Part shown: one piece after another, positions 1-64,000 of the stretch
How positions within the stretch are numbered: the first letter of the stretch is position 1
How the letters are laid out: every line of letters begins with the position of its first letter
Assembly (NCBI RefSeq): GCF_000949635.1
Contig: NZ_BAFN01000001.1
Location: forward strand, 1,736,001-1,800,000
Direction of reading: 5' to 3'
Source: Candidatus Brocadia sinica JPN1
GTDB lineage: Bacteria > Planctomycetota > Brocadiia > Brocadiales > Brocadiaceae
Length of the DNA: 64,000 nucleotides
Notes under the pieces: generated by a model
What the model saw: the letters and a program-made list of their open reading frames with translations, nothing else
What the model was told of the DNA's origin: nothing
The model's database searches: none
Position numbers and translations under genes: made by a program

Positions 1-528
1 GCTGCAGTGGCAGTTACCGAGGGGATGCTTAATTCTCTGAAACTCGAAGAACTCAAAGGAGTTTTAGGACACGAATTATCCCATATTCGGAACCGGGATA
101 TACTTATATCTACCATTGTTGCAACGGTTGCCGGCGCTATCATGATGCTGGCAAATATGGCCCGATGGGCGGCTATTTTTGGGGGATATGGCGGGAGGGA
201 TGAAGAAGATAGCAGGGGGGGAGGTCTCGGAATGTTATTGGTAGCCATTTTGGCCCCCATTGCTGCGCTTGTAATTCAGATGGCGATTTCCCGTTCGCGG
301 GAGTACGCAGCCGATAAGGGAGGCGCATTATTAACAGGGAATCCGCTGGGGCTGGCCAGCGCCCTTGAGAAACTGCAACAGGCATCAGTGGCCAGGCCTA
401 TCGGTGCAAGTTCGGCTACGGCGCATCTGTTTATTGTGAATCCATTAAGCGGTCGTTCGTTTGTTACAATCTTTAGTACTCATCCACCAATCGAAGAACG
501 AATCAAGAGGCTCAGGGCGATGGCCTGA
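1..528 (+). CDS. htpX: HtpX-like M48 membrane metalloprotease, 3' part only
   Basis: The reading frame is open from the first base, so the gene starts outside the window; only the last 175 codons are seen. HtpX is an inner-membrane zinc protease that degrades damaged membrane proteins. The zinc-binding motif HELSH is present, followed by NRD, and the downstream SREYAAD segment supplies the third zinc ligand (Glu), as in M48B peptidases. Two hydrophobic stretches follow the active site ([13 protein letters not shown] and [15 protein letters not shown]), matching the family's later membrane helices. The C-terminus [13 protein letters not shown] is typical of HtpX. The visible part is intact. 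The first visible residues (AAVAVTEG) match the usual lead-in to HExxH, so an internal GTG at position 7 is not the true start. Confidence 0.93.
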
Positions 529-718
529 AAAAGGCTTTCTATAATAACATTCACCGTGGCAACGATTCTCTGCAACGGGTTATAAAGCCACCAACATTTC
601 GGAGACCGGTTTAATCTCGCTACTGAAAATGCCTGGTGTCTTCGTGTCTTAAAGTAGCTTGAACTCTTACTACAACGTGTGTATTTACAAAGATAGTAAT
701 TTACTTGGAGGAACATGA

Positions 719-1036
719 ATGGTGCACTATACTTGCGATATGTGCGGAAGACCATTGCTGGCAGATGAAGACATTCGCTATGTGGTGAAAATTGAGGTAT
801 ATACCGCCTGTGATGCTATGGAGATGGCGGATGACGATGAAGATTTGGATGAAGAGATATGGGAAAGGGAAGAGGAAAGCGAGAGGCCGGATGGCGCATC
901 GAATCCTGCTGAGCCATTGGAGGATGGAGAATATAAGACCTTTCGTTTCGATTTGTGCACCAAGTGTCATAAAAAATATTTACAGGACCCTTTGTTTTTA
1001 AAATCGTGGAATAGAACAAGATTTTCTGAAAATTAG
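719..1036 (+). CDS. Small hypothetical protein with zinc-ribbon cysteine pairs
   Basis: A 105-residue protein that I cannot assign to a named family. It has an N-terminal CDMC pair and a C-terminal CTKC pair, which together could bind one zinc ion. Between them lies a strongly acidic stretch ([16 protein letters not shown]) that is probably disordered. A clear ribosome site (GGAGG) lies just ahead of the ATG, which supports the start. It sits alone between htpX and leuC. Similar two-cysteine-pair small proteins occur next to many genes, so context gives no function. A regulatory or metal-binding role is possible but unproven. Confidence 0.7.
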
Positions 1037-1139
1037 AATTCGCTTTACCAATCTTTCGAATAATAATCATCCTCAGTTGCTTGCGTTTTGTGAAAAAGAA
1101 AAAGAAAGACGAAGCATACTGCAATGTGAAAAACAATCT

Positions 1140-2408
1140 ATGGAAATGACAATAACAGAGAAGATCATCGCTGCACATTCGGGTCTCAAGGAAGTACATC
1201 CTGGGCAATTTGTTTACGCAGATGTGGATATCTGCCTGGGTAACGATATTACTGCCCCGATCGCTATTGAAGAATTTGAAAAGACAGGGATTAAAAAGGT
1301 CTTTGATCCGGAAAAGATTGTTTTGGTTCCTGATCACTTTACCCCCAATAAGGACATCAAGTCTGCACAACAGTCAAAATCCCTCCGTGTTTTTGCTGAG
1401 AAACACCATTTAAAACATTACTTTGAGATTGGCAGAATGGGGATCGAACACGCCCTGCTTCCGGAAAAAGGGATCGTGGCGCCCGGAGACCTTGTGATAG
1501 GAGCCGATTCTCATACGTGTACCTATGGTGCGCTCGGAGCATTCTCAACGGGTGTCGGGAGCACCGACCTCGCTGCATGTTTTGCTACGGGGAAGGTGTG
1601 GCTCAGGGTGCCTGAATCGATTAAATTCGTTTTTCACGGCAAGGTGAAAAATTGGACATCAGGAAAGGATTTAATCCTCTATACGATTGGGAAAATCGGT
1701 GTGGATGGAGCCCTTTACAAGGCAATGGAGTTTGCAGGCAGCGCCATATCAAATTTGCCTATGGACGATCGTTTCGCCATGTGTAACATGGCAATTGAGG
1801 CCGGGGCGAAAAGCGGTATAATTTCGTCTGATAAAAACACTGAAGATTATGTAAAGGGCAGGGTAACCAAAAAATATGCGATGTATCAAAGCGATCCCGG
1901 TTGTAATTATACAAAAACATACGAATTCAATGCCGAAGAAATTTCTCCTCAAATAGCACTCCCCAGTTTACCGGAAAACACAAAACCCGTGGAAGAGGTT
2001 TCGGGAATTAAGATCGATCAGGTAGTTATCGGTTCTTGTACCAATGGAAGAATTTCAGATCTCAGGATAGCAGCCAAAATCCTCAAAGGAAAAAAGGCGC
2101 ATCCTTCCATTCGGCTTATTATTATTCCGGCTACCCAGGAAATTTACAGACAGGCATTACAGGATGGCTTGATTGAAATATTTATAGATGCCGAGGCGGT
2201 AGTTTCTACCCCAACCTGCGGTCCGTGTCTTGGCGGTCATATGGGTATTTTGGCAGAAGGGGAACGGGCGTTATCTACGACCAACCGTAATTTTACCGGT
2301 CGCATGGGGCATCCCAAAAGTGAGATATATCTTTGCAGTCCTGCTGTTGCGGCAGCATCAGCAATCACGGGAAGGATTACCCCGCCTGATGAGGTGGTAA
2401 AGAATTGA
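1140..2408 (+). CDS. leuC: 3-isopropylmalate dehydratase large subunit (LeuC/HacA type)
   Basis: Large subunit of the isomerase converting 2-isopropylmalate to 3-isopropylmalate in leucine synthesis, a cytoplasmic [4Fe-4S] aconitase-family enzyme. Visible signatures are [27 protein letters not shown] and [11 protein letters not shown]; the three cluster cysteines are in the SHTC/GSC and CGPC segments. About 422 residues is the size of the shorter HacA-like class rather than the 466-residue enterobacterial LeuC. I chose the ATG at 1140 (a second in-frame ATG follows at 1146); an upstream TTG at 1077 would add an unconserved basic tail. The partner small subunit (leuD) lies 4.5 kb downstream on the same strand, separated by a giant activase-like gene. 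Homoaconitase activity cannot be excluded from sequence alone. Confidence 0.93.
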
Positions 2409-2485
2409 CCCCAGGCATTTTCGTGATTTCAGATTTGATTTCTTAGCCGAGAAATTTGATAAGAACATGAGATTGTTATTAGATT

Positions 2486-5400
2486 ATGGAAAGAGTGAGT
2501 AAAACTATGTCTCAAAAAAAATATATTGGACTTGACATTGGTTCTGTAAGCATAAAGGCAGTATTGATCAACGAACGCAAGGAAATCCTGGAAGATCACT
2601 ACGTCCGTTCACATGGTCAATCGGTAGAAACATTCCTCCTGGTCTTGAGAGACATATTCAATCGAACCCATATCGATGATATTGACGGTATAGCTATTAC
2701 AGGATCTGGCGGGAAGCTCATATCCGAACTAATGAACATTGCCTTTATCAATGAGGTTGTTGCTCACAGCCAGGCAACGACAACCTTGCACCCGGAAGCG
2801 CGCACCATTATTGAAATCGGCGGTGAGGATTCAAAGCTCATGCTTATAGAGAAGGATGTGTCAACAGGGCATACCAAGGTTTCTGATTTTTCGATGAATA
2901 CCATGTGTGCTGCTGGTACGGGGTCGTTTTTGGATCAGCAGGCTACAAGGCTTGGTATCGCGATAGAAAAAGAATTTGGAGAGCTTGCATTGAAATCCAA
3001 AAACCCGCCGCGTATTGCCGGTCGTTGCAGTGTATTTGCCAAGACGGATATGATCCATTTACAGCAGGAAGGCACGCCGGTGCATGATATTGTTGCCGGA
3101 CTTTGTTATGCCATGGCCAGAAACTTTAAGAGCAACATCGGGAAGGGGAAGGAATTTTTCAGGCCCATCGTATTTCAGGGTGGTGTGGCAGCAAATGTCG
3201 GTATGGTCAAGGCATTTGAGGATGTTTTGGAACTCAAGCCCGGTGAACTGGTTATACCAAAGTATTTCAATGTAATGGGGGCTATCGGTACGGTGTTTAC
3301 CTTAATGGATAAAGGGATTCACTCGCCCTTCCGTGGATTAAAGGAAGTTGAAGAATACCTGAGGAGCCGCAGCGCAAAGGCGTCGAGCCTTGAACCACTT
3401 CGATCGGATAATTACAAAATTGTTGACATGATACACCCGGTTGCTGGCGACGAAAAGGTCGAGGCATATGTTGGGGTTGATGTGGGTTCTATCAGCACAA
3501 ATATTGTTGTTATCGACAAACAGAAAAATGTCCTGGCAAGACGCTATCTCATGACGGCAGGAAGGCCGTTGGAAGCCGTGAAACAAGGTCTTTATGAGGT
3601 GGGTCTGGAAGTCGGAGATAAGGTGGTTGTCTGCGGCGCCGGAACCACAGGTTCCGGGCGTTATCTGACAGGAGACTTTATCGGTGCTGATATCGCAAAG
3701 AATGAAATTACTGCCCACGCCACTGCGGCAGCAAACGTGGATAAAAATGTGGATACGATCTTCGAAATCGGTGGGCAGGATTCCAAGTTTATACGGTTGG
3801 AAAATGGGGCAATTGTGGATTTTGCCATGAATAAAGTCTGTGCTGCCGGTACCGGCTCATTTCTGGAAGAACAGGCCGAAAAACTCAGCGTAAGCATCAA
3901 AGGGGAATTTAGCAAACGGGCGCTTTCGTCGTGCTGCCCCTCACATCTTGGAGAACGGTGCACCGTTTTTATGGAATCCGACCTGAACCATCATCAGCAG
4001 CGCGGAACGTCCAAGGACGATCTGCTCGCAGGCCTGAGTTATTCTGTGGTGTTGAACTTTATCAACAGGGTTGTAGAGGATAGGAAGATCGGGAATACTA
4101 TTTTTTTCCAGGGGGGAGTTGCCGCCAACCGCGGTGTAAAGGCGGCGTTCGAAAAAGTAACAGGGAGAAAGATTATTGTTCCGCCTCATCACGATATTAT
4201 GGGGGCTATCGGATCTGCCATTATTGCTATGGAAGAAAGGGTATGGGAGAAATCCAGGTTTAAGGGGTTTGATCTCCGGCACAAGAGATACGACCTGTCT
4301 TCCTTCGTTTGTAAAGATTGTTCGAATATTTGTGAGATTCGAAAGGTCACTATCGATGGAGAAAACCCGCTTCATTACGGAAGTCGTTGCGGCAAATTTG
4401 ACGACGAAAAGACTTTGAAAAAAGGGAGGCACTTACCAAGGCTTTTTCGCGAGAGGAAAGATGCGCTCGTCAATACCTATAAGAAAAACAAACCGGATCA
4501 GCCTGCAGGAAAAAAGATCGGGATACCACAGGTATCTACCTTTCATGACCTCTACCCGATGTGGAAGGCGTTCTTCATCGAGCTGGGTTTTGATGTTATA
4601 ACCTCCAGTGATACTAATAAAGATATTATCTATAACGGTGTGGAAGTAATTACCGCAGAGACCTGCTTTCCTATCAAAGTTGCGCACGGACACGTGATCG
4701 ACATGTTAAACAGGGATATTGATTATCTGTTTTTGCCCAGCGTTATCAATTTAACGCATAGCAGCCCCCGGCTCACCCATTCGTATGCATGTCCTTACGT
4801 GCAGTGCATACCGTATCTCGTACGTTCGGCCATTGACTTTAAGGAAAAGAAGTTTGAAGTCTTATCCCCGGTCATTCATTTCGAATACGGAGAAGAGTTT
4901 GTGGACAAGACCCTGCGTCAAATCGCAAAAAGCCTTGGAAGAACCGGAGAGGTTGTTGAAATAGCGATAAAGTCGGCACGTGAGGCGCTGCAGACTTTTC
5001 ATAAAACCCTTGAGGCACGGGGAAAAGAGATCCTGGGAAAATTAGGAGAAAATGAAAAGGCATTCGTGCTGATCAGCCGTTCCTACAATGGTTGCGATAC
5101 GGGTATGAATCTTGGTCTTCCTGAAAAATTGCGTGATTTAGGAGTTTTGACAATCCCACTGGACTTTTTGAAACTTGATATTGAAGAAGTATCTCATGAT
5201 TATCCGAATATGTATTGGAAGACAGGACAAAAATTCCTCGCAGCGGCCAGGATAATTGCCAGGGATAAAAGGCTTTACCCCTTATATATTACCAACTTTG
5301 GCTGCGGTCCAGACTCGTTTATAACCAAATTTTTTGCCAAAGAATTGGCAGGAAAACCCTGTCTGACCATTGAAATTGACGAGCACAGCTCTGATGTTGG

Positions 5401-6781
5401 GGCAATAACCAGGTGCGAGGCATTTATTGATAGCCTTAAAAATGTTAAATCTGTCACTGATAGAAAAAAATTGAGAGACGATGTTCCGGTTCGGAACGTG
5501 ACGGAGAAAAAGAAACGCACGATTTACATTCCTTATATGTGTGACCACGGCAGGATGATTGCCGCCTCCATGAGGGCTAATGGTGTGCTGGCAGAAGCCT
5601 TGCCTATGGCCAATAAGCAGTCGATTGATATTGGACGAAAGTTTACTTCGGGAAAGGAATGCTACCCTGCAATTCTTACAACCGGGGATATTGTGAAAAA
5701 GGCTATGAGCCCTGACTTTGACCCTGAGGCAAGCGCCTTCTTTATGGCTACAGCATCCGGTCCTTGCCGGTTTGGCCAATACAATAAATTTCAGCGTATG
5801 GTATTGGATGATCTTGGATTTCCTCATGTACCTCTTTACACAATGGATCAGGGAGAAAACTACGACGAGGATACCAAGAGCCTTGGCACGCACTTCCGTA
5901 AACTGGCGTGGAACGGTATTATGTATATCGACCTCCTGCAAAAATTACAAAGGGAAACGAGGCCTTACGAACTACAGAAAGATGAAACGGATGCTCTTTA
6001 CGAAAACTTCGTGAAAAAGGCAGAGTCAGCGCTCGAAAAACATCAGGATCTGGTGAAATTCGCGCGGGAGGCGAATATTGCCTTTGCAAACATAAAAGTA
6101 GACCGAAGCAAGCCCAGACCATTAATCGGTGTCATTGGAGAGACCTATGTACGTTGTAATGAGTTTGCAAACAACTTTCTTGCAAGAAATATCGAACGTC
6201 TGGGAGGTGAGGTATTTATTCCGCCTTTTGCCGAATGGATTAATTATATTGCACACTGCCGCAGGGAATCGTGCCTTTTTGAAAAGGATTATAAGGGACT
6301 TTTCGGTGAGATTATCTCTGATATTGTTCAGAGGTACGATGCCTACAAACTTACGAAGGTGTTTAAAGGCAGAATCAGACATTTTCTGAAAGATGCGCCA
6401 ATTAAAGAACTCATCAGGAGGGGGAAACCGTATATTGACGATTCCTACAAAGGTGATCCGGTGCTCAGCATGGGGAAGGTAATTGAATACGTTGAGGAAG
6501 GGTTTGATGGTATCGTTAACGTAATTCCATTTCACTGCATGCCTGGTACGGTGGTGAATGGCGTACTTGAAAGGTTTCAGAAAGATTTTTACGGCATGCC
6601 CTGCCTGAAGTTGTCTTTTGATGGCCAGGAACAAACAAATGAAGAAACCCGGCTGGAGGCATTTATGCATCAGGCATATCAAAGGATGGAGGGGAAAGTA
6701 AATTCTCATAAACATGGCACGGTAAGCCGTAGACAAAAAAGCAAAGTAAGCAGTAGGCCGATGGCAGTAGGCAAAGGGTGA
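2486..6781 (+). CDS. Giant 2-hydroxyacyl-CoA dehydratase activase-like protein (two ATPase domains + DUF2229 + HgdB-like)
   Basis: A 1431-residue protein of the BadF/BcrA/HgdC activase superfamily fused to dehydratase-like parts. The first ASKHA ATPase domain starts at GLDIGS (about residue 16) with Fe-S cysteines in CAAGTGSF (about 140) and GRCSVF (about 180). A second copy starts at GVDVGS (about 331) with CAAGTGSF (about 452) and GERCTVF (about 491). The next part, starting near GIPQVSTFHDLYPMW (about 678), matches DUF2229; the C-terminal third (about 1014-1400, with YMCDHGRM, SGPCRFGQY and GETYVRCNEF) resembles HgdB-like dehydratase subunits. Known activases use ATP to drive one electron into a dehydratase Fe-S cluster. 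The substrate of this long form is not known to me. It lies between leuC and leuD on the same strand. A second in-frame ATG at 2507 is an alternative start. Confidence 0.88.
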   Translation: MERVSKTMSQKKYIGLDIGSVSIKAVLINERKEILEDHYVRSHGQSVETFLLVLRDIFNRTHIDDIDGIAITGSGGKLISELMNIAFINEVVAHSQATTTLHPEARTIIEIGGEDSKLMLIEKDVSTGHTKVSDFSMNTMCAAGTGSFLDQQATRLGIAIEKEFGELALKSKNPPRIAGRCSVFAKTDMIHLQQEGTPVHDIVAGLCYAMARNFKSNIGKGKEFFRPIVFQGGVAANVGMVKAFEDVLELKPGELVIPKYFNVMGAIGTVFTLMDKGIHSPFRGLKEVEEYLRSRSAKASSLEPLRSDNYKIVDMIHPVAGDEKVEAYVGVDVGSISTNIVVIDKQKNVLARRYLMTAGRPLEAVKQGLYEVGLEVGDKVVVCGAGTTGSGRYLTGDFIGADIAKNEITAHATAAANVDKNVDTIFEIGGQDSKFIRLENGAIVDFAMNKVCAAGTGSFLEEQAEKLSVSIKGEFSKRALSSCCPSHLGERCTVFMESDLNHHQQRGTSKDDLLAGLSYSVVLNFINRVVEDRKIGNTIFFQGGVAANRGVKAAFEKVTGRKIIVPPHHDIMGAIGSAIIAMEERVWEKSRFKGFDLRHKRYDLSSFVCKDCSNICEIRKVTIDGENPLHYGSRCGKFDDEKTLKKGRHLPRLFRERKDALVNTYKKNKPDQPAGKKIGIPQVSTFHDLYPMWKAFFIELGFDVITSSDTNKDIIYNGVEVITAETCFPIKVAHGHVIDMLNRDIDYLFLPSVINLTHSSPRLTHSYACPYVQCIPYLVRSAIDFKEKKFEVLSPVIHFEYGEEFVDKTLRQIAKSLGRTGEVVEIAIKSAREALQTFHKTLEARGKEILGKLGENEKAFVLISRSYNGCDTGMNLGLPEKLRDLGVLTIPLDFLKLDIEEVSHDYPNMYWKTGQKFLAAARIIARDKRLYPLYITNFGCGPDSFITKFFAKELAGKPCLTIEIDEHSSDVGAITRCEAFIDSLKNVKSVTDRKKLRDDVPVRNVTEKKKRTIYIPYMCDHGRMIAASMRANGVLAEALPMANKQSIDIGRKFTSGKECYPAILTTGDIVKKAMSPDFDPEASAFFMATASGPCRFGQYNKFQRMVLDDLGFPHVPLYTMDQGENYDEDTKSLGTHFRKLAWNGIMYIDLLQKLQRETRPYELQKDETDALYENFVKKAESALEKHQDLVKFAREANIAFANIKVDRSKPRPLIGVIGETYVRCNEFANNFLARNIERLGGEVFIPPFAEWINYIAHCRRESCLFEKDYKGLFGEIISDIVQRYDAYKLTKVFKGRIRHFLKDAPIKELIRRGKPYIDDSYKGDPVLSMGKVIEYVEEGFDGIVNVIPFHCMPGTVVNGVLERFQKDFYGMPCLKLSFDGQEQTNEETRLEAFMHQAYQRMEGKVNSHKHGTVSRRQKSKVSSRPMAVGKG

Positions 6782-6969
6782 TAATTTATACGTAACGAAA
6801 TAAATAGTGCCGCACAGTAAAAATAAAAGCAAAAATAGAAATGCAAAATGACAGATGAAAAATTAAAATGGAAGAATTTTTAGTGTGCACAAGTTATGAC
6901 GTTTGAATACTGTTTTAGTACCAATGCTCGGGCATGTTGCACGTGCTCTTACAGACTAGCGGGGTTACA

Positions 6970-7461
6970 ATGAAAGGTAAATGCTGGAAGTTTGGAAATA
7001 ATATTAATACGGATGAAATTATCCCGGCGCGGTATCTGAATACTACCGATACGAAAGAGCTGGCATCTCACTGTATGGAGGATGCTGACCCGGATTTTAT
7101 GAAAAAGGCCAAGGCTGGCGACGCTATTGTGGCGGGGGATAATTTCGGATGCGGTTCCTCCCGTGAGCATGCGCCAATTGCCATCAAGGCAGCAGGGATT
7201 TCCTGTGTTATTGCAAAGTCCTTCGCCCGTATCTTCTTTCGAAATGCTATTAATATCGGGTTGCCTATTTTTGAGTGTCCTGAGGCTGCTGAGCAGATTC
7301 AGGAAGGCGATGAAATAGAAATTAACCTTGCGGCGGGGGAAATCCTCGATCATACTTCAGAAAAGAGATTCAAATTTGAGCCTTTTCCCCTGGAGATGCA
7401 TGAAATTATCGAGGCTGGGGGATTAATGAATTTTGTAAAAATGAAAATGGGCGTTGCATAA
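6970..7461 (+). CDS. leuD: 3-isopropylmalate dehydratase small subunit
   Basis: Small (swivelling) subunit of isopropylmalate isomerase, partner of the LeuC at 1140-2408. It begins [21 protein letters not shown], typical of the HacB/LeuD N-terminus, and carries the substrate-binding loop [12 protein letters not shown] followed by [18 protein letters not shown]. At 163 residues it is the short form that normally pairs with the HacA-like large subunit, consistent with the LeuC seen here. I chose the ATG at 6970; an in-frame ATG at 6934 would add twelve residues with no family similarity. It follows the activase gene by about 190 bases and is followed by the flavodiiron gene. Confidence 0.92.
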
Positions 7462-7548
7462 ATTCCCAATCACAAATACCAAATTTAAAGCAAAGCCTAA
7501 AGAACGAAATCTTAGTGACGGGGGCATTTGAGAAGTAAAATTCGGAAG

Positions 7549-7575
7549 TTGACAGGCTAATTTTTCTTATATTTT
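7549..7575 (+). promoter_or_regulatory. Possible sigma-70 promoter for the flavodiiron gene
   Basis: A perfect TTGACA lies at 7549-7554 and a TATTTT at 7570-7575 with a 15-base spacer, a little short of the usual 17. The predicted transcript would begin only about ten bases before the ATG, so the leader would be very short. No other good candidate is seen between leuD and this gene. Confidence 0.3.
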
Positions 7576-7592
7576 GGTCGCTGACTTTAGCC

Positions 7593-8789
7593 ATGCAAAC
7601 CTTAGAAATCACCAAGGATATACATTGGGTCGGGGTATTAAATACCACTCTGCGGGCGTTTGATGTAGTGTTTCAAACCCGATTTGGAAGTACATACAAC
7701 TCGTATCTCATCCAGGCAGATAAGCCAACACTTATTGATTGTGTTCATGAAAAATTTGACCGGGAATATCTTGAAAAACTCCGGTCGTTAATCAACCTCA
7801 GGGACATTTGTTACATTGTGGTAAATCATACAGAAATGGATCATACGGGGGCGTTGGGTCTTTTGTTGAAAGAGACACCGAATGCCCAAATCTTAGCCAC
7901 AAAGACAGCATCTCTTTTTTTGAAAAATATTCTTCATGCAGAGGTAAAAGGAAAAATGGTTGAAGATGGTGAGTGTATCAGCCTTGGTAATAAGCAATTA
8001 AAGTTTATTCATGCGCCATACTGGCATTGGCCAGATACCATGTTTACGTATTTAGAAGAAGAGCATATGCTGTTTTCCTGTGATGGTTTTGCGACTCATT
8101 TTTGTGATGAACGGCTTTTTGACGATCTGGTCGATGACTTTGCTGAAGATTTTCGATATTATTTTGAGCACGTAATGGGTCCTTATAGGAAAAAGATCCT
8201 TGAGGCAATAGAAAAGATCAAAAATCTGGATATCCGGTTAATTGCCCCGAGTCACGGTCCCATCCTTCGAACCGATCCGTGGAAATACATTAATGCCTAT
8301 AAAGACTGGAGCACGCCCCGAAAGGATCCCCATAAAAAGCTGATATTAGTCTTATATGCGTCTATGTATGGAAACACGAAAAAGATGGCGGAGGCGGTGG
8401 CGAGGGGTGCATCTACGATGACTACCGAGGTTAAACTGCTGGATGCTGCAAACGTATCGCCTGAATTTATGCGGTGTGAGATTGAATCTGCCGAAGGAAT
8501 CCTGATTGGTTCGTCGACTATCAATGGCGATGCGTTAATGCCTTTATGGAATATTATGAATATTATGTTTAGTGTGAACGTCAAGCTAAAAAAATGTGCA
8601 ACATTTGGTACTTATGGATGGAGCGGAGAAGCCACAAGGCTTATGGAAGATCGGTTGAAAGGTCTTAAACTCCATATTGTTCAACCGCCGGTAAAGGTCC
8701 TTTTTACTCCTACAGAGGAAGACTTGAAAAGGTGCTCCATCTTTGGATATGACTTTGCCCAATCCCTGACGACGAGTTCGGCGACGTAA
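7593..8789 (+). CDS. fprA: A-type flavoprotein / flavodiiron protein
   Basis: A 398-residue flavodiiron protein: an N-terminal metallo-beta-lactamase-like diiron domain (about 1-255) and a C-terminal flavodoxin domain binding FMN (about 256-390). Diiron ligands are visible in HTEMDH, in the HWPDTM segment, in the CDGFATH segment and in APSHGP. The FMN phosphate loop is ASMYGNTKKMAE. Family members reduce oxygen to water or nitric oxide to nitrous oxide in the cytoplasm, protecting oxygen-sensitive metabolism. No rubredoxin domain is attached, so an external electron donor is needed. The choice between O2 and NO as substrate cannot be read from sequence. It is 131 bases downstream of leuD. Confidence 0.92.
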   Translation: MQTLEITKDIHWVGVLNTTLRAFDVVFQTRFGSTYNSYLIQADKPTLIDCVHEKFDREYLEKLRSLINLRDICYIVVNHTEMDHTGALGLLLKETPNAQILATKTASLFLKNILHAEVKGKMVEDGECISLGNKQLKFIHAPYWHWPDTMFTYLEEEHMLFSCDGFATHFCDERLFDDLVDDFAEDFRYYFEHVMGPYRKKILEAIEKIKNLDIRLIAPSHGPILRTDPWKYINAYKDWSTPRKDPHKKLILVLYASMYGNTKKMAEAVARGASTMTTEVKLLDAANVSPEFMRCEIESAEGILIGSSTINGDALMPLWNIMNIMFSVNVKLKKCATFGTYGWSGEATRLMEDRLKGLKLHIVQPPVKVLFTPTEEDLKRCSIFGYDFAQSLTTSSAT

Positions 8790-8911
8790 GTATCCCTACA
8801 TCGAACTAACAGAACGTTTGAAACTTTGAATTTTGAAGTGTCGTTTTATGTTTCTGATAAAAAGACTCCCTGGCCTCTCTCCTTTTCACGATACAAAAGC
8901 CAGAATTTTCA

Positions 8912-9721
8912 CTATCGGGCTTCTCGTGCAAGCATGTAAAGAAATTGCTGGGCATATCCCGCGTACCTGCCAAAATATTTTAGACCAAAAGCCTGCAGTT
9001 GCTGACTCGAAACCTCCTGATTCTTGAAATACAGCTTCTGAAGGATCTTCTTCATCCAGGTATCGATGGGAAATGCCTCGGTAAAACCCAGAGAAAACAG
9101 AAGGACGCAGTCGGCAATCTTGTCCCCGACACCGGGAATCTGTTTCAGCGTTTTCTTTGCCTCAATATAGGAAAGTTTTTTTAATGATTGTAAAAATGCT
9201 TCGTTAACGGAATCATTGGCGGCTTTAATATATTTTGCCCGGAAACCCGTCTTTGCACGGAGAATCCGCTCTAAATCATTTAACTCACCGGGGTTGGGAA
9301 ACGAATACCCTTCGAATCCCTTCATTTCAATGCTCTTCCCAAAGAATTGTGCCAGTATTTCAAGATTTAATTTTATCTTGGGGATATTTGCCGCCGAGGA
9401 GCAGAGGAACGATATTAAACATTCCCAGGGATCTTGCCTGATAATGCGCAAACCGTGATGCCTCCTGATCGCCTCGCCAATGTGGACATCCTTAGTTATC
9501 TGCTGCAAAATAGTGGTATAGGGCTCATCTAGGGCAAAATAATGCGTCAGGAATTTCTGGTCTGTGCCCTGGAATTCCAGATGATTTGAGGACTGCCGGA
9601 CACGAAAGATGCGGTCCCTCGCCGCAACATAATACCAGTCTTCCATCCTGGATACCCGAAACAGTTGTCCGCACAGGAGTGTAGATTCTAGGTTGAAATC
9701 TTTTACGAGGATTTTGGGCAA
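8912..9721 (-). CDS. OGG1/AlkA-type DNA glycosylase (8-oxoguanine-like)
   Basis: A 269-residue base-excision repair glycosylase of the HhH-GPD superfamily. The helix-hairpin-helix is visible as QIPGVGDKIADCVLLF; the lysine in it corresponds to the Schiff-base lysine of OGG1, and the aspartate of the following PIDTW corresponds to the catalytic aspartate. The N-terminal part (LVKDFNLESTLLCGQLFR, then DRIFRVRQ) matches the OGG N-terminal domain. The likely start is TTG at 9721: an in-frame TAA lies four codons upstream and the AAGGA of a ribosome site sits between the two, so no ATG or GTG is available nearby. It is transcribed towards the flavodiiron gene. Expected role: removal of oxidised purines. 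Confidence 0.85.
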   Translation of the reverse strand: MPKILVKDFNLESTLLCGQLFRVSRMEDWYYVAARDRIFRVRQSSNHLEFQGTDQKFLTHYFALDEPYTTILQQITKDVHIGEAIRRHHGLRIIRQDPWECLISFLCSSAANIPKIKLNLEILAQFFGKSIEMKGFEGYSFPNPGELNDLERILRAKTGFRAKYIKAANDSVNEAFLQSLKKLSYIEAKKTLKQIPGVGDKIADCVLLFSLGFTEAFPIDTWMKKILQKLYFKNQEVSSQQLQAFGLKYFGRYAGYAQQFLYMLAREAR

Positions 9722-10407
9722 GGTGTATCCTTACAGAACAAAATGGGCTCCTTCATTGTGAAGTTAAGTAATTCGTAACAGTTTATTTCCCTTATCCTCT
9801 TTCCCCCCAAGAGGCAGAAAATTTGGTGATAATCAGCGTTCCCCACCTCTGGTGAAAGAAGCTGGAGGTGGGCTGTTGCGATAATTCTCATTATAAAGGT
9901 GAAAGTGAAAAATGAAAATGCAAAATTGACAGATATTTTCAATTTCCCTATCAGATAGGTATTTCGTTTTGTGGCAATGTCTTTTTTGTCGTTATTGCAA
10001 ATACACGGAATCGATAGTTAAAAATAGGTATATTGTCTGAAAATAAATTCATATAGATACAGGACATATAATGGTCGTTGTATGTTGTAAGTTTCTTGTT
10101 TGTAATGTTTTGTGCTTGTCTGTAATGGTAAGGCAGACGCTTTTTAATAAAAATAATTTAGATTGTTGATAATTATTCCGATTATAATAGCAGTCCGGTA
10201 TGTATAGATGCCAGACACTAGTTTTTGTTTCCTAATAAAACAAATTATCCACAAAAGATTCTCATCAGAGGTAGCGATTAATATCCTATGGGTAGAAAAA
10301 AATTTTCAAATGATGCGACTATTTTAACGTATAGGATCGAAGCTGTGGTTGTTGAGCTAAGAGATTTTTCGTTTTGCTCAGAATGACAGCACAGGAGGTA
10401 TTTTCAG
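9722..10407. other. Gene-poor region with palindrome and dispersed repeat
   Basis: No convincing gene. It holds a perfect 8-bp inverted repeat (CCCACCTC at 9842-9849 with GAGGTGGG at 9865-9872), a short A-rich repeat at 9913-9945 that resembles the one at 6837-6869 after the activase gene, and near 10355-10390 a copy of a common dispersed motif (TTTTGCTCAGAATGACA). The final bases hold the ribosome site AGGAGG (10393-10398) of the next gene. The rest is AT-rich with nothing I recognise. Confidence 0.5.
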
Positions 10408-12960
10408 GTGAAAACAGATGGGAGGTCTGCCGTTCCTTCCGCAAATACAGGGAGCCGCTCTGTCCAGCTTTGCAGTGGTGTGGTAGCCGGTATCGGTGCA
10501 ATAGTGTTGTTGGGCTGGATATGGGATTTTCTCTTATTGGCCAGCGGTTACTCAGATTATATACCAATGGCCCCAAATACTGCCGTAATATTCGTTGTCT
10601 TGGGCATTACGTTGTATGTCATCATCCGCTGGTCTGCAAACCGCATTCTCCGTTGTTTTGCTAAAGTCACGACAGTTTTTGTCGTGCTCCTTTGCTCGTT
10701 GATATTCATCCAATATGTAACTGATAGTGATCTTGGCATTGACCAATTATTTTTCGTTACCACGAAAACACTCGGAAAGATACCTGTGGGTCTCATGTCT
10801 CCTATTACAGCCGCATGCTTTATTCTCTCCGGTCTTTCACTGATGCTTGCGCTATCTTTTCCGGAAAATGGAAGGTATGCGAAAAGTATAGCATCCAGCC
10901 TTGCAACAATAGTAATATTTGTAGGATCGATCGTGATCCTTGGATATCTGTATAGAACGCCTTTGCTTTATGGCGGGACGATAATACCGATGGCGCTTAC
11001 AACTGCAGTTGCCTTTGTATTTCTGGGCACAGGACTGATATTTACTATTGGCCAGGAGTACTGGCCACAGTGCCTGGTGACAGGTTTGTCAACACGTGCC
11101 CGTTTGATGCGGGCGTTTCTTCCCGTTACGGTTGTTATTGTTATCATCATGGGTTGGATATATACCGTTATTGTCCTGCAGTCAAAAAGTAACCCGGCAT
11201 TACTGTCAGCGCTGCTTGCGATCCTGTTTATGGTTGTTATTGGCTTTATTGTTTCCCATACAGCAAGTATCATCGGGAACGCGATTGACCTTGCCGAAAC
11301 AAAGCGCAATCTGGCAGAAATACAACTCCGCAAGTTGTCACAGGCTGTTGAACAAAGCCAAAGTATGGTGTTAATAACCGATGCAGCAGGTAATATTGAA
11401 TACACGAATCCCAAATTTACCCAACTTACAGGCTACACCCTGGAAGAAACCATAGGACAAAATCCTCGTATCCTAAAATCGGGAGAGACGTCACCCGAAG
11501 AATACAAACAGTTGTGGGATACGATTACCTCCGGCAGAGAGTGGCGTGGGGAATTTCATAACAGGAAAAAGAACGGCGAACTTTATTGGGAGTATGCATC
11601 CATTTCCCCTGTCAGAAATTCTGACGGAGTTATTACCAATTTCCTTGCTGTAAAAGAAGATATCACGGAACGTAAAAATTTCGAAGCACAGCTTATGCGC
11701 CTGGCAGATCGTGATCCACTCACCAATCTCCTTAACCGCCGCCGCTTCCAGGAAGAGTTGAATAGCTCGCTTGCACAGGCGCGGCGACACGATACCAGCG
11801 GGGCATTGTTGTTTCTGGACCTGGATAATTTTAAAGACATTAACGATACCCTTGGACATCAGGCGGGAGATGAAATTCTTACACATCTTGCCGATATATT
11901 GAAAAAAAGACTGCGGGAATCTGACATTATAGCTCGTCTGGGCGGTGACGAATTTGCCATCCTCTTGTCTCACATCGATGCCAGCCATGCGCAGTCTGTT
12001 GCTGAACAGATTATTGATTCGGTGTATAGTCACGTTATGATCGTTCATGAGCAACCGACCAGAGTTACTGTCAGTATTGGTATTGCCCTCTTTCCTTTCC
12101 ACGGCAATACATCTGAAACATTACTGAAGTGTGCTGATCTTGCCATGTATCGGGCGAAAAAAGAAGGCCGAAACCGTGCATGTGTTTATACCCATGGACA
12201 GAAGACAAAGATTGAAACACTACTAAACTGGGAAAAAAACATCCGTGAAGCGCTCTATCTGAACCGTTTTGTGCTGCATCTGCAGCCTATTGCGGATATG
12301 CGTGAAAATTGTATTGTGGGCTATGAGGCGTTATTGCGAATGATTGGTGAAAACAATGAACTCATCCATCCAGCAGCATTTCTTGATGTTGCTGAACGTT
12401 CCGATCTTATCAATGATATAGATCGATGGGTAGTACGCAGGGCCATCAGGATCATTACAGAAATATGCAAATCTGATAAAAATCTGTATATTGGAGCCAA
12501 TCTCTCTGGTAAGGCATTCGACGACCCGGAACTGATATCTATCATTAATCAGGAATTGGCAGCCACCGCTATTAACCCGGTAAACCTTGTTCTGGAAATT
12601 ACCGAAAGCGCCGTTATCACAGACATTATCGAAGCACAGCATTTTATTACTACCCTCAAGGCCATGGGCTGTCGCTTTGCCCTGGACGATTTTGGCACCG
12701 GCTTTTCATCGCTCAATTATCTCAAGCATTTACCCGTCGATTATTTGAAGATTGATGGTAGCTTTATCCGTAATCTGCCAAACGACTCAGCAGACCAACA
12801 TTTGGTCAGGGCAATAGTAGAAGTAGCGCGTGGTTTGAATAAACAGACTATAGCCGAGTTTGTGGAATGTGAAGAAGCGGTACGATTGCTGTTAGAATAC
12901 GGAGTGGATTATGCCCAGGGGTATCATATTGGCCGGCCAAGGGCAATGTCTGAGATATGA
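10408..12960 (+). CDS. Membrane PAS-GGDEF-EAL cyclic di-GMP enzyme
   Basis: An 850-residue protein that can in principle both make and break cyclic di-GMP at the inner membrane. About residues 20-290 hold roughly eight hydrophobic helices. A PAS domain follows (about 311-420; VLITDAAGNIEYTN, then GYTLEETIGQNPRIL). The GGDEF domain (about 430-590) has the intact active site GGDEF (511) and an intact inhibitory I-site RESD five residues before it. The EAL domain (about 605-850) has YEALLR, LEITES and ALDDFGTGFSSL, so its metal-binding residues look intact. The start is GTG, supported by an AGGAGG ribosome site nine bases upstream. Which activity dominates cannot be told. A c-di-GMP riboswitch occurs elsewhere in the window (39.9 kb). 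Confidence 0.93.
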   Translation: MKTDGRSAVPSANTGSRSVQLCSGVVAGIGAIVLLGWIWDFLLLASGYSDYIPMAPNTAVIFVVLGITLYVIIRWSANRILRCFAKVTTVFVVLLCSLIFIQYVTDSDLGIDQLFFVTTKTLGKIPVGLMSPITAACFILSGLSLMLALSFPENGRYAKSIASSLATIVIFVGSIVILGYLYRTPLLYGGTIIPMALTTAVAFVFLGTGLIFTIGQEYWPQCLVTGLSTRARLMRAFLPVTVVIVIIMGWIYTVIVLQSKSNPALLSALLAILFMVVIGFIVSHTASIIGNAIDLAETKRNLAEIQLRKLSQAVEQSQSMVLITDAAGNIEYTNPKFTQLTGYTLEETIGQNPRILKSGETSPEEYKQLWDTITSGREWRGEFHNRKKNGELYWEYASISPVRNSDGVITNFLAVKEDITERKNFEAQLMRLADRDPLTNLLNRRRFQEELNSSLAQARRHDTSGALLFLDLDNFKDINDTLGHQAGDEILTHLADILKKRLRESDIIARLGGDEFAILLSHIDASHAQSVAEQIIDSVYSHVMIVHEQPTRVTVSIGIALFPFHGNTSETLLKCADLAMYRAKKEGRNRACVYTHGQKTKIETLLNWEKNIREALYLNRFVLHLQPIADMRENCIVGYEALLRMIGENNELIHPAAFLDVAERSDLINDIDRWVVRRAIRIITEICKSDKNLYIGANLSGKAFDDPELISIINQELAATAINPVNLVLEITESAVITDIIEAQHFITTLKAMGCRFALDDFGTGFSSLNYLKHLPVDYLKIDGSFIRNLPNDSADQHLVRAIVEVARGLNKQTIAEFVECEEAVRLLLEYGVDYAQGYHIGRPRAMSEI

Positions 12961-13001
12961 AAAAGGCGAAGGGCAATCTTTATCTCCTTACCACCGTGCA
13001 A

Positions 13002-14114
13002 TTAATCCCATTCAAGCGTTAAGGTATGATCCTTATTTAACACTACCCGGGTCCCAAACCTTTTGCCTTCCCTGTTCAAGATGTTGCTGAGCCACACAGC
13101 ATCGGGCGTTGATGCCCGATTTACTCGAAAGTGTTTCGTGTGTGTTGGTGTCATTTGAAAACGAACGAGCCTGCCGCTTGCTGGTTCCGCATATGCAAAA
13201 TACATCAAACCTAAATCACCCCTGAAGAATTCGTAACCACTGATACCTTCATAATCATTGAGAAAATCACCGCAGCCATAGATGATAGGTCTGTCCTGAT
13301 AAACCTCTATGCCTTTTACATGGTGGGAAGAATGTCCGTGGACGATATCGATTCCTGCATAATCAATGAGCATATGAGCGAATTGTATTTGTTCGTGAGG
13401 GATTTCATACCCCCAGTTATCTCCCCAATGAATAGAGGCGATTACAATATCTCTTCGTTGTTTTACTTTTTGCACTTGCTCTCTGATATGCCGGACAGCA
13501 CTGTCTGACAAATCTTTTAAGAGATTCACACCGGGCCGGTTTCCCAAAGCAGCCCATTCTAAAGGTATTCCGCTTGTTTCCGATCCAAACGAAAAAACAA
13601 TTACTCTTCCTTTTCCATCCACATCTAATAATGCAGGAGTTTCTGCCTCTTTCAGATTCCAACCTGCCCCCGCGCTTTTCACATGGGCTTTCTTCAATGT
13701 TTCAATGGTTTCTGCGAGACCCGTATATCCCCAATCAAGGGTATGATTATTTGCGAGAGAACAACAATCTATCCGGGGCGCCGTTATACAGGGAATATTG
13801 AGGGGATTCATCCTGTAGTGGACAGGCTTGCCTTTCCAATAGTCATTACTCTTTGTTATACTTGTCTCCAGGTTAACTATTTTCAAATCCGGCGCAATTC
13901 GTTCCAATTCGCCGAGGGCGTCTCCCCAGATAGAGGAGAAACTAACGGGATGTGGAATCCGGCCACTTTCCCTCTCTGCTAGTTCCAGATATCCCCTGGC
14001 GTTTTTCATGTAGAATTCGTGGAGGAGGGGATTGCCAGGATACGGCAATACCTGATCTATGCCTCTTCCTGTCATTACATCACCACACATGAATATACTG
14101 ATAGTATCGGACAT
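13002..14114 (-). CDS. CapA-family metallophosphoesterase-like protein
   Basis: A 370-residue protein of the CapA/PgsA family (bacterial capsule synthesis protein fold, related to calcineurin-like phosphatases). The metal-binding motifs are visible in order: GDVMTGRG near the N-terminus, LANNHTLDWG in the middle, then IHWGDNWGYE and HGHSSHH. Family members take part in poly-gamma-glutamate or capsule export, but many are of unknown substrate. No signal peptide is evident, so it may be cytoplasmic. It converges with the GGDEF-EAL gene and has no capsule genes beside it, so the capsule role is unsupported here. Confidence 0.85.
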   Translation of the reverse strand: MSDTISIFMCGDVMTGRGIDQVLPYPGNPLLHEFYMKNARGYLELAERESGRIPHPVSFSSIWGDALGELERIAPDLKIVNLETSITKSNDYWKGKPVHYRMNPLNIPCITAPRIDCCSLANNHTLDWGYTGLAETIETLKKAHVKSAGAGWNLKEAETPALLDVDGKGRVIVFSFGSETSGIPLEWAALGNRPGVNLLKDLSDSAVRHIREQVQKVKQRRDIVIASIHWGDNWGYEIPHEQIQFAHMLIDYAGIDIVHGHSSHHVKGIEVYQDRPIIYGCGDFLNDYEGISGYEFFRGDLGLMYFAYAEPASGRLVRFQMTPTHTKHFRVNRASTPDAVWLSNILNREGKRFGTRVVLNKDHTLTLEWD

Positions 14115-14331
14115 TTTTCCCGGCTTTTGAACAACTCTTTGGTGGGTGTTTTTTATCTATGGAAAATCTTCTGGTATTCCTATGGAAAAGCTTCATTTTG
14201 TGTTAAAATGTGCATTTATAATTCCCTGTTTCAGGAGAGAGTATAGCATATATTCCCTTTTCTGTTGAGTATTATTTTTTGCTCAAGTCCGTGACAATGT
14301 TTACCCGGGTTTTTTGCGAAGATGAAATTTT

Positions 14332-15099
14332 ATGATAAACGGTTATATCATTCGAAAATTTAACGATGAGAAGATTCCTGGGCGCTTCAGGGCTATACTC
14401 TTCGACCTTGATGGCACGCTCCTTGATACCCTGGAAGACCTGGGTAATGCCGCAAACCGTGTTTTACGGAAAAACGGATTTCCCATGCATGATATGGATG
14501 CATATCGCACTATGGTTGGTGATGGCGCGGTTGTGCTTATACGGCGGGCACTCCCGGAGGACAAACGGAATGATGAAACCATCCGTGCCTGCGTCCAGTC
14601 GTTCCGTGAAGAATATGGACGAGGGTGGAAGACAAAAACCAGGCCCTACGATGGAGTGGCAGAAATGCTCGATGCGCTGACGGTGTATGGCATGAAAATG
14701 GCGGTTCTGTCAAACAAGCCGGACGATTTTACAAAACGGTGTGTAGCTGAATTTCTGTCAGATTGGACATTTGACATGGTTCTGGGGCAGAGCGACTCTA
14801 CACCCCTCAAGCCAGATCCGGCAGGCGCAAAAGAGATAGCTAAATACCTGGATATCCCACCCTCTCATTTTATCTATCTCGGAGATACTGCTATTGACAT
14901 GAAGACTGCCGTTGCGACTGGCATGTTTCCTGTGGGAGCACTCTGGGGATTCCGCACGGAAAAGGAGTTGCGGGAAAATGGCGCGCAGGCGCTCATCAAA
15001 AAACCACAAGAAATTCTGAATCTCCTGGGCACGACCTCAGATACTGCACAGACAAAAAGGAAACACGATATAAAGGGTAAAGCTGGAAGGGATAAATGA
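14332..15099 (+). CDS. gph: HAD-superfamily phosphoglycolate phosphatase-like hydrolase
   Basis: A 255-residue HAD hydrolase with a helical cap. Motif I is FDLDGTLLDT, motif II VLSNK, motif III lysine in the TPLKPDP segment, and motif IV YLGDTAIDMKTA, so all catalytic residues are present. The cap sequence between motifs I and II (EDLGNAANRVLRKNGFP) resembles phosphoglycolate phosphatase, which removes 2-phosphoglycolate formed in DNA repair or by RuBisCO. The C-terminal 25 residues are basic and probably an unconserved tail. An upstream ATG in another frame closes at once, which leaves 14332 as the start. Substrate is inferred from family only. Confidence 0.85.
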   Translation: MINGYIIRKFNDEKIPGRFRAILFDLDGTLLDTLEDLGNAANRVLRKNGFPMHDMDAYRTMVGDGAVVLIRRALPEDKRNDETIRACVQSFREEYGRGWKTKTRPYDGVAEMLDALTVYGMKMAVLSNKPDDFTKRCVAEFLSDWTFDMVLGQSDSTPLKPDPAGAKEIAKYLDIPPSHFIYLGDTAIDMKTAVATGMFPVGALWGFRTEKELRENGAQALIKKPQEILNLLGTTSDTAQTKRKHDIKGKAGRDK

Positions 15100-15163
15100 C
15101 CTTTATCCGTGGGTAGAGGGTGCAGCTCAAATGATAACCCTTCTCACTCCCCTCTTTTTCATC

Positions 15164-15634
15164 TTAAATAATGTCTCCTGTAGACATATCATAAACCCAT
15201 TTGAGGTCTGTGGGATTATACTCAAAGAGTTCTTTTTTATCAAAAAAGATACCGATCTCTTTTTCGGCAGAGGCGGGAGAATCTGAACCGTGAATCAAAT
15301 TGAAACGGTTGCTGACGGCATAATCGCCTCTGATAGTACCGGGTTCTGCCTTTGAGCCGAAGGTCGCGCCCATCATTTTTCTCACAATTTCTATGGCGTT
15401 CTTTCCTTTCAATACCATAACGATTACGGGTGCAGAGGATGTATATCTGACCAACGGTTCAAAAAAATCCTTATTTTCATGTACGGCATAGTGTTTTTTG
15501 GCCATATCCTCTGAGATTTGGGTCATTTTAAGTCCCACGATCTGAAATCCCTTTTCCTCAAACCGTGATATGATTTTTCCTATCAAGCGACGTTGAATGG
15601 TATCTGGTTTTAATATAACTAAGGTCTTTTCCAT
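15164..15634 (-). CDS. ndk: Nucleoside diphosphate kinase
   Basis: A 156-residue cytoplasmic enzyme that transfers phosphate from ATP to other nucleoside diphosphates through a phosphohistidine. The start ERTLVILKPD-like segment (KTLVILKPDTIQRRLIG), the GATFGSKAEPGTIRGDYA loop and the active-site histidine in NLIHGSDS are all visible. It is slightly longer than the usual 140 residues because of a C-terminal extension (YNPTDLKWVYDMSTGDII). Its start overlaps the end of the DUF4416 gene by 16 bases, so the two are probably co-transcribed with proS. Confidence 0.95.
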   Translation of the reverse strand: MEKTLVILKPDTIQRRLIGKIISRFEEKGFQIVGLKMTQISEDMAKKHYAVHENKDFFEPLVRYTSSAPVIVMVLKGKNAIEIVRKMMGATFGSKAEPGTIRGDYAVSNRFNLIHGSDSPASAEKEIGIFFDKKELFEYNPTDLKWVYDMSTGDII

Positions 15635-16182
15635 AAAATATGATTCCTTTTTTTGAGTTTTTTGACATAAAGTTCCCTTACCAGGAGGAAGAAATTTTGA
15701 TAATCAGGACTCTGGTAGTCTGGAAATGTCCATGGGAAGGATTCATATCTTCCCCTGCGATAATTAAGGGTTACCTCAGCATAGATGCCATCGCGCAAAT
15801 AGATACGATGGGAGAAATCCTTGGTGGAAACCAGGATGAGTCTGCTTTCATTTATGTAGCCAGGGTCAATATTGACGGGACGTTTCATGGCATATTGTTT
15901 TAAAGAGGCAACGAATTCTTCCAAAGCATTGGTCTGTACTTTGATAGCAGCAATCTCATCGGGCAAAATAAGTTTTTCGAAACTATAAAATTGCCTCTGA
16001 ATTCCCTTACCCATTTCCCCGGTATAATAATCTGTAAAATGAAAGGGTAGGATGTCACTTTTCAGGTCTATCGGGCCAAAATACTCTTCCAGTGTTTTGT
16101 CAATCTCCCTGAGGATTTCAGGAATACTTGTCAGTACACCAATAAGTAAATTTACTGGCTTAGGTTTGGAAATTTGGCCCAA
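15619..16182 (-). CDS. DUF4416 family protein
   Basis: A 187-residue protein recognisable as DUF4416 from its N-terminus (KPVNLLIGVLTS), the segment FTDYYTGEMGKGIQRQFYSF and the C-terminal TFPDYQSPDYQNFFLLVRELY. Function of the family is not known to me. No signal peptide or membrane segment. It lies between proS (47 bases upstream) and ndk (16-base overlap) on the minus strand and is probably part of one operon with them. Confidence 0.8.
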   Translation of the reverse strand: MGQISKPKPVNLLIGVLTSIPEILREIDKTLEEYFGPIDLKSDILPFHFTDYYTGEMGKGIQRQFYSFEKLILPDEIAAIKVQTNALEEFVASLKQYAMKRPVNIDPGYINESRLILVSTKDFSHRIYLRDGIYAEVTLNYRRGRYESFPWTFPDYQSPDYQNFFLLVRELYVKKLKKRNHILWKRP

Positions 16183-16229
16183 GATAGTTACAAGTTGATA
16201 ATTACAAAATACCTACAAAGTTCTTATAC

Positions 16230-17945
16230 TTACGGTTTCGACAGCGCTTCAAGCAGGTGCTTGATCTTCGATCTAACTTCATCGGGTGGTGTCAGGAATG
16301 TTTCTCCGCTTTTTCTTAATTTTATTTCAAGTTCTTTCGTCTCGGTAAATTTCTTACCAATAATAATCTTTATAGGGATGCCAATCAGGTCGGCGTCTTT
16401 AAATTTGACACCGGGTCTCTGGTCCCGGTCGTCCAGCAATACCTCAAGACCTGCAATATTCGTGAGATCCTCGTAAATGTGATTTGCTATTTGCATGCTG
16501 GCGGCATCGTTGACATTGACGGGGATGATAATAATCTTGTATGGGGCCAGCGCAATTGGCCATATGATACCATTTTCATCATGCGACCTTTCGATAAGGG
16601 AGGCAATAATACGATTGACTCCGATTCCGTAACAACCCATGATCATGGATTTCTCTTTGCCATTGGTGTCCAGGAACTTTGCCTTGAGGGCATCGCTGTA
16701 TTTCGTGCCGAGTTTGAAGACGTGTCCGATTTCGATACCCTGTGAGATGTCGATCTCATGATTACATTTCGGGCACCTATCCCCTTTGGTTACATAACGA
16801 ACATCAGCAACACCGCCGATGGTAAAATCCCTTTCAGGATTCACATGTAACAAATGGGCATCCGGCTTGTTGGCGCCCGTAACAAAATTGCGGAGTATGG
16901 ATACGGCCTGGTCGGCTATGATTTTTATCTGGATGCCCACGGGCCCTGCAAACCCCACGCGCGCGCCAGTGACGTGTTCGATGGTGGTATGGTCTGCAAG
17001 CGCAACGGTTTCCTGGCCAAGCAGCTTGGTCAGCTTGGTCTCATTAACCTCATGGTCGCCTCTCAGGAGAACAGCAACCGGCTGGCCACCCGCAATATAA
17101 ATCATGGTTTTAACCATTTGATCTGGTTTTATCTGTAAAAAGTCGCTAACTTCCTGAATAGTATGCTTATTGGGTGTGGAAATCTCCTTAATCGGTTGCG
17201 GGGTTGCGTTATTTTCTCGAGGGATGGGGGCAGCTTCAGCCCGCTCACGATTGGCGCTGTAGCCACATTTCAAGCACCGGATGAGAACATCTTCTCCCAC
17301 AGGACTGGGGACCATAAACTCATGGGAAACGTCGCCGCCCATAGCGCCGGAGTCTGCCTCACAGATAATGTAGTCGAGACCGCATCGGTCAAATATGCGG
17401 CAGTAGGCATCGTACATGGACTTATAACTCTTGTTGAGTCCCTCATAATCCAGGTCAAAGCTATAAGCATCCTTCATGATAAATTCCTTGCTACGCAGGA
17501 CTCCGAACCGGGGTCTTGTCTCATCGCGGAATTTCGTTTGAATTTGATAGAGCGTAATGGGGAGTTGTCGATAGGAATTTATCTCATTTCTTACAATATC
17601 CGTAATAATTTCTTCATGGGTGGGTCCCAGTGCGGTAGTTTTGCCGTGTCGGTCCTCAAAGGTAATCAAGTCGTCTCCAAATACATTCAAACGGCCACTC
17701 TCTTCCAGGAGATCCAGCGGTTGAAGTGCGGGGAGGAATACTTCAATAGCACCAGCCCGGTTCATTTCTTCCCGCACAATATCAACAACTTTATTCAATA
17801 CCAGCGTGCCTAAAGGCAAATATGCATAAGCCCCTGCCGTAATCCTTCGAATAAGTCCGGCACGGATCATGAGTTTATGACTGTCGATTTCAGCCTCTGA
17901 AGGGCTTTCTTTCAATGTCGGGATCAATGTTTGCGACCATTTCAT
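16230..17945 (-). CDS. proS: Prolyl-tRNA synthetase, bacterial type with editing domain
   Basis: A 571-residue class II aminoacyl-tRNA synthetase charging tRNA-Pro. Motif 2 is visible as FRDETRPRFGVLRSKEF with the following MKDAYSF, and motif 3 as GCYGIGVNRIIASL. Between them (about residues 225-400) lies the YbaK-like editing insertion (with MVKTMIYIAGGQPVAVLLRGDHEVNE) that marks the bacterial ProS type; the C-terminal anticodon domain ends the protein. The ATG at 17945 has an AAGGAAT ribosome site about ten bases upstream. First gene of the proS-DUF4416-ndk group. No T-box leader was found in the region ahead of it. Confidence 0.96.
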   Translation of the reverse strand: MKWSQTLIPTLKESPSEAEIDSHKLMIRAGLIRRITAGAYAYLPLGTLVLNKVVDIVREEMNRAGAIEVFLPALQPLDLLEESGRLNVFGDDLITFEDRHGKTTALGPTHEEIITDIVRNEINSYRQLPITLYQIQTKFRDETRPRFGVLRSKEFIMKDAYSFDLDYEGLNKSYKSMYDAYCRIFDRCGLDYIICEADSGAMGGDVSHEFMVPSPVGEDVLIRCLKCGYSANRERAEAAPIPRENNATPQPIKEISTPNKHTIQEVSDFLQIKPDQMVKTMIYIAGGQPVAVLLRGDHEVNETKLTKLLGQETVALADHTTIEHVTGARVGFAGPVGIQIKIIADQAVSILRNFVTGANKPDAHLLHVNPERDFTIGGVADVRYVTKGDRCPKCNHEIDISQGIEIGHVFKLGTKYSDALKAKFLDTNGKEKSMIMGCYGIGVNRIIASLIERSHDENGIIWPIALAPYKIIIIPVNVNDAASMQIANHIYEDLTNIAGLEVLLDDRDQRPGVKFKDADLIGIPIKIIIGKKFTETKELEIKLRKSGETFLTPPDEVRSKIKHLLEALSKP

Positions 17946-18257
17946 CTGTTGTTTATTCCTTAAAAGAATTGCACGTGATATTTATAGTGAACGACTTAAG
18001 TAAGTGGGTATACAATTACCATTATGGGTGAAGCGAAGCAATCCTCCTCTTTGAGATCATCGCGGGCTAACAACCCTTGCAATGACGTTTTTCATTTATA
18101 GTTACTTTAACTGTTAGTATTAAAAAGTAAAAAACATTATAATCCTTTATATTCGGCTTTCAAGGATTAAAATAATCGGGGAAAGTCTGTTTCTGAAGTC
18201 GTCCTTGAAGATAGAAGATGACTGGCTATATCAATACAAGCGATCCGGTTAAATTCG

Positions 18258-18284
18258 GTTTGGTTTTAGAAGTCAAAACCAAAC
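18258..18284. repeat. Perfect 10-bp hairpin
   Basis: GTTTGGTTTT at 18258-18267 is the exact reverse complement of AAAACCAAAC at 18275-18284, with a seven-base loop. It is followed directly by another palindrome and not by a T-run, so it does not look like a standard terminator. Confidence 0.6.
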
Positions 18285-18289
18285 GGCTT

Positions 18290-18316
18290 AGATGCTGAAA
18301 TAAATTCAGCATGACA
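18290..18316. repeat. TGCTGAA palindromic repeat, copy 1
   Basis: A 27-base unit AGATGCTGAA-7 bases-TTCAGCATGACA style palindrome whose core arms are TGCTGAA and TTCAGCA. A second copy at 28980-29006 matches it at 24 of 27 positions by eye; the differences fall in the loop. Copy 1 lies in the region before the IS66 remnant. Confidence 0.7.
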
Positions 18317-18711
18317 TTTACTTTTATTTGTCATTACGAATTTATTTCGGAATCTCAACTTCGAAATTTCATATATTAACCATATGTGTGTCTAGAATTG
18401 AGACAAGCCGCAATAGAAGGAAGGATTGTTGTTTTATAAACTCACGAGCGTTTGATTTTAGCCCATTTATCTTCTTTGGCCAATCCTGGGCGGATTGCTT
18501 TTCCATAAATATATTGTAACTATTCAGCGAAAATAATTTTAAAATTTATTTGACAGAGTATTAGTGTAGAACTTGAACCGCCAGTGCAAGAGTTGTAATT
18601 TGACTAAGTGGGGCTGTTGTAGGCCATTGCAGGCCATTTGTATAAGCGGAGAACAGTCGGGAGGCCATCAAGGGAATTGCGCGTCTTAGGGTGAAGTATA
18701 GCGCATAAAAA

Positions 18712-19137
18712 ATGGGTAAAAAAACCTATGGGATAACAAAGGCCGTACAGTATGGGACGAGGCTGAAAGGGCATTCGGTGTATATGTCTCAGTTTCAGTT
18801 GATTCCCTACAAGAGGATACAAGAATATTTTAGAGAACAACTGGGGGTTCCGGTAAGCGAGGGTTCCATTTACAACTTCAATCAAGAGGCCTACCATTTA
18901 CTGGAGACCTTTGAGGAAAAAGCCAAAGCGAGTCGTGCGGGTTCGGATTTGTTGCAGGGTGATGAAACGGGTATTAATGTGAATGGGGACAAGTATTGGT
19001 TGCATTGTACGTCCAATAGTTCGTGGACGTACTTTTTTCCTCATGAGAAACGGGGGACGGATGCGATGAATGCGATAGGGATATTACCGAGATTTAAGGG
19101 AATTCTCTGTCACGACCATTGGAAGCCGTTATTATAA
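18712..19137 (+). pseudogene. IS66 transposase, middle part (frameshifted)
   Basis: Holds the first two acidic positions of the DDE core: LLQGDETGINVNGDKYWLH and LCHDHWKP. The region upstream of GKKTYGITKAVQYG, which should carry the N-terminal domain, is interrupted by stops. The frame ends at TAA because of one extra T at 19129-19130: removing it continues the protein as PYYKYECTHALCNAHHVRELEG, the expected IS66 sequence. This makes a single-base insertion, not a true C-terminus, the cause of the end. Confidence 0.85.
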
Positions 19138-19688
19138 GTATGAATGTACCCATGCGCTTTGCAATGCCCACCACGTAAGAGAATTGGAGGGGGTGTGGCA
19201 GGAGGATAAGCAACGATGGGCGCAAGCCGCAAAATTATTGCTCGAAGAGATGAATCGAGCGGTGAACGAAGCGGGAGGGAGATTAGAAGCCAGTGAGTCT
19301 GAAAAATACCGGCAAAGATACCGGGCAATATTAAAAAATGCGGAAGCTGAATGTCCGGCGCCTGATGAAACGAACCGAAAAGGGAAAAGGGGCAGGATGA
19401 AAAGGACAAAGGCCAGGAATCTGCTGGAGCGACTCATAGAGTATGAGGATGATGTGCTGAGATTTATGGATAACAGAATCGTTCCCTTTACAAACAATTT
19501 AGGTGAAAACGACATCAGGATGACAAAGGTACAGCAGAAAATATCGGGCTGTTTCCGTCCTTTGGAAGGCGCAAAGTTTTTCTGTCGTATTCGCAGTTAT
19601 CTTTCAACCTGTCGAAAACAAGGGGGTGAGTTCGAGCTTGGCTTTGGAGATATTGTTTCGAGGTGAATTGCCTGCATTTGTCGGCTAA
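19138..19688 (+). pseudogene. IS66 transposase, C-terminal part (second frameshift)
   Basis: Continues the transposase in the next frame (CNAHHVRELEGVWQEDKQRW) and carries the third catalytic residue in TNNLGENDIRMTKVQQKISG. An extra G in the run at 19622-19626 then throws the frame off. Ignoring it restores the usual IS66 ending SSSLALEILFRGELPAFVG and stop at 19686-19688, whereas the shifted frame stops early at 19666. Two homopolymer insertions in one gene could be true decay or assembly error. Confidence 0.8.
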
Positions 19689-19778
19689 CCGTGGTTGTGG
19701 TTGAAAATACGCTGAATAATTACGTTTTATTTATTATCATGAGTATAGCATCAATCGACTAACATCTCTCAAGTTAAT

Positions 19779-19806
19779 CCCCTTTAGCAAAGGGGGATTT
19801 AGGGGG
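19779..19806. repeat. G/C palindromic dispersed repeat, intergenic copy A
   Basis: CCCCTTT (19779-19785) pairs perfectly with AAAGGGG (19789-19795), followed by AGGGGG at 19801-19806. The layout, a CCCC/GGGG hairpin followed by a further G-tract, recurs at 20125-20182, 25320-25351, 25799-25834 and 61501-61562. Confidence 0.7.
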
Positions 19807-19865
19807 TTGTGTTTTTTCTGAAAGGTTATTTGGGTCGAGATTAATAAGGTAGACGTCGTACTGTT

Positions 19866-20105
19866 TTATTTCCATTCCCAATTTTCCATTGCATCGTCTA
19901 CGGTTCCATCAGGTAACAATGTATCGTCTTTTTTCTCGTACATTAACCTGAAAGCATTATCCCAACCCTCCCTGGGCCTGGTTTTTATTGGTTTAATGAT
20001 TATTCTTTCTTTTTCTACTTCCAAATCAACCTCGTTTTCGATATTGCATTGCTTGTAACAATTTAGTTTTTTTGAAAAAATCCTGATGAAAGCAATATCA
20101 AACAA
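19866..20105 (-). pseudogene. Decayed MazE/AbrB-type antitoxin
   Basis: A 79-codon frame. Its last 55 residues look like a MazE/SpoVT-AbrB antitoxin: VDLEVEKERIIIKPIK (the end of the swapped-hairpin DNA-binding domain), then the toxin-binding tail REGWDNAFRLMYEKKDD. The N-terminal part should read like IGNSxGIRIPKxLL; here IAFIRIFSKKLNCYKQCN sits in its place, which retains only the IRI-K pattern. The frame opens without a proper first strand or a ribosome site. No toxin gene follows on this strand; the IS66 remnant lies there instead. It could still be a short functional protein, but a broken, orphaned antitoxin is more likely. Confidence 0.6.
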
Positions 20106-20124
20106 GTTTATTACACATTCCTTA

Positions 20125-20182
20125 CCCCTCTCTAGAGGGGAATTATGAAAATCCCCTCTTGGGAGGGGACCAAGGGGTGGGT
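20125..20182. repeat. G/C palindromic dispersed repeat, intergenic copy B
   Basis: Two hairpins in tandem: CCCCTCT/AGAGGGG (20125-20131 with 20134-20140) and CCCCTC/GAGGGG (20153-20158 with 20163-20168), followed by AAGGGGTGGG. Same family as the copies at 19779 and 25320. It lies between the antitoxin remnant and uvrB. Confidence 0.7.
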
Positions 20183-20367
20183 CTGGGGCAAGCCAATTTA
20201 AAGCTTAATCAGTCTTTTCTTCAAATTTACGCAAGACGATTTATTCTCAAAACAGGTATTTTTGTATTGAGAAATATTATTGCGAGCTTCGTATATCATT
20301 TTTCAAACTCCTCATGTTTTGTATCTTTATCTTTTTTAAAGAATTTTCCATACAAATGTCCTTTGAG

Positions 20368-22374
20368 TTACACTTTCGACTCAGATGATACACTCTTGCT
20401 GTTTACGCTATATTTAGAACGGATCTGCTGAATTTTGTCCCTTAGCTCGGCTGCCCGTTCAAACTCCAATGCCTCCGCCGCCTTGAGCATCTCTTCCTCC
20501 AGTTCGTTCACGAACTCCTGGGTGATGTATTCTTCCTCGCTTTCTGCAACGGCTTCATAAACGATCTTGTGTGATGAGACCTCGTCTTCGATGCCCTTCT
20601 TGATCTCTTTTTGTATAGTCTTAGGGGTGATGTTGTGCTCTTTATTGTATGCAATTTGAAGTGCCCGGCGACGGTTGGTTTCATCGATGGCCCGTTTCAT
20701 TGAGTTTGTTATCTCATCTGCATATAAGATCACCTCGGCATTCACATTCCTTGCGGTCCGGCCGATAGTCTGTATTAAAGAGGTTTCGGAACGCAGGAAT
20801 CCCTCCTTGTCTGCATCGAGGATTGCCACCAGTGAGACCTCCGGTAAATCCAGTCCCTCCCTGAGCAGGTTGACACCTACCAGCACGTCAAATTTTCCCA
20901 ACCTCAAATCCCTTAATATCGTTACCCGTTCTATGGCGTTTATCTCAGAATGGAGGTACATACCCTTCAGCCCCTCTTCTTTGATGTACTCACTCAGGTC
21001 TTCTGCAAGCCGTTTCGTTAACGTGGTTACCAGTACCCGTTCCTTTATTTCTGAGCGTTTCTTAATTTGCTTCAGCAAATCTTCCACCTGAGTTTTTGCA
21101 GGTTTTACATAAATTACAGGATCGACAAGACCCGTTGGGCGAATAATTTGTTCAACCACCTTGCCCTTGCATTTCTTCAACTCATAAGGACCGGGTGTTG
21201 CCGAAACGAACATGATTTGATGAATCTTTTCTTCCCACTCGTCAAATCGCAAGGGACGGTTATCCAGTGCAGAAGGTAAACGGAAACCGTATTCAACCAA
21301 CGTTTCCTTGCGCGCCCGGTCGCCATGATACATACCTGCTATCTGGGGAACAGAGACGTGGGATTCATCTACAATGAGGAAAAATTCTTTGGGGAAATAA
21401 TCGAACAGTGTGTACGGTGTTTCCCCGGGTGCGCGGCCGCTGAGATGTCTCGAATAGTTTTCAATACCGTGACAATATCCTACCTCCAGAAGCATCTCCA
21501 TGTCGTAGCGTACCCTTGCCTCCAGGCGCTGGGCTTCGAGAAATTTCTCATTTGACCTTAGTTCCTTAAGGCGGTCATTCAATTCATATTCGATGGATTT
21601 GGCGACACCTTCAATCTTTCCTTCTGGCATGACAAAGTGTTTTGCCGGGTAAATGGATATTTCCTTTACCTCTTGTATAGTATTACCAGTTATGGGATTG
21701 ATTATGGAAATCCTGTCGACCTCGTCTCCAAACAATTCTATGCGGTATGCAGTCTCTTCATAGGCCGGAAATACCTCCACAACATCCCCGCGCACACGCA
21801 ATGTGCCACGCACGAACTGTATATCATTCCGATCGTATTGGATGTCGATGAGTTTCCTCAAGAGTTTGTTCCGTTCTATCGAATCACCCTTGCAGAGGTG
21901 CACATACATTTCCTGATACTCTTCGGGTGAACCCAACCCATAAATGCAGGAAACACTGGCAACGATGATAACATCTTTCCGAGATATGAGATTACTGGTT
22001 GCTCCCAAACGCAGACGGTCAATCTCCTGGTTGATGGTCGCCTCTTTCTCGATGTAGATGTCCCGTTGCGGGATATACGCCTCGGGTTGATAGTAGTCGT
22101 AATAGCTGACGAAATATCCCACGGCATTTCCGGGGAAAAAGCTCTTGAATTCGCTGTAAAGCTGGGCCGCGAGGGTCTTGTTGTGGGTCATAACCAGCGT
22201 TGGTTTTTCCAGGGCTGCAATCACATTAGCCATGGTAAAGGTCTTGCCAGAACCCGTCACGCCCAGTAAGGTTTGATATCTGGTATTTTTTCGGTAACTT
22301 TCCACCAGTTGTTGTATGGCGTGAGGCTGGTCGCCTTGCGGTGTAAAAGGGGATACTAACTGAAAAATAGACAT
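20368..22374 (-). CDS. uvrB: Excinuclease ABC subunit B
   Basis: A 668-residue DNA-damage-recognition helicase of nucleotide excision repair. Visible are the Walker A motif GVTGSGKTF, the beta-hairpin region [20 protein letters not shown] that clamps the damaged strand, helicase motifs including DESHVSVPQ and the C-terminal QTIGRTARN, and the terminal UVR motif (residues about 620-655, [24 protein letters not shown]) that contacts UvrC. Length is normal. It is the last gene of a tight minus-strand group after comEA and the permease (5-base gaps). Confidence 0.97.
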
Positions 22375-22379
22375 TATGG

Positions 22380-23633
22380 CTAACCTTTGTAATACTGCGA
22401 AGACTTGTATCTTGTCATGAACTCGTCAACAAAAACTTTTACCGTAGAGGCAATCGGTACGGCCAGCAGTAACCCTAAAAATCCAAACAGCTGGCTACAG
22501 ATCAGGATGGAGAGGATTACCATGACAGGGCTTAGCCCCAACCCCTTCCCCATAATTCTCGGTGTTATCACGGTTGCCTCAAGCAATTGCGCAATACCAA
22601 AGATGAAAAGCACATATAGTATGTGCTTGAGATCGTGAAATTGAAAGAGTGCAAGCGTGGAAGCCAGCGCAATTCCTGTACTTGTACCAACGTAGGGAAT
22701 CAGATTGCCAAAACCACTGATAAAACCGATAAGAAATGATAAAGGAATTCCTACAATTGTTAAACCAATGCTATAGATAAGAGAAAGGATAAGACAGACA
22801 ATAAGCTGGCCTCGAAGAAAATACCGGAGATTGTTATTTACTTTCGATAAAAGATTCATTGCCTGGTCTCTTTTTGAAAAAGGGAAAATGGTCTTTATGT
22901 TTTGGGCAATGGTGTTAAAGTCCTTGAGCAGGTAAATGGATACGACGCTAAAGATGATGAAATTTACGATGATACCCAAGAATCCAAAGGTACTGTAAAA
23001 AATATTTGTGATAATATCGGTAAAAAACCCCATAACCTGTGGTATATACTTTTTTAACTTCCAGGTGATCTTTACGAAAGGTATCCCTCTCAGGCTCGAT
23101 TCTCCATCAGGTGCGGAATCTTGCGGGGAGGAAACCTCCTGTTCTCCGTGTTCACCGATGTCTGCAGATGTTATTTTTTCATGTTCATTGTCATGAACAG
23201 ATCCCTTGTATTCCCGTAACAGTGATTGAATCGATTTGACGAATTCTGTGTCTCCGTATGCTTTGATCCACGACTCAAAGTCAGCTTGATATTTCGGGTA
23301 GTGGTCTTTGATGATACCGCCAACCTGATATATCCCACTGACCGTCTTCGGAATTGCATATGTCAAAAATCCAGCGGTAGTCAGGAAGACGGCAATGATA
23401 ATGAAAGCGATGCCGAATCCGCGATGGATATGTTTACGGGTAAATGGCCAATCTCTTTGTTCAAAGAAATCAACTACGGGATCAAGGATGTAGGCGGTAA
23501 TAAATGCAAGAAGAAGGGAGATAAGCGTTCCTCTCAGAAAATAACAGAACGAGAAAAAAACAATAATTGAAAACCCAATGAGTATTACACGGATACATGG
23601 ATTATCTAATATTTTTTGCCGCTCGTTTCCCAT
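22380..23633 (-). CDS. AI-2E/PerM family membrane transporter
   Basis: A 417-residue membrane protein of the AI-2E transporter (UPF0118, PerM/YdiK) family. Several hydrophobic helices are visible, including two near the N-terminus and the family core ([26 protein letters not shown]; then the C-terminal [29 protein letters not shown]). Roughly residues 140-185 form a soluble, charged insert ([20 protein letters not shown]) of unknown role. Substrate is not known; family members are linked to autoinducer or ion transport. It lies between comEA and uvrB with five-base gaps on both sides. Confidence 0.88.
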
Positions 23634-23638
23634 AAATT

Positions 23639-24055
23639 CTATTCCCGGTTATCCAGACCGACACTAACCGTGTCAGATCCTATCTTTATGTGATCTCTTA
23701 TAGCTTCTATAATGGATGTTCCTATGCCATTTACATTAGACAACTCATCCAAGGTCTTAAAATTACCGTGTTTTTCGCGGTAGGCAACGATGGCCTTTGC
23801 TTTTACCTCTCCCAATTTTGGCAATAAGACCAATTCATACCAGGGGGCATTGTTGACATCAAGTTTTACTTTTGTATCTTCGGGTTTAAGATTGCCGATA
23901 ATTTCAGTTTCCGGTAGCCACCAATGCCTGTCCATGCCTATTTTAATTATGGTACCGATAAACAACGTTGTTGCCAAAAAGTAAATGACAATAAGTTGTT
24001 TTTTTGTGGGCGAGAAATTATCGGACGGCTTCTGTGATATGGGCATAATAATCAC
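23639..24055 (-). CDS. ComEA-like helix-hairpin-helix protein
   Basis: A 138-residue protein with one N-terminal membrane helix (LIVIYFLATTLFIGTII) and a C-terminal double helix-hairpin-helix: VNNAPWYELVLLPKLGEVKAKAIVAYREKHG, then ELSNVNGIGTSIIEAI. This is the layout of ComEA, the periplasmic DNA receptor of natural transformation. A start at the in-frame ATG 24046 is equally possible. It heads an operon with the permease and uvrB rather than lying beside comEC, which is at 49.8 kb in this window. Short HhH proteins of this kind also occur in cells not known to be competent, so DNA uptake is an inference. Confidence 0.82.
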   Translation of the reverse strand: MIIMPISQKPSDNFSPTKKQLIVIYFLATTLFIGTIIKIGMDRHWWLPETEIIGNLKPEDTKVKLDVNNAPWYELVLLPKLGEVKAKAIVAYREKHGNFKTLDELSNVNGIGTSIIEAIRDHIKIGSDTVSVGLDNRE

Positions 24056-24333
24056 AAGACTTTTCAGGCATCCTTATGAATGGTTACATTCTCAAATTCT
24101 ACTTATTCTAACAGTAATTTCAAAGGATTCAAGACAATGTTGTTGTTTTTATCCCTTTCAAAAATTTTCCCATTGCTTTTGGAAGTTGCATCTATTATCC
24201 TGATTTTTAATTATCATTCTTGCACCATGAGAAGACATCTCCCGCCAGGAAAGCAATAGAAAATTTTATAATTGTGGACGCTGGAGATGTTTATTGTTCA
24301 AACCCTCTTACATTTTTTAAGACAAGCCTAACC

Positions 24334-27024
24334 ATGCTCAACAAAATCTTCTATTCCGTATCTTTGTATTTTTTTTGTGTCTTCGTAGTATCAGCTATAT
24401 GCCCGGATATTTTAGCGGATGAAGCTATGCAGGTCTCGGTGGATGACCAGGATTTTGACACCAGAAACTTCTTTGCTCTCGAAGAAATGGAGTTCAGAAG
24501 GGATAAAGTCAATTTCAATAAGGGGTGGCTGGGTATCTTTATGGAAAATGCAGAAGGAAGGGGTATTCTGGTCAAAGAGATCACACAGGGATCACCCGCC
24601 GCTGAGGCTGGTTTAAAGGTGGGAGATATTATTACGAAGATTAATAATGAGCCGACTATAGGTAAGGGCGATCTTAATCTCATCCGATTCAAGAAGGTCG
24701 TAGAAGCCATTGGTGCAGATGGTGCGCCGGTACTTACCGTTTCCAGAGATAATACCGAAATGATGTTTAAGCCAAGACTTTTCGGAAAACTACTCAAGAA
24801 CGTACATGAACCAATTACTTCTTTGATCTCAAAGGCAAGTTCCGGGCTTATAAAACAAGACGCGAATATCCCTTCCTCATCTTCGCCTTGCGAAGAAGGC
24901 CGGGAAAGTCCATCTTCGAATAAAGAGGGAAAAACGCCTTTCAATTCAAACGATACAGGAACAAGTTTTATCGGATTCGCAATCAAAAACGAAAAATACA
25001 GAGACATACTTGGTGCAACCTTGCAGAGGATTGGTGAAGAGGCGTATGCCCGGGACGGTTTCCAATCCAATGAAGAGACCAATCCGTTTCGTTTGTCCAT
25101 CGTAAATTATTTCATGTTGCACCCATTTGATACTCTCAAAATTGGACAGGTTATCGTCGATACGTTTGGTAACAAAGACCTCTGTACCCGGCTAGAGTGC
25201 GCGGCAGAACTGTTAGATGCCAGGCCGGATAAGCTTAGCATCACACCGGAAGCCAACTCTTCGTTTCCACATTTCGCAGGAGGCAGTGTGAAAGATTTTC
25301 ATTTTACCTCCCCTCTGTTCCCTCCTTCGCAAGGAGGGGATGAAGGGGTGGTCAATAAATCCCCAAATGTTTTATCAGGCATTGAGCAAACACAAAAAAT
25401 AGAGCCTGCCGATTCTTTGCAAGGGCAACTCCAGCGTATCATCGATAGCTTAGTACCCTCTGTTTCTCTTATACAAGAAGCATTTCATGACTTATCCCGG
25501 GAAGAGGTTGAATTCTTGTATCAAAATGCCCATAAAATCTGGCTGCCTGATGTGAAGGTAGGGACACAAGACCTTGCCAGGTTACTGGCACTCTCTCAAA
25601 AAGTGGATCTTGCAAGGTTGTTTGAGGCTGCATCGTTATTGTTGAGTAAGCTTGACCCGATATGTTGTGAACAAGGAATAGACGCTTTAAAAAAGACATA
25701 CCTCAATGCGACCAAAATGAATATCTCACCATTTCACATACCAGCGAACAATATCGATGGGGCAAGGGGAAGGAAAACAGGTGATTTGGCGACAGACAGT
25801 CTCCCTTCTACTGGTGGGAGGGGATTAGGAGGAGGTACTGGAGCATTACAGGATTTTGCCGGTGATATTTTGTTTGTCCAGGACACAGTCATTGGGAAAA
25901 TCGTTATGGGTGGGGCAGCTACATCGTATTATTATGCCGATGCAGCAGTAATTATCGACCTTGGAGGTAATGATTATTACTTTAATAATGCAGGCTCGTC
26001 CAGCAAGGATATCCCGGTCGCTATCTGCATCGATTTATCAGGGGATGATGTGTACAATACATCCGGCCCATTTTCTCAGGGTACCGGAAGGTTTGGAATC
26101 GGTCTCCTGGCAGATTTTAGGGGAAATGACAAATACGTGAGCCAGGATTTTTCTCAGGGGTCTTGCCTGTTTGGAATCGGAGTGTTAATGGATAATGACG
26201 GTAACGATTTTTACAGCGGTCACGTTGCAAATCAGGGAGTAGGTTTCTTTGGGGCAGGAATACTTAGTGATCTCAGTGGCAATGATGTTTATTTTAGCCG
26301 GCAATTCGCTCAGGGGGTGGGATTTACAAAAGGGTTTGGTGCATTAATAGATTCAGGTGGAAATGATTTCTACTTTGCCAGTGGAGAATATCCGGATTTT
26401 CGTGACCCGGAAAAATCATTTCAGTCCATGTCTCAGGGAATGGGGATGGGTATCAGGCCAGAAGAGTCTATTGTTGGGGCTTCAGGGGGAATTGGCATAC
26501 TTATAGATCAAAAAGGCACCGATCAGTATCATGGGGACTATTTTTCACAGGGGAGTGGTTATTATTATTCCTTAGGATTGTTATGTGATCACGAGGGCAA
26601 TGATAAATATTACGCAGGTCGCTATGCCCAGGGCGCTGGTATTCATTCAGCCATTGGTCTGTTGAAGGATGTATCTGGAGACGATACCTACGAATGCACT
26701 TTTGGTGTTTCGCAGGGGTGTGGACACGATACCGGCATCGGGTTTCTGGTGGATGATTGCGGAAATGATGCTTATCGGAGCAAGACCACTTCGCAAGGTG
26801 TTGGTCTGGAAAAGGGTATTGGGGTCCTGGCAGATTTTTACGGGAATGATACCTATGATGCAAACGATCCTAGCCAGGGCGTTTCATCCCCATCAAAAAC
26901 CGAAGAAATTACCGGCATTGGGATAGTAATTGATAATCAAGGAGACCGCGATACCTTTCATGATCCCATTGCAGAAAATCTGTTATTATACCGACCCAGT
27001 GGGGGACTGGTGTTAAATAGATGA
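24334..27024 (+). CDS. Exported PDZ protein with a long D-x-Y/Q-G repeat domain
   Basis: I do not recognise the whole protein. From ATG 24334 (896 residues) it has a signal peptide (FYSVSLYFFCVFVVSAICPDILA), then a PDZ domain (about 64-146; GWLGIFMENAEGRGILVKEI, then GSPAAEAGLKVGDIITKIN). A long middle region follows without known domains. The C-terminal third (about 539-885) is a tandem repeat of about 20-25 residues with the pattern GIGxLxDxxGNDxYxxxxxxQGxG: I count eleven ND/DD-x-Y units and about ten QG units. This probably forms a right-handed beta-helix or similar solenoid. Three G/C palindromes lie in frame (24871, 25320, 25799), giving low-complexity peptides such as PPSQGGDEGVV. A start at 24220 would put the signal peptide 38 residues inside, so I reject it. 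Confidence 0.8.
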   Translation: MLNKIFYSVSLYFFCVFVVSAICPDILADEAMQVSVDDQDFDTRNFFALEEMEFRRDKVNFNKGWLGIFMENAEGRGILVKEITQGSPAAEAGLKVGDIITKINNEPTIGKGDLNLIRFKKVVEAIGADGAPVLTVSRDNTEMMFKPRLFGKLLKNVHEPITSLISKASSGLIKQDANIPSSSSPCEEGRESPSSNKEGKTPFNSNDTGTSFIGFAIKNEKYRDILGATLQRIGEEAYARDGFQSNEETNPFRLSIVNYFMLHPFDTLKIGQVIVDTFGNKDLCTRLECAAELLDARPDKLSITPEANSSFPHFAGGSVKDFHFTSPLFPPSQGGDEGVVNKSPNVLSGIEQTQKIEPADSLQGQLQRIIDSLVPSVSLIQEAFHDLSREEVEFLYQNAHKIWLPDVKVGTQDLARLLALSQKVDLARLFEAASLLLSKLDPICCEQGIDALKKTYLNATKMNISPFHIPANNIDGARGRKTGDLATDSLPSTGGRGLGGGTGALQDFAGDILFVQDTVIGKIVMGGAATSYYYADAAVIIDLGGNDYYFNNAGSSSKDIPVAICIDLSGDDVYNTSGPFSQGTGRFGIGLLADFRGNDKYVSQDFSQGSCLFGIGVLMDNDGNDFYSGHVANQGVGFFGAGILSDLSGNDVYFSRQFAQGVGFTKGFGALIDSGGNDFYFASGEYPDFRDPEKSFQSMSQGMGMGIRPEESIVGASGGIGILIDQKGTDQYHGDYFSQGSGYYYSLGLLCDHEGNDKYYAGRYAQGAGIHSAIGLLKDVSGDDTYECTFGVSQGCGHDTGIGFLVDDCGNDAYRSKTTSQGVGLEKGIGVLADFYGNDTYDANDPSQGVSSPSKTEEITGIGIVIDNQGDRDTFHDPIAENLLLYRPSGGLVLNR
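24871..24899. repeat. Palindromic repeat inside coding sequence, copy C
   Basis: Nested arms CCTTC/GAAGG (24871-24875 with 24894-24898) and CTTCG/CGAAG (24881-24885 with 24891-24895). It is translated as part of the spacer after the PDZ domain (PSSSSPCEEGRE) and does not break the frame. It is less clear than copies D and E. Confidence 0.45.
25320..25351. repeat. G/C palindromic repeat inside coding sequence, copy D
   Basis: CCCTCCTT (25320-25327) and AAGGAGGG (25331-25338) form a perfect 8-bp hairpin with a three-base loop, followed by AAGGGGTGG. The same hairpin-plus-G-tract layout occurs in the intergenic copies at 19779 and 20125. Here it is read in frame as LFPPSQGGDEGVV. Confidence 0.7.
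25799..25834. repeat. G/C palindromic repeat inside coding sequence, copy E
   Basis: CTCCC/GGGAG arms (25801-25805 with 25816-25820) followed by GGGATTAGGAGGAGG. Read in frame as DSLPSTGGRGLGGGTG, a low-complexity peptide directly before the repeat domain. Confidence 0.65.
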
Positions 27025-27034
27025 GACGATACAC

Positions 27035-27070
27035 GATTTCGGATTGCAGAATTCGGATTTCGGGTTTAAA
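27035..27070. repeat. Left inverted repeat of the IVS-like element
   Basis: Starts GATTTCGGATTGC and ends GGGTTTAAA. It begins ten bases after the stop of the PDZ/repeat gene and pairs with 27448-27484. Confidence 0.85.
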
Positions 27071-27090
27071 AACGCAAAAAGGAGAAAAGG

Positions 27091-27447
27091 ATGGACCGCA
27101 ATGATATGAAAAAGAGAACAAAAGAATTTGCCAAAAGTATCATTAAACTCTGCCGAATATTTCCAAATAACATGGAAGGAAGATTGATTGGTAATCAGAT
27201 ATTTCGTTCAGGAACTTCAGCCGCTGCTAATTACAGAGCCGCATGTCGGGCAAGGTCGACATCTGGCGTTATTTCAAAGTTATCCATTGTGGAAGAAGAG
27301 GCAGATGAAACCTTGTTTTGGCTTGAGTTAATAAACGAAATGGAAATTGTTGATAAAGCTTTACTTAATTCATTAATGGAGGAAAATGATGAAATAATAG
27401 CCATTATCGTTTCATCCATCAAAACTGCCAGGAATAATAAAAAGTGA
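27091..27447 (+). CDS. Four-helix bundle protein (S23/IVS-encoded family)
   Basis: A 118-residue all-helical protein of the four-helix bundle family first noticed in 23S rRNA intervening sequences (S23/bIVP; relatives include the Avd accessory protein of diversity-generating retroelements). The family pattern is clear: RLIGNQIFRSGTSAAANYRAACRARS, then ISKLSIVEEEADETLFWLELINEM. It has a good ribosome site (GGAG six bases before ATG 27091). The gene is enclosed by the inverted repeats at 27035-27070 and 27448-27484. Family members form pentamers and bind nucleic acid; the cellular role is not settled. No reverse transcriptase or template repeat of a retroelement is near, so an Avd role is unlikely. 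Confidence 0.92.
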   Translation: MDRNDMKKRTKEFAKSIIKLCRIFPNNMEGRLIGNQIFRSGTSAAANYRAACRARSTSGVISKLSIVEEEADETLFWLELINEMEIVDKALLNSLMEENDEIIAIIVSSIKTARNNKK

Positions 27448-27484
27448 TTTAAACTCCGAAATCCGAATTCCGCAATCCGAAATC
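27448..27484. repeat. Right inverted repeat of the IVS-like element
   Basis: Begins TTTAAACTCCGAAATCC directly after the TGA of the four-helix-bundle gene and ends six bases before the ATG of the radical SAM gene. Reverse complement of the left arm apart from one mismatch and one gap. Confidence 0.85.
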
Positions 27485-27490
27485 AACATA

Positions 27491-28450
27491 ATGCAGATAA
27501 ATTTTATCGAACGTAAAGGATACGTTCTTACCAGATCAACGCTAAAATGTCTCAGTCAGGTGGCATCGGTCAATCCCACCCTGGGATGCATTCATCAATG
27601 TGCCTATTGCTACGCAAGGGGTTACTCGATGTATCCGGGTGACGGCAAGGTGCTTATTTACGGGAATATGCCTGAAAAATTAAAACAAGAGTTATCCGCC
27701 CGCCGGAAGTTGCCAGCCTATGTATTTTTTAGTCCAACCTGTGATGTCCTGCAACCCATCCCTCAAGTGCTCAAGGTAACCTATGAGTTGTTGAAAGTTT
27801 TGCTTGAATATGGTATTGGTATAAATCTCCTTACCAAGGGCAGAATTCCCGCAAAATTCCTGCAGTTATTTAGCCAATATAAAAAAATGGTGCACGTTCA
27901 AATAGGCATTACCACATTAGACCGGGATATTCAAAAGAGAATGGAACCTTATGCCGCGACGCCACAAGAAAGAATACAGAATATTGAACGACTCTGTGCG
28001 ATAGGTATTTTGCCCGAAATAAAATTAGACCCGTTGATCCCTGGTGCTACAGATACTGAATCGAACTTAACAGCCTTGTTTAGGATACTTCAGGGATTTG
28101 ATGTGAATTCCACGGGTACCAATTATTTATTCCTGAGACCCCAGATAAAGAAAAACTTGTATAAAGCGTTGGGGAATACACCTCTCTTGCCAAAAATTAT
28201 GGAGCATTACCAAAACAGCAAGTCCATGAATTTACTGGCAGAGCAATCCCGTGTACTTGCCCTGGATTTGGAATATAGAAAACAGTCGTATGAAAAGATT
28301 TCAAGATGGGCTAAGGATTTTGGGATTTATGCCTATGTATGCGGTTGTAAAAATCCGGATATTACCGAAGAACCGTTGTGTGGAATTAACTGGGGTCAGC
28401 ATTTTGAAAAGATTTTGGGACAGAAGCACCTGTTTGAAGAGGGTGGTTAA
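27491..28450 (+). CDS. Radical SAM protein, SplB/Rv2578c-like
   Basis: A 319-residue radical SAM enzyme. The [4Fe-4S] motif is CIHQCAYC (Cx3Cx2C) near residue 36, followed by YARGYSMYPGDGK. The sequence pattern (FFSPTCDVLQPIP, INLLTKGRIP, QIGITTLD, RMEPYAATPQERI) matches the DNA-repair-like radical SAM family related to spore photoproduct lyase, whose substrates are mostly unknown. The ATG lies only six bases after the right arm of the IVS-like element and has no recognisable ribosome site of its own, so translation may depend on the element or on a later start. The C-terminal CGCKNPDITEEPLCGINW adds more cysteines that could bind a second cluster. Confidence 0.85.
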   Translation: MQINFIERKGYVLTRSTLKCLSQVASVNPTLGCIHQCAYCYARGYSMYPGDGKVLIYGNMPEKLKQELSARRKLPAYVFFSPTCDVLQPIPQVLKVTYELLKVLLEYGIGINLLTKGRIPAKFLQLFSQYKKMVHVQIGITTLDRDIQKRMEPYAATPQERIQNIERLCAIGILPEIKLDPLIPGATDTESNLTALFRILQGFDVNSTGTNYLFLRPQIKKNLYKALGNTPLLPKIMEHYQNSKSMNLLAEQSRVLALDLEYRKQSYEKISRWAKDFGIYAYVCGCKNPDITEEPLCGINWGQHFEKILGQKHLFEEGG

Positions 28451-28478
28451 TTTAATCTTTAGAATTTTAATACTACTG

Positions 28479-28508
28479 GGTGGCATGGACAAACTCTGTT
28501 TGTCCGTG
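28479..28508. repeat. GGACAAAC/GTTTGTCC palindrome, copy 1
   Basis: CATGGACAAAC, three bases, GTTTGTCCGTG: an almost perfect hairpin with an 8-bp core, just after the radical SAM gene. A related palindrome (GGGCAAAC ... TTTGTCC with the flanks GGTAGCGTG/CATGC) lies at 59061-59092. Confidence 0.6.
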
Positions 28509-28649
28509 TTTTACTTGTTTGAATGGGGATTACAATACCTCAGATCAATATATTCTGATGAAAAAAACAGGTTTTTTACAAAAAGCACAGAAGAATTTGC
28601 TTGCAAAAGAGTTTTGAGAAATAGAGGATATCTGTACAGGAAATTTTAA

Positions 28650-28988
28650 AAGTATGAAGAGATTAAGCGGGCAGGTAAAACACCTATTTTATTCATTATG
28701 ACCACTGAGACAAAAGAAAGTGATGAAGTTGCTGGATATCTCGAAACTCGTTACCCTGAGTTTAAAAATGCAGTTCTTGTTATTTATATCAACAAAAGCG
28801 GCGAAATAATCGAAAGCAAGGCCAAGAAAGATAGGGCAGAACTTGAAAAACTGAGAAAGGCTGCCGATGCTATTGATTGCGATAGTTCCCCATACAAGGT
28901 TGTCGTGTCTGTTCTCATGCTGAGAGAGGGCTGGGACGTGGATTGCGGAAGATGTTCCCGCACGATATTACACATGAGAAGATGCTGA
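28650..28988 (+). pseudogene. Fragment of type III restriction enzyme Res helicase
   Basis: A stretch of about 100 codons from the second helicase domain of a type III Res subunit: KTPILFIMTTETKESDEV, LETRYPEFKNAVLVI, then SPYKVVVSVLMLREGWDV (helicase motif VI region). The frame is open only from 28650 and loses similarity after GWDV, running into the TGCTGAA palindrome at 28980 and a stop. The nuclease end, the first helicase domain and the arginine-finger motif are absent, so this is a remnant. Confidence 0.8.
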
Positions 28989-29006
28989 ACCAAGTTCAGC
29001 ATGACA
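28980..29006. repeat. TGCTGAA palindromic repeat, copy 2
   Basis: Second copy of the 27-base palindrome seen at 18290-18316 (24 of 27 identical by eye). It sits exactly where the upstream Res fragment loses its frame and before the next fragment resumes at 29048. Confidence 0.7.
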
Positions 29007-29047
29007 GGTTAGAAATCACAGAAGAACTTTGTGTTGTAGGGACTTAG

Positions 29048-29370
29048 GCATTTCTGGAGTTTGTGGAATCAATTAAAAGCGAGGGCGTTGAACTTGGTTA
29101 CAGAAGCATGGGAGAAACGGCAAAAGGTAATTCCCCGATAGTAATTGAACCAGATAGGGAAAATCCAGGCAAAGATCTTGAGAAACTTGATATAAAGATT
29201 CCTGTGCTTACTCCCAGACTTTACAGAGAATATAAAAGACTTGAAGAAATAAACATAGATAAATTTCACTTTACACCCGTAGAACTGAAAACATTTTCCG
29301 AAGAAGAAAAGAAAGAGATTGTCTTTAAGGATATAGAAGGTCAGATGTCGCACATTACCGTATTTGAAGG
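29048..29370 (+). pseudogene. Fragment of Res C-terminus running into the Mod start
   Basis: A second piece of the same decayed locus, in another frame. LDIKIPVLTPRLYREYKRLEE and FSEEEKKEIVFKDIEGQMSHIT match the C-terminal part of type III Res-like helicases. After HITVFEG the frame loses similarity; from 29368 the next frame reads DEEVTNVVLPFHSIEHVDE, the expected N-terminus of the methyltransferase. A small deletion or frameshift therefore lies near 29366-29370. Confidence 0.7.
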
Positions 29371-29418
29371 GATGAGGAAGTTACTAACGTTGTCCTGCCA
29401 TTTCATTCCATTGAGCAT

Positions 29419-30999
29419 GTGGATGAACCAAGAGAAGAAAAAAGCAAGACAGGTCAGTTAAAGCTGTTATCTACCGATGATAGGGGCAGGCAACTCAAGG
29501 GGTGGACAAATAAGTTGATCTGGGGAGATAACAAGCTGGCGCTTTCATCGCTTATCAACGGCCCCTTAAGAGAAGAAATAGAAAGGGAAGGAGGCCTGAA
29601 ACTCATTTATATAGACTCACCCTTTGCAGTCGGTGCCGATTTTTCATTTCAGATAAGGCTCAACGGTGATGAGGTAACAAAAAAGCCTTCCATCATTGAA
29701 GAAATTGCATACAGGGACACATGGGGTAAAGGCATCTCCTCTTACCTCTCCATGATGTATGAGAGACTGAAACTCATGCATGCTCTGCTGGCGGAGGATG
29801 GGAGCATTTATGTGCATTGCGACCGGCGGGTAGATGCCTATTTGAGGTTAATACTAGACGATGTGTTTGAAAAAGACAATTTTAAAAACGAAGTTATTTG
29901 GTGTTACAAGGAACGAGAAAGAGTTTTAAATACTTATAATCCTAAGCATGACATGCTTCTCTTCTATTCAAAATCTAATAGTATAGATAGACCTTTCAAT
30001 TGGCAAGAGGCAACCGAAGAATATTCTGAAGTTACAAAAAAGAAATTTAAATACAAGGACGATAAAGGTTGGTATCAAATCAGAGGAAAAAATACAATGG
30101 GTAGTCCTATTCAAGCTGCCGATGGATTAACTCCTGAGGATGAACAAAATTATCCAGGACTGACCTATAGAGATTATATAGAAAATAGAGCAGGTGTAGC
30201 ACCAAGAGATTGGTGGAATATTGATATCATCAACAAAGCCGCCGATGAAAGAACTGCATATATTACCCAAAAACCAGAAGCTTTACTTGAAAGAATTGTG
30301 AAAGTCTCTTCCAACGATGGCGATCTTGTGGCAGACTTTTTCTGCGGTTCAGGCACAACCCCTGCCGTAGCCGAAAAACTAGGCAGGAAGTGGATTGCCT
30401 GTGACCTCGGCAGATTTGCCATCCATACCACAAGAAAAAGACTGATCCAGGTACAACGTGAACTCAAAAGAGACGACAAACCCTATAGGGCGTTTGAGGT
30501 CTTAAATCTTGGGAAATACGAAAGAAAATATTTTATGGGTATCAATCTTGATTTGACGGAGGATGAACAGAGAAGACAGCTTGAATTAAAACATGAGGCA
30601 TACATAAATCTGATCCTGGAAGGTTACAAGGCAAAAAGGGTAGAAGGCTTGAGGACGCTTTGCGGGGTGAAGGCACAGAGATTTGTCCATGTCGGTCCCC
30701 TGGATTTTCCCATTACCAGAAAAACCGTTGAGGAGATTTATGATGAATGCCGGGAGAAGGTAATCACGCAGGTTGATGTGTTGGGTTTTGAGTTTGAGAT
30801 GGGATTGTTGCCGCGCATAGAAGATGAGATGAAAGATAAAGGAATAAACTTGAAACTCAAATATATTCCACGAGAAGTCTTTGATAAGCGGGCGGTGAAA
30901 AAGGGACAGGTAAAATTCTATGACGGTGCATACCTTGAGGTAAAACCCGAAGTAAAAGGCAAAAAGGTCAAGGTTCGACTGAAAGATTTTACGACCTAA
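29419..30999 (+). CDS. mod: Type III-like DNA adenine methyltransferase (Mod), damaged
   Basis: A 526-residue beta-class N6-adenine methyltransferase as it stands. Domain order fits the class: catalytic motif IV first (IYIDSPFAVGADF, residues 64-76), target recognition in the middle, and the SAM-binding motif I late (DFFCGSGTTPAVAE, about 305). Motif IV normally reads DPPY/DPPF; here the second residue is Ser because of TCA at 29617-29619, which may weaken catalysis. The true N-terminus begins further up (from about 29368, DEEVTNVVLPFH), and the frame is cut by TAA at 30997-30999 although it continues with family-like sequence to 31416. With frameshifted res fragments upstream, this is probably a dying gene. 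Confidence 0.8.
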   Translation: MDEPREEKSKTGQLKLLSTDDRGRQLKGWTNKLIWGDNKLALSSLINGPLREEIEREGGLKLIYIDSPFAVGADFSFQIRLNGDEVTKKPSIIEEIAYRDTWGKGISSYLSMMYERLKLMHALLAEDGSIYVHCDRRVDAYLRLILDDVFEKDNFKNEVIWCYKERERVLNTYNPKHDMLLFYSKSNSIDRPFNWQEATEEYSEVTKKKFKYKDDKGWYQIRGKNTMGSPIQAADGLTPEDEQNYPGLTYRDYIENRAGVAPRDWWNIDIINKAADERTAYITQKPEALLERIVKVSSNDGDLVADFFCGSGTTPAVAEKLGRKWIACDLGRFAIHTTRKRLIQVQRELKRDDKPYRAFEVLNLGKYERKYFMGINLDLTEDEQRRQLELKHEAYINLILEGYKAKRVEGLRTLCGVKAQRFVHVGPLDFPITRKTVEEIYDECREKVITQVDVLGFEFEMGLLPRIEDEMKDKGINLKLKYIPREVFDKRAVKKGQVKFYDGAYLEVKPEVKGKKVKVRLKDFTT

Positions 31000-31416
31000 T
31001 ACACGCAGGACGACCTTGATGAGATAGAGCAAAACCTCAAGAATGGCAGTAATAGAGTCGTTATAGAAAATGGCCAGATAATCAGGATAGAAAAAGACAA
31101 GAACGGTATCGTGAAAAGAGACATTTTAACGAAAGATTGGGTTGACTGGATAGATTACTGGGCGGTAGATTTCGATTATGCAAACAAGAAAGAGATTGTC
31201 AGAATAGGGAAAAATGGCGCATCAGAAGAGGCCTGGACAGGAAGTTATATTTTTGAAAATGAATGGCAATCCTTTAGAACCAAGAAAAATGCTGAGCTTG
31301 AATTCGAATCCTCGTGGCATGAATACAAAAAGGGTGGTAGATACAAAATAGCCATAAAGGTTGTTGATATTTTAGGACAAGATACAACTCAGGTGGTAGA
31401 AGTTAAGGTTGAATAA
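31000..31416 (+). pseudogene. C-terminal part of Mod beyond a premature stop
   Basis: The reading frame of the methyltransferase continues without a shift after the TAA at 30997-30999, for 138 more codons (YTQDDLDEIEQNLKNG ... WVDWIDYWAVDFD ... QVVEVKVE). The composition and frame continuity show this was one protein of about 680 residues before the nonsense change. An internal GTG at 31111 could start a short separate product, but nothing supports that. Confidence 0.75.
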
Positions 31417-31494
31417 ACCCGAGAAAACATTTTTGGCTGAAAGAAACGTTGATAGTGGCACTTTATATAAAGAGGTTGCAAAATTACTGGTTGA

Positions 31495-31767
31495 CCGAAA
31501 GCCGTGTTTGGGGAGCAGTTGCCATTTGATGCACTCATGAAGGCACAAGAGGAGTCCGCAAGGTGCAGGATAATGTTCCTCGTTGGCACATCTGCCGTTG
31601 TCCAGCCCGCGGCATCCTTACCTTTTTTGGCAAAACAGAAGAGGGCTCAAATAATTGAAATAAATATTGAAAAAGCTTTTCCCGATGCAGATTATTTTAT
31701 TATGGAAAAGGCAGGGACGTTCCTTCCCATGATCGTTGAAGAGATAAAAAAGATACTTATTCTGTAA
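31495..31767 (+). pseudogene. C-terminal fragment of a SIR2/CobB-type deacylase
   Basis: About 90 codons of a sirtuin: VFGEQLPFDALMKAQEE, MFLVGTSAVVQPAASLP (the conserved GTS-VxPA NAD-binding segment), IIEINIEKAFPDADYFI, then AGTFLPMIVEEI. The N-terminal two thirds, including the catalytic HG motif and zinc cysteines, are missing; the frame is closed by TGA at 31492-31494. It follows the wrecked methyltransferase and may be left over from a larger deletion. Confidence 0.8.
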
Positions 31768-31801
31768 AAAGCTGATTTTATATAATGAAGATTTTTGGAG
31801 A

Positions 31802-33736
31802 ATGATGGAGGAAAGATTGTCATTGAAAAATCTGGAAGAGAATTTTAGAGAATTAACCTGGAATGATTTACAGAATTGGGTTGGCAGCCGTACCTTAAAA
31901 AGGGGGGAAGATTATTTCAAGCGTGGCCGGGTTACGAACTTGAGAATTGCACCGACGGGGATCCTTGCCAGGGTATCTGGCACCGATGAATATACAACCC
32001 TCGTTACGATACACGGGCAAGGCCAGCAGAAGGAAATCACATCTGATTGCACCTGTCCCTATGGCAGCGGTTGCAAACATGCCGTCGCCACGGTCCTGGC
32101 ATTTTCCCAGGCTATTAAAGACAAGAGAAAAGTACCAACAGCCCAATCGACCGACCCGGACATCATGAAGATGAAAGGACTTGACGACGGTGAGTACGAA
32201 GAAGACGACTACGATGATCCCGGAGATACCCAAACTCGATCAAAAAAGTCTTCCGCTAAATCAACCCCGGACAACGATATCGCAGAGTTCCTTGACCAGC
32301 ATGACAAGGAGTTCCTGAAAAAATTCGTGATAACGCTTGCAAACAGGTATCCGGAGGTTTACACAGAGCTTTTGGACAGCGCACGGTTAGCCGGTGGCAA
32401 GGTGGAAAAGCTTATTTCCAGCATACGCCAAGAGATAGATAACATTATATCAGAACCGGCATGGCGTAACCATTGGTCAGATGAGGGAAACCCGTCTGAT
32501 TTTAGCAGGGTGAAGTCTATGATGTTGCATCTTTTTGACCAGGGTTATTACGATGCCGTCACTATTATTGCCGGGGAATTGCTGGATAAAGGTAATTCGT
32601 ACGTTGAAACCTGCGATGATGAAGGTGATTCAGCTTTGCAAATTTCTGAATGCCTGGAGATCGGATTTAAAGCGGTTAAAAAGTGTGAATGGCCAAACGT
32701 GAGTAAGATTATGTTCATCATAGAAGCGGAACTGCAGGACGAATATGATCTGTGCGGTGGTGCATACGAAATCTTAGAATCAATACGTGACAAATCGGCA
32801 TGGTCTGCAGCGGCTGACGATTTATCAGACAGGCTTGCTGATTTGCCATCCTCAAAGAATTCTAACAGCGAATTTAGCAGCAATTACCGGAGAGACCGCA
32901 TTTCCAATTTTCTTATCTCTGCCTTAGAAAAATCGGGCAGGAATGAAGAGATACTTCCCTTATGCGAGGAAGAGGCAAAAATTACCGGCAGCTGGGTACG
33001 GTATGTTGAGAGGTTGATCGGGGCAAAAAAATATGATGAAGCCAGAAAAGCTGCTGAAGAGGGTATAAAGCAGGTTGGCCAAAAGTACCCGGGAATTGGG
33101 AATACCCTGAGGGAACATATTGCAAAACTTGCAGAAAAAAGCGGCGACTATGATTCAATCTTATTCCTAAGACAGGAAGAATTTTTAGAGTATCCTTGCC
33201 TGAAAAATTACAATAAACTCATAGAAGCGGCGGTCAACACGAAAAGCGAAACAACGATCAGGGACTGGGCACTACAGTTTTTAGAAACGGGAAACGTGCA
33301 TACCCGAGGAGATCTAAAGTCCCCACAAAAAATCAAAGAAAGGTATTCCAAAAGTTTCCCTGCATATGATGTATTAATTGATATAGCGGACAAGGAGAAA
33401 GACGCTGATAAGGTATTGCATTGGTACAGACAGTCTTACGCTAAGGATCGTTGGTTTTCCGAGAAACATGTCCAGGTTGCCCATGCTATCGCAGGAAAGT
33501 ACCCTGACGAGGCGCTAAAGATATGGTGCGCATTGGCAGAAAATCAAATTGCGTTAACAAAGCCATCAGCGTACGAAACAGCTGTGGGCTATCTGAAACA
33601 GGTGCGTGACATTTATCGAAAGACCCATCGGACGAAGGAGTGGGAATCTTATGTAGCCGTTTTAAGAGAAAGCAATAAAAAAAAGATACGATTTATACAA
33701 AGTTTACGTACCCTTACCGGCGAAAGGATTATATAG
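31802..33736 (+). CDS. SWIM zinc-finger domain protein
   Basis: A 644-residue protein with a SWIM zinc finger near residues 83-95 (CTCPYGSGCKHAVA, the CxC...CxH pattern). The remainder is helical, with repeated pairs of helices (for example EAREEGIKQVGQKYPG-like segments and AIAGKYPDEALKIWCALAENQ) suggesting a TPR/HEAT-like solenoid. Proteins of this layout occur alone or beside SNF2-type helicases and bind nucleic acid or partner proteins; function here is unknown. A charged, probably disordered linker (DDGEYEEDDYDDPGDTQ) follows the finger. The start is 31802 or the next ATG at 31805, which is better spaced from the upstream GGAG. Confidence 0.85.
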   Translation: MMEERLSLKNLEENFRELTWNDLQNWVGSRTLKRGEDYFKRGRVTNLRIAPTGILARVSGTDEYTTLVTIHGQGQQKEITSDCTCPYGSGCKHAVATVLAFSQAIKDKRKVPTAQSTDPDIMKMKGLDDGEYEEDDYDDPGDTQTRSKKSSAKSTPDNDIAEFLDQHDKEFLKKFVITLANRYPEVYTELLDSARLAGGKVEKLISSIRQEIDNIISEPAWRNHWSDEGNPSDFSRVKSMMLHLFDQGYYDAVTIIAGELLDKGNSYVETCDDEGDSALQISECLEIGFKAVKKCEWPNVSKIMFIIEAELQDEYDLCGGAYEILESIRDKSAWSAAADDLSDRLADLPSSKNSNSEFSSNYRRDRISNFLISALEKSGRNEEILPLCEEEAKITGSWVRYVERLIGAKKYDEARKAAEEGIKQVGQKYPGIGNTLREHIAKLAEKSGDYDSILFLRQEEFLEYPCLKNYNKLIEAAVNTKSETTIRDWALQFLETGNVHTRGDLKSPQKIKERYSKSFPAYDVLIDIADKEKDADKVLHWYRQSYAKDRWFSEKHVQVAHAIAGKYPDEALKIWCALAENQIALTKPSAYETAVGYLKQVRDIYRKTHRTKEWESYVAVLRESNKKKIRFIQSLRTLTGERII

Positions 33737-34044
33737 AATCCCTGTATAAAAACTTCCTTTTTTGTAAGTTTTTTACCTCCCTTTCATCGCAAGGAATGAA
33801 AATAGGTTAAAGAAAATCTCGATCGGGGTCAAGGGTCAAGTTTTTTGCTCCTTGCCTCTTGTTCCTTTTTATTTTGAAAGGGCATCGAAAGGTACTTTGT
33901 GTGGTGAGTATGTCATCACCGGAGATATATCCGGGACTGTTGAAGGAACATGTCGGCTTGTAATAGAAGTTGTGACTATCTCATCCTGTTTTAAATGATG
34001 AGATTAGAACGGTTGGGATTTACAAAAAATAATAGAGGATAAGC
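33737..34044. other. Intergenic region after the SWIM gene
   Basis: No gene. An AT-rich hairpin (AAAAACTT at 33748-33755 with AAGTTTTT at 33766-33773) followed by T-rich sequence may serve as a terminator for the SWIM gene. The remainder holds a direct GGGTCAA/GGGTCAA pair near 33826-33840 and the ribosome site GAGGA of the next gene. Confidence 0.45.
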
Positions 34045-34512
34045 ATGTATCAAAACTTAAAAATAGGGAACTTTTTGATTATATTTATCGGAATTACGTG
34101 CGTAATTGGCTGTAGAAATGCTGACGTTAGAAAAAATGATATTAAATCAATTGACAGTAAAAAAACCGACGCCAAAAACAGTAGCAAACAATCCGATCTT
34201 TATGATGAAACAGGCATTGCTTCATTCATTTCTGATGAATACGATGGCAAAATGACCGCGAGTGGTGTCCGTTATGATAAAAACAAATTGACAGCTGCTC
34301 ATCCGTCGTTGTCCTTTGGAACAAAAATATTGATTACCAATTTGATGAATAAGAGAAAGGTTGAAGTAATTGTTATAGACCGTTTTTATCGCACGACGGA
34401 CAGGATTGTGAATGTTTCACATAGGGCCGGTGTAGAATTAGATTTGATAGAGAGCGGGATTGCAAAAGTAGGCATAACGATCATTGAAAAAACCGGTCAG
34501 AATTTCAAGTAA
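34045..34512 (+). CDS. rlpA: RlpA-like double-psi beta-barrel lipoprotein
   Basis: A 155-residue exported lipoprotein. The signal peptide (LIIFIGITCVIGC) ends in a lipobox, so the mature protein starts at Cys near residue 23. The RlpA domain follows: GIASFISDEYDGKMTASGVRYD, LTAAHPSLSFGTKILITNLMN, then the VIVIDRFY segment. In most RlpA proteins this last motif reads NDRGPF before the R-I-D-L-S segment; here GP is replaced (DRFYRTTDRIVNVS). The catalytic aspartate position is kept. RlpA cleaves glycan strands lacking stem peptides at the division septum; the change may alter activity. No SPOR domain is present. Confidence 0.85.
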   Translation: MYQNLKIGNFLIIFIGITCVIGCRNADVRKNDIKSIDSKKTDAKNSSKQSDLYDETGIASFISDEYDGKMTASGVRYDKNKLTAAHPSLSFGTKILITNLMNKRKVEVIVIDRFYRTTDRIVNVSHRAGVELDLIESGIAKVGITIIEKTGQNFK

Positions 34513-34680
34513 AAGGGATTTGTTCTCTATCCAACTGAATAACTGTGGATAATTGGGAACACCACCCGCATTTTTCTTGGCGCGTTAACAGCTATCTGAT
34601 ATCATGTTCACACTACGGCGGGAATTGAAAGGGTAATTGTTCAGGATCTTTCCCATAACAAGAAAAACACCAGGTATACC

Positions 34681-36402
34681 ATGGAATTCAAACACGATGT
34701 TCTCATAGTGGGAGCCGGGCTTGCCGGTTTGCGGGCGGCAGTAGAGGTGGCGGGAGTTGCGGATGTTGCCCTGATCAGTAAGGTGTTTTCCACCCGCTCT
34801 CATTCCGGTGCCGCCCAGGGAGGTATTGCCGGAGCGCTGGGCAATGAAGAGCCCGATTCATGGGAATGGCACATGTACGATACGGTCAAGGGGGGGGATT
34901 TTCTCACTGACCAGGATGCAGCTGAAGTTCTGACGCAAGATGCCCTCCGGGCTATTTACGAGCTTGAGCATATGGGTGTTCCTTTCAACAGGACCCCGGC
35001 TGGTACCATTGCCCAGCGGGCATTTGGCGGCCATACCCGCGATTTCGGCAAGGCGCCGGTTAAAAGGGCATGTCATGCAGCCGACCGTACTGGCAGGGTA
35101 ATTATGGATACCTTGTACTTCGAATCACTCCGGAAGGGGATTAAGGTCTATGAAGAATTTTATCTGCTGGATCTGATTATGCAGGAAGACACGGTTGCAG
35201 GTCTCGTGGCATACGATCTTGCAACGGGCGCTGTTCACGTCTTTCATTCGCGGGTAGTCGTGTTAGCAACGGGTGGTTTCGGCAAGGTGTACAAAACCAC
35301 CTCCAACTGTTTCGCGAATACCGGGGATGGAGTGTATCTTGCCTATAGGGCAGGGGTGCCTCTCGAGGATATGGAGTTTGTTCAATTTCATCCCACCGGT
35401 ATTTATGGCATGGGTGTGCTCATTAGTGAGGCAGCCCGCGGCGAAGGGGGTATGCTTCGGAATGGGAAAGGGTACCGGTTTATGGAAAGGTATGCCCCAG
35501 GCTTAAAAGATCTTGCCCCACGGGACGTCATTAGTCGTGCAATTTATGACGAAATTCGTGAGGGCAGGGGAATTGATGGACGGGATTACGTCCACCTTGA
35601 TCTTACCCATCTGGGGAAAGAACGCCTTGCGGCGAAACTCTCTGATATTTCCTCCTTTGTCCGGATCTATCTGGGAATCGATCTGGTCAGGGATCTCATC
35701 CCCGTACAGCCCACCTGCCACTATATGATGGGAGGGATTCCCACAAACCTGGATGGCCAGGTTCTTGATGAAAATCAACAAGTGATACAAGGCCTTTATG
35801 CAGCCGGTGAATGTGCCTGTGTATCGGTGCACGGCGCTAACCGGTTGGGCTGTAATTCGCTACTTGACCTTGTGGTGTTTGGGCGCAGGGCAGGGAAAAA
35901 GATACTCCAGGCACTGGATGGTCTTGCCTGGGTCTCGTTGCCCGATCAACCAGAAAGGGATACTCTTGCAAAGATCGATCGTTTGAAGAGGCGACAGGAT
36001 GGAGAAAAGGCCGGGGTATTGAGGAATGAGATGCAAGAGGCCATGATGGCGTATTGCTCCGTATTCCGTAACAAGAAAGACCTGAATAAAGCCCTTGCAA
36101 CTATCCGGTCTTTAATGGAACGATATGAGGGAGTTGCAATAGACAATCGCGGGCTTGGATTTAACACAGACCTTACGGAAGCCCTTGAATTGGAATCTTT
36201 ACTCAACCTGTCATATATAATCCTGGTTTCTGCATTGGCAAGGGAAGAAAGCCGTGGCGCTCATTTCAGGGAAGATTATCCCGAAAGGGATGATCAAAAC
36301 TGGCTCAAACATACCTTAATCCGGAAGACTATGGACGGTTATCGCCTCTTCTACAAGCCGGTGACTATTACACGATTTGAACCAAAACCGAGGGTGTATT
36401 GA
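34681..36402 (+). CDS. sdhA: Succinate dehydrogenase/fumarate reductase flavoprotein subunit
   Basis: A 573-residue FAD subunit of complex II. The dinucleotide-binding motif is VGAGLAGLRAA at the N-terminus; the histidine that holds FAD covalently lies in SHSGAAQGGI. Substrate-binding residues are visible in FHPTGIYG, in the GEGGMLRNG segment and in HGANRLGCNSL; the C-terminal ESRGAHFREDYPERDD is also conserved. The iron-sulfur subunit gene starts at its stop codon. Direction (succinate oxidation or fumarate reduction) cannot be read from the sequence. No membrane-anchor gene (sdhC/D) is found next to it on either side. Confidence 0.95.
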   Translation: MEFKHDVLIVGAGLAGLRAAVEVAGVADVALISKVFSTRSHSGAAQGGIAGALGNEEPDSWEWHMYDTVKGGDFLTDQDAAEVLTQDALRAIYELEHMGVPFNRTPAGTIAQRAFGGHTRDFGKAPVKRACHAADRTGRVIMDTLYFESLRKGIKVYEEFYLLDLIMQEDTVAGLVAYDLATGAVHVFHSRVVVLATGGFGKVYKTTSNCFANTGDGVYLAYRAGVPLEDMEFVQFHPTGIYGMGVLISEAARGEGGMLRNGKGYRFMERYAPGLKDLAPRDVISRAIYDEIREGRGIDGRDYVHLDLTHLGKERLAAKLSDISSFVRIYLGIDLVRDLIPVQPTCHYMMGGIPTNLDGQVLDENQQVIQGLYAAGECACVSVHGANRLGCNSLLDLVVFGRRAGKKILQALDGLAWVSLPDQPERDTLAKIDRLKRRQDGEKAGVLRNEMQEAMMAYCSVFRNKKDLNKALATIRSLMERYEGVAIDNRGLGFNTDLTEALELESLLNLSYIILVSALAREESRGAHFREDYPERDDQNWLKHTLIRKTMDGYRLFYKPVTITRFEPKPRVY

Positions 36403-36409
36403 TGTGGAA

Positions 36410-37120
36410 ATGAAATTCAGGATATACCGCTTTGATCCGGATGCAGATAAAGAACCTTATTACCAGAAGTATCAGATTTCTGCCAATCCTTCGGATCGTA
36501 TACTGGATTGCCTCAACCGGATTAAATGGGAGCAGGATGGAACACTCAGTTACCGGATGTCCTGCGGCCATGGGGTGTGCGGTTCCGACGCCATGAAAAT
36601 CAACGGTCGCTGCGCCCTGGCTTGCCAGAAGCTGGTAAAAGAGTATGAAGGGCAGGAGGTAGTTCTGGAACCACTCCCTTCTTATAAGGTGCTCAAAGAC
36701 CTGGTTGTGGACCTGGAGCCATTCTTCGAGAAAGTAAAACTTGTTCGTCCTTATTTGATCTCTGAAACCATTCCTCCGGAAAAAGAGCGTTCGCAATCAC
36801 CAGAGAACAGCAAACAGCTGGACACTGCTATCAGATGCATCTTGTGTGCCTGTTGCATGGGTGCCTGCCCGGTGGTTAACGAAAACGAGCGGTTTATAGG
36901 TCCTGCCCCTCTGGTATGGGCATTCAGGTACATTTTTGATTCGCGGGATGATAAGTATCGGGACCGGCTCAGGCAATTGGATTATCCTGATGGAGCATGG
37001 GCATGTGTCAACCACTATGAGTGCACACGCGTTTGTCCAAAAGAGATCCCGGTTACAAAATACATAAATACTATTAAACAGGAGATACAGAAAACAAAGG
37101 ACAAAAGTAGTCCGGCATGA
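36410..37120 (+). CDS. sdhB: Succinate dehydrogenase/fumarate reductase iron-sulfur subunit
   Basis: A 236-residue electron-transfer subunit carrying three clusters. The [2Fe-2S] domain has SCGHGVCGSD and GRCALAC; the ferredoxin domain has CILCACCMGACP and CVNHYECTRVCPKEIP for the [4Fe-4S] and [3Fe-4S] centres. It begins eight bases after the sdhA stop at ATG 36410 (GTG 36404 is an alternative); an earlier start at 36377 would add eleven unconserved residues. The protein accepts electrons from SdhA and passes them to a quinone or another acceptor, which needs a membrane partner not encoded here. Confidence 0.94.
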   Translation: MKFRIYRFDPDADKEPYYQKYQISANPSDRILDCLNRIKWEQDGTLSYRMSCGHGVCGSDAMKINGRCALACQKLVKEYEGQEVVLEPLPSYKVLKDLVVDLEPFFEKVKLVRPYLISETIPPEKERSQSPENSKQLDTAIRCILCACCMGACPVVNENERFIGPAPLVWAFRYIFDSRDDKYRDRLRQLDYPDGAWACVNHYECTRVCPKEIPVTKYINTIKQEIQKTKDKSSPA

Positions 37121-37287
37121 TAGTACAAAACGTCTTATCAAAGACAGAAATATACTGCTTATGATACTTGCATTCCCATAGGGTATGTGTTACACTCTTT
37201 TCACTTGCAGCTCGTTTTTTACGAATCAGCGCCAAAATATAGGTTGCTATCCTGAGAAAGGGGCATTTCTTTTTTTTCTATGGCTGA

Positions 37288-39747
37288 ATGATGATGTTTT
37301 TTATGAGCACTGTTCGTTCCCCTGCGCCCCGCTACTTTCCCACAAAATTGAACAAGTATCTGAAAGACATTGCACCTTATAGTATTCTGGCAGCAATATC
37401 GGTCGTCGTTTTTCTTAACACCCTGAGCAATACCTTTGTTTACGACGACTCTGCAACCGTCGTAAACAATAACCTGATTAAGAACTGGAAAAACCTCCAC
37501 TCAATCTTTTCCTTTCATTATTTTATTCTCTCCGGAGAACTTAGCTATCGTCCCGTTGTTACGCTATCGTATTTTGCCGATTATTTCCTTTGGGGTTTAA
37601 ATCCTGCTGGTTTTCATCTTACAAACATCCTCCTTCAAACAGCAAATACCGTATTGTTTTACGTCTTTGTGAAACAGGTTACGAAGGCAAATACAGCAGC
37701 CTTTATCTCTACGCTATTATTTGCCACTCATCCGATTCTCACCGAGACGGTAAACTCCATTAGTTATCGGGAAGACCTTCTTGCTGCACTCTTTTTCTTA
37801 ATCGCCTTTGTCTTATTTCTGAAAATCGATGAAAAATCTTTAACCCGGGGTAAATTTTTTGCGTATTATGCAGGCTCCTTATTTGCCTGCTTCTTATCCC
37901 TCTTTTCAAAAGAGACGGCGGTTGCATTCCCTGTCCTGCTTGTGCTGTTTAACGTCTTTTCTGCAACTCCAGCCAGCCCCCTTCGTTCAATGATAAAAAG
38001 GGTGAAAGGTGTTTCCATCGGCTATTTTCTAGTCACCGGTTTTTATCTGTTTATCCGGTTTGTGTTGTTTCGGCATGTGTACATTCGATTGGATCAAACT
38101 CAGCAAGGCTTGTTTGTCATGCTTAAGGTTATTGCATCGTATATAAAGCTCTTGTTTTTTCCATTCAATCTTAATGCCGATTATGTGGTTCCGCCGGTAA
38201 ATGCAGGAATACCAGCTTTTATAATCTCAGTGCTCCTCGTAATTACAACCGTCATCCTTCTGATACGATTATGTCAAAGTAATGAACAACATGGGTTTTT
38301 TCTCTCGTGGTTCTTTGTTACGCTCTTACCGGTATTAAACATAATTCCCATAGGAAATATTATGGCGGAACGATATCTCTATATTCCCATTATGGGTTTC
38401 TCCGGGGTTATCGGAATGCTTGTTCAAAATTATACTCTGAAAAAAAACTTAGCAACAATGTGCCTGGGAACCGTTATTGTTGTCTTCGGTATTACCAGTG
38501 TCCACCGGAACGGAATATGGCGGGATGAACTCACCTTATGGTGTTCAACCGTTAATCGTGAGCCTAACAGTGCCCGTGCTCATCACAATCTCGGTGTTGT
38601 GCATAGTTTAAAAGGCTTCTATGACTATGCCGAATTTGAATATAAAAAGACGCTGGAAATTAAGCCCAGGGATGCAGAGTCACACTATAACATGGGAAAT
38701 GCCTACGAGAGGAAAGGTATGTTCGATGCTGCTATCAAAGAATATCAGGAGGCATTGCGGTACAATCCGGTTTATGCCGATGCCTATAATAATCTTGGTG
38801 GTATATATAAAAACAAACGTCATATCGACAGGGCTATCGAACTCTATAAAAAAGCAACCCAATGTAACCCGTTCAATCCCTACTATTACAATAATCTTGG
38901 ACTTGCATACCGTGAAAATAAACTCTACAAAGAGGCTATTGCTGACTTGAGAAAGGCATTACAAATAAACTCCGGGATCTCCACCACACATAACAACCTG
39001 GGAAATACTTACAGGGAAATGGGGAACTTCGGGGAGGCATTGACTGAGTTCAAAACAGCGCTGAAGCTGGACCCTGCGAACGCTGATCTCCACAACAATC
39101 TGGGGATTATTTTTACAGATATGGAGCAGTTTGAGAAGGCCATACATGAATTTGATACCGCAATTCGACTCAATCCAAAATTGGCCAATGTGCATAATAA
39201 CCTTGGCATTGTCTATGCGAAGAAGGGTTATCCCGATAAGGCTGTTAATGAACTGAATGAGGCAGTTGCACGGGGATTTGACAATGCGGATGTGCATAAT
39301 AATTTAGCGGGGATATATTTGACGAAGGGATCAACAGATAACGCGATTGCTGAACTTCAGTTGGCCTTAAAATGTAATCCTGTAGATAGCAATGCCCACT
39401 GTAACCTGGGAAATGCTTATATGTCAAAAAATCTTGTGGATGAAGCCATTTCTGAGTTTAAAGAGGCAGTAAAATACAATCCCGCCGATGGAGAGATATA
39501 CTATTATCTTGGAAATGCCTTTTACCGGAAAGGACAATACAGTGAATCGGTAGATTCTCTTCACCAATCGGTTCACTATCAGCCGAATAACCCGTTAGCA
39601 CATAAACTACTCGGCGTTATTTATGCAAATTACTTAAACAACCCTTCCAGCGCATTATTCCACCTGAACGAAACACTCAGATTAGACTCTCGGCAATCCA
39701 TGGCAAAAGAAATAACGGAATTCATCAGCAAGCTAAAAAATAAGTAG
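37288..39747 (+). CDS. TMTC-like multi-spanning membrane protein with C-terminal TPRs
   Basis: An 819-residue protein: an N-terminal half with about ten membrane helices and a C-terminal half with about eleven TPR units (from HHNLGVVHSLKGFYDYAEFEY to residue 800). The first loop after helix 1 carries FVYDDSATV; an acidic pair in this place is the catalytic signature of GT-C glycosyltransferases that use lipid-linked sugars. ELSYRPVVTLSYF and ISYREDLLA are typical of the family that includes eukaryotic TMTC O-mannosyltransferases. Role, by family: protein glycosylation or envelope assembly outside the inner membrane. Close paralogue at 61644-63935 on the other strand. The tandem ATGs at 37288-37296 leave the exact start open by two codons. 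Confidence 0.85.
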   Translation: MMMFFMSTVRSPAPRYFPTKLNKYLKDIAPYSILAAISVVVFLNTLSNTFVYDDSATVVNNNLIKNWKNLHSIFSFHYFILSGELSYRPVVTLSYFADYFLWGLNPAGFHLTNILLQTANTVLFYVFVKQVTKANTAAFISTLLFATHPILTETVNSISYREDLLAALFFLIAFVLFLKIDEKSLTRGKFFAYYAGSLFACFLSLFSKETAVAFPVLLVLFNVFSATPASPLRSMIKRVKGVSIGYFLVTGFYLFIRFVLFRHVYIRLDQTQQGLFVMLKVIASYIKLLFFPFNLNADYVVPPVNAGIPAFIISVLLVITTVILLIRLCQSNEQHGFFLSWFFVTLLPVLNIIPIGNIMAERYLYIPIMGFSGVIGMLVQNYTLKKNLATMCLGTVIVVFGITSVHRNGIWRDELTLWCSTVNREPNSARAHHNLGVVHSLKGFYDYAEFEYKKTLEIKPRDAESHYNMGNAYERKGMFDAAIKEYQEALRYNPVYADAYNNLGGIYKNKRHIDRAIELYKKATQCNPFNPYYYNNLGLAYRENKLYKEAIADLRKALQINSGISTTHNNLGNTYREMGNFGEALTEFKTALKLDPANADLHNNLGIIFTDMEQFEKAIHEFDTAIRLNPKLANVHNNLGIVYAKKGYPDKAVNELNEAVARGFDNADVHNNLAGIYLTKGSTDNAIAELQLALKCNPVDSNAHCNLGNAYMSKNLVDEAISEFKEAVKYNPADGEIYYYLGNAFYRKGQYSESVDSLHQSVHYQPNNPLAHKLLGVIYANYLNNPSSALFHLNETLRLDSRQSMAKEITEFISKLKNK

Positions 39748-39844
39748 CCAATGGTTATCTGTGTTCTTTCATAAGATTTTCATGAACAGGGTTTCTTCGG
39801 TAAGTGGGTTCCCAATTCGGCGCTTAGAAACCAGAAATTATTTA

Positions 39845-39872
39845 TTGACAATGAAAAAATTACATTTATAAT
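39845..39872 (+). promoter_or_regulatory. Consensus sigma-70 promoter of the riboswitch transcript
   Basis: TTGACA at 39845-39850 and TATAAT at 39867-39872 with a 16-base spacer, both boxes perfect. The predicted transcript would start near 39880, immediately ahead of the c-di-GMP aptamer. Confidence 0.75.
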
Positions 39873-39879
39873 ATAACAA

Positions 39880-39958
39880 CGATAAAGGCAAACTCCGAGT
39901 GATCGGGGGACGCAAAGGAAAGGGTCTTTAATAGGTTCATGCGGGGTTCACCTGAGAT
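39880..39958 (+). ncRNA. Class I cyclic di-GMP riboswitch (GEMM-I)
   Basis: The conserved blocks of the GEMM-I aptamer occur in order: GGCAAAC (39887-39893), a hairpin CCGA-GTGA-TCGG with a GNRA loop, GACGCAAAGG (39909-39918), then GGTTCATGCGGGGTTCACC as the second hairpin with the conserved GCGGGG. The second helix is shorter than in the textbook Vc2 RNA. It lies about 135 bases ahead of the probable start of the amidase gene and directly after a consensus promoter. A small CTTTAA/TTAAAG hairpin at 39988-40002 is the only candidate for the expression platform; no T-run follows it, so control may be at translation. Binding is inferred from the pattern. Confidence 0.85.
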
Positions 39959-40092
39959 AATAAAAGAGACGCGTACCATAGAGGAAGCTTTAACTTTTAA
40001 AGATAGCCTTACTGCCGAAGATGTTCGGGAATGAATATTTTCACAGCAAGGCTTTTTTTATTTCTAAAAACTTTAAGTTAAGGCGGCATTCT

Positions 40093-40818
40093 ATGCATAG
40101 AAAAATAGTATCCTTATTGTCGCGAAACTCGAAGATCTATTTTAGGAATAGAATCATGCACCAGGGCGAGAGGATGGTTCAATGCCTTTCGCTCATTATG
40201 ATACTGGTTGCATCGGGCTTGTGTGTTTCTACACCCTTTTTTACCAGTGTAAAGATTGAAAGAACGAAAAGACCGGAAGGCCTTGGAAGTTCCTCCTATG
40301 TGCAAGATCTCGAAAAACTCTGTCGCATCAATACAAATGGAAGACCATGGGAGTATATCGTTATACATCACAGCGCCACGGCAAAAGGTAATGCCGCCCG
40401 ATTTGACCATTACCACCGGAAAAACAGAAAATGGCAGCATGGCCTCGCTTACCATTTTGTGATTGGGAACGGATCTGTTTCAGGAGATGGTGAAATTGAG
40501 GTTGGTGAGCGCTGGAAAAAACAAATTCATGGCGCCCATACAGCGAATATGGATTGTAATCGTGTAGCAATCGGGGTTTGTCTGGTTGGTGATTTTGAAA
40601 ACGGGGGAGCCCCAACCGAAAACCAACTCGATTCGCTCGTCAGACTTATCCAATATCTTTCCAGAAAATACAATATTGCTTCATCTAATATATTACAGCA
40701 TAAAGAGGTGCATCAGAAATGTACCGCCTGTCCAGGTAAAAATTTCCCATTTGCAGAGATTAAGACAAGATTGCTGCAAATCGCATCAAAAGGAAGCAAG
40801 CATATCCAGGAATTATAA
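40093..40818 (+). CDS. Exported PGRP-like N-acetylmuramoyl-L-alanine amidase
   Basis: A 241-residue amidase_2/PGRP-type peptidoglycan amidase with an N-terminal membrane segment (LSLIMILVASGLCVSTPFF). The zinc-binding core is visible: IVIHHSATAKGN, AYHFVIGNG, WKKQIHGAHT, VAIGVCLVGDFE and HKEVHQKCTACPGKNFPF. It cleaves between muramic acid and the stem peptide in the periplasm. I chose ATG 40093, preceded by AAGGCGG; ATG 40021 and 40156 are alternatives. The leader carries a class I c-di-GMP riboswitch, so amidase synthesis is probably tuned by cyclic di-GMP, for instance in biofilm or envelope remodelling. Confidence 0.85.
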   Translation: MHRKIVSLLSRNSKIYFRNRIMHQGERMVQCLSLIMILVASGLCVSTPFFTSVKIERTKRPEGLGSSSYVQDLEKLCRINTNGRPWEYIVIHHSATAKGNAARFDHYHRKNRKWQHGLAYHFVIGNGSVSGDGEIEVGERWKKQIHGAHTANMDCNRVAIGVCLVGDFENGGAPTENQLDSLVRLIQYLSRKYNIASSNILQHKEVHQKCTACPGKNFPFAEIKTRLLQIASKGSKHIQEL

Positions 40819-40924
40819 TGGTAGGCTTTTGTTGTGTTCGTGTAAAAAGTTATTTTTGAGGAAGTTTTTGTTCTGTAGTTATTAGTAAGTCTCGTGTAAC
40901 TCTTTTTGTTACGGCTACGCTGGG

Positions 40925-41272
40925 TTACTTTGTTTGTGTTTTTAATAGTTCTGTCTTTACCTCTTCAATAGACATACCATAAGGCCTTCCATGCTCTTGT
41001 AATTTTTTGTCATATTTGTAATTTCGGGCAGCCACAAGTCCTAAACCTCCTCCCTGGAAATACTCATATATCATAATGGTCTGTTCTTCGGTATCTACAA
41101 GATAAAATGGCTGTCTGTTACCTTGCTTCTCTCCCACAACACCAAAAACATGCCGTGCGTTCCCATCACCTTGCGCAACGACATAATTTGTCGTGTTTTT
41201 CAATACCAGCACTATGAGTAGTAAGACAATAATAACGAGTAAAAGGGTGTTCGTATTATAGAGTTTGTGCAT
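40925..41272 (-). CDS. Small single-pass membrane protein, unknown
   Basis: A 115-residue protein with one N-terminal membrane helix (LLLVIIVLLLIVLVL) and a soluble outer part containing FGVVGEKQGNRQPFYLVDTEEQTIMIYEYF and LVAARNYKYDKKLQEHG. The pattern of a value that is described as present then used in a Y-E-Y strand resembles small proteins I associate with planctomycetes, but I know of no function. It is convergent with the amidase gene and 101 bases downstream of the secretin gene on the same strand, so it could be the last gene of the pilus-like operon. Confidence 0.6.
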   Translation of the reverse strand: MHKLYNTNTLLLVIIVLLLIVLVLKNTTNYVVAQGDGNARHVFGVVGEKQGNRQPFYLVDTEEQTIMIYEYFQGGGLGLVAARNYKYDKKLQEHGRPYGMSIEEVKTELLKTQTK

Positions 41273-41373
41273 GGTTGCATCTCCAGGGCTGATTCCACAT
41301 TTTTAGTGATCTGTTTGAAGAAAAATTGCTAATTCTTTTTATAATGTAAATCTGTTCCTTTGGGTTTTTTATT

Positions 41374-43536
41374 TTATTTGCTCAAAAATTTTGCCTCCTG
41401 CTCTTCCCTAATTAGAATCGTGGGCTTTAAAAGAATGACCAGATTTGATTTTTGGTTATTCTTCTGATCGTGAGAAAATAATCTTTTTAATATGGGTATC
41501 TTGGATAGTACTGGGATGCCAGTCGTAATGGTATCTTTAGTGACAGAACCTAATCCACCAATCATCAGTGTGCCCTTGTCAGGAACACAGACCGTTACCG
41601 ATACCTGAGAAACATTAACCTTGGGTAATTGAACAGTTTGTTCTGGAGGAATATTTGTGGTCCCAACACCTCCACCTATATCGGCGTCCGTGGATAGTCC
41701 GCTAAAAGTAAAAGATGTGATTTCCTCGACGGTAAATACAGAAGGAGTCACTTCCAAATAGATGTATTTCCTGTCTGCGCTTACTATTGGTCTTACATCA
41801 AAGGTGGTTCCTTCCGGTATTGTGCCAATGACAGGAGTAACCACACCTTCGGAGACAGATGTGCTTTGAATATAATTAATAGTTTGGACAACGGCAATAT
41901 TTCCACGCTGGGTGTTGGAAAGTGTTATTCTGGGGGAAGTGAGTATTTCAGAGTCTTTGCTCTCCTGGACAGCGCGTATGAAACCTTTCAACATAGAGTC
42001 GCTTAAAATGGAATAGCTGACCTGAAGCCCTTCACCGGCAACGAGGTCGCTAATATCTGAATCTGCCCCTGTATCAATGGATGCATCTTCACTAAAGAAT
42101 TCACTGAAATTGCTTCCAATATCTTCAAAGAATGTATCCGAGACAGAAATGAAACGAGCTTCAATATTTACCTGGAGATTTTGTGCTGACCGTAAAGAAG
42201 CCAATAAATTTTCAATTTGCTTATGGACATATTTCGTATTGACTACCACGAGGTCCCCAGGCTGCCCCATCCTCGCAATAATGCTCCCTTCGCCCTGTCC
42301 TGGTATATTAATATGCCGTTGTCCCCCCGTGGCGGAGGCTCCGATTACGCTGGTACGGAATGACCATGATGAAGGTTCAATGGTGGTAACTATCAGTTCG
42401 ATGAGATCGAATACCCGTGCTGAAGGGTCTTTTGTTTTGACGGTTTCCTTTTTCCGCATGCTTAACTGGGTGGAGGCAGCCGCTGTAATATCAAATTCGA
42501 GAGGTTCCTTATCATCGAGATTGATCAATATGTCCCTTATATCATAGACACGCAGTTCCATTTTTTGCTTATACACATGAATGATGTCCCCTTCAATCAC
42601 ATATTCATATCCTTTCGGCAGGATGTACTTCAATGCAGTCCTTAGTGGGACATCCTTCAGCTTCAATGAAATCGAGGCATTTCCTGCTTCCGGATCAATG
42701 ATCATATTGACATTTGTCTTCTCTCTTATAAAGATGATAACGTCTCTTAATGGCGTATCTAAAAACTCAAATGAAATGATCGTATTCAGGGCATCTTCAA
42801 TGACCTTTGGAGGAGACTCAAGAACGGGATCCGGGATGAGTCGTAGTTGTTCTGTTTTTTTCTTGTTTTCTTCTACAATTTTATCCATCTCCGGAAGTGT
42901 ACGTTTTAAAATATCTTTCCATTGTCCTCTTTCTGGAAATTGTAAGGTGTCCTGATGGGGAACGGACGCCTCTTTGAGGTATTCGTGGCTTTTTAACTTT
43001 TCTTGTATATGGGTGGCTTTTAGATTCTCCGTGATATACTCGTGTTTTCTCTCATTTATCTTTTCTTTCAGGTACAACGCCTCTTTGTTAGCAGGGTCCA
43101 TGGCAAGTATGCGATTCGTTATCTCTACAGCATCATCATGTCGTCCCTCCTTCATAGCGGTATATACGTTTTGCAATAAGGATGCTGGATCTTCTTCCGT
43201 GACAGGTGGGGTTGTCATTTCCCTGGATACGCAGGTTTTAGCCTGCATCTCGGGTGAGGTCTTTTTCCCTTCCAGAAGCCGTCTTGACTCTTTTAGTAAT
43301 GCAAGAGTCTCCGTATTATCCGGTTCTAACAGGATGGCCAGCTCAAGTGTGTCAATGGCCTTCGCGTAATCCTTTAGTTCAAAGTGCATTTTAGCGGCCT
43401 TAAGGTAATAATTATTTGAGGGAGGTGATTTTGTTTCTGAAGTATCTTTGCTTTGTGCCGGGGATTGATTTGGCGCAAGGAATGATAAACATATATGCAA
43501 GATAACAATTGAGATCAGGGTAAAGACACTTTTCAT
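41374..43536 (-). CDS. Secretin of a type II/IV pilus-like system
   Basis: A 720-residue outer-membrane secretin. A signal peptide (VFTLISIVILHICLSFLAPNQSPAQS) is followed by TPR-like helices (about 45-75), a charged linker, an N0/STN-like domain (about 252-320, with FEFLDTPLRDVIIFI and IDPEAGNASISLKLKDVPLRTAL) and the secretin core (about 470-705) ending GTLMIGGLGSVTKDTITTGIPVLSK-like. The N1-type domain has VNTKYVHKQIENLLASLR. The core shows the usual QTINYIQS and P-Q-T-V-Q-L-P segments. It is downstream of the PilM, PilO-like and PilP-like genes, as in type IV pilus clusters, so PilQ-like function is likely. Confidence 0.88.
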   Translation of the reverse strand: MKSVFTLISIVILHICLSFLAPNQSPAQSKDTSETKSPPSNNYYLKAAKMHFELKDYAKAIDTLELAILLEPDNTETLALLKESRRLLEGKKTSPEMQAKTCVSREMTTPPVTEEDPASLLQNVYTAMKEGRHDDAVEITNRILAMDPANKEALYLKEKINERKHEYITENLKATHIQEKLKSHEYLKEASVPHQDTLQFPERGQWKDILKRTLPEMDKIVEENKKKTEQLRLIPDPVLESPPKVIEDALNTIISFEFLDTPLRDVIIFIREKTNVNMIIDPEAGNASISLKLKDVPLRTALKYILPKGYEYVIEGDIIHVYKQKMELRVYDIRDILINLDDKEPLEFDITAAASTQLSMRKKETVKTKDPSARVFDLIELIVTTIEPSSWSFRTSVIGASATGGQRHINIPGQGEGSIIARMGQPGDLVVVNTKYVHKQIENLLASLRSAQNLQVNIEARFISVSDTFFEDIGSNFSEFFSEDASIDTGADSDISDLVAGEGLQVSYSILSDSMLKGFIRAVQESKDSEILTSPRITLSNTQRGNIAVVQTINYIQSTSVSEGVVTPVIGTIPEGTTFDVRPIVSADRKYIYLEVTPSVFTVEEITSFTFSGLSTDADIGGGVGTTNIPPEQTVQLPKVNVSQVSVTVCVPDKGTLMIGGLGSVTKDTITTGIPVLSKIPILKRLFSHDQKNNQKSNLVILLKPTILIREEQEAKFLSK

Positions 43537-43561
43537 GTAAGCCCCTTTTTAAAAGGTATTG

Positions 43562-44362
43562 TTAATTGGTTGAAGCGGTATTTACTGATGAATAAATAGT
43601 AACAGTTTCCGTCCCCAAATTTGCTAATTCTCCTATCCACAAATCGTAGGACTCTCCCTTTTTATCTTTAAATACGATCTTTGAAGTTGAAATCATATGT
43701 TTTTCTTCTGCAAGAGATGTGCCTATAAATTCACCCTTTTCATTCCGAAGGAGTGCAGATTTCTTAAAAATCAGCGCTTTTTGTGCAGAGGGGATAATCT
43801 TTATTAACTTACAGTATGTATTAAAATCCACCGGTTCCCTGGCTATTATTTTTTTCCCACCAATTGTTTTTCCGCCTTCCACGATAAAACTTTCTGTCAA
43901 CCAACTATCTTTATGCAACTTCCTGACTTGAATCAAGGCCAGATCCGCAGTCCCTCCTTTCAAAGTAAATTCTATACTGCCTGGAGTGGGGCACGCTGAA
44001 TATGGAAGAGTTTGTAATTCTGGTTTTTTAAATAAATCTTTTGTTGTGATGCCTGAAATTGTTTCCCCTTTCGTGAATTTAACGAAGAGATGCGAATGCA
44101 GTAGACGGGTAGCAGGTGGCGGGGTTGTAAAACGTGATTCCAACTGTGCGGCCTCTTCTCGCTCCTTATTCAGAGCAGGAGGCACACTTGTCTTGAGTTT
44201 TCGTTCAATTACGTTTGATAGTGAAGCCAATTTTGTATCGGTTTCGTGTGCCCTTAAATGTAACACAATAAAGATATGAAGCAGTGCATAGACAAGATAA
44301 CCTGCAGTAATGCCAAGGACAAATTTTTCCACGTGCCTGAAGGTAAAATTTTTAATATTCAT
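43562..44362 (-). CDS. Pilus-assembly-associated membrane protein, PilP-like position
   Basis: A 266-residue protein with one N-terminal membrane helix (FVLGITAGYLVYALLHIFIVL). The remainder is periplasmic with beta-rich segments such as IEFTLKGGTADLALIQVRKLH and KTIGGKKIIAREPVDFNTYCKL. I see no named domain. It lies between the PilO-like and secretin genes with 25-base gaps, the place that PilP occupies in type IV pilus clusters, so a role bridging the inner-membrane complex and the secretin is inferred from position alone. Confidence 0.6.
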   Translation of the reverse strand: MNIKNFTFRHVEKFVLGITAGYLVYALLHIFIVLHLRAHETDTKLASLSNVIERKLKTSVPPALNKEREEAAQLESRFTTPPPATRLLHSHLFVKFTKGETISGITTKDLFKKPELQTLPYSACPTPGSIEFTLKGGTADLALIQVRKLHKDSWLTESFIVEGGKTIGGKKIIAREPVDFNTYCKLIKIIPSAQKALIFKKSALLRNEKGEFIGTSLAEEKHMISTSKIVFKDKKGESYDLWIGELANLGTETVTIYSSVNTASTN

Positions 44363-44388
44363 GGTTAAATTCTGACATTAATATTAAT

Positions 44389-45300
44389 TCATGTCTTGTA
44401 ATCGATAACATATGCATCGATGGTAACATCAATAACCGGATTGGATGCATGGTTGTCTTCATTTCCCATCAATGTGCCAGGATTTAATACTTTATCAGTA
44501 CTCAAAATCGTGATACCCTCAATAACAAACGGAATATCCGATTTTAAAATATCACGCAGTAAGAATTGGATACAATCCGCCGGCAGTTCAACCTTGATGG
44601 TAATGGGTATAACGGTATAAAGCTGCGCAAAAGAAGGATCGTATGAAGGAGATGATTCCCGGAATGTAATTTTTTCAAGTTTTGTAATTCCGGTTTTGTT
44701 CAGGGTAGCATTGACAATTGCCTCCAGAATCCAGAATCTTTTTTGTGCAGGCAGGATAGTATCCCATGACGGAATGTCTTGCCCCCAATTTTGAAATGGC
44801 AAGGCGTCCTCAGTTACAGCAATCGTATTTGTCGCTAATTTTGTTAACAATGCAGAAACCCTTTTAACATATTCGTTCTTCCAGAGCGCTTCATCTTCGA
44901 TTTTAATCAGCCCTTTTTTTGCATCTTCTCTTGAAAAAATTGCTTCCAGCCGGTCATCTTTTTCTTTCAGAAATGACCTGCATTTCTCAATTTCTTTATT
45001 GTAAAGCTCTGACTCTTGTTTTGCCGATTCAATCCATGCGTCATTATAGAGGTCCTTTTTTATCGCGTATTTCTCCAGCGCCATTGATAAATCTTCATTG
45101 TCTTTATAAGCACTGGCATACTGATGTGACAGCGGAAATATACGCACAAACAAGAGGACCAACAGAATAAAAAAAGCAATACCTGCGGAGATCCAAAAAC
45201 CAAATACTCCCGTGAAAATTCCAGGAAAGATTTTCCTGAGCCGCAGGAAGTTTATATCTCGACCGATGTTCATATCTTCTACACCTTCATTTTCAGTCAC
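44389..45300 (-). CDS. PilO/Amuc_1100-like inner-membrane protein
   Basis: A 303-residue protein: short cytoplasmic tail, one membrane helix (IAFFILLVLLFVRIF), a coiled coil of about 80 residues and a C-terminal ferredoxin-like domain (with LYTVIPITIKVELPADCIQFLLRDIL and FVIEGITILS). This is the layout of PilO and of the Akkermansia protein Amuc_1100. The gene starts inside the end of the pilM/N gene (ATGA overlap), showing translational coupling. Similarity is by architecture; residue-level homology cannot be judged without a search. Confidence 0.65.
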   Translation of the reverse strand: MTENEGVEDMNIGRDINFLRLRKIFPGIFTGVFGFWISAGIAFFILLVLLFVRIFPLSHQYASAYKDNEDLSMALEKYAIKKDLYNDAWIESAKQESELYNKEIEKCRSFLKEKDDRLEAIFSREDAKKGLIKIEDEALWKNEYVKRVSALLTKLATNTIAVTEDALPFQNWGQDIPSWDTILPAQKRFWILEAIVNATLNKTGITKLEKITFRESSPSYDPSFAQLYTVIPITIKVELPADCIQFLLRDILKSDIPFVIEGITILSTDKVLNPGTLMGNEDNHASNPVIDVTIDAYVIDYKT

Positions 45301-47051
45301 GATTTTTTAAATGGTGTTGAAGTTCCATTGATGAACGACACTGAATTTTCCTCCCATTGAATTTCCTCTTTCGACTTTACAATCCATCGTATCTCAAAAC
45401 TAATATAACTATCCCCGCCCTCTTTATGGTTCACTTGCCGGGACGAACCCGGAACAATTTCTGCATTTTTGAATGCCGGGATTCTGTGATCAAAAAGGGT
45501 TATATTTTGAATAGGTTTCAGGATGTGTTCTTCTATAAAGCGCATACTTGGTTCTTTGCTTTCTCCTTTGATTCCCATCAGGAGCAATTTTTTCGAAGCG
45601 CCAGGTTTTGCAGGGGTAGCAGGTTTTTTCGCCTGAGAAGACCCGGATGGCATTTGTTTTGTCGTGCCATCAGTTTTCATGGTATCTGCATCTATCCATG
45701 AAGACTGGATGCTGGTTATAGATGCATTGTCGGGTATCAGGGATAGTAGTTTATCCAGTACTTCCATCCAGGTGAACCGGGAAGAATCGATGGAGGAAAT
45801 CAGGTCAAGTTCAGATTTTTTTGCCTGTGCAAGTGTCTCAGCATTTTTGTATTTCCTTTCAAATTCCTTGTTGTCTTGCAGCACTTTTTGATAACGGCTG
45901 GAGGAATTACGGAGGTGCGAGATCTGAATGTGGAGTTCTGCATATTGAATGAGCAGTGACAGTGCTAAACAACCGAGAGTGGCTATGGCATAAGGTTTTT
46001 TCTTTGAGATCTCCGCAGATTTGATGAGTTCCTGTGGTAATAAATTTATTTTTATTCTGCCTGATCCGACGCCCTGCAGTGCGAGACCGAAAGCAGCGCC
46101 CAGATGCAATACATTCTCGCTGAAATAAGCAGGACTAATATTACTGGATAGTCCGAAATTGTTTAGGGCCTTAAAGACTTTCACCTCGTAGGTAAAATTG
46201 TCGGTAATACATTTCACGTTGAGTGGGTCTTTAAATTTATTTCCCATGAGGAAAAGGGTCTTAAAATGAACCGTCTCCTTCGTTAATGACTTGTAATATT
46301 CCATCGATCTCTGGATTTCTTTTACGAGATCGGTATCTACCGTGGAAATTGGTATGCTTCTGAGCCAAAAATAGAGGCTGTCAACAATGATGAGGTCTGT
46401 ATTTTCCGTTTCCGAGTTTATGATAATGGCTAACCCATCGATTTGCTGATCAAAAGAAATGAAGTTGGAAATGGCCAGAGGTGATGCCTGTATTGCAGTT
46501 AGCCTGGACCTAAGGGGTGAGATATTGGTCAATAAATGGTCGAGCGTTGCCCGCTTAGACGCAAAGAGCCCAATCTCTACACTCTCTGCACCGGGGACTT
46601 GTTCCGTGAATTGCTGATAGTCCCATACAATGTCTTTGAGATCAAAGGGAATTTGTTGCTTTGCCTCATAACTGACAATATTTCTTAACCGCTTCTTGTC
46701 TACCGGTGGGATTGTGGTAAACCTGGATAATACGAATTGGCCTGGAATAGACAGTATTACATTGTCGGTCTTGGCGATATGATGTTTTGTCAGAAAGGTT
46801 TGAATGGCCTCTTGAATAGCTGGTGATTGTAAGAAATTTCCGTCGGATGGAATCGCAGAATATTCAATGATATCCATATCTTCAACCAATAATCTATCCG
46901 GTGTCTGTTTAATCTTTACCGCCTTTAAAGCACGACCACCAATATCCAGTCCCCATGCAGTTTTTGTCCTATGGCGTGTTAAAGCATCGCTTAATTTCCG
47001 GATGCCAAAATTGCGTATTTCAGTCGGAATGTGCAAATGATGGAATTTCAT
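45297..47051 (-). CDS. pilM: PilM-PilN fusion protein
   Basis: A 584-residue protein combining two pilus-assembly parts. The N-terminal ASKHA ATPase domain (about 35-340) is PilM-like: WGLDIGGRALKAVKIKQ, LSIPGQFVLSRFTTIP, YEAKQQIPFDLKDIVWDYQ. A single membrane helix follows (about 362-382, YAIATLGCLALSLLIQY), then a coiled coil and a PilN-like domain (about 420-584, with FTWMEVLDKLLSLIPDNASI). In most type IV pilus systems these are separate proteins, PilM binding the N-terminus of PilN; here the order PilM-helix-PilN makes them one chain. The gene follows miaA with no gap and overlaps the PilO-like gene by four bases. Confidence 0.85.
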   Translation of the reverse strand: MKFHHLHIPTEIRNFGIRKLSDALTRHRTKTAWGLDIGGRALKAVKIKQTPDRLLVEDMDIIEYSAIPSDGNFLQSPAIQEAIQTFLTKHHIAKTDNVILSIPGQFVLSRFTTIPPVDKKRLRNIVSYEAKQQIPFDLKDIVWDYQQFTEQVPGAESVEIGLFASKRATLDHLLTNISPLRSRLTAIQASPLAISNFISFDQQIDGLAIIINSETENTDLIIVDSLYFWLRSIPISTVDTDLVKEIQRSMEYYKSLTKETVHFKTLFLMGNKFKDPLNVKCITDNFTYEVKVFKALNNFGLSSNISPAYFSENVLHLGAAFGLALQGVGSGRIKINLLPQELIKSAEISKKKPYAIATLGCLALSLLIQYAELHIQISHLRNSSSRYQKVLQDNKEFERKYKNAETLAQAKKSELDLISSIDSSRFTWMEVLDKLLSLIPDNASITSIQSSWIDADTMKTDGTTKQMPSGSSQAKKPATPAKPGASKKLLLMGIKGESKEPSMRFIEEHILKPIQNITLFDHRIPAFKNAEIVPGSSRQVNHKEGGDSYISFEIRWIVKSKEEIQWEENSVSFINGTSTPFKKS

Positions 47052-48005
47052 TTACATCGTTTCTTTCGATAAGGGTTTGTTTTGTGTAAAACATGCAAGG
47101 ACTTCTTCAGAAAGTCTCATGGCATCGCTGGCTGGGTTGGCATGAATCCAGTGGATATTCGGGAAGCTTCTAAACCACGTCATCTGCCTTTTTGCAAACC
47201 GACGTGTTCTTTGTTTAATTTCGCTAGAAACCTCTGAAAGTGTATACTTCCCTTTGAGAAAATCGATAATTTCTTTGTATCCAAGCGCCTGGGAGGCCTG
47301 CTTGCTTAAACCCAAGGGATTGCTTAATAATGATCGTACCTCGTTCACAAGACCACGCTCAAACATGCGGTCAACGCGTGTTTCTATGCGCTTATATAAA
47401 ATATCCCGGTTGTATTCAATCGCAACCAGGATACAGTCATATTTTGGATTTTTATGACCAAATTGGGTCTGAAAAGAAGAGATGCGCTGTCCCGTCGTTC
47501 TAAAGACCTCAAGCGCGCGGATGACCCTTTTCTGGTCATTGAAATGTAATTTGTCGGCCGTTTCGGGATCAATGTCAGCAAGCATCTTGTGCAGGTAGTT
47601 AGGGCCTTTTTCCATAGCAACAGCCTTTAGGGAATTGCGATATTCCCAGTCTGCAGGGGGACCTTCAAACAAACCATCCATAATAGCCTTTAAATAAAGG
47701 GCAGTCCCGCCTACAACGATGAATTGCTTGCCTTGCTGATAAAGACTTTGTGCAATAACTTCAAAATCCTTCACATACTGGCCTACACTATACTCTTCCC
47801 AGGGTTCTACGATATCTATGAAATGATGTGGAGTCTTGTTTCTTGCGGCAAGGGAAGGTTTTTCTGTCCCGATATCCATGCCCCGATATACGAGCATAGA
47901 ATCAGCCGAAACTATTTCTGCATTGATGCTTTCGGCAATCTTTAAAGCGATGTCCGTCTTCCCACTTGCCGTGGGCCCGGTGAGTATCCAGATAGGAAAA
48001 GACAT
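47052..48005 (-). CDS. miaA: tRNA dimethylallyltransferase
   Basis: A 317-residue enzyme adding a dimethylallyl group to A37 of tRNAs reading UNN codons. The P-loop GPTASGKTDIALKIA, then SADSMLVYRGMDIGTEKP and HHFIDIVEP, GGTALYLKAIMDGLF, and the C-terminal TRRFAKRQMTWFR are all diagnostic. Length is normal. Its stop codon abuts the start of pilM, so miaA and the pilus genes are probably one transcript. An IS3 element lies 325 bases upstream. Confidence 0.95.
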   Translation of the reverse strand: MSFPIWILTGPTASGKTDIALKIAESINAEIVSADSMLVYRGMDIGTEKPSLAARNKTPHHFIDIVEPWEEYSVGQYVKDFEVIAQSLYQQGKQFIVVGGTALYLKAIMDGLFEGPPADWEYRNSLKAVAMEKGPNYLHKMLADIDPETADKLHFNDQKRVIRALEVFRTTGQRISSFQTQFGHKNPKYDCILVAIEYNRDILYKRIETRVDRMFERGLVNEVRSLLSNPLGLSKQASQALGYKEIIDFLKGKYTLSEVSSEIKQRTRRFAKRQMTWFRSFPNIHWIHANPASDAMRLSEEVLACFTQNKPLSKETM

Positions 48006-48329
48006 AGGGTATATTTGATATAATCGGTAAAATTACTGCGTTTGCATCATGAATACTGAGGGCGGCTATGCCGCACCCAAACGAAACGTTGCGAGTGATA
48101 AGTTTACCGCGTTAAGATTCAAGGCAATAACTTTTAACTCATAATTCTATCAAAAAACATGCCAAAAAATAAGTTGTTGCAAAATAAACATTTATGTGCT
48201 GAAGGCTCACGAAAGGGCATGGAAATGTTTATTTTTTAGACGTTTGGCCTTGTTTTTCGTGCCAATACTATAAAAATCTATTAGATCTATTGCATAATGA
48301 GTAATTATACAATGCCATTGTACCTATAA
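48006..48329. other. Leader region between miaA and the IS3 element
   Basis: No gene. It contains a perfect 5-bp hairpin (GCGGC-TAT-GCCGC, 48062-48074 region) and an exact 13-bp inverted repeat (AAAATAAACATTT at 48181-48193 and AAATGTTTATTTT at 48223-48235) separated by 29 bases. On the minus strand this is the leader of miaA. I recognise no known riboswitch in it. Confidence 0.5.
48181..48235. repeat. Exact 13-bp inverted repeat
   Basis: AAAATAAACATTT (48181-48193) and its exact reverse complement AAATGTTTATTTT (48223-48235) enclose a 29-base loop. AT-rich arms argue against a normal terminator; the loop (starting ATGTGCTGAAGG) holds no known motif. Confidence 0.7.
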
Positions 48330-48431
48330 TGTACCCCAAAAACTGGACAGTATGTTAAGATAGAAAATCATGCCTGGCTAAAGGCAGGCATGGAAGAGAA
48401 AAAGGTTTGGAAAGGGGGTATAAAATAAGAG

Positions 48432-48716
48432 GTGGAGAGGAAGCAATATAATGGGGAATTTAAGGCGAGAGTAGCGATAGAAGCGATAAAGGGGGAGAAG
48501 ACTGCAAACGAGCTAGCAGGGCAATATGGGGTACACCCAACGCAGATAGCACAGTGGAAGAAGCAGGTAATAGAAGAGATACCGAGGATATTTTCGCTGA
48601 AGAAGGTGCAAGATGCCAGAAAGGAGGATGAATTGCGTGCGTCGTTGTACCAGCAGATAGGGCAATTGAAGGTTGAACTGGATTGGCTGAAAAAAAAAGT
48701 TGGGATCAACGGTTGA
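48432..48716 (+). CDS. IS3 transposase OrfA
   Basis: A 94-residue protein with the helix-turn-helix that binds the IS ends: NGEFKARVAIEAIKGEKTANELAGQYGVHPTQIAQWKKQ, followed by a leucine-zipper-like helix (QQIGQLKVELDWLKKKV). The start is GTG (48432). It ends in a run of nine A at 48690-48698, close to where orfB begins. In IS3 elements ribosomes shift frame here to make the OrfAB transposase. Confidence 0.88.
   Translation: MERKQYNGEFKARVAIEAIKGEKTANELAGQYGVHPTQIAQWKKQVIEEIPRIFSLKKVQDARKEDELRASLYQQIGQLKVELDWLKKKVGING
48690..48698 (+). promoter_or_regulatory. A9 slippery run at the orfA/orfB junction
   Basis: Nine A residues directly after CTG. OrfA reads them as three Lys codons. The orfB frame is open from 48691 (AAA AAA AAG TTG), one base ahead of the orfA frame, so fusion needs a +1 (or -2) shift, not the -1 shift usual for IS3. 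Loss of one A in the transcript would join the frames exactly. Confidence 0.6.
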
Positions 48717-49584
48717 GGAAAGGAAGAGGTTAATAGAGCCAGAAAATGAGGAGATAAGTGTAAGTCGGCAGTGTGAGTTACTGGGGATATCCCGTTCAGT
48801 CTTTTATTATAAGGCGATTGGTGAGAGTGCATATAATCTTCAATTGATGAACCTGATAGATGAGTATTATACGGGGTATCCGTTTTATGGGGTAAGGCGG
48901 TTGACGGCATGGTTAAGAAAGGAAGGGCATGAGGTAAACCCTAAGAGGGTAAAACGGTTAATGAGGAAGATGGGATTATATGCGATCTATCCGAAGCCTT
49001 GGCTAAGTAAAGGAGGTGAAGGACACAAGAAATACCCATATTTACTCAGAGGATTGAGTATAGAGTATCCAGATCACGTGTGGTGTGCGGATATAACGTA
49101 CATACGGCTCAATCAGGGGTATGTATATCTCATGGCAATAATGGACTGGTATAGTCGGTATGTGCTGTCGTGGGAGACATCAATAACCCTGGATGTGGGA
49201 TTTTGTCTGGAAGCATTAGACAGGGCAATAAGGAAGGGATGCCCTGAGATATTTAACACGGACCAGGGATCGCAGTTTACGAGCAATGCGTTTACTGGGA
49301 AATTAGAGGGAGCCGGGGTAAAGATCAGCATGGATGGAAGGGGACGAGTGTTTGATAACATTTTTATAGAGCGTTTGTGGAGGTCGATAAAATACGAGGA
49401 GGTGTATTTAAAAGACTATAAGACGGTAAGAGAGGCAGTGGATGGTTTAAGGAGGTATTTTGATTTTTATAACAACGAGAGATTACATCAGTCGCTTGAA
49501 TACAGAGCGCCAGCAACGCTGTATTGTAGTAACAAAAAGGCACGGAAAGGAGAGATGGTAAATACTCTTGAACTGACCGGGTAA
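48700..49584 (+). CDS. IS3 transposase OrfB, DDE integrase domain
   Basis: A 294-residue catalytic part with an HTH_21 region (SVSRQCELLGISRSVFYYK) and the rve integrase core. The DDE triad is visible: WCADITYIRLNQGYVYL, FNTDQGSQFTS, and IFIERLWRSIKYEEVYL. The C-terminal YFDFYNNERLHQSLEYRAP is typical of IS3. All catalytic residues are intact, so the enzyme may be active if the frames are joined. It has only a TTG as its own start, consistent with synthesis as an OrfAB fusion. Confidence 0.92.
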   Translation: MGSTVEERKRLIEPENEEISVSRQCELLGISRSVFYYKAIGESAYNLQLMNLIDEYYTGYPFYGVRRLTAWLRKEGHEVNPKRVKRLMRKMGLYAIYPKPWLSKGGEGHKKYPYLLRGLSIEYPDHVWCADITYIRLNQGYVYLMAIMDWYSRYVLSWETSITLDVGFCLEALDRAIRKGCPEIFNTDQGSQFTSNAFTGKLEGAGVKISMDGRGRVFDNIFIERLWRSIKYEEVYLKDYKTVREAVDGLRRYFDFYNNERLHQSLEYRAPATLYCSNKKARKGEMVNTLELTG

Positions 49585-49621
49585 AAATGGCAAGAAAGCA
49601 AGAACGGAGAAATGCACAGCG

Positions 49622-49674
49622 GATGAGCAGAAAAACTCCATTCCGCTCCGCTCCATTCCGTTTTCCTGCTCATC
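49622..49674. repeat. Inverted repeat in the IS3 3' tail
   Basis: GATGAGCAG (49622-49630) and CTGCTCATC (49666-49674) are exact complements. The loop contains a doubled CTCCATTCCG/CCATTCCG unit. It lies after orfB and inside the right end of the element; a terminator role is possible. Confidence 0.6.
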
Positions 49675-49806
49675 AAATAATTAAAAGATACTTCGCATAA
49701 ACAATACTAAAATTCTATCTTATTTTTATTAAATAATTGTCTAGACAATGGGGTACACCTTAACCTAAGCAAAGTAAACGTATCCGTGAAAAACCAGCTT
49801 TGTGTC

Positions 49807-52308
49807 TCATTTATCAAAGGTAGTGCAGGTTATTCCGTTATTATCCAGATTAAACGTTATAGCCCCTTCCTGGTGCGTCTGTAAAACTATGATATTATGC
49901 CTTCTCAAGATATCGAGTGTTTTAGGAGAGGTTATGCCGTCACATGAATTGATAAAGGCGTACGTAGGTTGCGCTGTATTTATCAACCTTTCTATATTGT
50001 TTATGAATGAACCATGGTGAGGCATTTGAATGATATCAGTCCTGATTCCTGAAGATTTTGATAAGATCGATTCGATTCCTCGTTCTTCGATGTCTGAGCA
50101 GAGAACTATGGAGTACCCAAGATATTCAATTTTTATAACACAAGAATTGTCATTTATTGTGGTAACGTCAGAAACAAATGGCAGGGGATGCAATATTTTT
50201 ATCACGGCAGGTTCAAACCCCTTTAGGGCTTCGCCATGAGAAAGGGTTGCTGTACGGATGTTTTTTTTGCTGAGAAAAGCAAGTATTCTTTGCCCCTCTT
50301 CGGATGAAAACAGGTGCGGCTGTGAATAGACAGATTTTACCCGGAATCTTTCGATGATAGATGGCAAACCGCTAAAGTGATCTTGATGTTCGTGGGAGAG
50401 GATCACCAGATCAATTTTTTTTATATGCTGACCCCACAAAAAGGGAGCCACAATATTTTTCCCTATATCGTAATTCTGCCACGAACCCACATCATACAGA
50501 AGATTTTTTCCGTTGGGAAATTGAATAACGATAGCGCTTCCATGCCCCACGTCTAAACACGTGATTTTCAAAGAGTGATTTGTGAATTTAAACAGGTCAG
50601 AGAAAATGAAAATATTAGCGCTCAGCAAGCCAAATAGTGCAATTTTCGCAAGATCTATTGATAAAAAGTTACGAGAGAGAAGCAAAACGATGAACAGGTA
50701 ATATAGAAGAATCTCTGTTTGCGAAGGCCCGCTGACATAGAAATACGAATACGGTAAGGACGCAAGATTTGAAACCAGAGATTCTAATAACATATCTGTA
50801 TTTGATGCCAGCCAGGCTGAAGCAGATGCCAGAGGAGGGCATATCGTTCCCAGCGTTAATAACACGATACCACAAACTATGATAATCCAGAATAATGGGA
50901 ATACAATAATATTGGTAATGGGGATGAAGGGTGTGAAAAGATGGAAGTAATGGGCCGTAAGAGGCAAGGTTGCCAGCCAGGCGGCAAGGGAAATGCAGAA
51001 GGATTTCCGCAGATATTTTTTCAGGAAAAATAATCGTCCCCGTTCGGCCTTTACCTGTAACGTTTCTATGAATAAGGCTGTTTTAAATAAGGCGCCTTCT
51101 ATTTTTAACGACCCATAGACAATGCCCATCGTTGCCAGCACTGATAGCTGAAACCCAATATTGAAAAGATCGGATGGGTTTCTGATGAGGATAAAAAACA
51201 TGGCTGCAAAGATACCACTGGTAATGTCCCATTGCCTGCGCACTAAAAAACTGCAGAAGAAAACAACAGCCATCATACCGGCACGAAGCACAGGTGGATT
51301 CAGTCCTGTTAAAATGGTGTATAGGGTAACAATGAGCAGAATAATAAGCGTTGACAAAGTTTGGTTTATTCCTAAGAATCGCAGCGGTAACAGTACGGTA
51401 AAGACTACGATTCCTACGTTAAAACCACTAATAGCGATGAAGTGGATGATGCCCGTTTTCATAAAATTATCAATCGTTTCGTTCGGGAGGTTTGCCCTGT
51501 CGCCCAATAACATGCTGCTGATCAATGGCGCGCTGTTACGAAAGGTATAGGTGTAGATGGTGTTATTTAAAGAATTATTGAGTGCATAGATAAAACTGTA
51601 GAACCAGTTATTGCCGTATGATCCTCTGACCTGTATATTATCCGTATTTACAACCGTCATCAAACCACGAACCGACGGCATTTGACGTTGCAAGTAACTT
51701 TTGTAGTCAAATTCGTATGGATTGCCGGGAGGTTTTGGTAGGAATGCATACCCGAAAAGTGTCACTCTTTGCCCATAAACGAACTTGTTTACAACAGGCA
51801 ACGTATTGTTCGTCTTAAAAATTTCCTCTTTTGACGGATATATATTTACTTTCACAATGCCTGATATATTTTTCCATCCTGATGCCGTTTCTATCTCTTC
51901 TGCGCGGATTATAAAAGATATTTTGTAATGAGATTTCCTTGAAATTTGCCCTGATTTGCCCTGAAGTAATTGTTTATTCACTGTGTTTTCATCCAGGAGA
52001 ACAGGCTGATTTATAATTACCCCCGTGATGCGTTGTAAGGATTTGTGGGTGGTTAGAACACGCTCAATATGGTTAGTGGGAAGAAAATCGGTCCTGGAAT
52101 CGTAATATGCTATTGATATCACAACAAAAAAGACAGACAGGCACGGTAGGAAAAATATGCTGAATTTGTATGAATATACAAATAGAAAGCAGGACACCCA
52201 TAATAGAAAACCAGTCCCAAGGGTAAGATAAATGGGAATCTTTGTGCGTGACCCCACGCAGATACCGAATATAAGCAAAAGGGTGATAAAAACGGCAGGT
52301 CGTTGCAT
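49807..52308 (-). CDS. comEC: ComEC/Rec2 DNA-uptake channel
   Basis: An 833-residue ComEC-family protein. Domain order is typical: N-terminal membrane helices and the OB-like DUF4131 region (about 1-220), the competence domain with many membrane helices (about 240-530; HFIAISGFNVGIVVFTVLL and TGLNPPVLRAGMMA are characteristic), and a C-terminal metallo-beta-lactamase-like domain (about 570-820; ITCLDVGHGSAIVIQFPNG, LSHEHQDHFSGL, MPHHGS). The HxHxDH motif is present as HEHQDH. ComEC carries single-stranded DNA across the inner membrane during transformation. The gene ends 50 bases from the right end of the IS3 element. Confidence 0.92.
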   Translation of the reverse strand: MQRPAVFITLLLIFGICVGSRTKIPIYLTLGTGFLLWVSCFLFVYSYKFSIFFLPCLSVFFVVISIAYYDSRTDFLPTNHIERVLTTHKSLQRITGVIINQPVLLDENTVNKQLLQGKSGQISRKSHYKISFIIRAEEIETASGWKNISGIVKVNIYPSKEEIFKTNNTLPVVNKFVYGQRVTLFGYAFLPKPPGNPYEFDYKSYLQRQMPSVRGLMTVVNTDNIQVRGSYGNNWFYSFIYALNNSLNNTIYTYTFRNSAPLISSMLLGDRANLPNETIDNFMKTGIIHFIAISGFNVGIVVFTVLLPLRFLGINQTLSTLIILLIVTLYTILTGLNPPVLRAGMMAVVFFCSFLVRRQWDITSGIFAAMFFILIRNPSDLFNIGFQLSVLATMGIVYGSLKIEGALFKTALFIETLQVKAERGRLFFLKKYLRKSFCISLAAWLATLPLTAHYFHLFTPFIPITNIIVFPLFWIIIVCGIVLLTLGTICPPLASASAWLASNTDMLLESLVSNLASLPYSYFYVSGPSQTEILLYYLFIVLLLSRNFLSIDLAKIALFGLLSANIFIFSDLFKFTNHSLKITCLDVGHGSAIVIQFPNGKNLLYDVGSWQNYDIGKNIVAPFLWGQHIKKIDLVILSHEHQDHFSGLPSIIERFRVKSVYSQPHLFSSEEGQRILAFLSKKNIRTATLSHGEALKGFEPAVIKILHPLPFVSDVTTINDNSCVIKIEYLGYSIVLCSDIEERGIESILSKSSGIRTDIIQMPHHGSFINNIERLINTAQPTYAFINSCDGITSPKTLDILRRHNIIVLQTHQEGAITFNLDNNGITCTTFDK

Positions 52309-52598
52309 AATTCATCGTTTGTACATATTTGTAATACCCATAGTGTTTTTTGTGCATCAAGCGGCCAAAAATTTCCCATTAGCACTGGAGACAAAATCTT
52401 AGCGAACCTTGTTCCAGTGTGTTGAGTTTTGACTTTACATCCATCAAGTGGATTTTTTCGGCTTAGATTCCTTAAATATTGTAATACATCGTCAGAAATA
52501 TTATAATTTGTTGCATTACGATTACGGAAAAATAAGAGAACCTTATCATAATTTTACTATAGACTCAACTCTTAATCTTTTCAGAAAGGTCGTAAAAT

Positions 52599-53285
52599 AT
52601 GGGGAGTTTGGAAGGGGTGCGTGTTATGATAACCTCTGGGCCAACCAGAGGTTATATAGATGCCGTACGATACATCAGTAATAAATCGACAGGGAAGTTA
52701 GGGACTGTGATTGCGACTGAACTGCTGAAAAGTGGCGCTTCTGTAACGTTTGTTTATGGGATGGGCAGTAGTATTCCAGATGTCGCTTTATTAGATAAAG
52801 GTTGTGCCGGTAGATTGATACTTATTGAAGTTGAAACGATAGACGACTTATTAACCACGGTCCAAGAAAAACTGAAAGGCAATTTATTCGATGCCATTAT
52901 ACATGCTATGGCAGTGCTTGATTATGTCCCGGAAACACAGAGTAGCGACAAGACACCTTCGGATAAAGATAAACTGGTCGTGACCTTTGTAAAGACACCC
53001 AAAATTATAAAATTGATGAGGAATTTGTGGCCACATGCCTTTTTCATCAGTTTTAAATTAGAGGTGGGATTATCACAAGATGCGCTTATTGAAAGGGCGT
53101 ACGCATCCCTGTTAGAAAACAGTGCGGACTTAGTCGTGGCCAACAATCAGGATGAAATTGCAGGAGAGAAGCACCGGGCTTATTTGATCAATTTACATAA
53201 GAAAATTGAATTTAGGTGTGAAACCAAGCAAGATATAGCGGAAAATCTGGCGAATAGAATATCAAAACAACATGATAAATATTGA
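52599..53285 (+). CDS. Stand-alone CoaB-type phosphopantothenate-cysteine ligase
   Basis: A 228-residue protein matching the DFP/CoaB half of CoaBC: ITSGPTRGYIDAVRYISNKSTGKLG (the dinucleotide-binding start) and the K-x-K-K-like region LVVTFVKTPKIIKLMR, then FKLEVG and ADLVVANN. This enzyme couples phosphopantothenate with cysteine in coenzyme A synthesis. The CoaC decarboxylase half is missing and must lie elsewhere. ATG 52599 is chosen. It is divergent from comEC. Neighbouring genes give no further pathway clue. Confidence 0.85.
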   Translation: MGSLEGVRVMITSGPTRGYIDAVRYISNKSTGKLGTVIATELLKSGASVTFVYGMGSSIPDVALLDKGCAGRLILIEVETIDDLLTTVQEKLKGNLFDAIIHAMAVLDYVPETQSSDKTPSDKDKLVVTFVKTPKIIKLMRNLWPHAFFISFKLEVGLSQDALIERAYASLLENSADLVVANNQDEIAGEKHRAYLINLHKKIEFRCETKQDIAENLANRISKQHDKY

Positions 53286-53480
53286 TTTATTACCGGATAA
53301 AAGGTAGACTTGTATTGTTTTTAGAGTCTGTGTTTGCCTGCAAAAACACAGAAAAATAAGTCTTTTGAGGCTGAAGAGATATGTCTTGATTTAAACATAA
53401 CAGAACATTCCTTTCCATATTCAGGAAAAAATCAAATTTTTTCCACCATATTTTAACTTTGTTCTGGTAATAAATACCTC

Positions 53481-55874
53481 ATGAAGAGTCTTTATCGGGC
53501 TGATTTACATGTCCACTCAAGCTTTTCCGATAAGCCATCCTTTTGGGCAATAAGGAAATTAAATTGCCCAGAAAGTTATACATCCCCTGAATTCATATAC
53601 AATACGGCAAAAAAGGTGGGGATGGATTACGTCACCATAACAGATCACGATACCATTAACGGCGCTCTTGAGATAGCCCACCTGCCAGGGGTATTTATCA
53701 GTGTTGAGGTCAACACCTATTTCCCCGAAAATGGCTGTAAGATACATGTTATTGCGCTTGATATATCAGAAGATGTATTTAAAGAAATAATGGGCTTAAG
53801 AAAAAATGTTTACGAGTTGGTGAGATACCTTCGTAAGACCGGCGTAGTCCATTTCGTTGCGCATCCTTTGTTTGACCTGAATGGAAGGCTTACGATAGAA
53901 ACGATAGAGAAGATGTTGTTGTTGTTTGATGTATTTGAAGTAAGGAATGGTATAAGGGCTGAACGATTCAATAAATTAATAGAAGACATAATATCTTCGT
54001 TAACCAAAGAGAAGTTAGATGTCCTCTCAGACAAGCATAATATAACTCCTTATGGAGTTGCGGCATGGAAAAAGGCAATAGTGGGTGGCTCAGACGATCA
54101 CAGCGGTTTTTTTATTGCCAGGTCATATACTGCGTCTCCGGATGGAAGGACATCAAAAGACTTCATATCCTCCATAAGGGAGCGTAAGACGTGGGCGGAA
54201 GGGAATGATGGAGACCCATTGACCCTTGCCCACAATATATACGGAATCGGGTATAGATTCTATAGAGAGCGCATACATTCCGGCAAAAACAGCTCAACGC
54301 CTTTTGTCAACTTTCTTTTGAACAGATTCTTTAAAACAAAACCGGAAAAAATCTCTTTGGGTGAAAAAATTAAGTTTTTCATCAGAAAAAACATGCCCGA
54401 GACTAATAACAATTACCATGGCAAAACCTTTGAGGAAATACTGGACAGGGAAGCCAAAAGACTGATTAACGATCAGAAACTTCTTGAGAGGTTTAATGCC
54501 AAAGATAGAAACAGAAGTATATTTGCAATAATAAGTTATCTTGCTAACAGGATGATTTATATTTATACGAATCAGCTTATGAAGACGTCTTTCGGTAATG
54601 GTATTTTCCAGACAGTTCAGTCACTGGGCACCCTGGGCATTATCCATTTTCTTACTTCACCGTATTATATAACCCATTACTATCAGCATAGGAGCAAAAG
54701 ACTGATGAAACAATTAAGAAAAAGCTTCATGTTGCCAGATGGGGATGGCCACAGAGGGAAAATTGTCCTGTTTACAGACACCATCAATGAAATAAACGGC
54801 GTTACGGTGGCAATAAAAAAAATGATAGAGACTGCAAAGACCACAGGGATCAACTTAACAGTTATTACCTGCTGCAATGAAGAAACATCATTAGAAAACG
54901 GGATAAAGAATTTTAAATCCATAGGAGACATTTCATTGCCTGAATATCCTGAATTAAAATTGCATTTTCCGCCGGTACTCGATGTAATTGATTATATTGA
55001 GAGAGAGGATTTTACGGCAATTCATATAAGCACACCTGGCAACCTTGGCCTTTTAGCCCTTGCTATTGCAAAACTAATGGACATACCGGTACGTGCCACT
55101 TATCACACAGATTTTCCGCAATTTGTAATAAATCTAACCAATGATGTATTCCTTGAGAAAGTAGCATGGAATTATATGATCTGGTTTTACAATCAGATGG
55201 AAGAGGTATTGGTTCCATCAAAAAGCACACAGGACCAAATTATTGAAAAAGGGCTTTCCCCCGAAAAGATAAGGCCTCTGCCGAAATGGGTCGATATTGA
55301 AATCTTTTCTCCTCAAAAGAGGGATTCTTGTATATGGAAAAAATATAATATGGATGGAGAGGTGAAATTCCTTTATGTAGGGCGGCTCTCAAGGGAAAAG
55401 AACCTTGGCCTTTTAGCCGATGCCTTTATCAATGTAATAAAGGCAGGTTTCCGCAGCTATCTGATTATCGTGGGGGATGGACCTTACAGGAGTAATCTTG
55501 AAAACAAATTAGAGGGATATCCAGTTTTGTTTACCGGCTTTCTTGTAGGCGAGGAACTTTCCGCAATATATGCCTCATCGGATGTTTTCGTTTTTCCCAG
55601 TGCCACCGATACATTCGGCAATGTTGTGCTTGAGGCGCAGGCATCAGGGCTTCCTGTCATTGTATCTGATGAAGGCGGACCAAAGGAATTAATGATCCAT
55701 AATGAGACAGGTTACGTTGTCAAGGCAAATGACCGATCGGCATTGGTAAATACCCTGGTATCTTTAATAAAGGATAGAGAAAAAATCAAAATCATGGGAG
55801 AAAGGGCAAGACAATTTGTGGAGGCAAATACTAAAAGCCCGGAAGATATGTGCCTTACTACATTAATTCTTTAA
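53481..55874 (+). CDS. PHP-domain phosphoesterase fused to a GT4 glycosyltransferase
   Basis: A 797-residue two-part enzyme. The N-terminal PHP domain (about 5-200) has the metal ligands in HVHSSFSD, ITDHDT, SVEVNT, FVAHPLF and GGSDDHSG. A linker of about 220 residues follows. From about residue 426 a GT-B glycosyltransferase of family 4 begins (KIVLFTDTINEINGV), with the donor-site segments FLYVGRLSREKN and SATDTFGNVVLEAQASGLPVI. The protein may release phosphate and transfer sugar in surface-polymer or lipid glycan synthesis. The end (EDMCLTTLIL) is short and lacks the usual last helix, so the last few residues may differ from relatives. The methyltransferase gene starts 11 bases downstream. 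Confidence 0.88.
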   Translation: MKSLYRADLHVHSSFSDKPSFWAIRKLNCPESYTSPEFIYNTAKKVGMDYVTITDHDTINGALEIAHLPGVFISVEVNTYFPENGCKIHVIALDISEDVFKEIMGLRKNVYELVRYLRKTGVVHFVAHPLFDLNGRLTIETIEKMLLLFDVFEVRNGIRAERFNKLIEDIISSLTKEKLDVLSDKHNITPYGVAAWKKAIVGGSDDHSGFFIARSYTASPDGRTSKDFISSIRERKTWAEGNDGDPLTLAHNIYGIGYRFYRERIHSGKNSSTPFVNFLLNRFFKTKPEKISLGEKIKFFIRKNMPETNNNYHGKTFEEILDREAKRLINDQKLLERFNAKDRNRSIFAIISYLANRMIYIYTNQLMKTSFGNGIFQTVQSLGTLGIIHFLTSPYYITHYYQHRSKRLMKQLRKSFMLPDGDGHRGKIVLFTDTINEINGVTVAIKKMIETAKTTGINLTVITCCNEETSLENGIKNFKSIGDISLPEYPELKLHFPPVLDVIDYIEREDFTAIHISTPGNLGLLALAIAKLMDIPVRATYHTDFPQFVINLTNDVFLEKVAWNYMIWFYNQMEEVLVPSKSTQDQIIEKGLSPEKIRPLPKWVDIEIFSPQKRDSCIWKKYNMDGEVKFLYVGRLSREKNLGLLADAFINVIKAGFRSYLIIVGDGPYRSNLENKLEGYPVLFTGFLVGEELSAIYASSDVFVFPSATDTFGNVVLEAQASGLPVIVSDEGGPKELMIHNETGYVVKANDRSALVNTLVSLIKDREKIKIMGERARQFVEANTKSPEDMCLTTLIL

Positions 55875-55885
55875 ACAGGAACAGT

Positions 55886-56761
55886 ATGTCCGAATGTACT
55901 GTATGCAACATTTGTGCGCATCCGGGGAAATTTGAGAATGCTTTAGAAGGAAAGGAAATCTATTCCAATGTGCGAGAATTTAAGCATGAAAAGTTCACTG
56001 TATGGCGTTGCCTGAACTGCGGCTCCTTGCATTCCAAAGAGGCGGTAGATCTCAATTATTACTACAAACACTACCCAGTAAAGAACCACACCATGAATTA
56101 TGCGACCCGCAAGTCTTATCGCAATCGACTTCGGTTGTTACGGAAACACGGATTTAAAAAAGGGCACACGATTCTTGATTTTGGCTGTGGCCAAGGTCTG
56201 TTTGTTTCGTTTTTGCTTCAGTGCGGATACAATGCTTCTGGTTATGACTCCTATGTTGAAGAGTATTCTGACAGAAAGGTAGTAAACAATGTTTATGATG
56301 CTGTTACCTCATACGATGTAATAGAGCATGACAACCAACCGGTTGAATTTTTTGAGCAACTTGTCCGTTGTTTAAAGCAGGGCGGGTTGCTGGCAATCGG
56401 AACCCCCAGCGCCGATAAAATTGATTTGTCCAATCCAAAGAAATTTTCTATGGAACTACATCAACCCTATCACCGTCATATACTTTCGGAGGAAGCCTTA
56501 TTAAAACTTGGAGTACATGCAGGCTTGGATATCGTAAAGATTTACCATCGCTTTTATTTTGACACGTTATATCCAATGGTGAATACCCGGTTTCTTAAGG
56601 CCTATGTTCGTTGTGCCGGCAATTTTATTGACGTCATCTTCGAGGCGCCTCGTTTGGGGCTTTTGTTCACTTCGCCGCAACTGCTATTTTATGCCCTTGC
56701 TGGTTATCTCTTTCCGCCGCCGGGAAATATCACCGTTTTTTTCCGCAAGGGGCGCTCCTGA
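55886..56761 (+). CDS. SAM-dependent methyltransferase with N-terminal zinc-binding segment
   Basis: A 291-residue class I methyltransferase (Methyltransf_23 type). SAM motif I is ILDFGCGQGLFVSFLL, and the post-motif acidic and IEHDNQPVEFFEQLVRCLKQGG segments are in place. The N-terminus carries CTVC, CNIC-like and CLNCGSLHSKE cysteine pairs that could bind zinc, as in several glycan-modifying methyltransferases. The start at 55886 lies 11 bases after the glycosyltransferase gene; an earlier start inside that gene is less likely. Context suggests modification of a sugar on the same polymer. C-terminal hydrophobic stretch (LLFYALAGYLFPPPG) may contact the membrane. Confidence 0.83.
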   Translation: MSECTVCNICAHPGKFENALEGKEIYSNVREFKHEKFTVWRCLNCGSLHSKEAVDLNYYYKHYPVKNHTMNYATRKSYRNRLRLLRKHGFKKGHTILDFGCGQGLFVSFLLQCGYNASGYDSYVEEYSDRKVVNNVYDAVTSYDVIEHDNQPVEFFEQLVRCLKQGGLLAIGTPSADKIDLSNPKKFSMELHQPYHRHILSEEALLKLGVHAGLDIVKIYHRFYFDTLYPMVNTRFLKAYVRCAGNFIDVIFEAPRLGLLFTSPQLLFYALAGYLFPPPGNITVFFRKGRS

Positions 56762-56781
56762 CAAATCGCTGAAGACCTCTG

Positions 56782-58956
56782 TTAGAACTGGTAGCTTAAT
56801 CCAACAAAAAACGTCCTTTCCGGCCTTGGGAAATCATCTGGAATGGAAATCGGGCCTGGATCACTGTAATCTTTGTCGAGCAGATTAAATACCGTACCTT
56901 GTACTTCCATAGTTTTAAAGAATCCTTTTCCAATAACAGAAAGGTTGAGCAGTGCATAAGCGGGTAGGTCGCTCCTTGGATCGTCTCCTTCCCTGGAACG
57001 CCTCCCACTGACGAAGGTGCTCAGGTTCGTGTTTATATATTTCCAGTAGTGTACATTTACGCCGAAGTTACCTTTGTGTTTCGCAACGAATGGCAGGTCG
57101 TTTCCGTCATTGTCTTCTGAATGCTGGAAAGAATAATTCATGAAGACGTAGTTGTCTTTGATAATATTCACCTTGGTCTCCGCCTCGATACCTTGGACTC
57201 GTGCATTTCCAAAATTTTCATACTGTCGGATATTTTGATTTGATTCCATGTCACGGAGGACAATAAGGTCCTCAATGTCATTATAGAAATAATTCATACT
57301 GCTCGTAACATGTTTGTTAAACTGGTAACTTAATCCAATCTCATAGGTTTTAATTTTTTCGGGATCTAAATCCCCATTTCCCTGAATGGCAGGGTTATTG
57401 TCGGTAAACAGCTCAACGAAGTTGGGGGCACGGAATGCCTCTCCGTAAAGCAGTTTTAGGGCCGCATCTTTCATGAACGCCCATGCTAAGCCTGCCCGTG
57501 GGCTGGTCTGGCCGCCAAAATCGCTGTATTGGTCGTGTCGTACCCCTAATGTCAGGTTTAAAGTATCAGTAATGTCCCAAGTGTCTTGCATATAAACTGC
57601 CCATATCCTTCGTGTGGTTTCTTTAATGAAGTCGGGAGATTCTGAAAAATCTTTTGGAGCCAGCGTTACTGTATCAAAGTTACTTGAAAAATGGACATTG
57701 GTTTGATTTATTAAGCGATATTCGAAACCCCATGTAAGCACATTTCCATCAAACAGTTCATAATCAAAGGGAATTTCTGTACCGACTATCTTTTGAGTCG
57801 CTATGCCGTTACCAATAAGTCCGTCAGGATACGTTACAAAATCAGGTATGCCGTCTCCGTTTACGTCCCCCAAAGGTACCGTTGCTCCCTCTGGCAATGA
57901 TTCAACGTAATAATTATTGTCGAATTGATCGTAATAGACCCTTGGCTTGAGAGTAAATTTTTCATGAAAAGTTTTTTTATACCCGGTTTCGACAAAGACA
58001 TAGTTACTTTCCAAATCAGTTTCGTCATTTAATGCGAATTGAGGACCAATAAAAGGGCCCTGGTTTTTGTTAATGTACAACCCCTCAACGTAGATATCTT
58101 TGTAAGTTACCCGAAGGTTCAGGTCATATTCCTGTCTTCCGTCTTGTATCTTTCCCGGTGCCTGTGAAAAAGGGGCGGGAGAAAGGGAGTCTTCTTCTAC
58201 AATACCATCAAAGCCGGTGGTCTGCCTGTAGTGGGCCATTCCAGAGATGTTGACCTTCCCGTACGTCCTGCCAAAGACGATGTTTTCTTCATAGGTATCA
58301 AAACTCCCGTAACCACTGCTCACCCTTACGCCGTCAACGTCCTTTGCATCTTTCGTAATGATATTGATAGTTGCCGAAAACGCATTTTCACCGTATACGG
58401 CAGAACCTGGTCCCCTGATGATTTCTATCTTTTTTATATTTTCCACGGGAAAATCATCAAAGAGAATAAAAGCTGCACCGCCAAAAGGGCTATTCACAAA
58501 ATGACCATTGATCATTATCCTTACATGCTCTGAACCTGTAAGGCCACGTACGGTGGGAAATACGCCCCCGAAATCGCCACTCTTCAGGATTTCAAATCCT
58601 GGTGCGACCCTCAGGAGTTCAACGAAGGTACGGTACCCCAAATTCTTAATCTCTTCCGCCGTGATCACCGTAACAATGCTCGGCGCCTTGCCAACGGGAG
58701 TTTCATGCCTTGTAGCAATGGCTACTTCTTCATCAAACCCAAACCAGATAGCCTCTGTTGAGATTTCTTCTTCCAATGCAACTTTCATGTCGCGTGTATG
58801 CTTTTCTTTGCTGCGGAATGTGGTTGCTATGGGCGGGGTTGTTTCTGTATCCTCAGCATGAATTTCGGATGAATGAAAAGCGATATCTATGAATAAAATG
58901 CTTAAGGACAGGAAGACTGGAAATAAGAACTTGCCACGTATTATCCTTTTGGCCAT
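56782..58956 (-). CDS. TonB-dependent outer-membrane receptor
   Basis: A 724-residue receptor. The signal peptide (FLFPVFLSLSILFIDIAFHSSEIHA) is followed by a plug domain (about 85-195; SIVTVITAEEIKNLGYRTFVELL, VRGLTGSEHVRIMING, IRGPGSAVYGENAF) and a 22-strand-type barrel ending in the aromatic C-terminal signal (VGLSYQF). It takes up a ligand such as a metal-chelate or vitamin across the outer membrane with TonB energy. No B12 or other riboswitch is seen in the leader, and no transporter genes lie nearby, so the ligand is unknown. One outer loop contains GDVNGDGIPDF, a calcium-binding-like D-x-N-x-DG motif. Converges with the methyltransferase gene. Confidence 0.92.
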   Translation of the reverse strand: MAKRIIRGKFLFPVFLSLSILFIDIAFHSSEIHAEDTETTPPIATTFRSKEKHTRDMKVALEEEISTEAIWFGFDEEVAIATRHETPVGKAPSIVTVITAEEIKNLGYRTFVELLRVAPGFEILKSGDFGGVFPTVRGLTGSEHVRIMINGHFVNSPFGGAAFILFDDFPVENIKKIEIIRGPGSAVYGENAFSATINIITKDAKDVDGVRVSSGYGSFDTYEENIVFGRTYGKVNISGMAHYRQTTGFDGIVEEDSLSPAPFSQAPGKIQDGRQEYDLNLRVTYKDIYVEGLYINKNQGPFIGPQFALNDETDLESNYVFVETGYKKTFHEKFTLKPRVYYDQFDNNYYVESLPEGATVPLGDVNGDGIPDFVTYPDGLIGNGIATQKIVGTEIPFDYELFDGNVLTWGFEYRLINQTNVHFSSNFDTVTLAPKDFSESPDFIKETTRRIWAVYMQDTWDITDTLNLTLGVRHDQYSDFGGQTSPRAGLAWAFMKDAALKLLYGEAFRAPNFVELFTDNNPAIQGNGDLDPEKIKTYEIGLSYQFNKHVTSSMNYFYNDIEDLIVLRDMESNQNIRQYENFGNARVQGIEAETKVNIIKDNYVFMNYSFQHSEDNDGNDLPFVAKHKGNFGVNVHYWKYINTNLSTFVSGRRSREGDDPRSDLPAYALLNLSVIGKGFFKTMEVQGTVFNLLDKDYSDPGPISIPDDFPRPERTFFVGLSYQF

Positions 58957-59060
58957 AAAAGATGCCTCGTTGGCTTGAATCGTAATGTGTTAAACGCTAC
59001 TACCTATCATAAACCTAGCGGTATTGTTAGGAAATTTCATTCTATTTATGCGGTTTTTAG

Positions 59061-59092
59061 GGTAGCGTGGGCAAACGGAATTTGTCCATGCT
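59061..59092. repeat. GGGCAAA/TTTGTCC palindrome, copy 2
   Basis: GGGCAAA ... TTTGTCC with outer flanks GGTAGCGTG and CATGC form a hairpin similar to the one at 28479-28508. It lies 105 bases ahead of the TonB receptor start. Confidence 0.55.
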
Positions 59093-59486
59093 TACGTTAA
59101 ACAATTTTTTCGTGTTGTTTCTAAAGTATATAAGGGACTTTGTCAAGAGAAATTTTTTGCCCGGTTTTTTACGTTGGGGTAGCGCTTTTCTCTAAGACAT
59201 GAACCTCTCGCGCATATTACCCAATGAAGTAAAATAAAAAGATCTTTTACTTTGCGCCCTTGCTTACTCAGGGTTTTGCCTGTATTGTGCAAACGTATTG
59301 AGTTGGAAAACAATGTAATTGGTTCGCAATACAAATGCCGCATGCAGACAGGGGAAGAAATTTAAGGAAATGTCCATAAGTATTTGAATTTTAAGCGCTT
59401 CTGGACAAATAAAGAGGATATAAGCAACAATGCATTTGTTCAAATGAAAGTGCAAAAAGTGTGACATGCTACAGAAGTGTGCCGTC

Positions 59487-59507
59487 ACACATATGTGTCA
59501 TGACACA
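59487..59507. promoter_or_regulatory. Overlapping perfect palindromes, possible regulator site
   Basis: ACACATATGTGT (59487-59498) and TGTGTCATGACACA (59494-59507) are both perfect palindromes and share five bases. They sit about 310 bases ahead of the Cache-HAMP-PAS gene. Nested dyads of this length are typical of repressor or activator sites, but I cannot name the regulator. Confidence 0.35.
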
Positions 59508-59820
59508 TTATTGCTTGTAACATGCCTGTAACCAAAAGGGGTTGTTCGGCCAACTACAAAAAGTTTTTACAAAATAACAATACGTTAAATTTCCCCTGTT
59601 TCTGATAATTTCCGGTATCTGTTAAATCTGAAAGCTGAATTTGATAAACACGTCCTTGTGTTGTACAATAAAGGGCATATCATTTGCCCTTTGGTATCTT
59701 AAAGACATGCATTTAAAATAAAACCGAAGGATGTGATAGTTGTCATATCAAAAAACAATTTTGCGAACCTCTTTGCCATGAAATGTCATACGTGTACACA
59801 ATCTCAAGGAGTGCTGCAAG

Positions 59821-61371
59821 ATGAGCCTGTTTCCCTCGCTTAAGAGAAAATTACTCACATTAACGCTCTGTATCTCACTCATACCTATTGCTGTAATCAC
59901 AACAATCTGCTACTTTCATGCCAGGGGCGCCCTAAAGTATCAGATTCTTGAGCAGTTGAAGGCAGTTGCAGAGTCAAAGAGGCTTCACGTCCGGTCGTCT
60001 ATGGAAACAAGAAAAGTACGAACCATAGATTTCAGTTCCGATGGGTTTATCAGGGATAGGCTTGAAAGGGTTATTCGTGGCAATGTGGTTAAACAGGACG
60101 CAGTAATTGGCTTGAATAAATACTTATTAAAGAAAAAGCTGCCGCTGGACAGTTATCTTATAGCAATAGCCATTGCAGACAGGCACGGCAAGGTTGTCTC
60201 GTCTACCAATGAGAAGTTGATTGGCAACGATATTTCGGACCAGGATGTGTTTGTGCAAGGGATAAGTGCGGGGCATGGTAAGGCTTATATTACACCACGC
60301 TACTTCCCTTACTTTGGCACAACCTGTATCTTAAGCTCTGCGCCAATTATCTCCGGGCAGGATGTCAATCCCCCGGGGATTATTATCAATGCCCATAGCC
60401 TTCCATTTCTGAATGAAATTACAACCAGTCGTGTCGGAATGGGAGAGACCGGCGAGGTATATCTCGTGAACAGAGATAAGATAATGGTCACTGAGTCAAG
60501 GTTTATAAACGGCGCATCTCTCAAACAGCTAGTGGATACGGAGCCGGTTCGCAAGGTCATCGAGGATAATAAGGAAATCGTTGGTATTTATCCGGACTAC
60601 CGAGGCGTGCCTGTTGTTGGCGCCGCGTTGAATATACCTGAATATGGCTGGATACTTTTGTCAGAGATAGACAAGAAGGAGGCGTTTAAGCCGTTAAAGA
60701 CGTTGAGCATTGTAGTATTGATTTTTGGCATAGTTGGCGTTGTTGCAGTTACCTCCATGGGAATCATCTTTGCCGTTTCAATGTCAACGACTATCAAAGA
60801 CATAACAGATGCTGCGGCGAAACTTGCGGGGGGAGACCTCGACTATAGAGTAAAGGTGACCCGCGAGGATGAGATTGGCGCCCTGATGAATGGTTTTAAC
60901 GCTATGGCGGATAAACTTTCTCTGGAAATTAAAGAGCACAAACGGGCTGAGGCGGCGCTGCGGAAGAGCAAAGAACAGGCACAGACAATTCTGGACAACA
61001 CCCCGGCTGTCGTCTATCTCAAAGATACTGATGGCCGCTACCTGCTGATAAATCATCAATACGAAAGACTCTTCCATGTAACGAAGGATCAGGTTATCGG
61101 TAAAACCGACTATGATATTTTCCCAAAGGCGTTTGCGGATGCCTTTCGAATGAATGACTTCAAGGTACTCGAAACGAAAAATTCCTTGGTGATTGAAGAG
61201 ATTGCCCCCCACGACGATGGAATGCACACCTATATTTCCTTAAAATTTCCCCTGTACGACTCCGTTGAAGGTCTTTATGGGGTATGTGGCATATCTACAG
61301 ACATCACCGATCGTACACGAAAAATCGAAAAAAAATCAAATACCTCAACGCGGCGACAAGCGGATATATGA
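59821..61371 (+). CDS. Cache-HAMP-PAS membrane sensor lacking an output domain
   Basis: A 516-residue sensor. An N-terminal membrane helix (LLTLTLCISLIPIAVITTICYF) precedes a periplasmic double Cache domain (about 35-290; VFVQGISAGHGKAYITPRYF, then MGETGEVYLVNRD), a second helix (TLSIVVLIFGIVGVVAVTSMGIIFAV), a HAMP domain (about 315-380, LAGGDLDYRVKVTREDEIGAL) and a PAS domain (about 385-505). The chain stops soon after the PAS domain (EKKSNTSTRRQADI). Relatives continue into a histidine kinase or GGDEF domain, so this one is either cut short or acts through a partner. An A8 run near 61325-61335 ends the frame-like similarity, but reading past it reveals no kinase. Confidence 0.85.
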   Translation: MSLFPSLKRKLLTLTLCISLIPIAVITTICYFHARGALKYQILEQLKAVAESKRLHVRSSMETRKVRTIDFSSDGFIRDRLERVIRGNVVKQDAVIGLNKYLLKKKLPLDSYLIAIAIADRHGKVVSSTNEKLIGNDISDQDVFVQGISAGHGKAYITPRYFPYFGTTCILSSAPIISGQDVNPPGIIINAHSLPFLNEITTSRVGMGETGEVYLVNRDKIMVTESRFINGASLKQLVDTEPVRKVIEDNKEIVGIYPDYRGVPVVGAALNIPEYGWILLSEIDKKEAFKPLKTLSIVVLIFGIVGVVAVTSMGIIFAVSMSTTIKDITDAAAKLAGGDLDYRVKVTREDEIGALMNGFNAMADKLSLEIKEHKRAEAALRKSKEQAQTILDNTPAVVYLKDTDGRYLLINHQYERLFHVTKDQVIGKTDYDIFPKAFADAFRMNDFKVLETKNSLVIEEIAPHDDGMHTYISLKFPLYDSVEGLYGVCGISTDITDRTRKIEKKSNTSTRRQADI

Positions 61372-61500
61372 CTGTTTTTTTCTTAAATTTTGCTGAAGGA
61401 TTTTTCCGATTGGGTCAATGGTCTTACGTTGCAGGTGAGAGCCAGTTGTGAATCGCGTGCAAAAGATTTAGGAATTTCAAATAAAAATTTCCTCCTCCTT

Positions 61501-61562
61501 AATCCCCTCACTGAGGGGGACAAACAACTGTTCCCCGCTGGCGGGGGCGAAGGGGGTGGACT
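61501..61562. repeat. G/C palindromic dispersed repeat, intergenic copy F
   Basis: Two hairpins in tandem: CCCCTC/GAGGGG (61504-61509 with 61513-61518) and CCCCGC/GCGGGG (61533-61538 with 61541-61546), followed by GAAGGGGGTGGA. Same family as the copies at 19779 and 20125. Lies between the Cache sensor and the second TMTC-like gene, 140 bases from the latter's stop. Confidence 0.7.
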
Positions 61563-61643
61563 CCAGTCGGGAAAATTTGTATTTATAAGTAGCCGAAGAC
61601 CTAATTTAATGTTCACTATAGCAAAGATAAAAGGGAGAAACGG

Positions 61644-63935
61644 TTATTTCTTTATCAAGTCAAGTTCTGAAATTAGCGGAAATATATTCGAGTCCTTTAT
61701 ATAATTCGGGTCGTATTGCAGCATTTGGAGGAAGTGTTCTCTGGCTTTTTGCTTATCCCCTTTTGTAAAGTAGACCACGCCGATATTCTTGTGAGCGCTG
61801 GCGTTTTTCGGATCATACTTTATGGCCATCAGAAACTCCTGCTGCGCTTTATCGAATAATCCCTTTTGGCAATAGACTGCCCCAAGGTTGTTGTGGGCAT
61901 TGGCATGATTGGGGTGCAATTCCAGGGCCGCTTCGAGTTCAGATATAGCCTTGTCTAAATCGCCTTTTTCGGTATACACATATCCCAGATTGCTGTGTAC
62001 TTCTGCATAATTATTATAGACTGCCAATGCCTTTTTATACTGAGCTATGGCTTCGTCTAACATGCCTTTTTTAATATACGCACTGCCGAGGTTGTTAAAG
62101 ACCTGGGGATTATGCATGCCCATACTGACCGCTTTCTGAAAATACGTGATGCCGTTATCCAGCAAGCCTTTTTTAATACAGGCATTTCCGAGATTATAGT
62201 AAGCCTGGGGAAATACAGGTTTATATTTTATTGCCTCAACATACTCGGCAATTGCCTTGTCGATGAGTTCCTTGTCTATGTACATCGTTCCCAGGCTATT
62301 ATGCCCTTCGGGATAATTCTTTTTTAAACGAACGGCTTCTTCTAGTTCGCTAATGGCCCTATCCAATTTTCCTTGCTTGTAAAAATAATTTCCCAGGTTA
62401 TTATGCGCATCATAATTTTGGGGCTGTTTTCTCAGAATAGCTGTCCAAAAGGTATACTCGTTCTGCCAGACTTTATTTCTCAAGATGGTTTTTGTTGTAA
62501 AAAAAATGCATACGAGTGATAGAAAAAGCAGAGTGAAGAATTTGTTCAATGCAGTTTTGCCCTGGAGAAACCTCTTTTTTACAACAAATTTTTTTGACTT
62601 TTCTTCAAAAACATCCCTTAGTTTCCCCAGTTTATAGGGGGATTGAGGGTGATTGCCAGATAATTTGGTTGTTAGCTTGCCTAACAAAAGTCCACTCATG
62701 ACAACACAAAATCCAGCAACCGGAAAATAAAGATACCGTTCTGCCATGATATGACCAATGGGGATAATATTTAAAACGGGCAGTAACGCAACAAAGAAAC
62801 AAAGCATAAACAGGCCATATATACCCTTTACGGTTTTGAAAATAATGATACCCACGGCAACAAGGAGAAAAACACTGGTAATGAAGGAGAAATTGAAGAC
62901 GGATAAGACCGGGGAAATCGTATAATCAGCGCTCAGACGGAACGGGAAGAACATAAGCTTTACATAGGCAGCCAGTATCTTGGTCATCGTCATAAAATTT
63001 ATCGCAATGCTTCCCTTTACATAACCAGGGGATATTTCTAACGGGTTTTTTAAGATGACAAAGCGAATCAATACATAAAAAAGACTTACCAGGATGTATC
63101 CAGAATAATAGGTTAAAAAATCTTTAATCTGACTTGATTTTGTAGGTCTAATGGCCTTATCGTTGTTTGGTTTTACGAGAGAAACCGGATTTACTATTCC
63201 CTCCCCAATTGAGGGAGTGAAAACTGGGTTTTTCCGTTTACAGAAAAACCAGAAGAAGAGGATAAATAACGGCGTAACGATAGCCGTCTCTTTGGAAAAC
63301 AGTCCTATCAGGTAGGTTGTGAGAGCCAGCACATAATAAATCCTCCTGTGCCACTGAGATGCAAGGCGGTGTGGTTGTCTGTTGCTTGTCCCTCTTTTTC
63401 CTTGCTGAGAAAGCGGGAGAGGCGGTGTGGCCGGGTATGCAATAAGATATCTCCGTCCGGATTTCATCAGACAAAGGCACGACAACAGAGAAAACAGGGC
63501 AACGAAGATATCTTCCCGGTAGCTAATGGCATTTACGGCCTCCGTCACGCAGGGGTGGATTGAAAAGAGAACGGACGAGAGCAATGCAACGGAGCGTATT
63601 CTTATAAGCCATAGTAAGAGAGAGTACAGGATGACGCCAGTTATTGCATGGAGAATGACATTGGTCAGATGATATCCGAAGGGTTTGATGCCCCAGACTG
63701 CGTAATCAAGAAAATAGCTGAGGGTAACAACAGGGCGATAGCTTAATTCATTGGAAAGGTGAAAATAATCTCTGCTGAAAATTTTGGGAGTATTATGGAG
63801 TGATCGTATAAAATAATTATCTTCGATCACACCGATGTCGTCGTAAACAAACCCACTATGGAGTGAATTTAGAAAAACACATACGGGTATAAGTACCAGG
63901 AGGATATAGGGGACTTTGGGATTTTGTATTGCCAC
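61644..63935 (-). CDS. Second TMTC-like membrane protein with TPRs
   Basis: A 763-residue paralogue of the protein at 37288-39747: the N-terminal signature FVYDDIGVI, ELSYRPVVTLSYF and ISYREDIFVALF match it residue for residue in the same places, and seven TPR units fill the C-terminal third (from HNNLGNYFYKQGKLDRAI). The first-loop aspartate pair suggests a GT-C glycosyltransferase. Compared with its paralogue it carries three extra stretches of about 25-38 residues between membrane helices (PATPPLPLSQQGKRGTSN, FTPSIGEGIVNPVS, and NHPQSPYKLGKLRDVFEEK); each coincides with a G/C palindrome at DNA level. The paralogue lacks these, so they look like in-frame repeat insertions. The family role is envelope glycosylation or assembly. 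Confidence 0.85.
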   Translation of the reverse strand: MAIQNPKVPYILLVLIPVCVFLNSLHSGFVYDDIGVIEDNYFIRSLHNTPKIFSRDYFHLSNELSYRPVVTLSYFLDYAVWGIKPFGYHLTNVILHAITGVILYSLLLWLIRIRSVALLSSVLFSIHPCVTEAVNAISYREDIFVALFSLLSCLCLMKSGRRYLIAYPATPPLPLSQQGKRGTSNRQPHRLASQWHRRIYYVLALTTYLIGLFSKETAIVTPLFILFFWFFCKRKNPVFTPSIGEGIVNPVSLVKPNNDKAIRPTKSSQIKDFLTYYSGYILVSLFYVLIRFVILKNPLEISPGYVKGSIAINFMTMTKILAAYVKLMFFPFRLSADYTISPVLSVFNFSFITSVFLLVAVGIIIFKTVKGIYGLFMLCFFVALLPVLNIIPIGHIMAERYLYFPVAGFCVVMSGLLLGKLTTKLSGNHPQSPYKLGKLRDVFEEKSKKFVVKKRFLQGKTALNKFFTLLFLSLVCIFFTTKTILRNKVWQNEYTFWTAILRKQPQNYDAHNNLGNYFYKQGKLDRAISELEEAVRLKKNYPEGHNSLGTMYIDKELIDKAIAEYVEAIKYKPVFPQAYYNLGNACIKKGLLDNGITYFQKAVSMGMHNPQVFNNLGSAYIKKGMLDEAIAQYKKALAVYNNYAEVHSNLGYVYTEKGDLDKAISELEAALELHPNHANAHNNLGAVYCQKGLFDKAQQEFLMAIKYDPKNASAHKNIGVVYFTKGDKQKAREHFLQMLQYDPNYIKDSNIFPLISELDLIKK
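62619..62652. repeat. Palindromic repeat inside coding sequence, copy G
   Basis: CCCC (62625-62628) and GGGG (62637-62640) arms with an AT loop, followed on the plus strand by GATTGAGGG. Read on the minus strand within the PQSPYKLGK insert of the TMTC-like protein. The weakest of the set by arm length, but placed exactly at an insertion relative to the paralogue. Confidence 0.5.
63198..63217. repeat. Palindromic repeat inside coding sequence, copy H
   Basis: TCCCTC (63198-63203) and GAGGGA (63211-63216) form a 6-bp hairpin. It lies within the FTPSIGEGIV insert of the TMTC-like protein, absent from its paralogue. Confidence 0.55.
63389..63431. repeat. Palindromic repeat inside coding sequence, copy I
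   Basis: Imperfect arms CCCTCTTTTTC and GAGAAAGCGGGAG around 63390-63420, followed by GGCGGTGTGG. Translated on the minus strand as TPPLPLSQQGKRGT, a proline-rich insert missing from the paralogous protein. Confidence 0.5.
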
Positions 63936-64000
63936 GGAAGAAGGTTTTAAATTTTCTTAAGAAACTAAGGTTCTTCGAGACTATAACTACGGTGTTTGAC

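Follow-up and report, generated by a model that had tools for sequence, protein, structure and literature searches.

The 64,000-nt stretch of the Candidatus Brocadia sinica genome analysed here (the window) carries a compact unit in which one small gene is enclosed by two inverted arms (Table 1). The gene encodes a 118 aa protein of the S23 family (TIGR02436, E = 3.6e-24; PF05635, E = 7.2e-16), and the two arms are reverse complements apart from one mismatch and one gap. Gene and arms had been read in the original prediction from the letters alone; the family was confirmed and the arms were reproduced to the base, as was the tight fit of the unit between its neighbours. Ten bases separate the unit from the upstream gene, whose last base is 27024, and six separate it from the downstream radical-SAM gene, which begins at 27491. 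Aligned to the reverse complement of the right arm, the left arm reads GATTTCGGATTGCAGAATTCGGATTTCGG-GTTTAAA. It has a lag-7 self-match of 0.66 and is kept in related species. The stop codon of the S23 gene directly abuts the first base of the right arm.

Table 1. Features of the S23 unit, with positions counted from the first base of the window.
Feature	Start	End	Strand	Description
Left arm	27035	27070	+	Degenerate tandem heptamers GATTTCG GATTGCA GAATTCG GATTTCG + GGTTTAAA
Leader with ribosome-binding site AGGAG	27071	27090	+	20 bases, read from the sequence
S23 / four-helix-bundle protein gene	27091	27447	+	TIGR02436 and PF05635 profile matches
Right arm	27448	27484	+	Reverse-complementary to the left arm; forms a stem in the RNA fold

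A profile built from relatives matches PDB 2RLD (E = 1.9e-31). The solved relatives, 2RLD and 2GSC, have five chains per entry, and we take them to be pentameric in solution. One close relative is a Candidatus Brocadiaceae MAG (87% protein identity). The inverted repeat scores 30, whereas shuffled flanks reach no more than 9, and the predicted RNA fold of the unit (-127.7 kcal/mol, z = -4.7) pairs the arms into a long stem. A scan of positions 26900-27600 found no promoter-like site on the + strand and no terminator-like site. Past the radical-SAM gene, positions 28698-30999 contain an N6_N4 DNA methylase gene preceded by short ORFs that resemble remnants of a restriction gene; PADLOC matched no known defence system.

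The genome (4.08 Mb in 3 contigs) encodes about 10 PF05635 genes, most of which sit between inverted repeats. The arm sequence is different at each, and the arms resemble runs of degenerate 7-mers, at times 8- or 9-mers. The original prediction named the same arm-gene-arm unit at several unrelated sites as support. This was not found: arms differ between copies, and the exact window arms occur together with the gene at no other site in the genome. The prediction also counted arms confined to one place, or arms occurring widely without the gene and unrelated to it, as evidence against a mobile unit. The window's heptamers are not restricted to this site, but elsewhere in the genome they recur only as gene-free hairpins. 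They lie in frame within two coding genes (L019, 564-1721; L020, 702-1610), one of them hypD-like and the other with a signal-peptide-like start. There the GATTTCG hairpins or arrays add ISDFGFRIS- or NPKSEIR-type peptides to the product, and the number of heptamers in the hypD-like gene varies among relatives. One further S23 gene (L006 left flank, contig C1, ~369.7-371.2 kb of G000) is flanked by inverted 9-nt repeat arrays, TTCAAACCG-like and several hundred bases long on one side. Another lies ~2.6 kb from a reverse transcriptase (G000:C1:3963177-3966792).

A survey covering 181 family genes in 16 phylum-level groups, composed of a Planctomycetota-wide sample and 80 named loci from many phyla, indicates how general this arrangement is. 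Genes were counted as bracketed when their upstream and downstream flanks of 200 nt each gave an inverted-repeat score of at least 14 with one another. By this measure 56% of the family genes are bracketed by inverted arrays, compared with 3% for mismatched flanks, 0% for shuffled flanks and 1.1% of neighbouring ORFs (n = 526); among the neighbour ORFs reaching the threshold in a second listing, two turned out to be four-helix genes themselves. Bracketed loci are present in 14 of the 16 groups. The arms match themselves at 66% at lags 7 and 14 (~31% when shuffled), and the best period is 7 in 73 of 94 arms and 8 in 15. They also have a polarity: the G-rich strand forms the 5' arm 92 times, the C-rich strand 6 times. 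For the remaining 44% of the genes no clear arm pair reaches the score threshold; these may represent decay or another kind of gene.

The S23 genes also follow the direction of their surroundings. They are co-oriented with the upstream gene in 91% and with the downstream gene in 84% of cases, over a background of 79%; between two flanking genes on the same strand, 63 S23 genes share the direction of their neighbours and 3 oppose it. The 23S oligos tested are absent from all 176 family loci, so a protein-gene context is the usual one in this sample and not an exception. A tblastn search of phage records with a subfamily 2 query gave no match.

Could such arrays arise simply by replication slippage and template switching at hairpins, with no functional link to the enclosed gene? 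Heptamer number does change by whole units between species, and tandem heptamers without S23 genes are known in bacteria (PMC4679880). The location of the arrays speaks against this. A strict heptamer-array scan of 464 kb of the genome (the 64-kb window and twenty stretches of 20 kb each) returned almost nothing, and an inverted-repeat scan was therefore applied instead. It listed 25 inverted repeats, among which the window arm pair ranks first and the second scores 24, and the clear heptamer-period repeats are located at S23 genes. Neighbour genes lack the arrays, and arm type tracks the protein subfamily across phyla. We regard slippage as a very improbable explanation.

The correspondence between arm and protein can be quantified. 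Protein identity correlates with arm similarity (Mantel r = 0.38, 0 of 500 permutations), and does so when only pairs from different phyla are compared (r = 0.45, 0/500) and across phyla inside the window's subfamily (r = 0.20, 0/500). Mean arm similarity is 0.35 for window-subfamily pairs from different phyla, against 0.20 for pairs of different subfamilies within one phylum. Of the 52 arms of the window's subfamily, 37 contain the motif GAWTNNNGAWT; of the 49 arms of the other, none does. As this motif was picked after inspecting the arms, it was applied, on either strand, to separate plasmid loci not used in finding it. In these mostly cyanobacterial loci it is found in 5 of 7 members of the window's subfamily and 0 of 8 of the others (p = 0.007). 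They also serve as a check on the main set, whose subfamily 2 members come from Planctomycetota only. In subfamily 2 the arms take various forms, AGGGNNN and AGTNGCN among them, and show no greater likeness among themselves than across subfamilies. We conclude from these sequence comparisons that the arm follows the protein subfamily and not the host.

A similar architecture surrounds an unrelated gene. Of 30 Planctomycetota loci with GxxExxY genes (TIGR04256, PF13366, PD-(D/E)XK; L326-L355), 19 have the gene enclosed by inverted tandem-repeat arms. The arms have a ACCGCAAAGGCGCAAAG-type repeat with a period of 8-9 nt, and the mismatched control reaches 10% because the loci have one repeat type in common. 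Like the S23 units, these consist of a small gene within inverted tandem-repeat arms, and one site is common to both; unlike them, they encode a predicted nuclease with no relationship to the S23 protein. This suggests a second cassette class built on the predicted GxxExxY nuclease. In one case (G000:C1:294412-295526) a reverse transcriptase adjoins the GxxExxY gene, and a GxxExxY gene near a reverse transcriptase is mentioned in PMC8934634.

Occupancy of shared sites differs widely between related species. At the window site the unit is intact in four genomes (G000, G004, G008, G009) and in two of other genera (G032, G023), which indicates that this copy is old and inherited. G003 retains a degraded full-length copy, G002, G007, G010 and G028 carry internal deletions, and in G006, G027 and G030 only a fused arm-to-arm hairpin is left. 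G005 has a different four-helix gene with different arms, of which G001 keeps a remnant, while gene-less GxxExxY-type repeats occupy the site in G026, G031, G011 and partly G029; G018 and G019 have no unit at all. The original prediction had held that the same place in all relatives, within a stable operon, would speak against mobility. The place is indeed common to several genera, but the site is unstable and the unit is no fixed part of an operon.

Three further sites behave alike; their names, and that of the fliI site below, are our own reading of the flanking sequence. At cheW, one S23 type is present in G000, G001 and G010 and another, with TTTAGGG-like arms, in G008, with remnants in G002, G003 and G006; the site is empty in G005 and G009. 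A single GYAAAA stands in the empty site of G005 and one on each side of the occupied site of G008. This is a possible target-site duplication, a single short and A-rich case at a junction that was read by eye because automatic multiple alignment misplaced the flank of the empty site. At cheY, an S23 gene with GCAGTAG arms occurs in G000 and G002, with remnants in several species; G004 has a GxxExxY gene instead (L331), with related sequence in G005 and G008. At the rnr/HD site, one unit with a varying number of arm heptamers is found in five species, with a remnant in G002, and other inserts occur elsewhere. In the sequences compared, all four sites turn over, with gain and loss mostly not separated. 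No two strains that differ solely by a unit were found, nor were near-identical Planktothrix plasmids with and without one, and no transposition event was caught. The view of the unit as selfish or mobile, put forward in the original prediction, thus gains support from deletion, replacement and absence at shared sites and from gene-free hairpins in coding genes, but is not proven.

These patterns bear on the idea that the arms form an autoregulatory RNA hairpin of an ordinary host or defence gene, with the S23 protein controlling its own expression by binding to this stem in the mRNA, and without any mobility. The strong predicted stem and the agreement between arm type and protein would fit such a role, and several plasmid copies lie between genes annotated as DISARM, BREX or CRISPR. 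It accounts poorly for entire arm-gene-arm units that are missing or replaced at shared sites, for gene-free hairpins that persist, also within hypD, and for a protein that is often broken or deleted in related species. We consider it unlikely.

The same sites could instead hold cargo of an unrelated transposase or RAYT that acts in trans on the hairpin ends, with S23 as a passenger. Terminal inverted repeats, gene-free copies and the possible GYAAAA direct repeat are features of this kind, and inspection by eye showed a RAYT-like gene with REP-type hairpins in one relative, at its fliI site. Yet the heptamer arms vary between copies of one genome, unlike the fixed ends of a transposase, and arm type tracks the very protein that would be a mere passenger. 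Mobilisation of this kind appears improbable.

Among the known systems closest to the unit is the 23S rRNA intervening sequence (IVS) with an S23 ORF, for example that of Coxiella burnetii (PMC4990558). Both have complementary ends with an S23-family ORF in the loop, a 5' arm of tandem heptamers of variable number, and an ORF prone to decay. In Coxiella, three GACAGAT heptamers and a variant precede the S23 gene, heptamer number differs between strains, the stem measures 28 bp, and excision is by RNase III cleavage at the first repeat (PMC4990558). Since the Coxiella IVS also has tandem heptamers, the anatomy is common to both, and the IVS-like plan proposed in the original prediction is supported by this, by the heptamer arms of the window unit and by most sampled relatives in many phyla. 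The heptamers themselves differ from GACAGAT, and the window unit lies outside rRNA. An rRNA context is ruled out here, as two protein genes flank the unit and positions 20000-36000 have no Rfam match. We therefore do not class the unit as an IVS, given its different location, although it has the build of one and probably the same mode of action. It may represent an ancestral form of the IVS, as the original prediction also considered, or a unit that has moved out of rRNA.

Like REPIN/RAYT systems (PMC3116915), the units combine hairpin-forming inverted repeat doublets with a cognate gene and gene-free copies. Unlike them, they have an S23 protein and no tyrosine transposase, heptamer arrays in place of REP palindromes, and few dispersed copies in the sequences seen here; the enclosed gene matches PF05635/TIGR02436 only. 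Nor is the unit an insertion sequence, as S23 is its sole gene and no transposase is present. Structural homology has been reported between PF05635 proteins and Avd, an accessory protein of diversity-generating retroelements (PMC10053308), and a sub-threshold bAvd match was obtained for one plasmid protein of subfamily 2. Unlike such a retroelement, the window unit has no adjacent reverse transcriptase: RVT_1 has no match near 1.763 Mb of contig C1, and reverse transcriptases are found elsewhere in the genome. We found no publication in the open-access literature on S23 genes with heptamer arms outside rRNA, and the units apparently form an undescribed, widespread class of small selfish elements.

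The arms, their heptamer period and polarity, the match between heptamer and subfamily, the recurrence across phyla and the unstable occupancy are established at the level of sequence. Taken together, we think it probable that the window unit is one copy of a widespread class of selfish S23 cassettes with inverted arms of 7-nt repeats. Such a cassette would insert chiefly into transcribed intergenic gaps, pointing the same way as its neighbours, and its co-orientation suggests expression by read-through. In the transcript the arms would pair as a long stem, which RNase III probably cleaves, by analogy with rRNA IVSs. A likely target of the oligomeric four-helix protein is the heptamer array of its own arms, in the form of an RNA stem or of DNA, and the protein probably helps the unit to persist or spread. 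As the S23 protein has no known catalytic domain, spread would need a partner, perhaps a host nuclease or reverse transcriptase. Internal deletion would then reduce the cassettes to bare hairpins, and rRNA IVSs with S23 genes would be those members of the class that lie in rRNA.

More than 25 years after their discovery, what S23 proteins and rRNA IVSs do and where they come from is still unclear (PMC4990558). The match between heptamer and protein makes the system testable: there is a candidate code for binding, a large number of natural constructs, and sites whose occupancy changes between related species. It also offers a possible origin for the heptamer repeats scattered in bacterial genomes. 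More tentatively, and with somewhat less than even confidence, we speculate that S23 proteins are sequence-specific binders of 7-nt arrays with a subfamily code (GAWTNNN versus AGK-type) that maintain selfish cassettes across phyla. Their products would include rRNA IVSs, gene-free hairpins in coding genes and many dispersed bacterial heptamer repeats, perhaps the cyanobacterial STRR, with the GxxExxY nucleases as a parallel class.

Some plasmids of cyanobacteria and Chloroflexota carry S23 genes inside operons annotated as DISARM, BREX, DUF1156/Swt1 or CRISPR (L260-L263, L357, L360, L365, L368). The gene orders in these operons include drmD-S23-PglX, cas6-S23-cas4 and cas10-S23-cmr3.

Follow-up and report, generated by a model that had tools for sequence, protein, structure and literature searches.

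A predicted c-di-GMP ON switch in the leader of a conserved amidase gene of Candidatus Brocadia sinica

The leader of a predicted N-acetylmuramoyl-L-alanine amidase gene in Candidatus Brocadia sinica very probably constitutes a self-contained c-di-GMP ON switch. It carries a consensus promoter, a GEMM-I aptamer and an intrinsic terminator that shares a strand with the aptamer, all on the + strand, as is the gene itself. Flanked by a TPR-protein gene (37288-39747) on one side and a convergent pilus-type secretin operon on the other, the gene stands alone and has a control region of its own. Positions here are those of the window, the whole 64,000-nucleotide stretch of DNA that was analysed.

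The sigma-70-type promoter (39845-39872) is predicted to start transcription near 39879, at the 5' edge of the aptamer. Its TTGACA (39845-39850) and TATAAT (39867-39872) elements, separated by 16 nt, are present as originally predicted and are the sole exact match to this arrangement in the 64-kb window, where 0.07 would be expected. Both the -35 and -10 elements are retained upstream of nearly all orthologous Brocadia leaders. Among the 56 GEMM-I sites of the genome, only the amidase site has a promoter that agrees with the consensus at 12 of 12 positions directly 5' of the aptamer. Such a promoter was rejected as a general feature of the other 55 sites because most of them score near shuffled levels.

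The covariance model for GEMM-I (c-di-GMP-I, RF01051), proposed as a check in the original prediction, matches positions 39877-40019 with 55.4 bits (gathering score 35, E = 4.2e-8), and this is the only Rfam match in the window. The same copy scores 37 bits in a whole-genome scan, the second weakest of the 56 sites, and all conserved positions of the aptamer are intact in it. Covariation supports the two-helix architecture of the c-di-GMP-I class here. Across an alignment of 18 leaders upstream of orthologous amidases, 95.2% of cells in the aptamer pairing are paired and there are 25 double-sided changes, versus 6.2 in shuffles. The P1b hairpin (39887-39914), which has a GUGA tetraloop and is flanked by the predicted ligand contacts G20 and A47, has compensatory changes at four of its six pairs. 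Judged by sequence and pairing, the element is a further member of this well-known class.

The 5' strand of the P2/P3 helix is AGGAAAGGGUCUUU (39916-39929), and its partner occupies 39999-40013. The conserved 3' block of the aptamer is AAAGAUAGCCUUACUGCC (39999-40016), in which C92 corresponds to 40015 or 40016. Three of the GEMM blocks named in the original prediction, GGCAAAC, the GNRA (GUGA) hairpin and GACGCAAAGG, lie where it placed them, but the fourth, GCGGGG (39941-39946), does not represent the conserved 3' block. It lies within the variable distal loop (39930-39998), a 62-nt insert in the Rfam alignment that differs in length and sequence from species to species, and relatives have GCGGGA, GCGGAA or no counterpart. 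The element resembles RF01051 in sequence and structure family, in its contact bases and in its location in the 5' leader of a surface or envelope gene. It differs from the consensus, which has a UAA...UAU tetraloop receptor, in combining a GUGA loop and the distal insert with a continuous distal helix (CU:AG) that possibly serves as a helical receptor. A GNRA loop was found by pattern at 55 of the 56 genome sites.

An intrinsic terminator (40006-40059) follows, with arms at 40006-40014 and 40044-40052 and a U tract of seven nucleotides (40053-40059). Its 5' arm, GCCUUACUG (40006-40014), also serves as the 3' strand in the second helix of the aptamer. The nucleotide at 40011 has two alternative partners, 39918 in the aptamer and 40047 in the terminator, and among species the triplet 39918/40011/40047 varies between U-A-U, G-C-G, C-G-C and, once, U-G-U. 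Because these three positions change together, aptamer P2 and the terminator are mutually exclusive, and ligand binding should block termination. The terminator helix is paired in 93.8% of cells in the 18 leaders and has 15 double-sided changes versus 4.8 in shuffles; for both helices, the number of such changes lies above all 500 shuffles and every slid register. In the amidase-site copy, each alternative helix contains a single mismatch (G.A at 39918/40011 and A.C at 40011/40047), so the switching range of this copy may be modest.

Folding calculations for the leader give a z score of -3.84. The predicted ligand-free energy of the full leader is -51.3 kcal/mol with the terminator versus -37.4 kcal/mol for the alternative, a preference of about 14 kcal/mol, and before the terminator is complete a different fold is preferred by 7 kcal/mol, in a model that leaves out ligand and tertiary contacts. 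The terminator-favouring energies are in keeping with a default OFF state. RNA polymerase would initiate at the consensus promoter and transcribe the GEMM-I aptamer first. When c-di-GMP is high, folding of the aptamer would hold CCUUAC (40007-40012) in P2, the terminator would not form and the amidase gene would be transcribed. At low c-di-GMP, CCUUAC would instead pair with the downstream GCAAGG, and the resulting terminator would stop transcription before the ATG.

This layout has a precedent in the Bc2 RNA upstream of cap in Bacillus thuringiensis, which experimentally is an ON switch with the ligand as anti-terminator (PMC4933901). Both have a terminator that overlaps the aptamer and a surface target. 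The Bc2 target is a collagen adhesin in a Gram-positive bacterium with few sites, whereas the Brocadia target is an amidase in a genome with 56.

All 11 Brocadia genomes searched have the riboswitch ahead of the orthologous amidase, and the pair also occurs in four other Brocadiaceae genera (g7, g9, g11 and part of g10). The neighbouring TPR gene, a 115-aa open reading frame and the secretin gene are retained in most Brocadia loci. Elsewhere the riboswitch survives as a fossil: Jettenia-type leaders (L102-L104) and two others (L108, L109) keep the promoter, the terminator or both, while the aptamer core is eroded or deleted. Since the aptamer has decayed or gone from before the amidase in several sister genera, its control must be dispensable there. 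The amidase tree, although weak in its deep forks, fits a single riboswitch-bearing lineage and later losses. GEMM-I membership, the G20 and A47 contacts and the family-wide conservation of the pair favour the originally suggested control of the amidase by c-di-GMP. The accompanying remark that such control is not common seems fair in general, but the pair is the rule within the genus Brocadia. A search of the open literature, mostly without subscription papers and hence weak as evidence of absence, returned no paper that treats a c-di-GMP or GEMM riboswitch together with an amidase. Riboswitches receive only passing mention together with Brocadia or anammox in the same open literature, where absence is again weak evidence.

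A GEMM-I variant that recognizes a different cyclic dinucleotide, whether cAMP-GMP or the one sensed by the GGC variant, is very unlikely to occupy this leader. Some Geobacter GEMM-I RNAs are cAMP-GMP sensors (PMC7266159; PMC8683041), and the c-di-GMP-I-GGC model (RF03167) ranks above RF01051 on this stretch by E-value. However, the bases that mark these variants are missing. Position 47 is G in the GGC model but A (39914) in this RNA, and the model scores 53.5 bits, below its own gathering score of 59. The cAMP-GMP type (GEMM-Ib) needs A at position 20, so the G at 39887 argues against it. We take 39887 and 39914 to be G20 and A47 of the Vc2 numbering; both bases are of the c-di-GMP type, and the genome's GEMM-I sites have G at position 20 in 55 of 56 cases and A at position 47 in all 56.

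It is also unlikely that the aptamer is a decaying relic in a leader that acts mainly as a constitutive promoter with a partial terminator. The mismatches in both helices of this copy would fit such a history, as would the Jettenia-type, L108 and L109 leaders, in which the aptamer decays and the terminator is kept. Nevertheless, the conserved aptamer positions are all intact here, and the compensatory changes in Brocadia and the genera closer to it show that selection has continued. The opposite direction of control, with ligand lowering amidase expression, is the least probable of these readings and is highly improbable on the layout of the leader. Both ON and OFF c-di-GMP riboswitches exist, and ligand-free intermediates are difficult to model by computed folding. 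Even so, the shared strand is the 5' arm of the terminator, so aptamer folding abolishes the terminator; an OFF switch would require an additional anti-antiterminator, none of which was seen in the leader; and Bc2, with the same layout, is ON. A c-di-GMP ON switch remains the preferred reading.

The likely ribosome-binding site of the amidase gene is AAGGCGG (40080-40086), 6 nt 5' of an ATG at 40093, and both are conserved in most Brocadia orthologues. The first ATG of the reading frame, at 40021, lies inside the terminator and was rejected as the start in favour of the conserved one. The gene (40093-40818) encodes a 241-aa protein with an N-terminal hydrophobic segment, and the original assignment to the PGRP-like amidases holds, with 80 bits for Amidase_2 (PF01510) against a cut-off of 26. 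Its closest solved relatives by sequence are 6srt and 6ssc (E about 5e-15), and T7 lysozyme (1lba) is a weaker match. H92, Y120, H203 and C213 are invariant among 44 homologues; from a sequence alignment with 6srt and background knowledge, we take them to be the metal-ligand and catalytic positions. The Brocadia protein shares with these structures the Amidase_2 family and the matching histidine, tyrosine and cysteine positions. It differs in its N-terminal hydrophobic segment and in being the predicted amidase product of a conserved cellular gene, not a phage lysin.

Anammox bacteria were shown only in 2015 to possess peptidoglycan (PMC4432595), which is therefore a plausible substrate. The zinc amidase, exported or membrane-anchored, would trim envelope peptidoglycan in aggregated cells with high c-di-GMP. 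A paralogue elsewhere in the genome (L114, about 1500-2670; G000:C1:752710) is a 73% identical amidase that lacks a riboswitch and lies directly 3' of a truncated EAL domain, as read by eye.

The scan of the complete genome (4,077,002 bases in 3 contigs) gave a full count of 56 GEMM-I sites, 55 of them above the gathering score (loci L031-L083). Read by eye, 54 of the 56 have the same aptamer-overlapping terminator, AGCCUUACUGCCGAAGAU...AUCUUUGCAGUAAGGCUUUUUU, in nearly uniform form; a strict pattern finds it at 51, and at three of the five sites missed the terminator is longer or imperfect. The first downstream genes, called mechanically and then scanned with Pfam, suggest a target set dominated by surface and secreted proteins, with LamG, Ig, PKD, RCC1, beta-propeller and DUF11 types. 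Other targets are cytochromes, sigma-54 activators, a UDP-sugar pyrophosphorylase, an O-antigen-ligase-like protein, an ABC-2 exporter and a caspase-like protein. The genome has 17 GGDEF and 9 PilZ matches and must therefore have c-di-GMP chemistry. One of these 17 GGDEF domains belongs to a PAS-GGDEF-EAL gene in the window (10408-12960), 27 kb from the riboswitch.

Several individual sites depart from the common arrangement or have unusual targets. Two near-identical short sites on the - strand (L031, G000:C1:10559-10642; L035, 4031780-4031856) have no terminator and lie immediately 5' of genes for large LamG proteins, where control is possibly translational. A second peptidoglycan-hydrolase target (L063, 1153-6369; G000:C1:2570007) is a 1739-aa protein with Amidase_3, M23, TIG and golvesin-like domains. 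Another site (L041, about 3510-6000; G000:C1:1909802) is followed by an 80-aa open reading frame and a contractile-tail sheath protein, and c-di-GMP may control an injection-type system there. A weak site of 33.6 bits (L083, 1001-5624; G000:C1:2104847) precedes a gene for a 1478-aa PAS-GGDEF-EAL protein, through which c-di-GMP might feed back on its own turnover. Two sites about 750 nt apart (L061; G000:C1:792404 and 793157) lie upstream of a single 426-aa gene. One - strand site (L079, about 5953-6115; G000:C1:568048-568160) is the only one in the genome with A for G at position 20 (GAGCAAAA), a substitution characteristic of cAMP-GMP sensors. It also contains an extra, incomplete 3' block (ACAACCUUACUUCC).

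Counts for other genomes come from two surveys, in which up to 48 and up to 21 candidates were scored. Among the matches listed, Brocadia genomes have from at least 19 to at least 43 GEMM-I sites, the rest of the Brocadiaceae 1-28, the rest of the order 0-11, and Planctomycetota genomes sampled outside the order 0-3. The high Brocadia numbers against 0-3 outside the order indicate a lineage-specific expansion. Clostridioides difficile has 12 type I sites, two of them in the host-lysis module of a prophage (PMC3649979). This Cdi1 set is likewise a multi-copy c-di-GMP-I set that has partly spread by duplication, but it has far fewer copies, and the Brocadia target described here is a chromosomal cell amidase whose orthologue is conserved over the family.

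Together, the approximately 56 equivalent switches appear to form the principal output of c-di-GMP signalling in this organism. Anammox bacteria work in granules and biofilms, and to our knowledge their switch to this state is not settled. We consider it reasonably probable, though less so than the amidase switch itself, that Brocadia responds to c-di-GMP mainly by means of RNA. GEMM-I antitermination switches, multiplied in a burst within this lineage and built on one uniform terminator module, would control the surface proteins, adhesins, cytochromes, contractile-tail system, sigma-54 regulators and peptidoglycan hydrolases on which granule formation would depend, with the amidase as a conserved target. 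The single element belongs to a known class; most noteworthy are the conserved control of the amidase and the regulon of 56 antitermination sites. The prediction places more than 50 genes under one signal and gives the direction of control, which makes the granule or biofilm switch testable, and the predicted control of the amidase would link peptidoglycan trimming to c-di-GMP in the anammox group.
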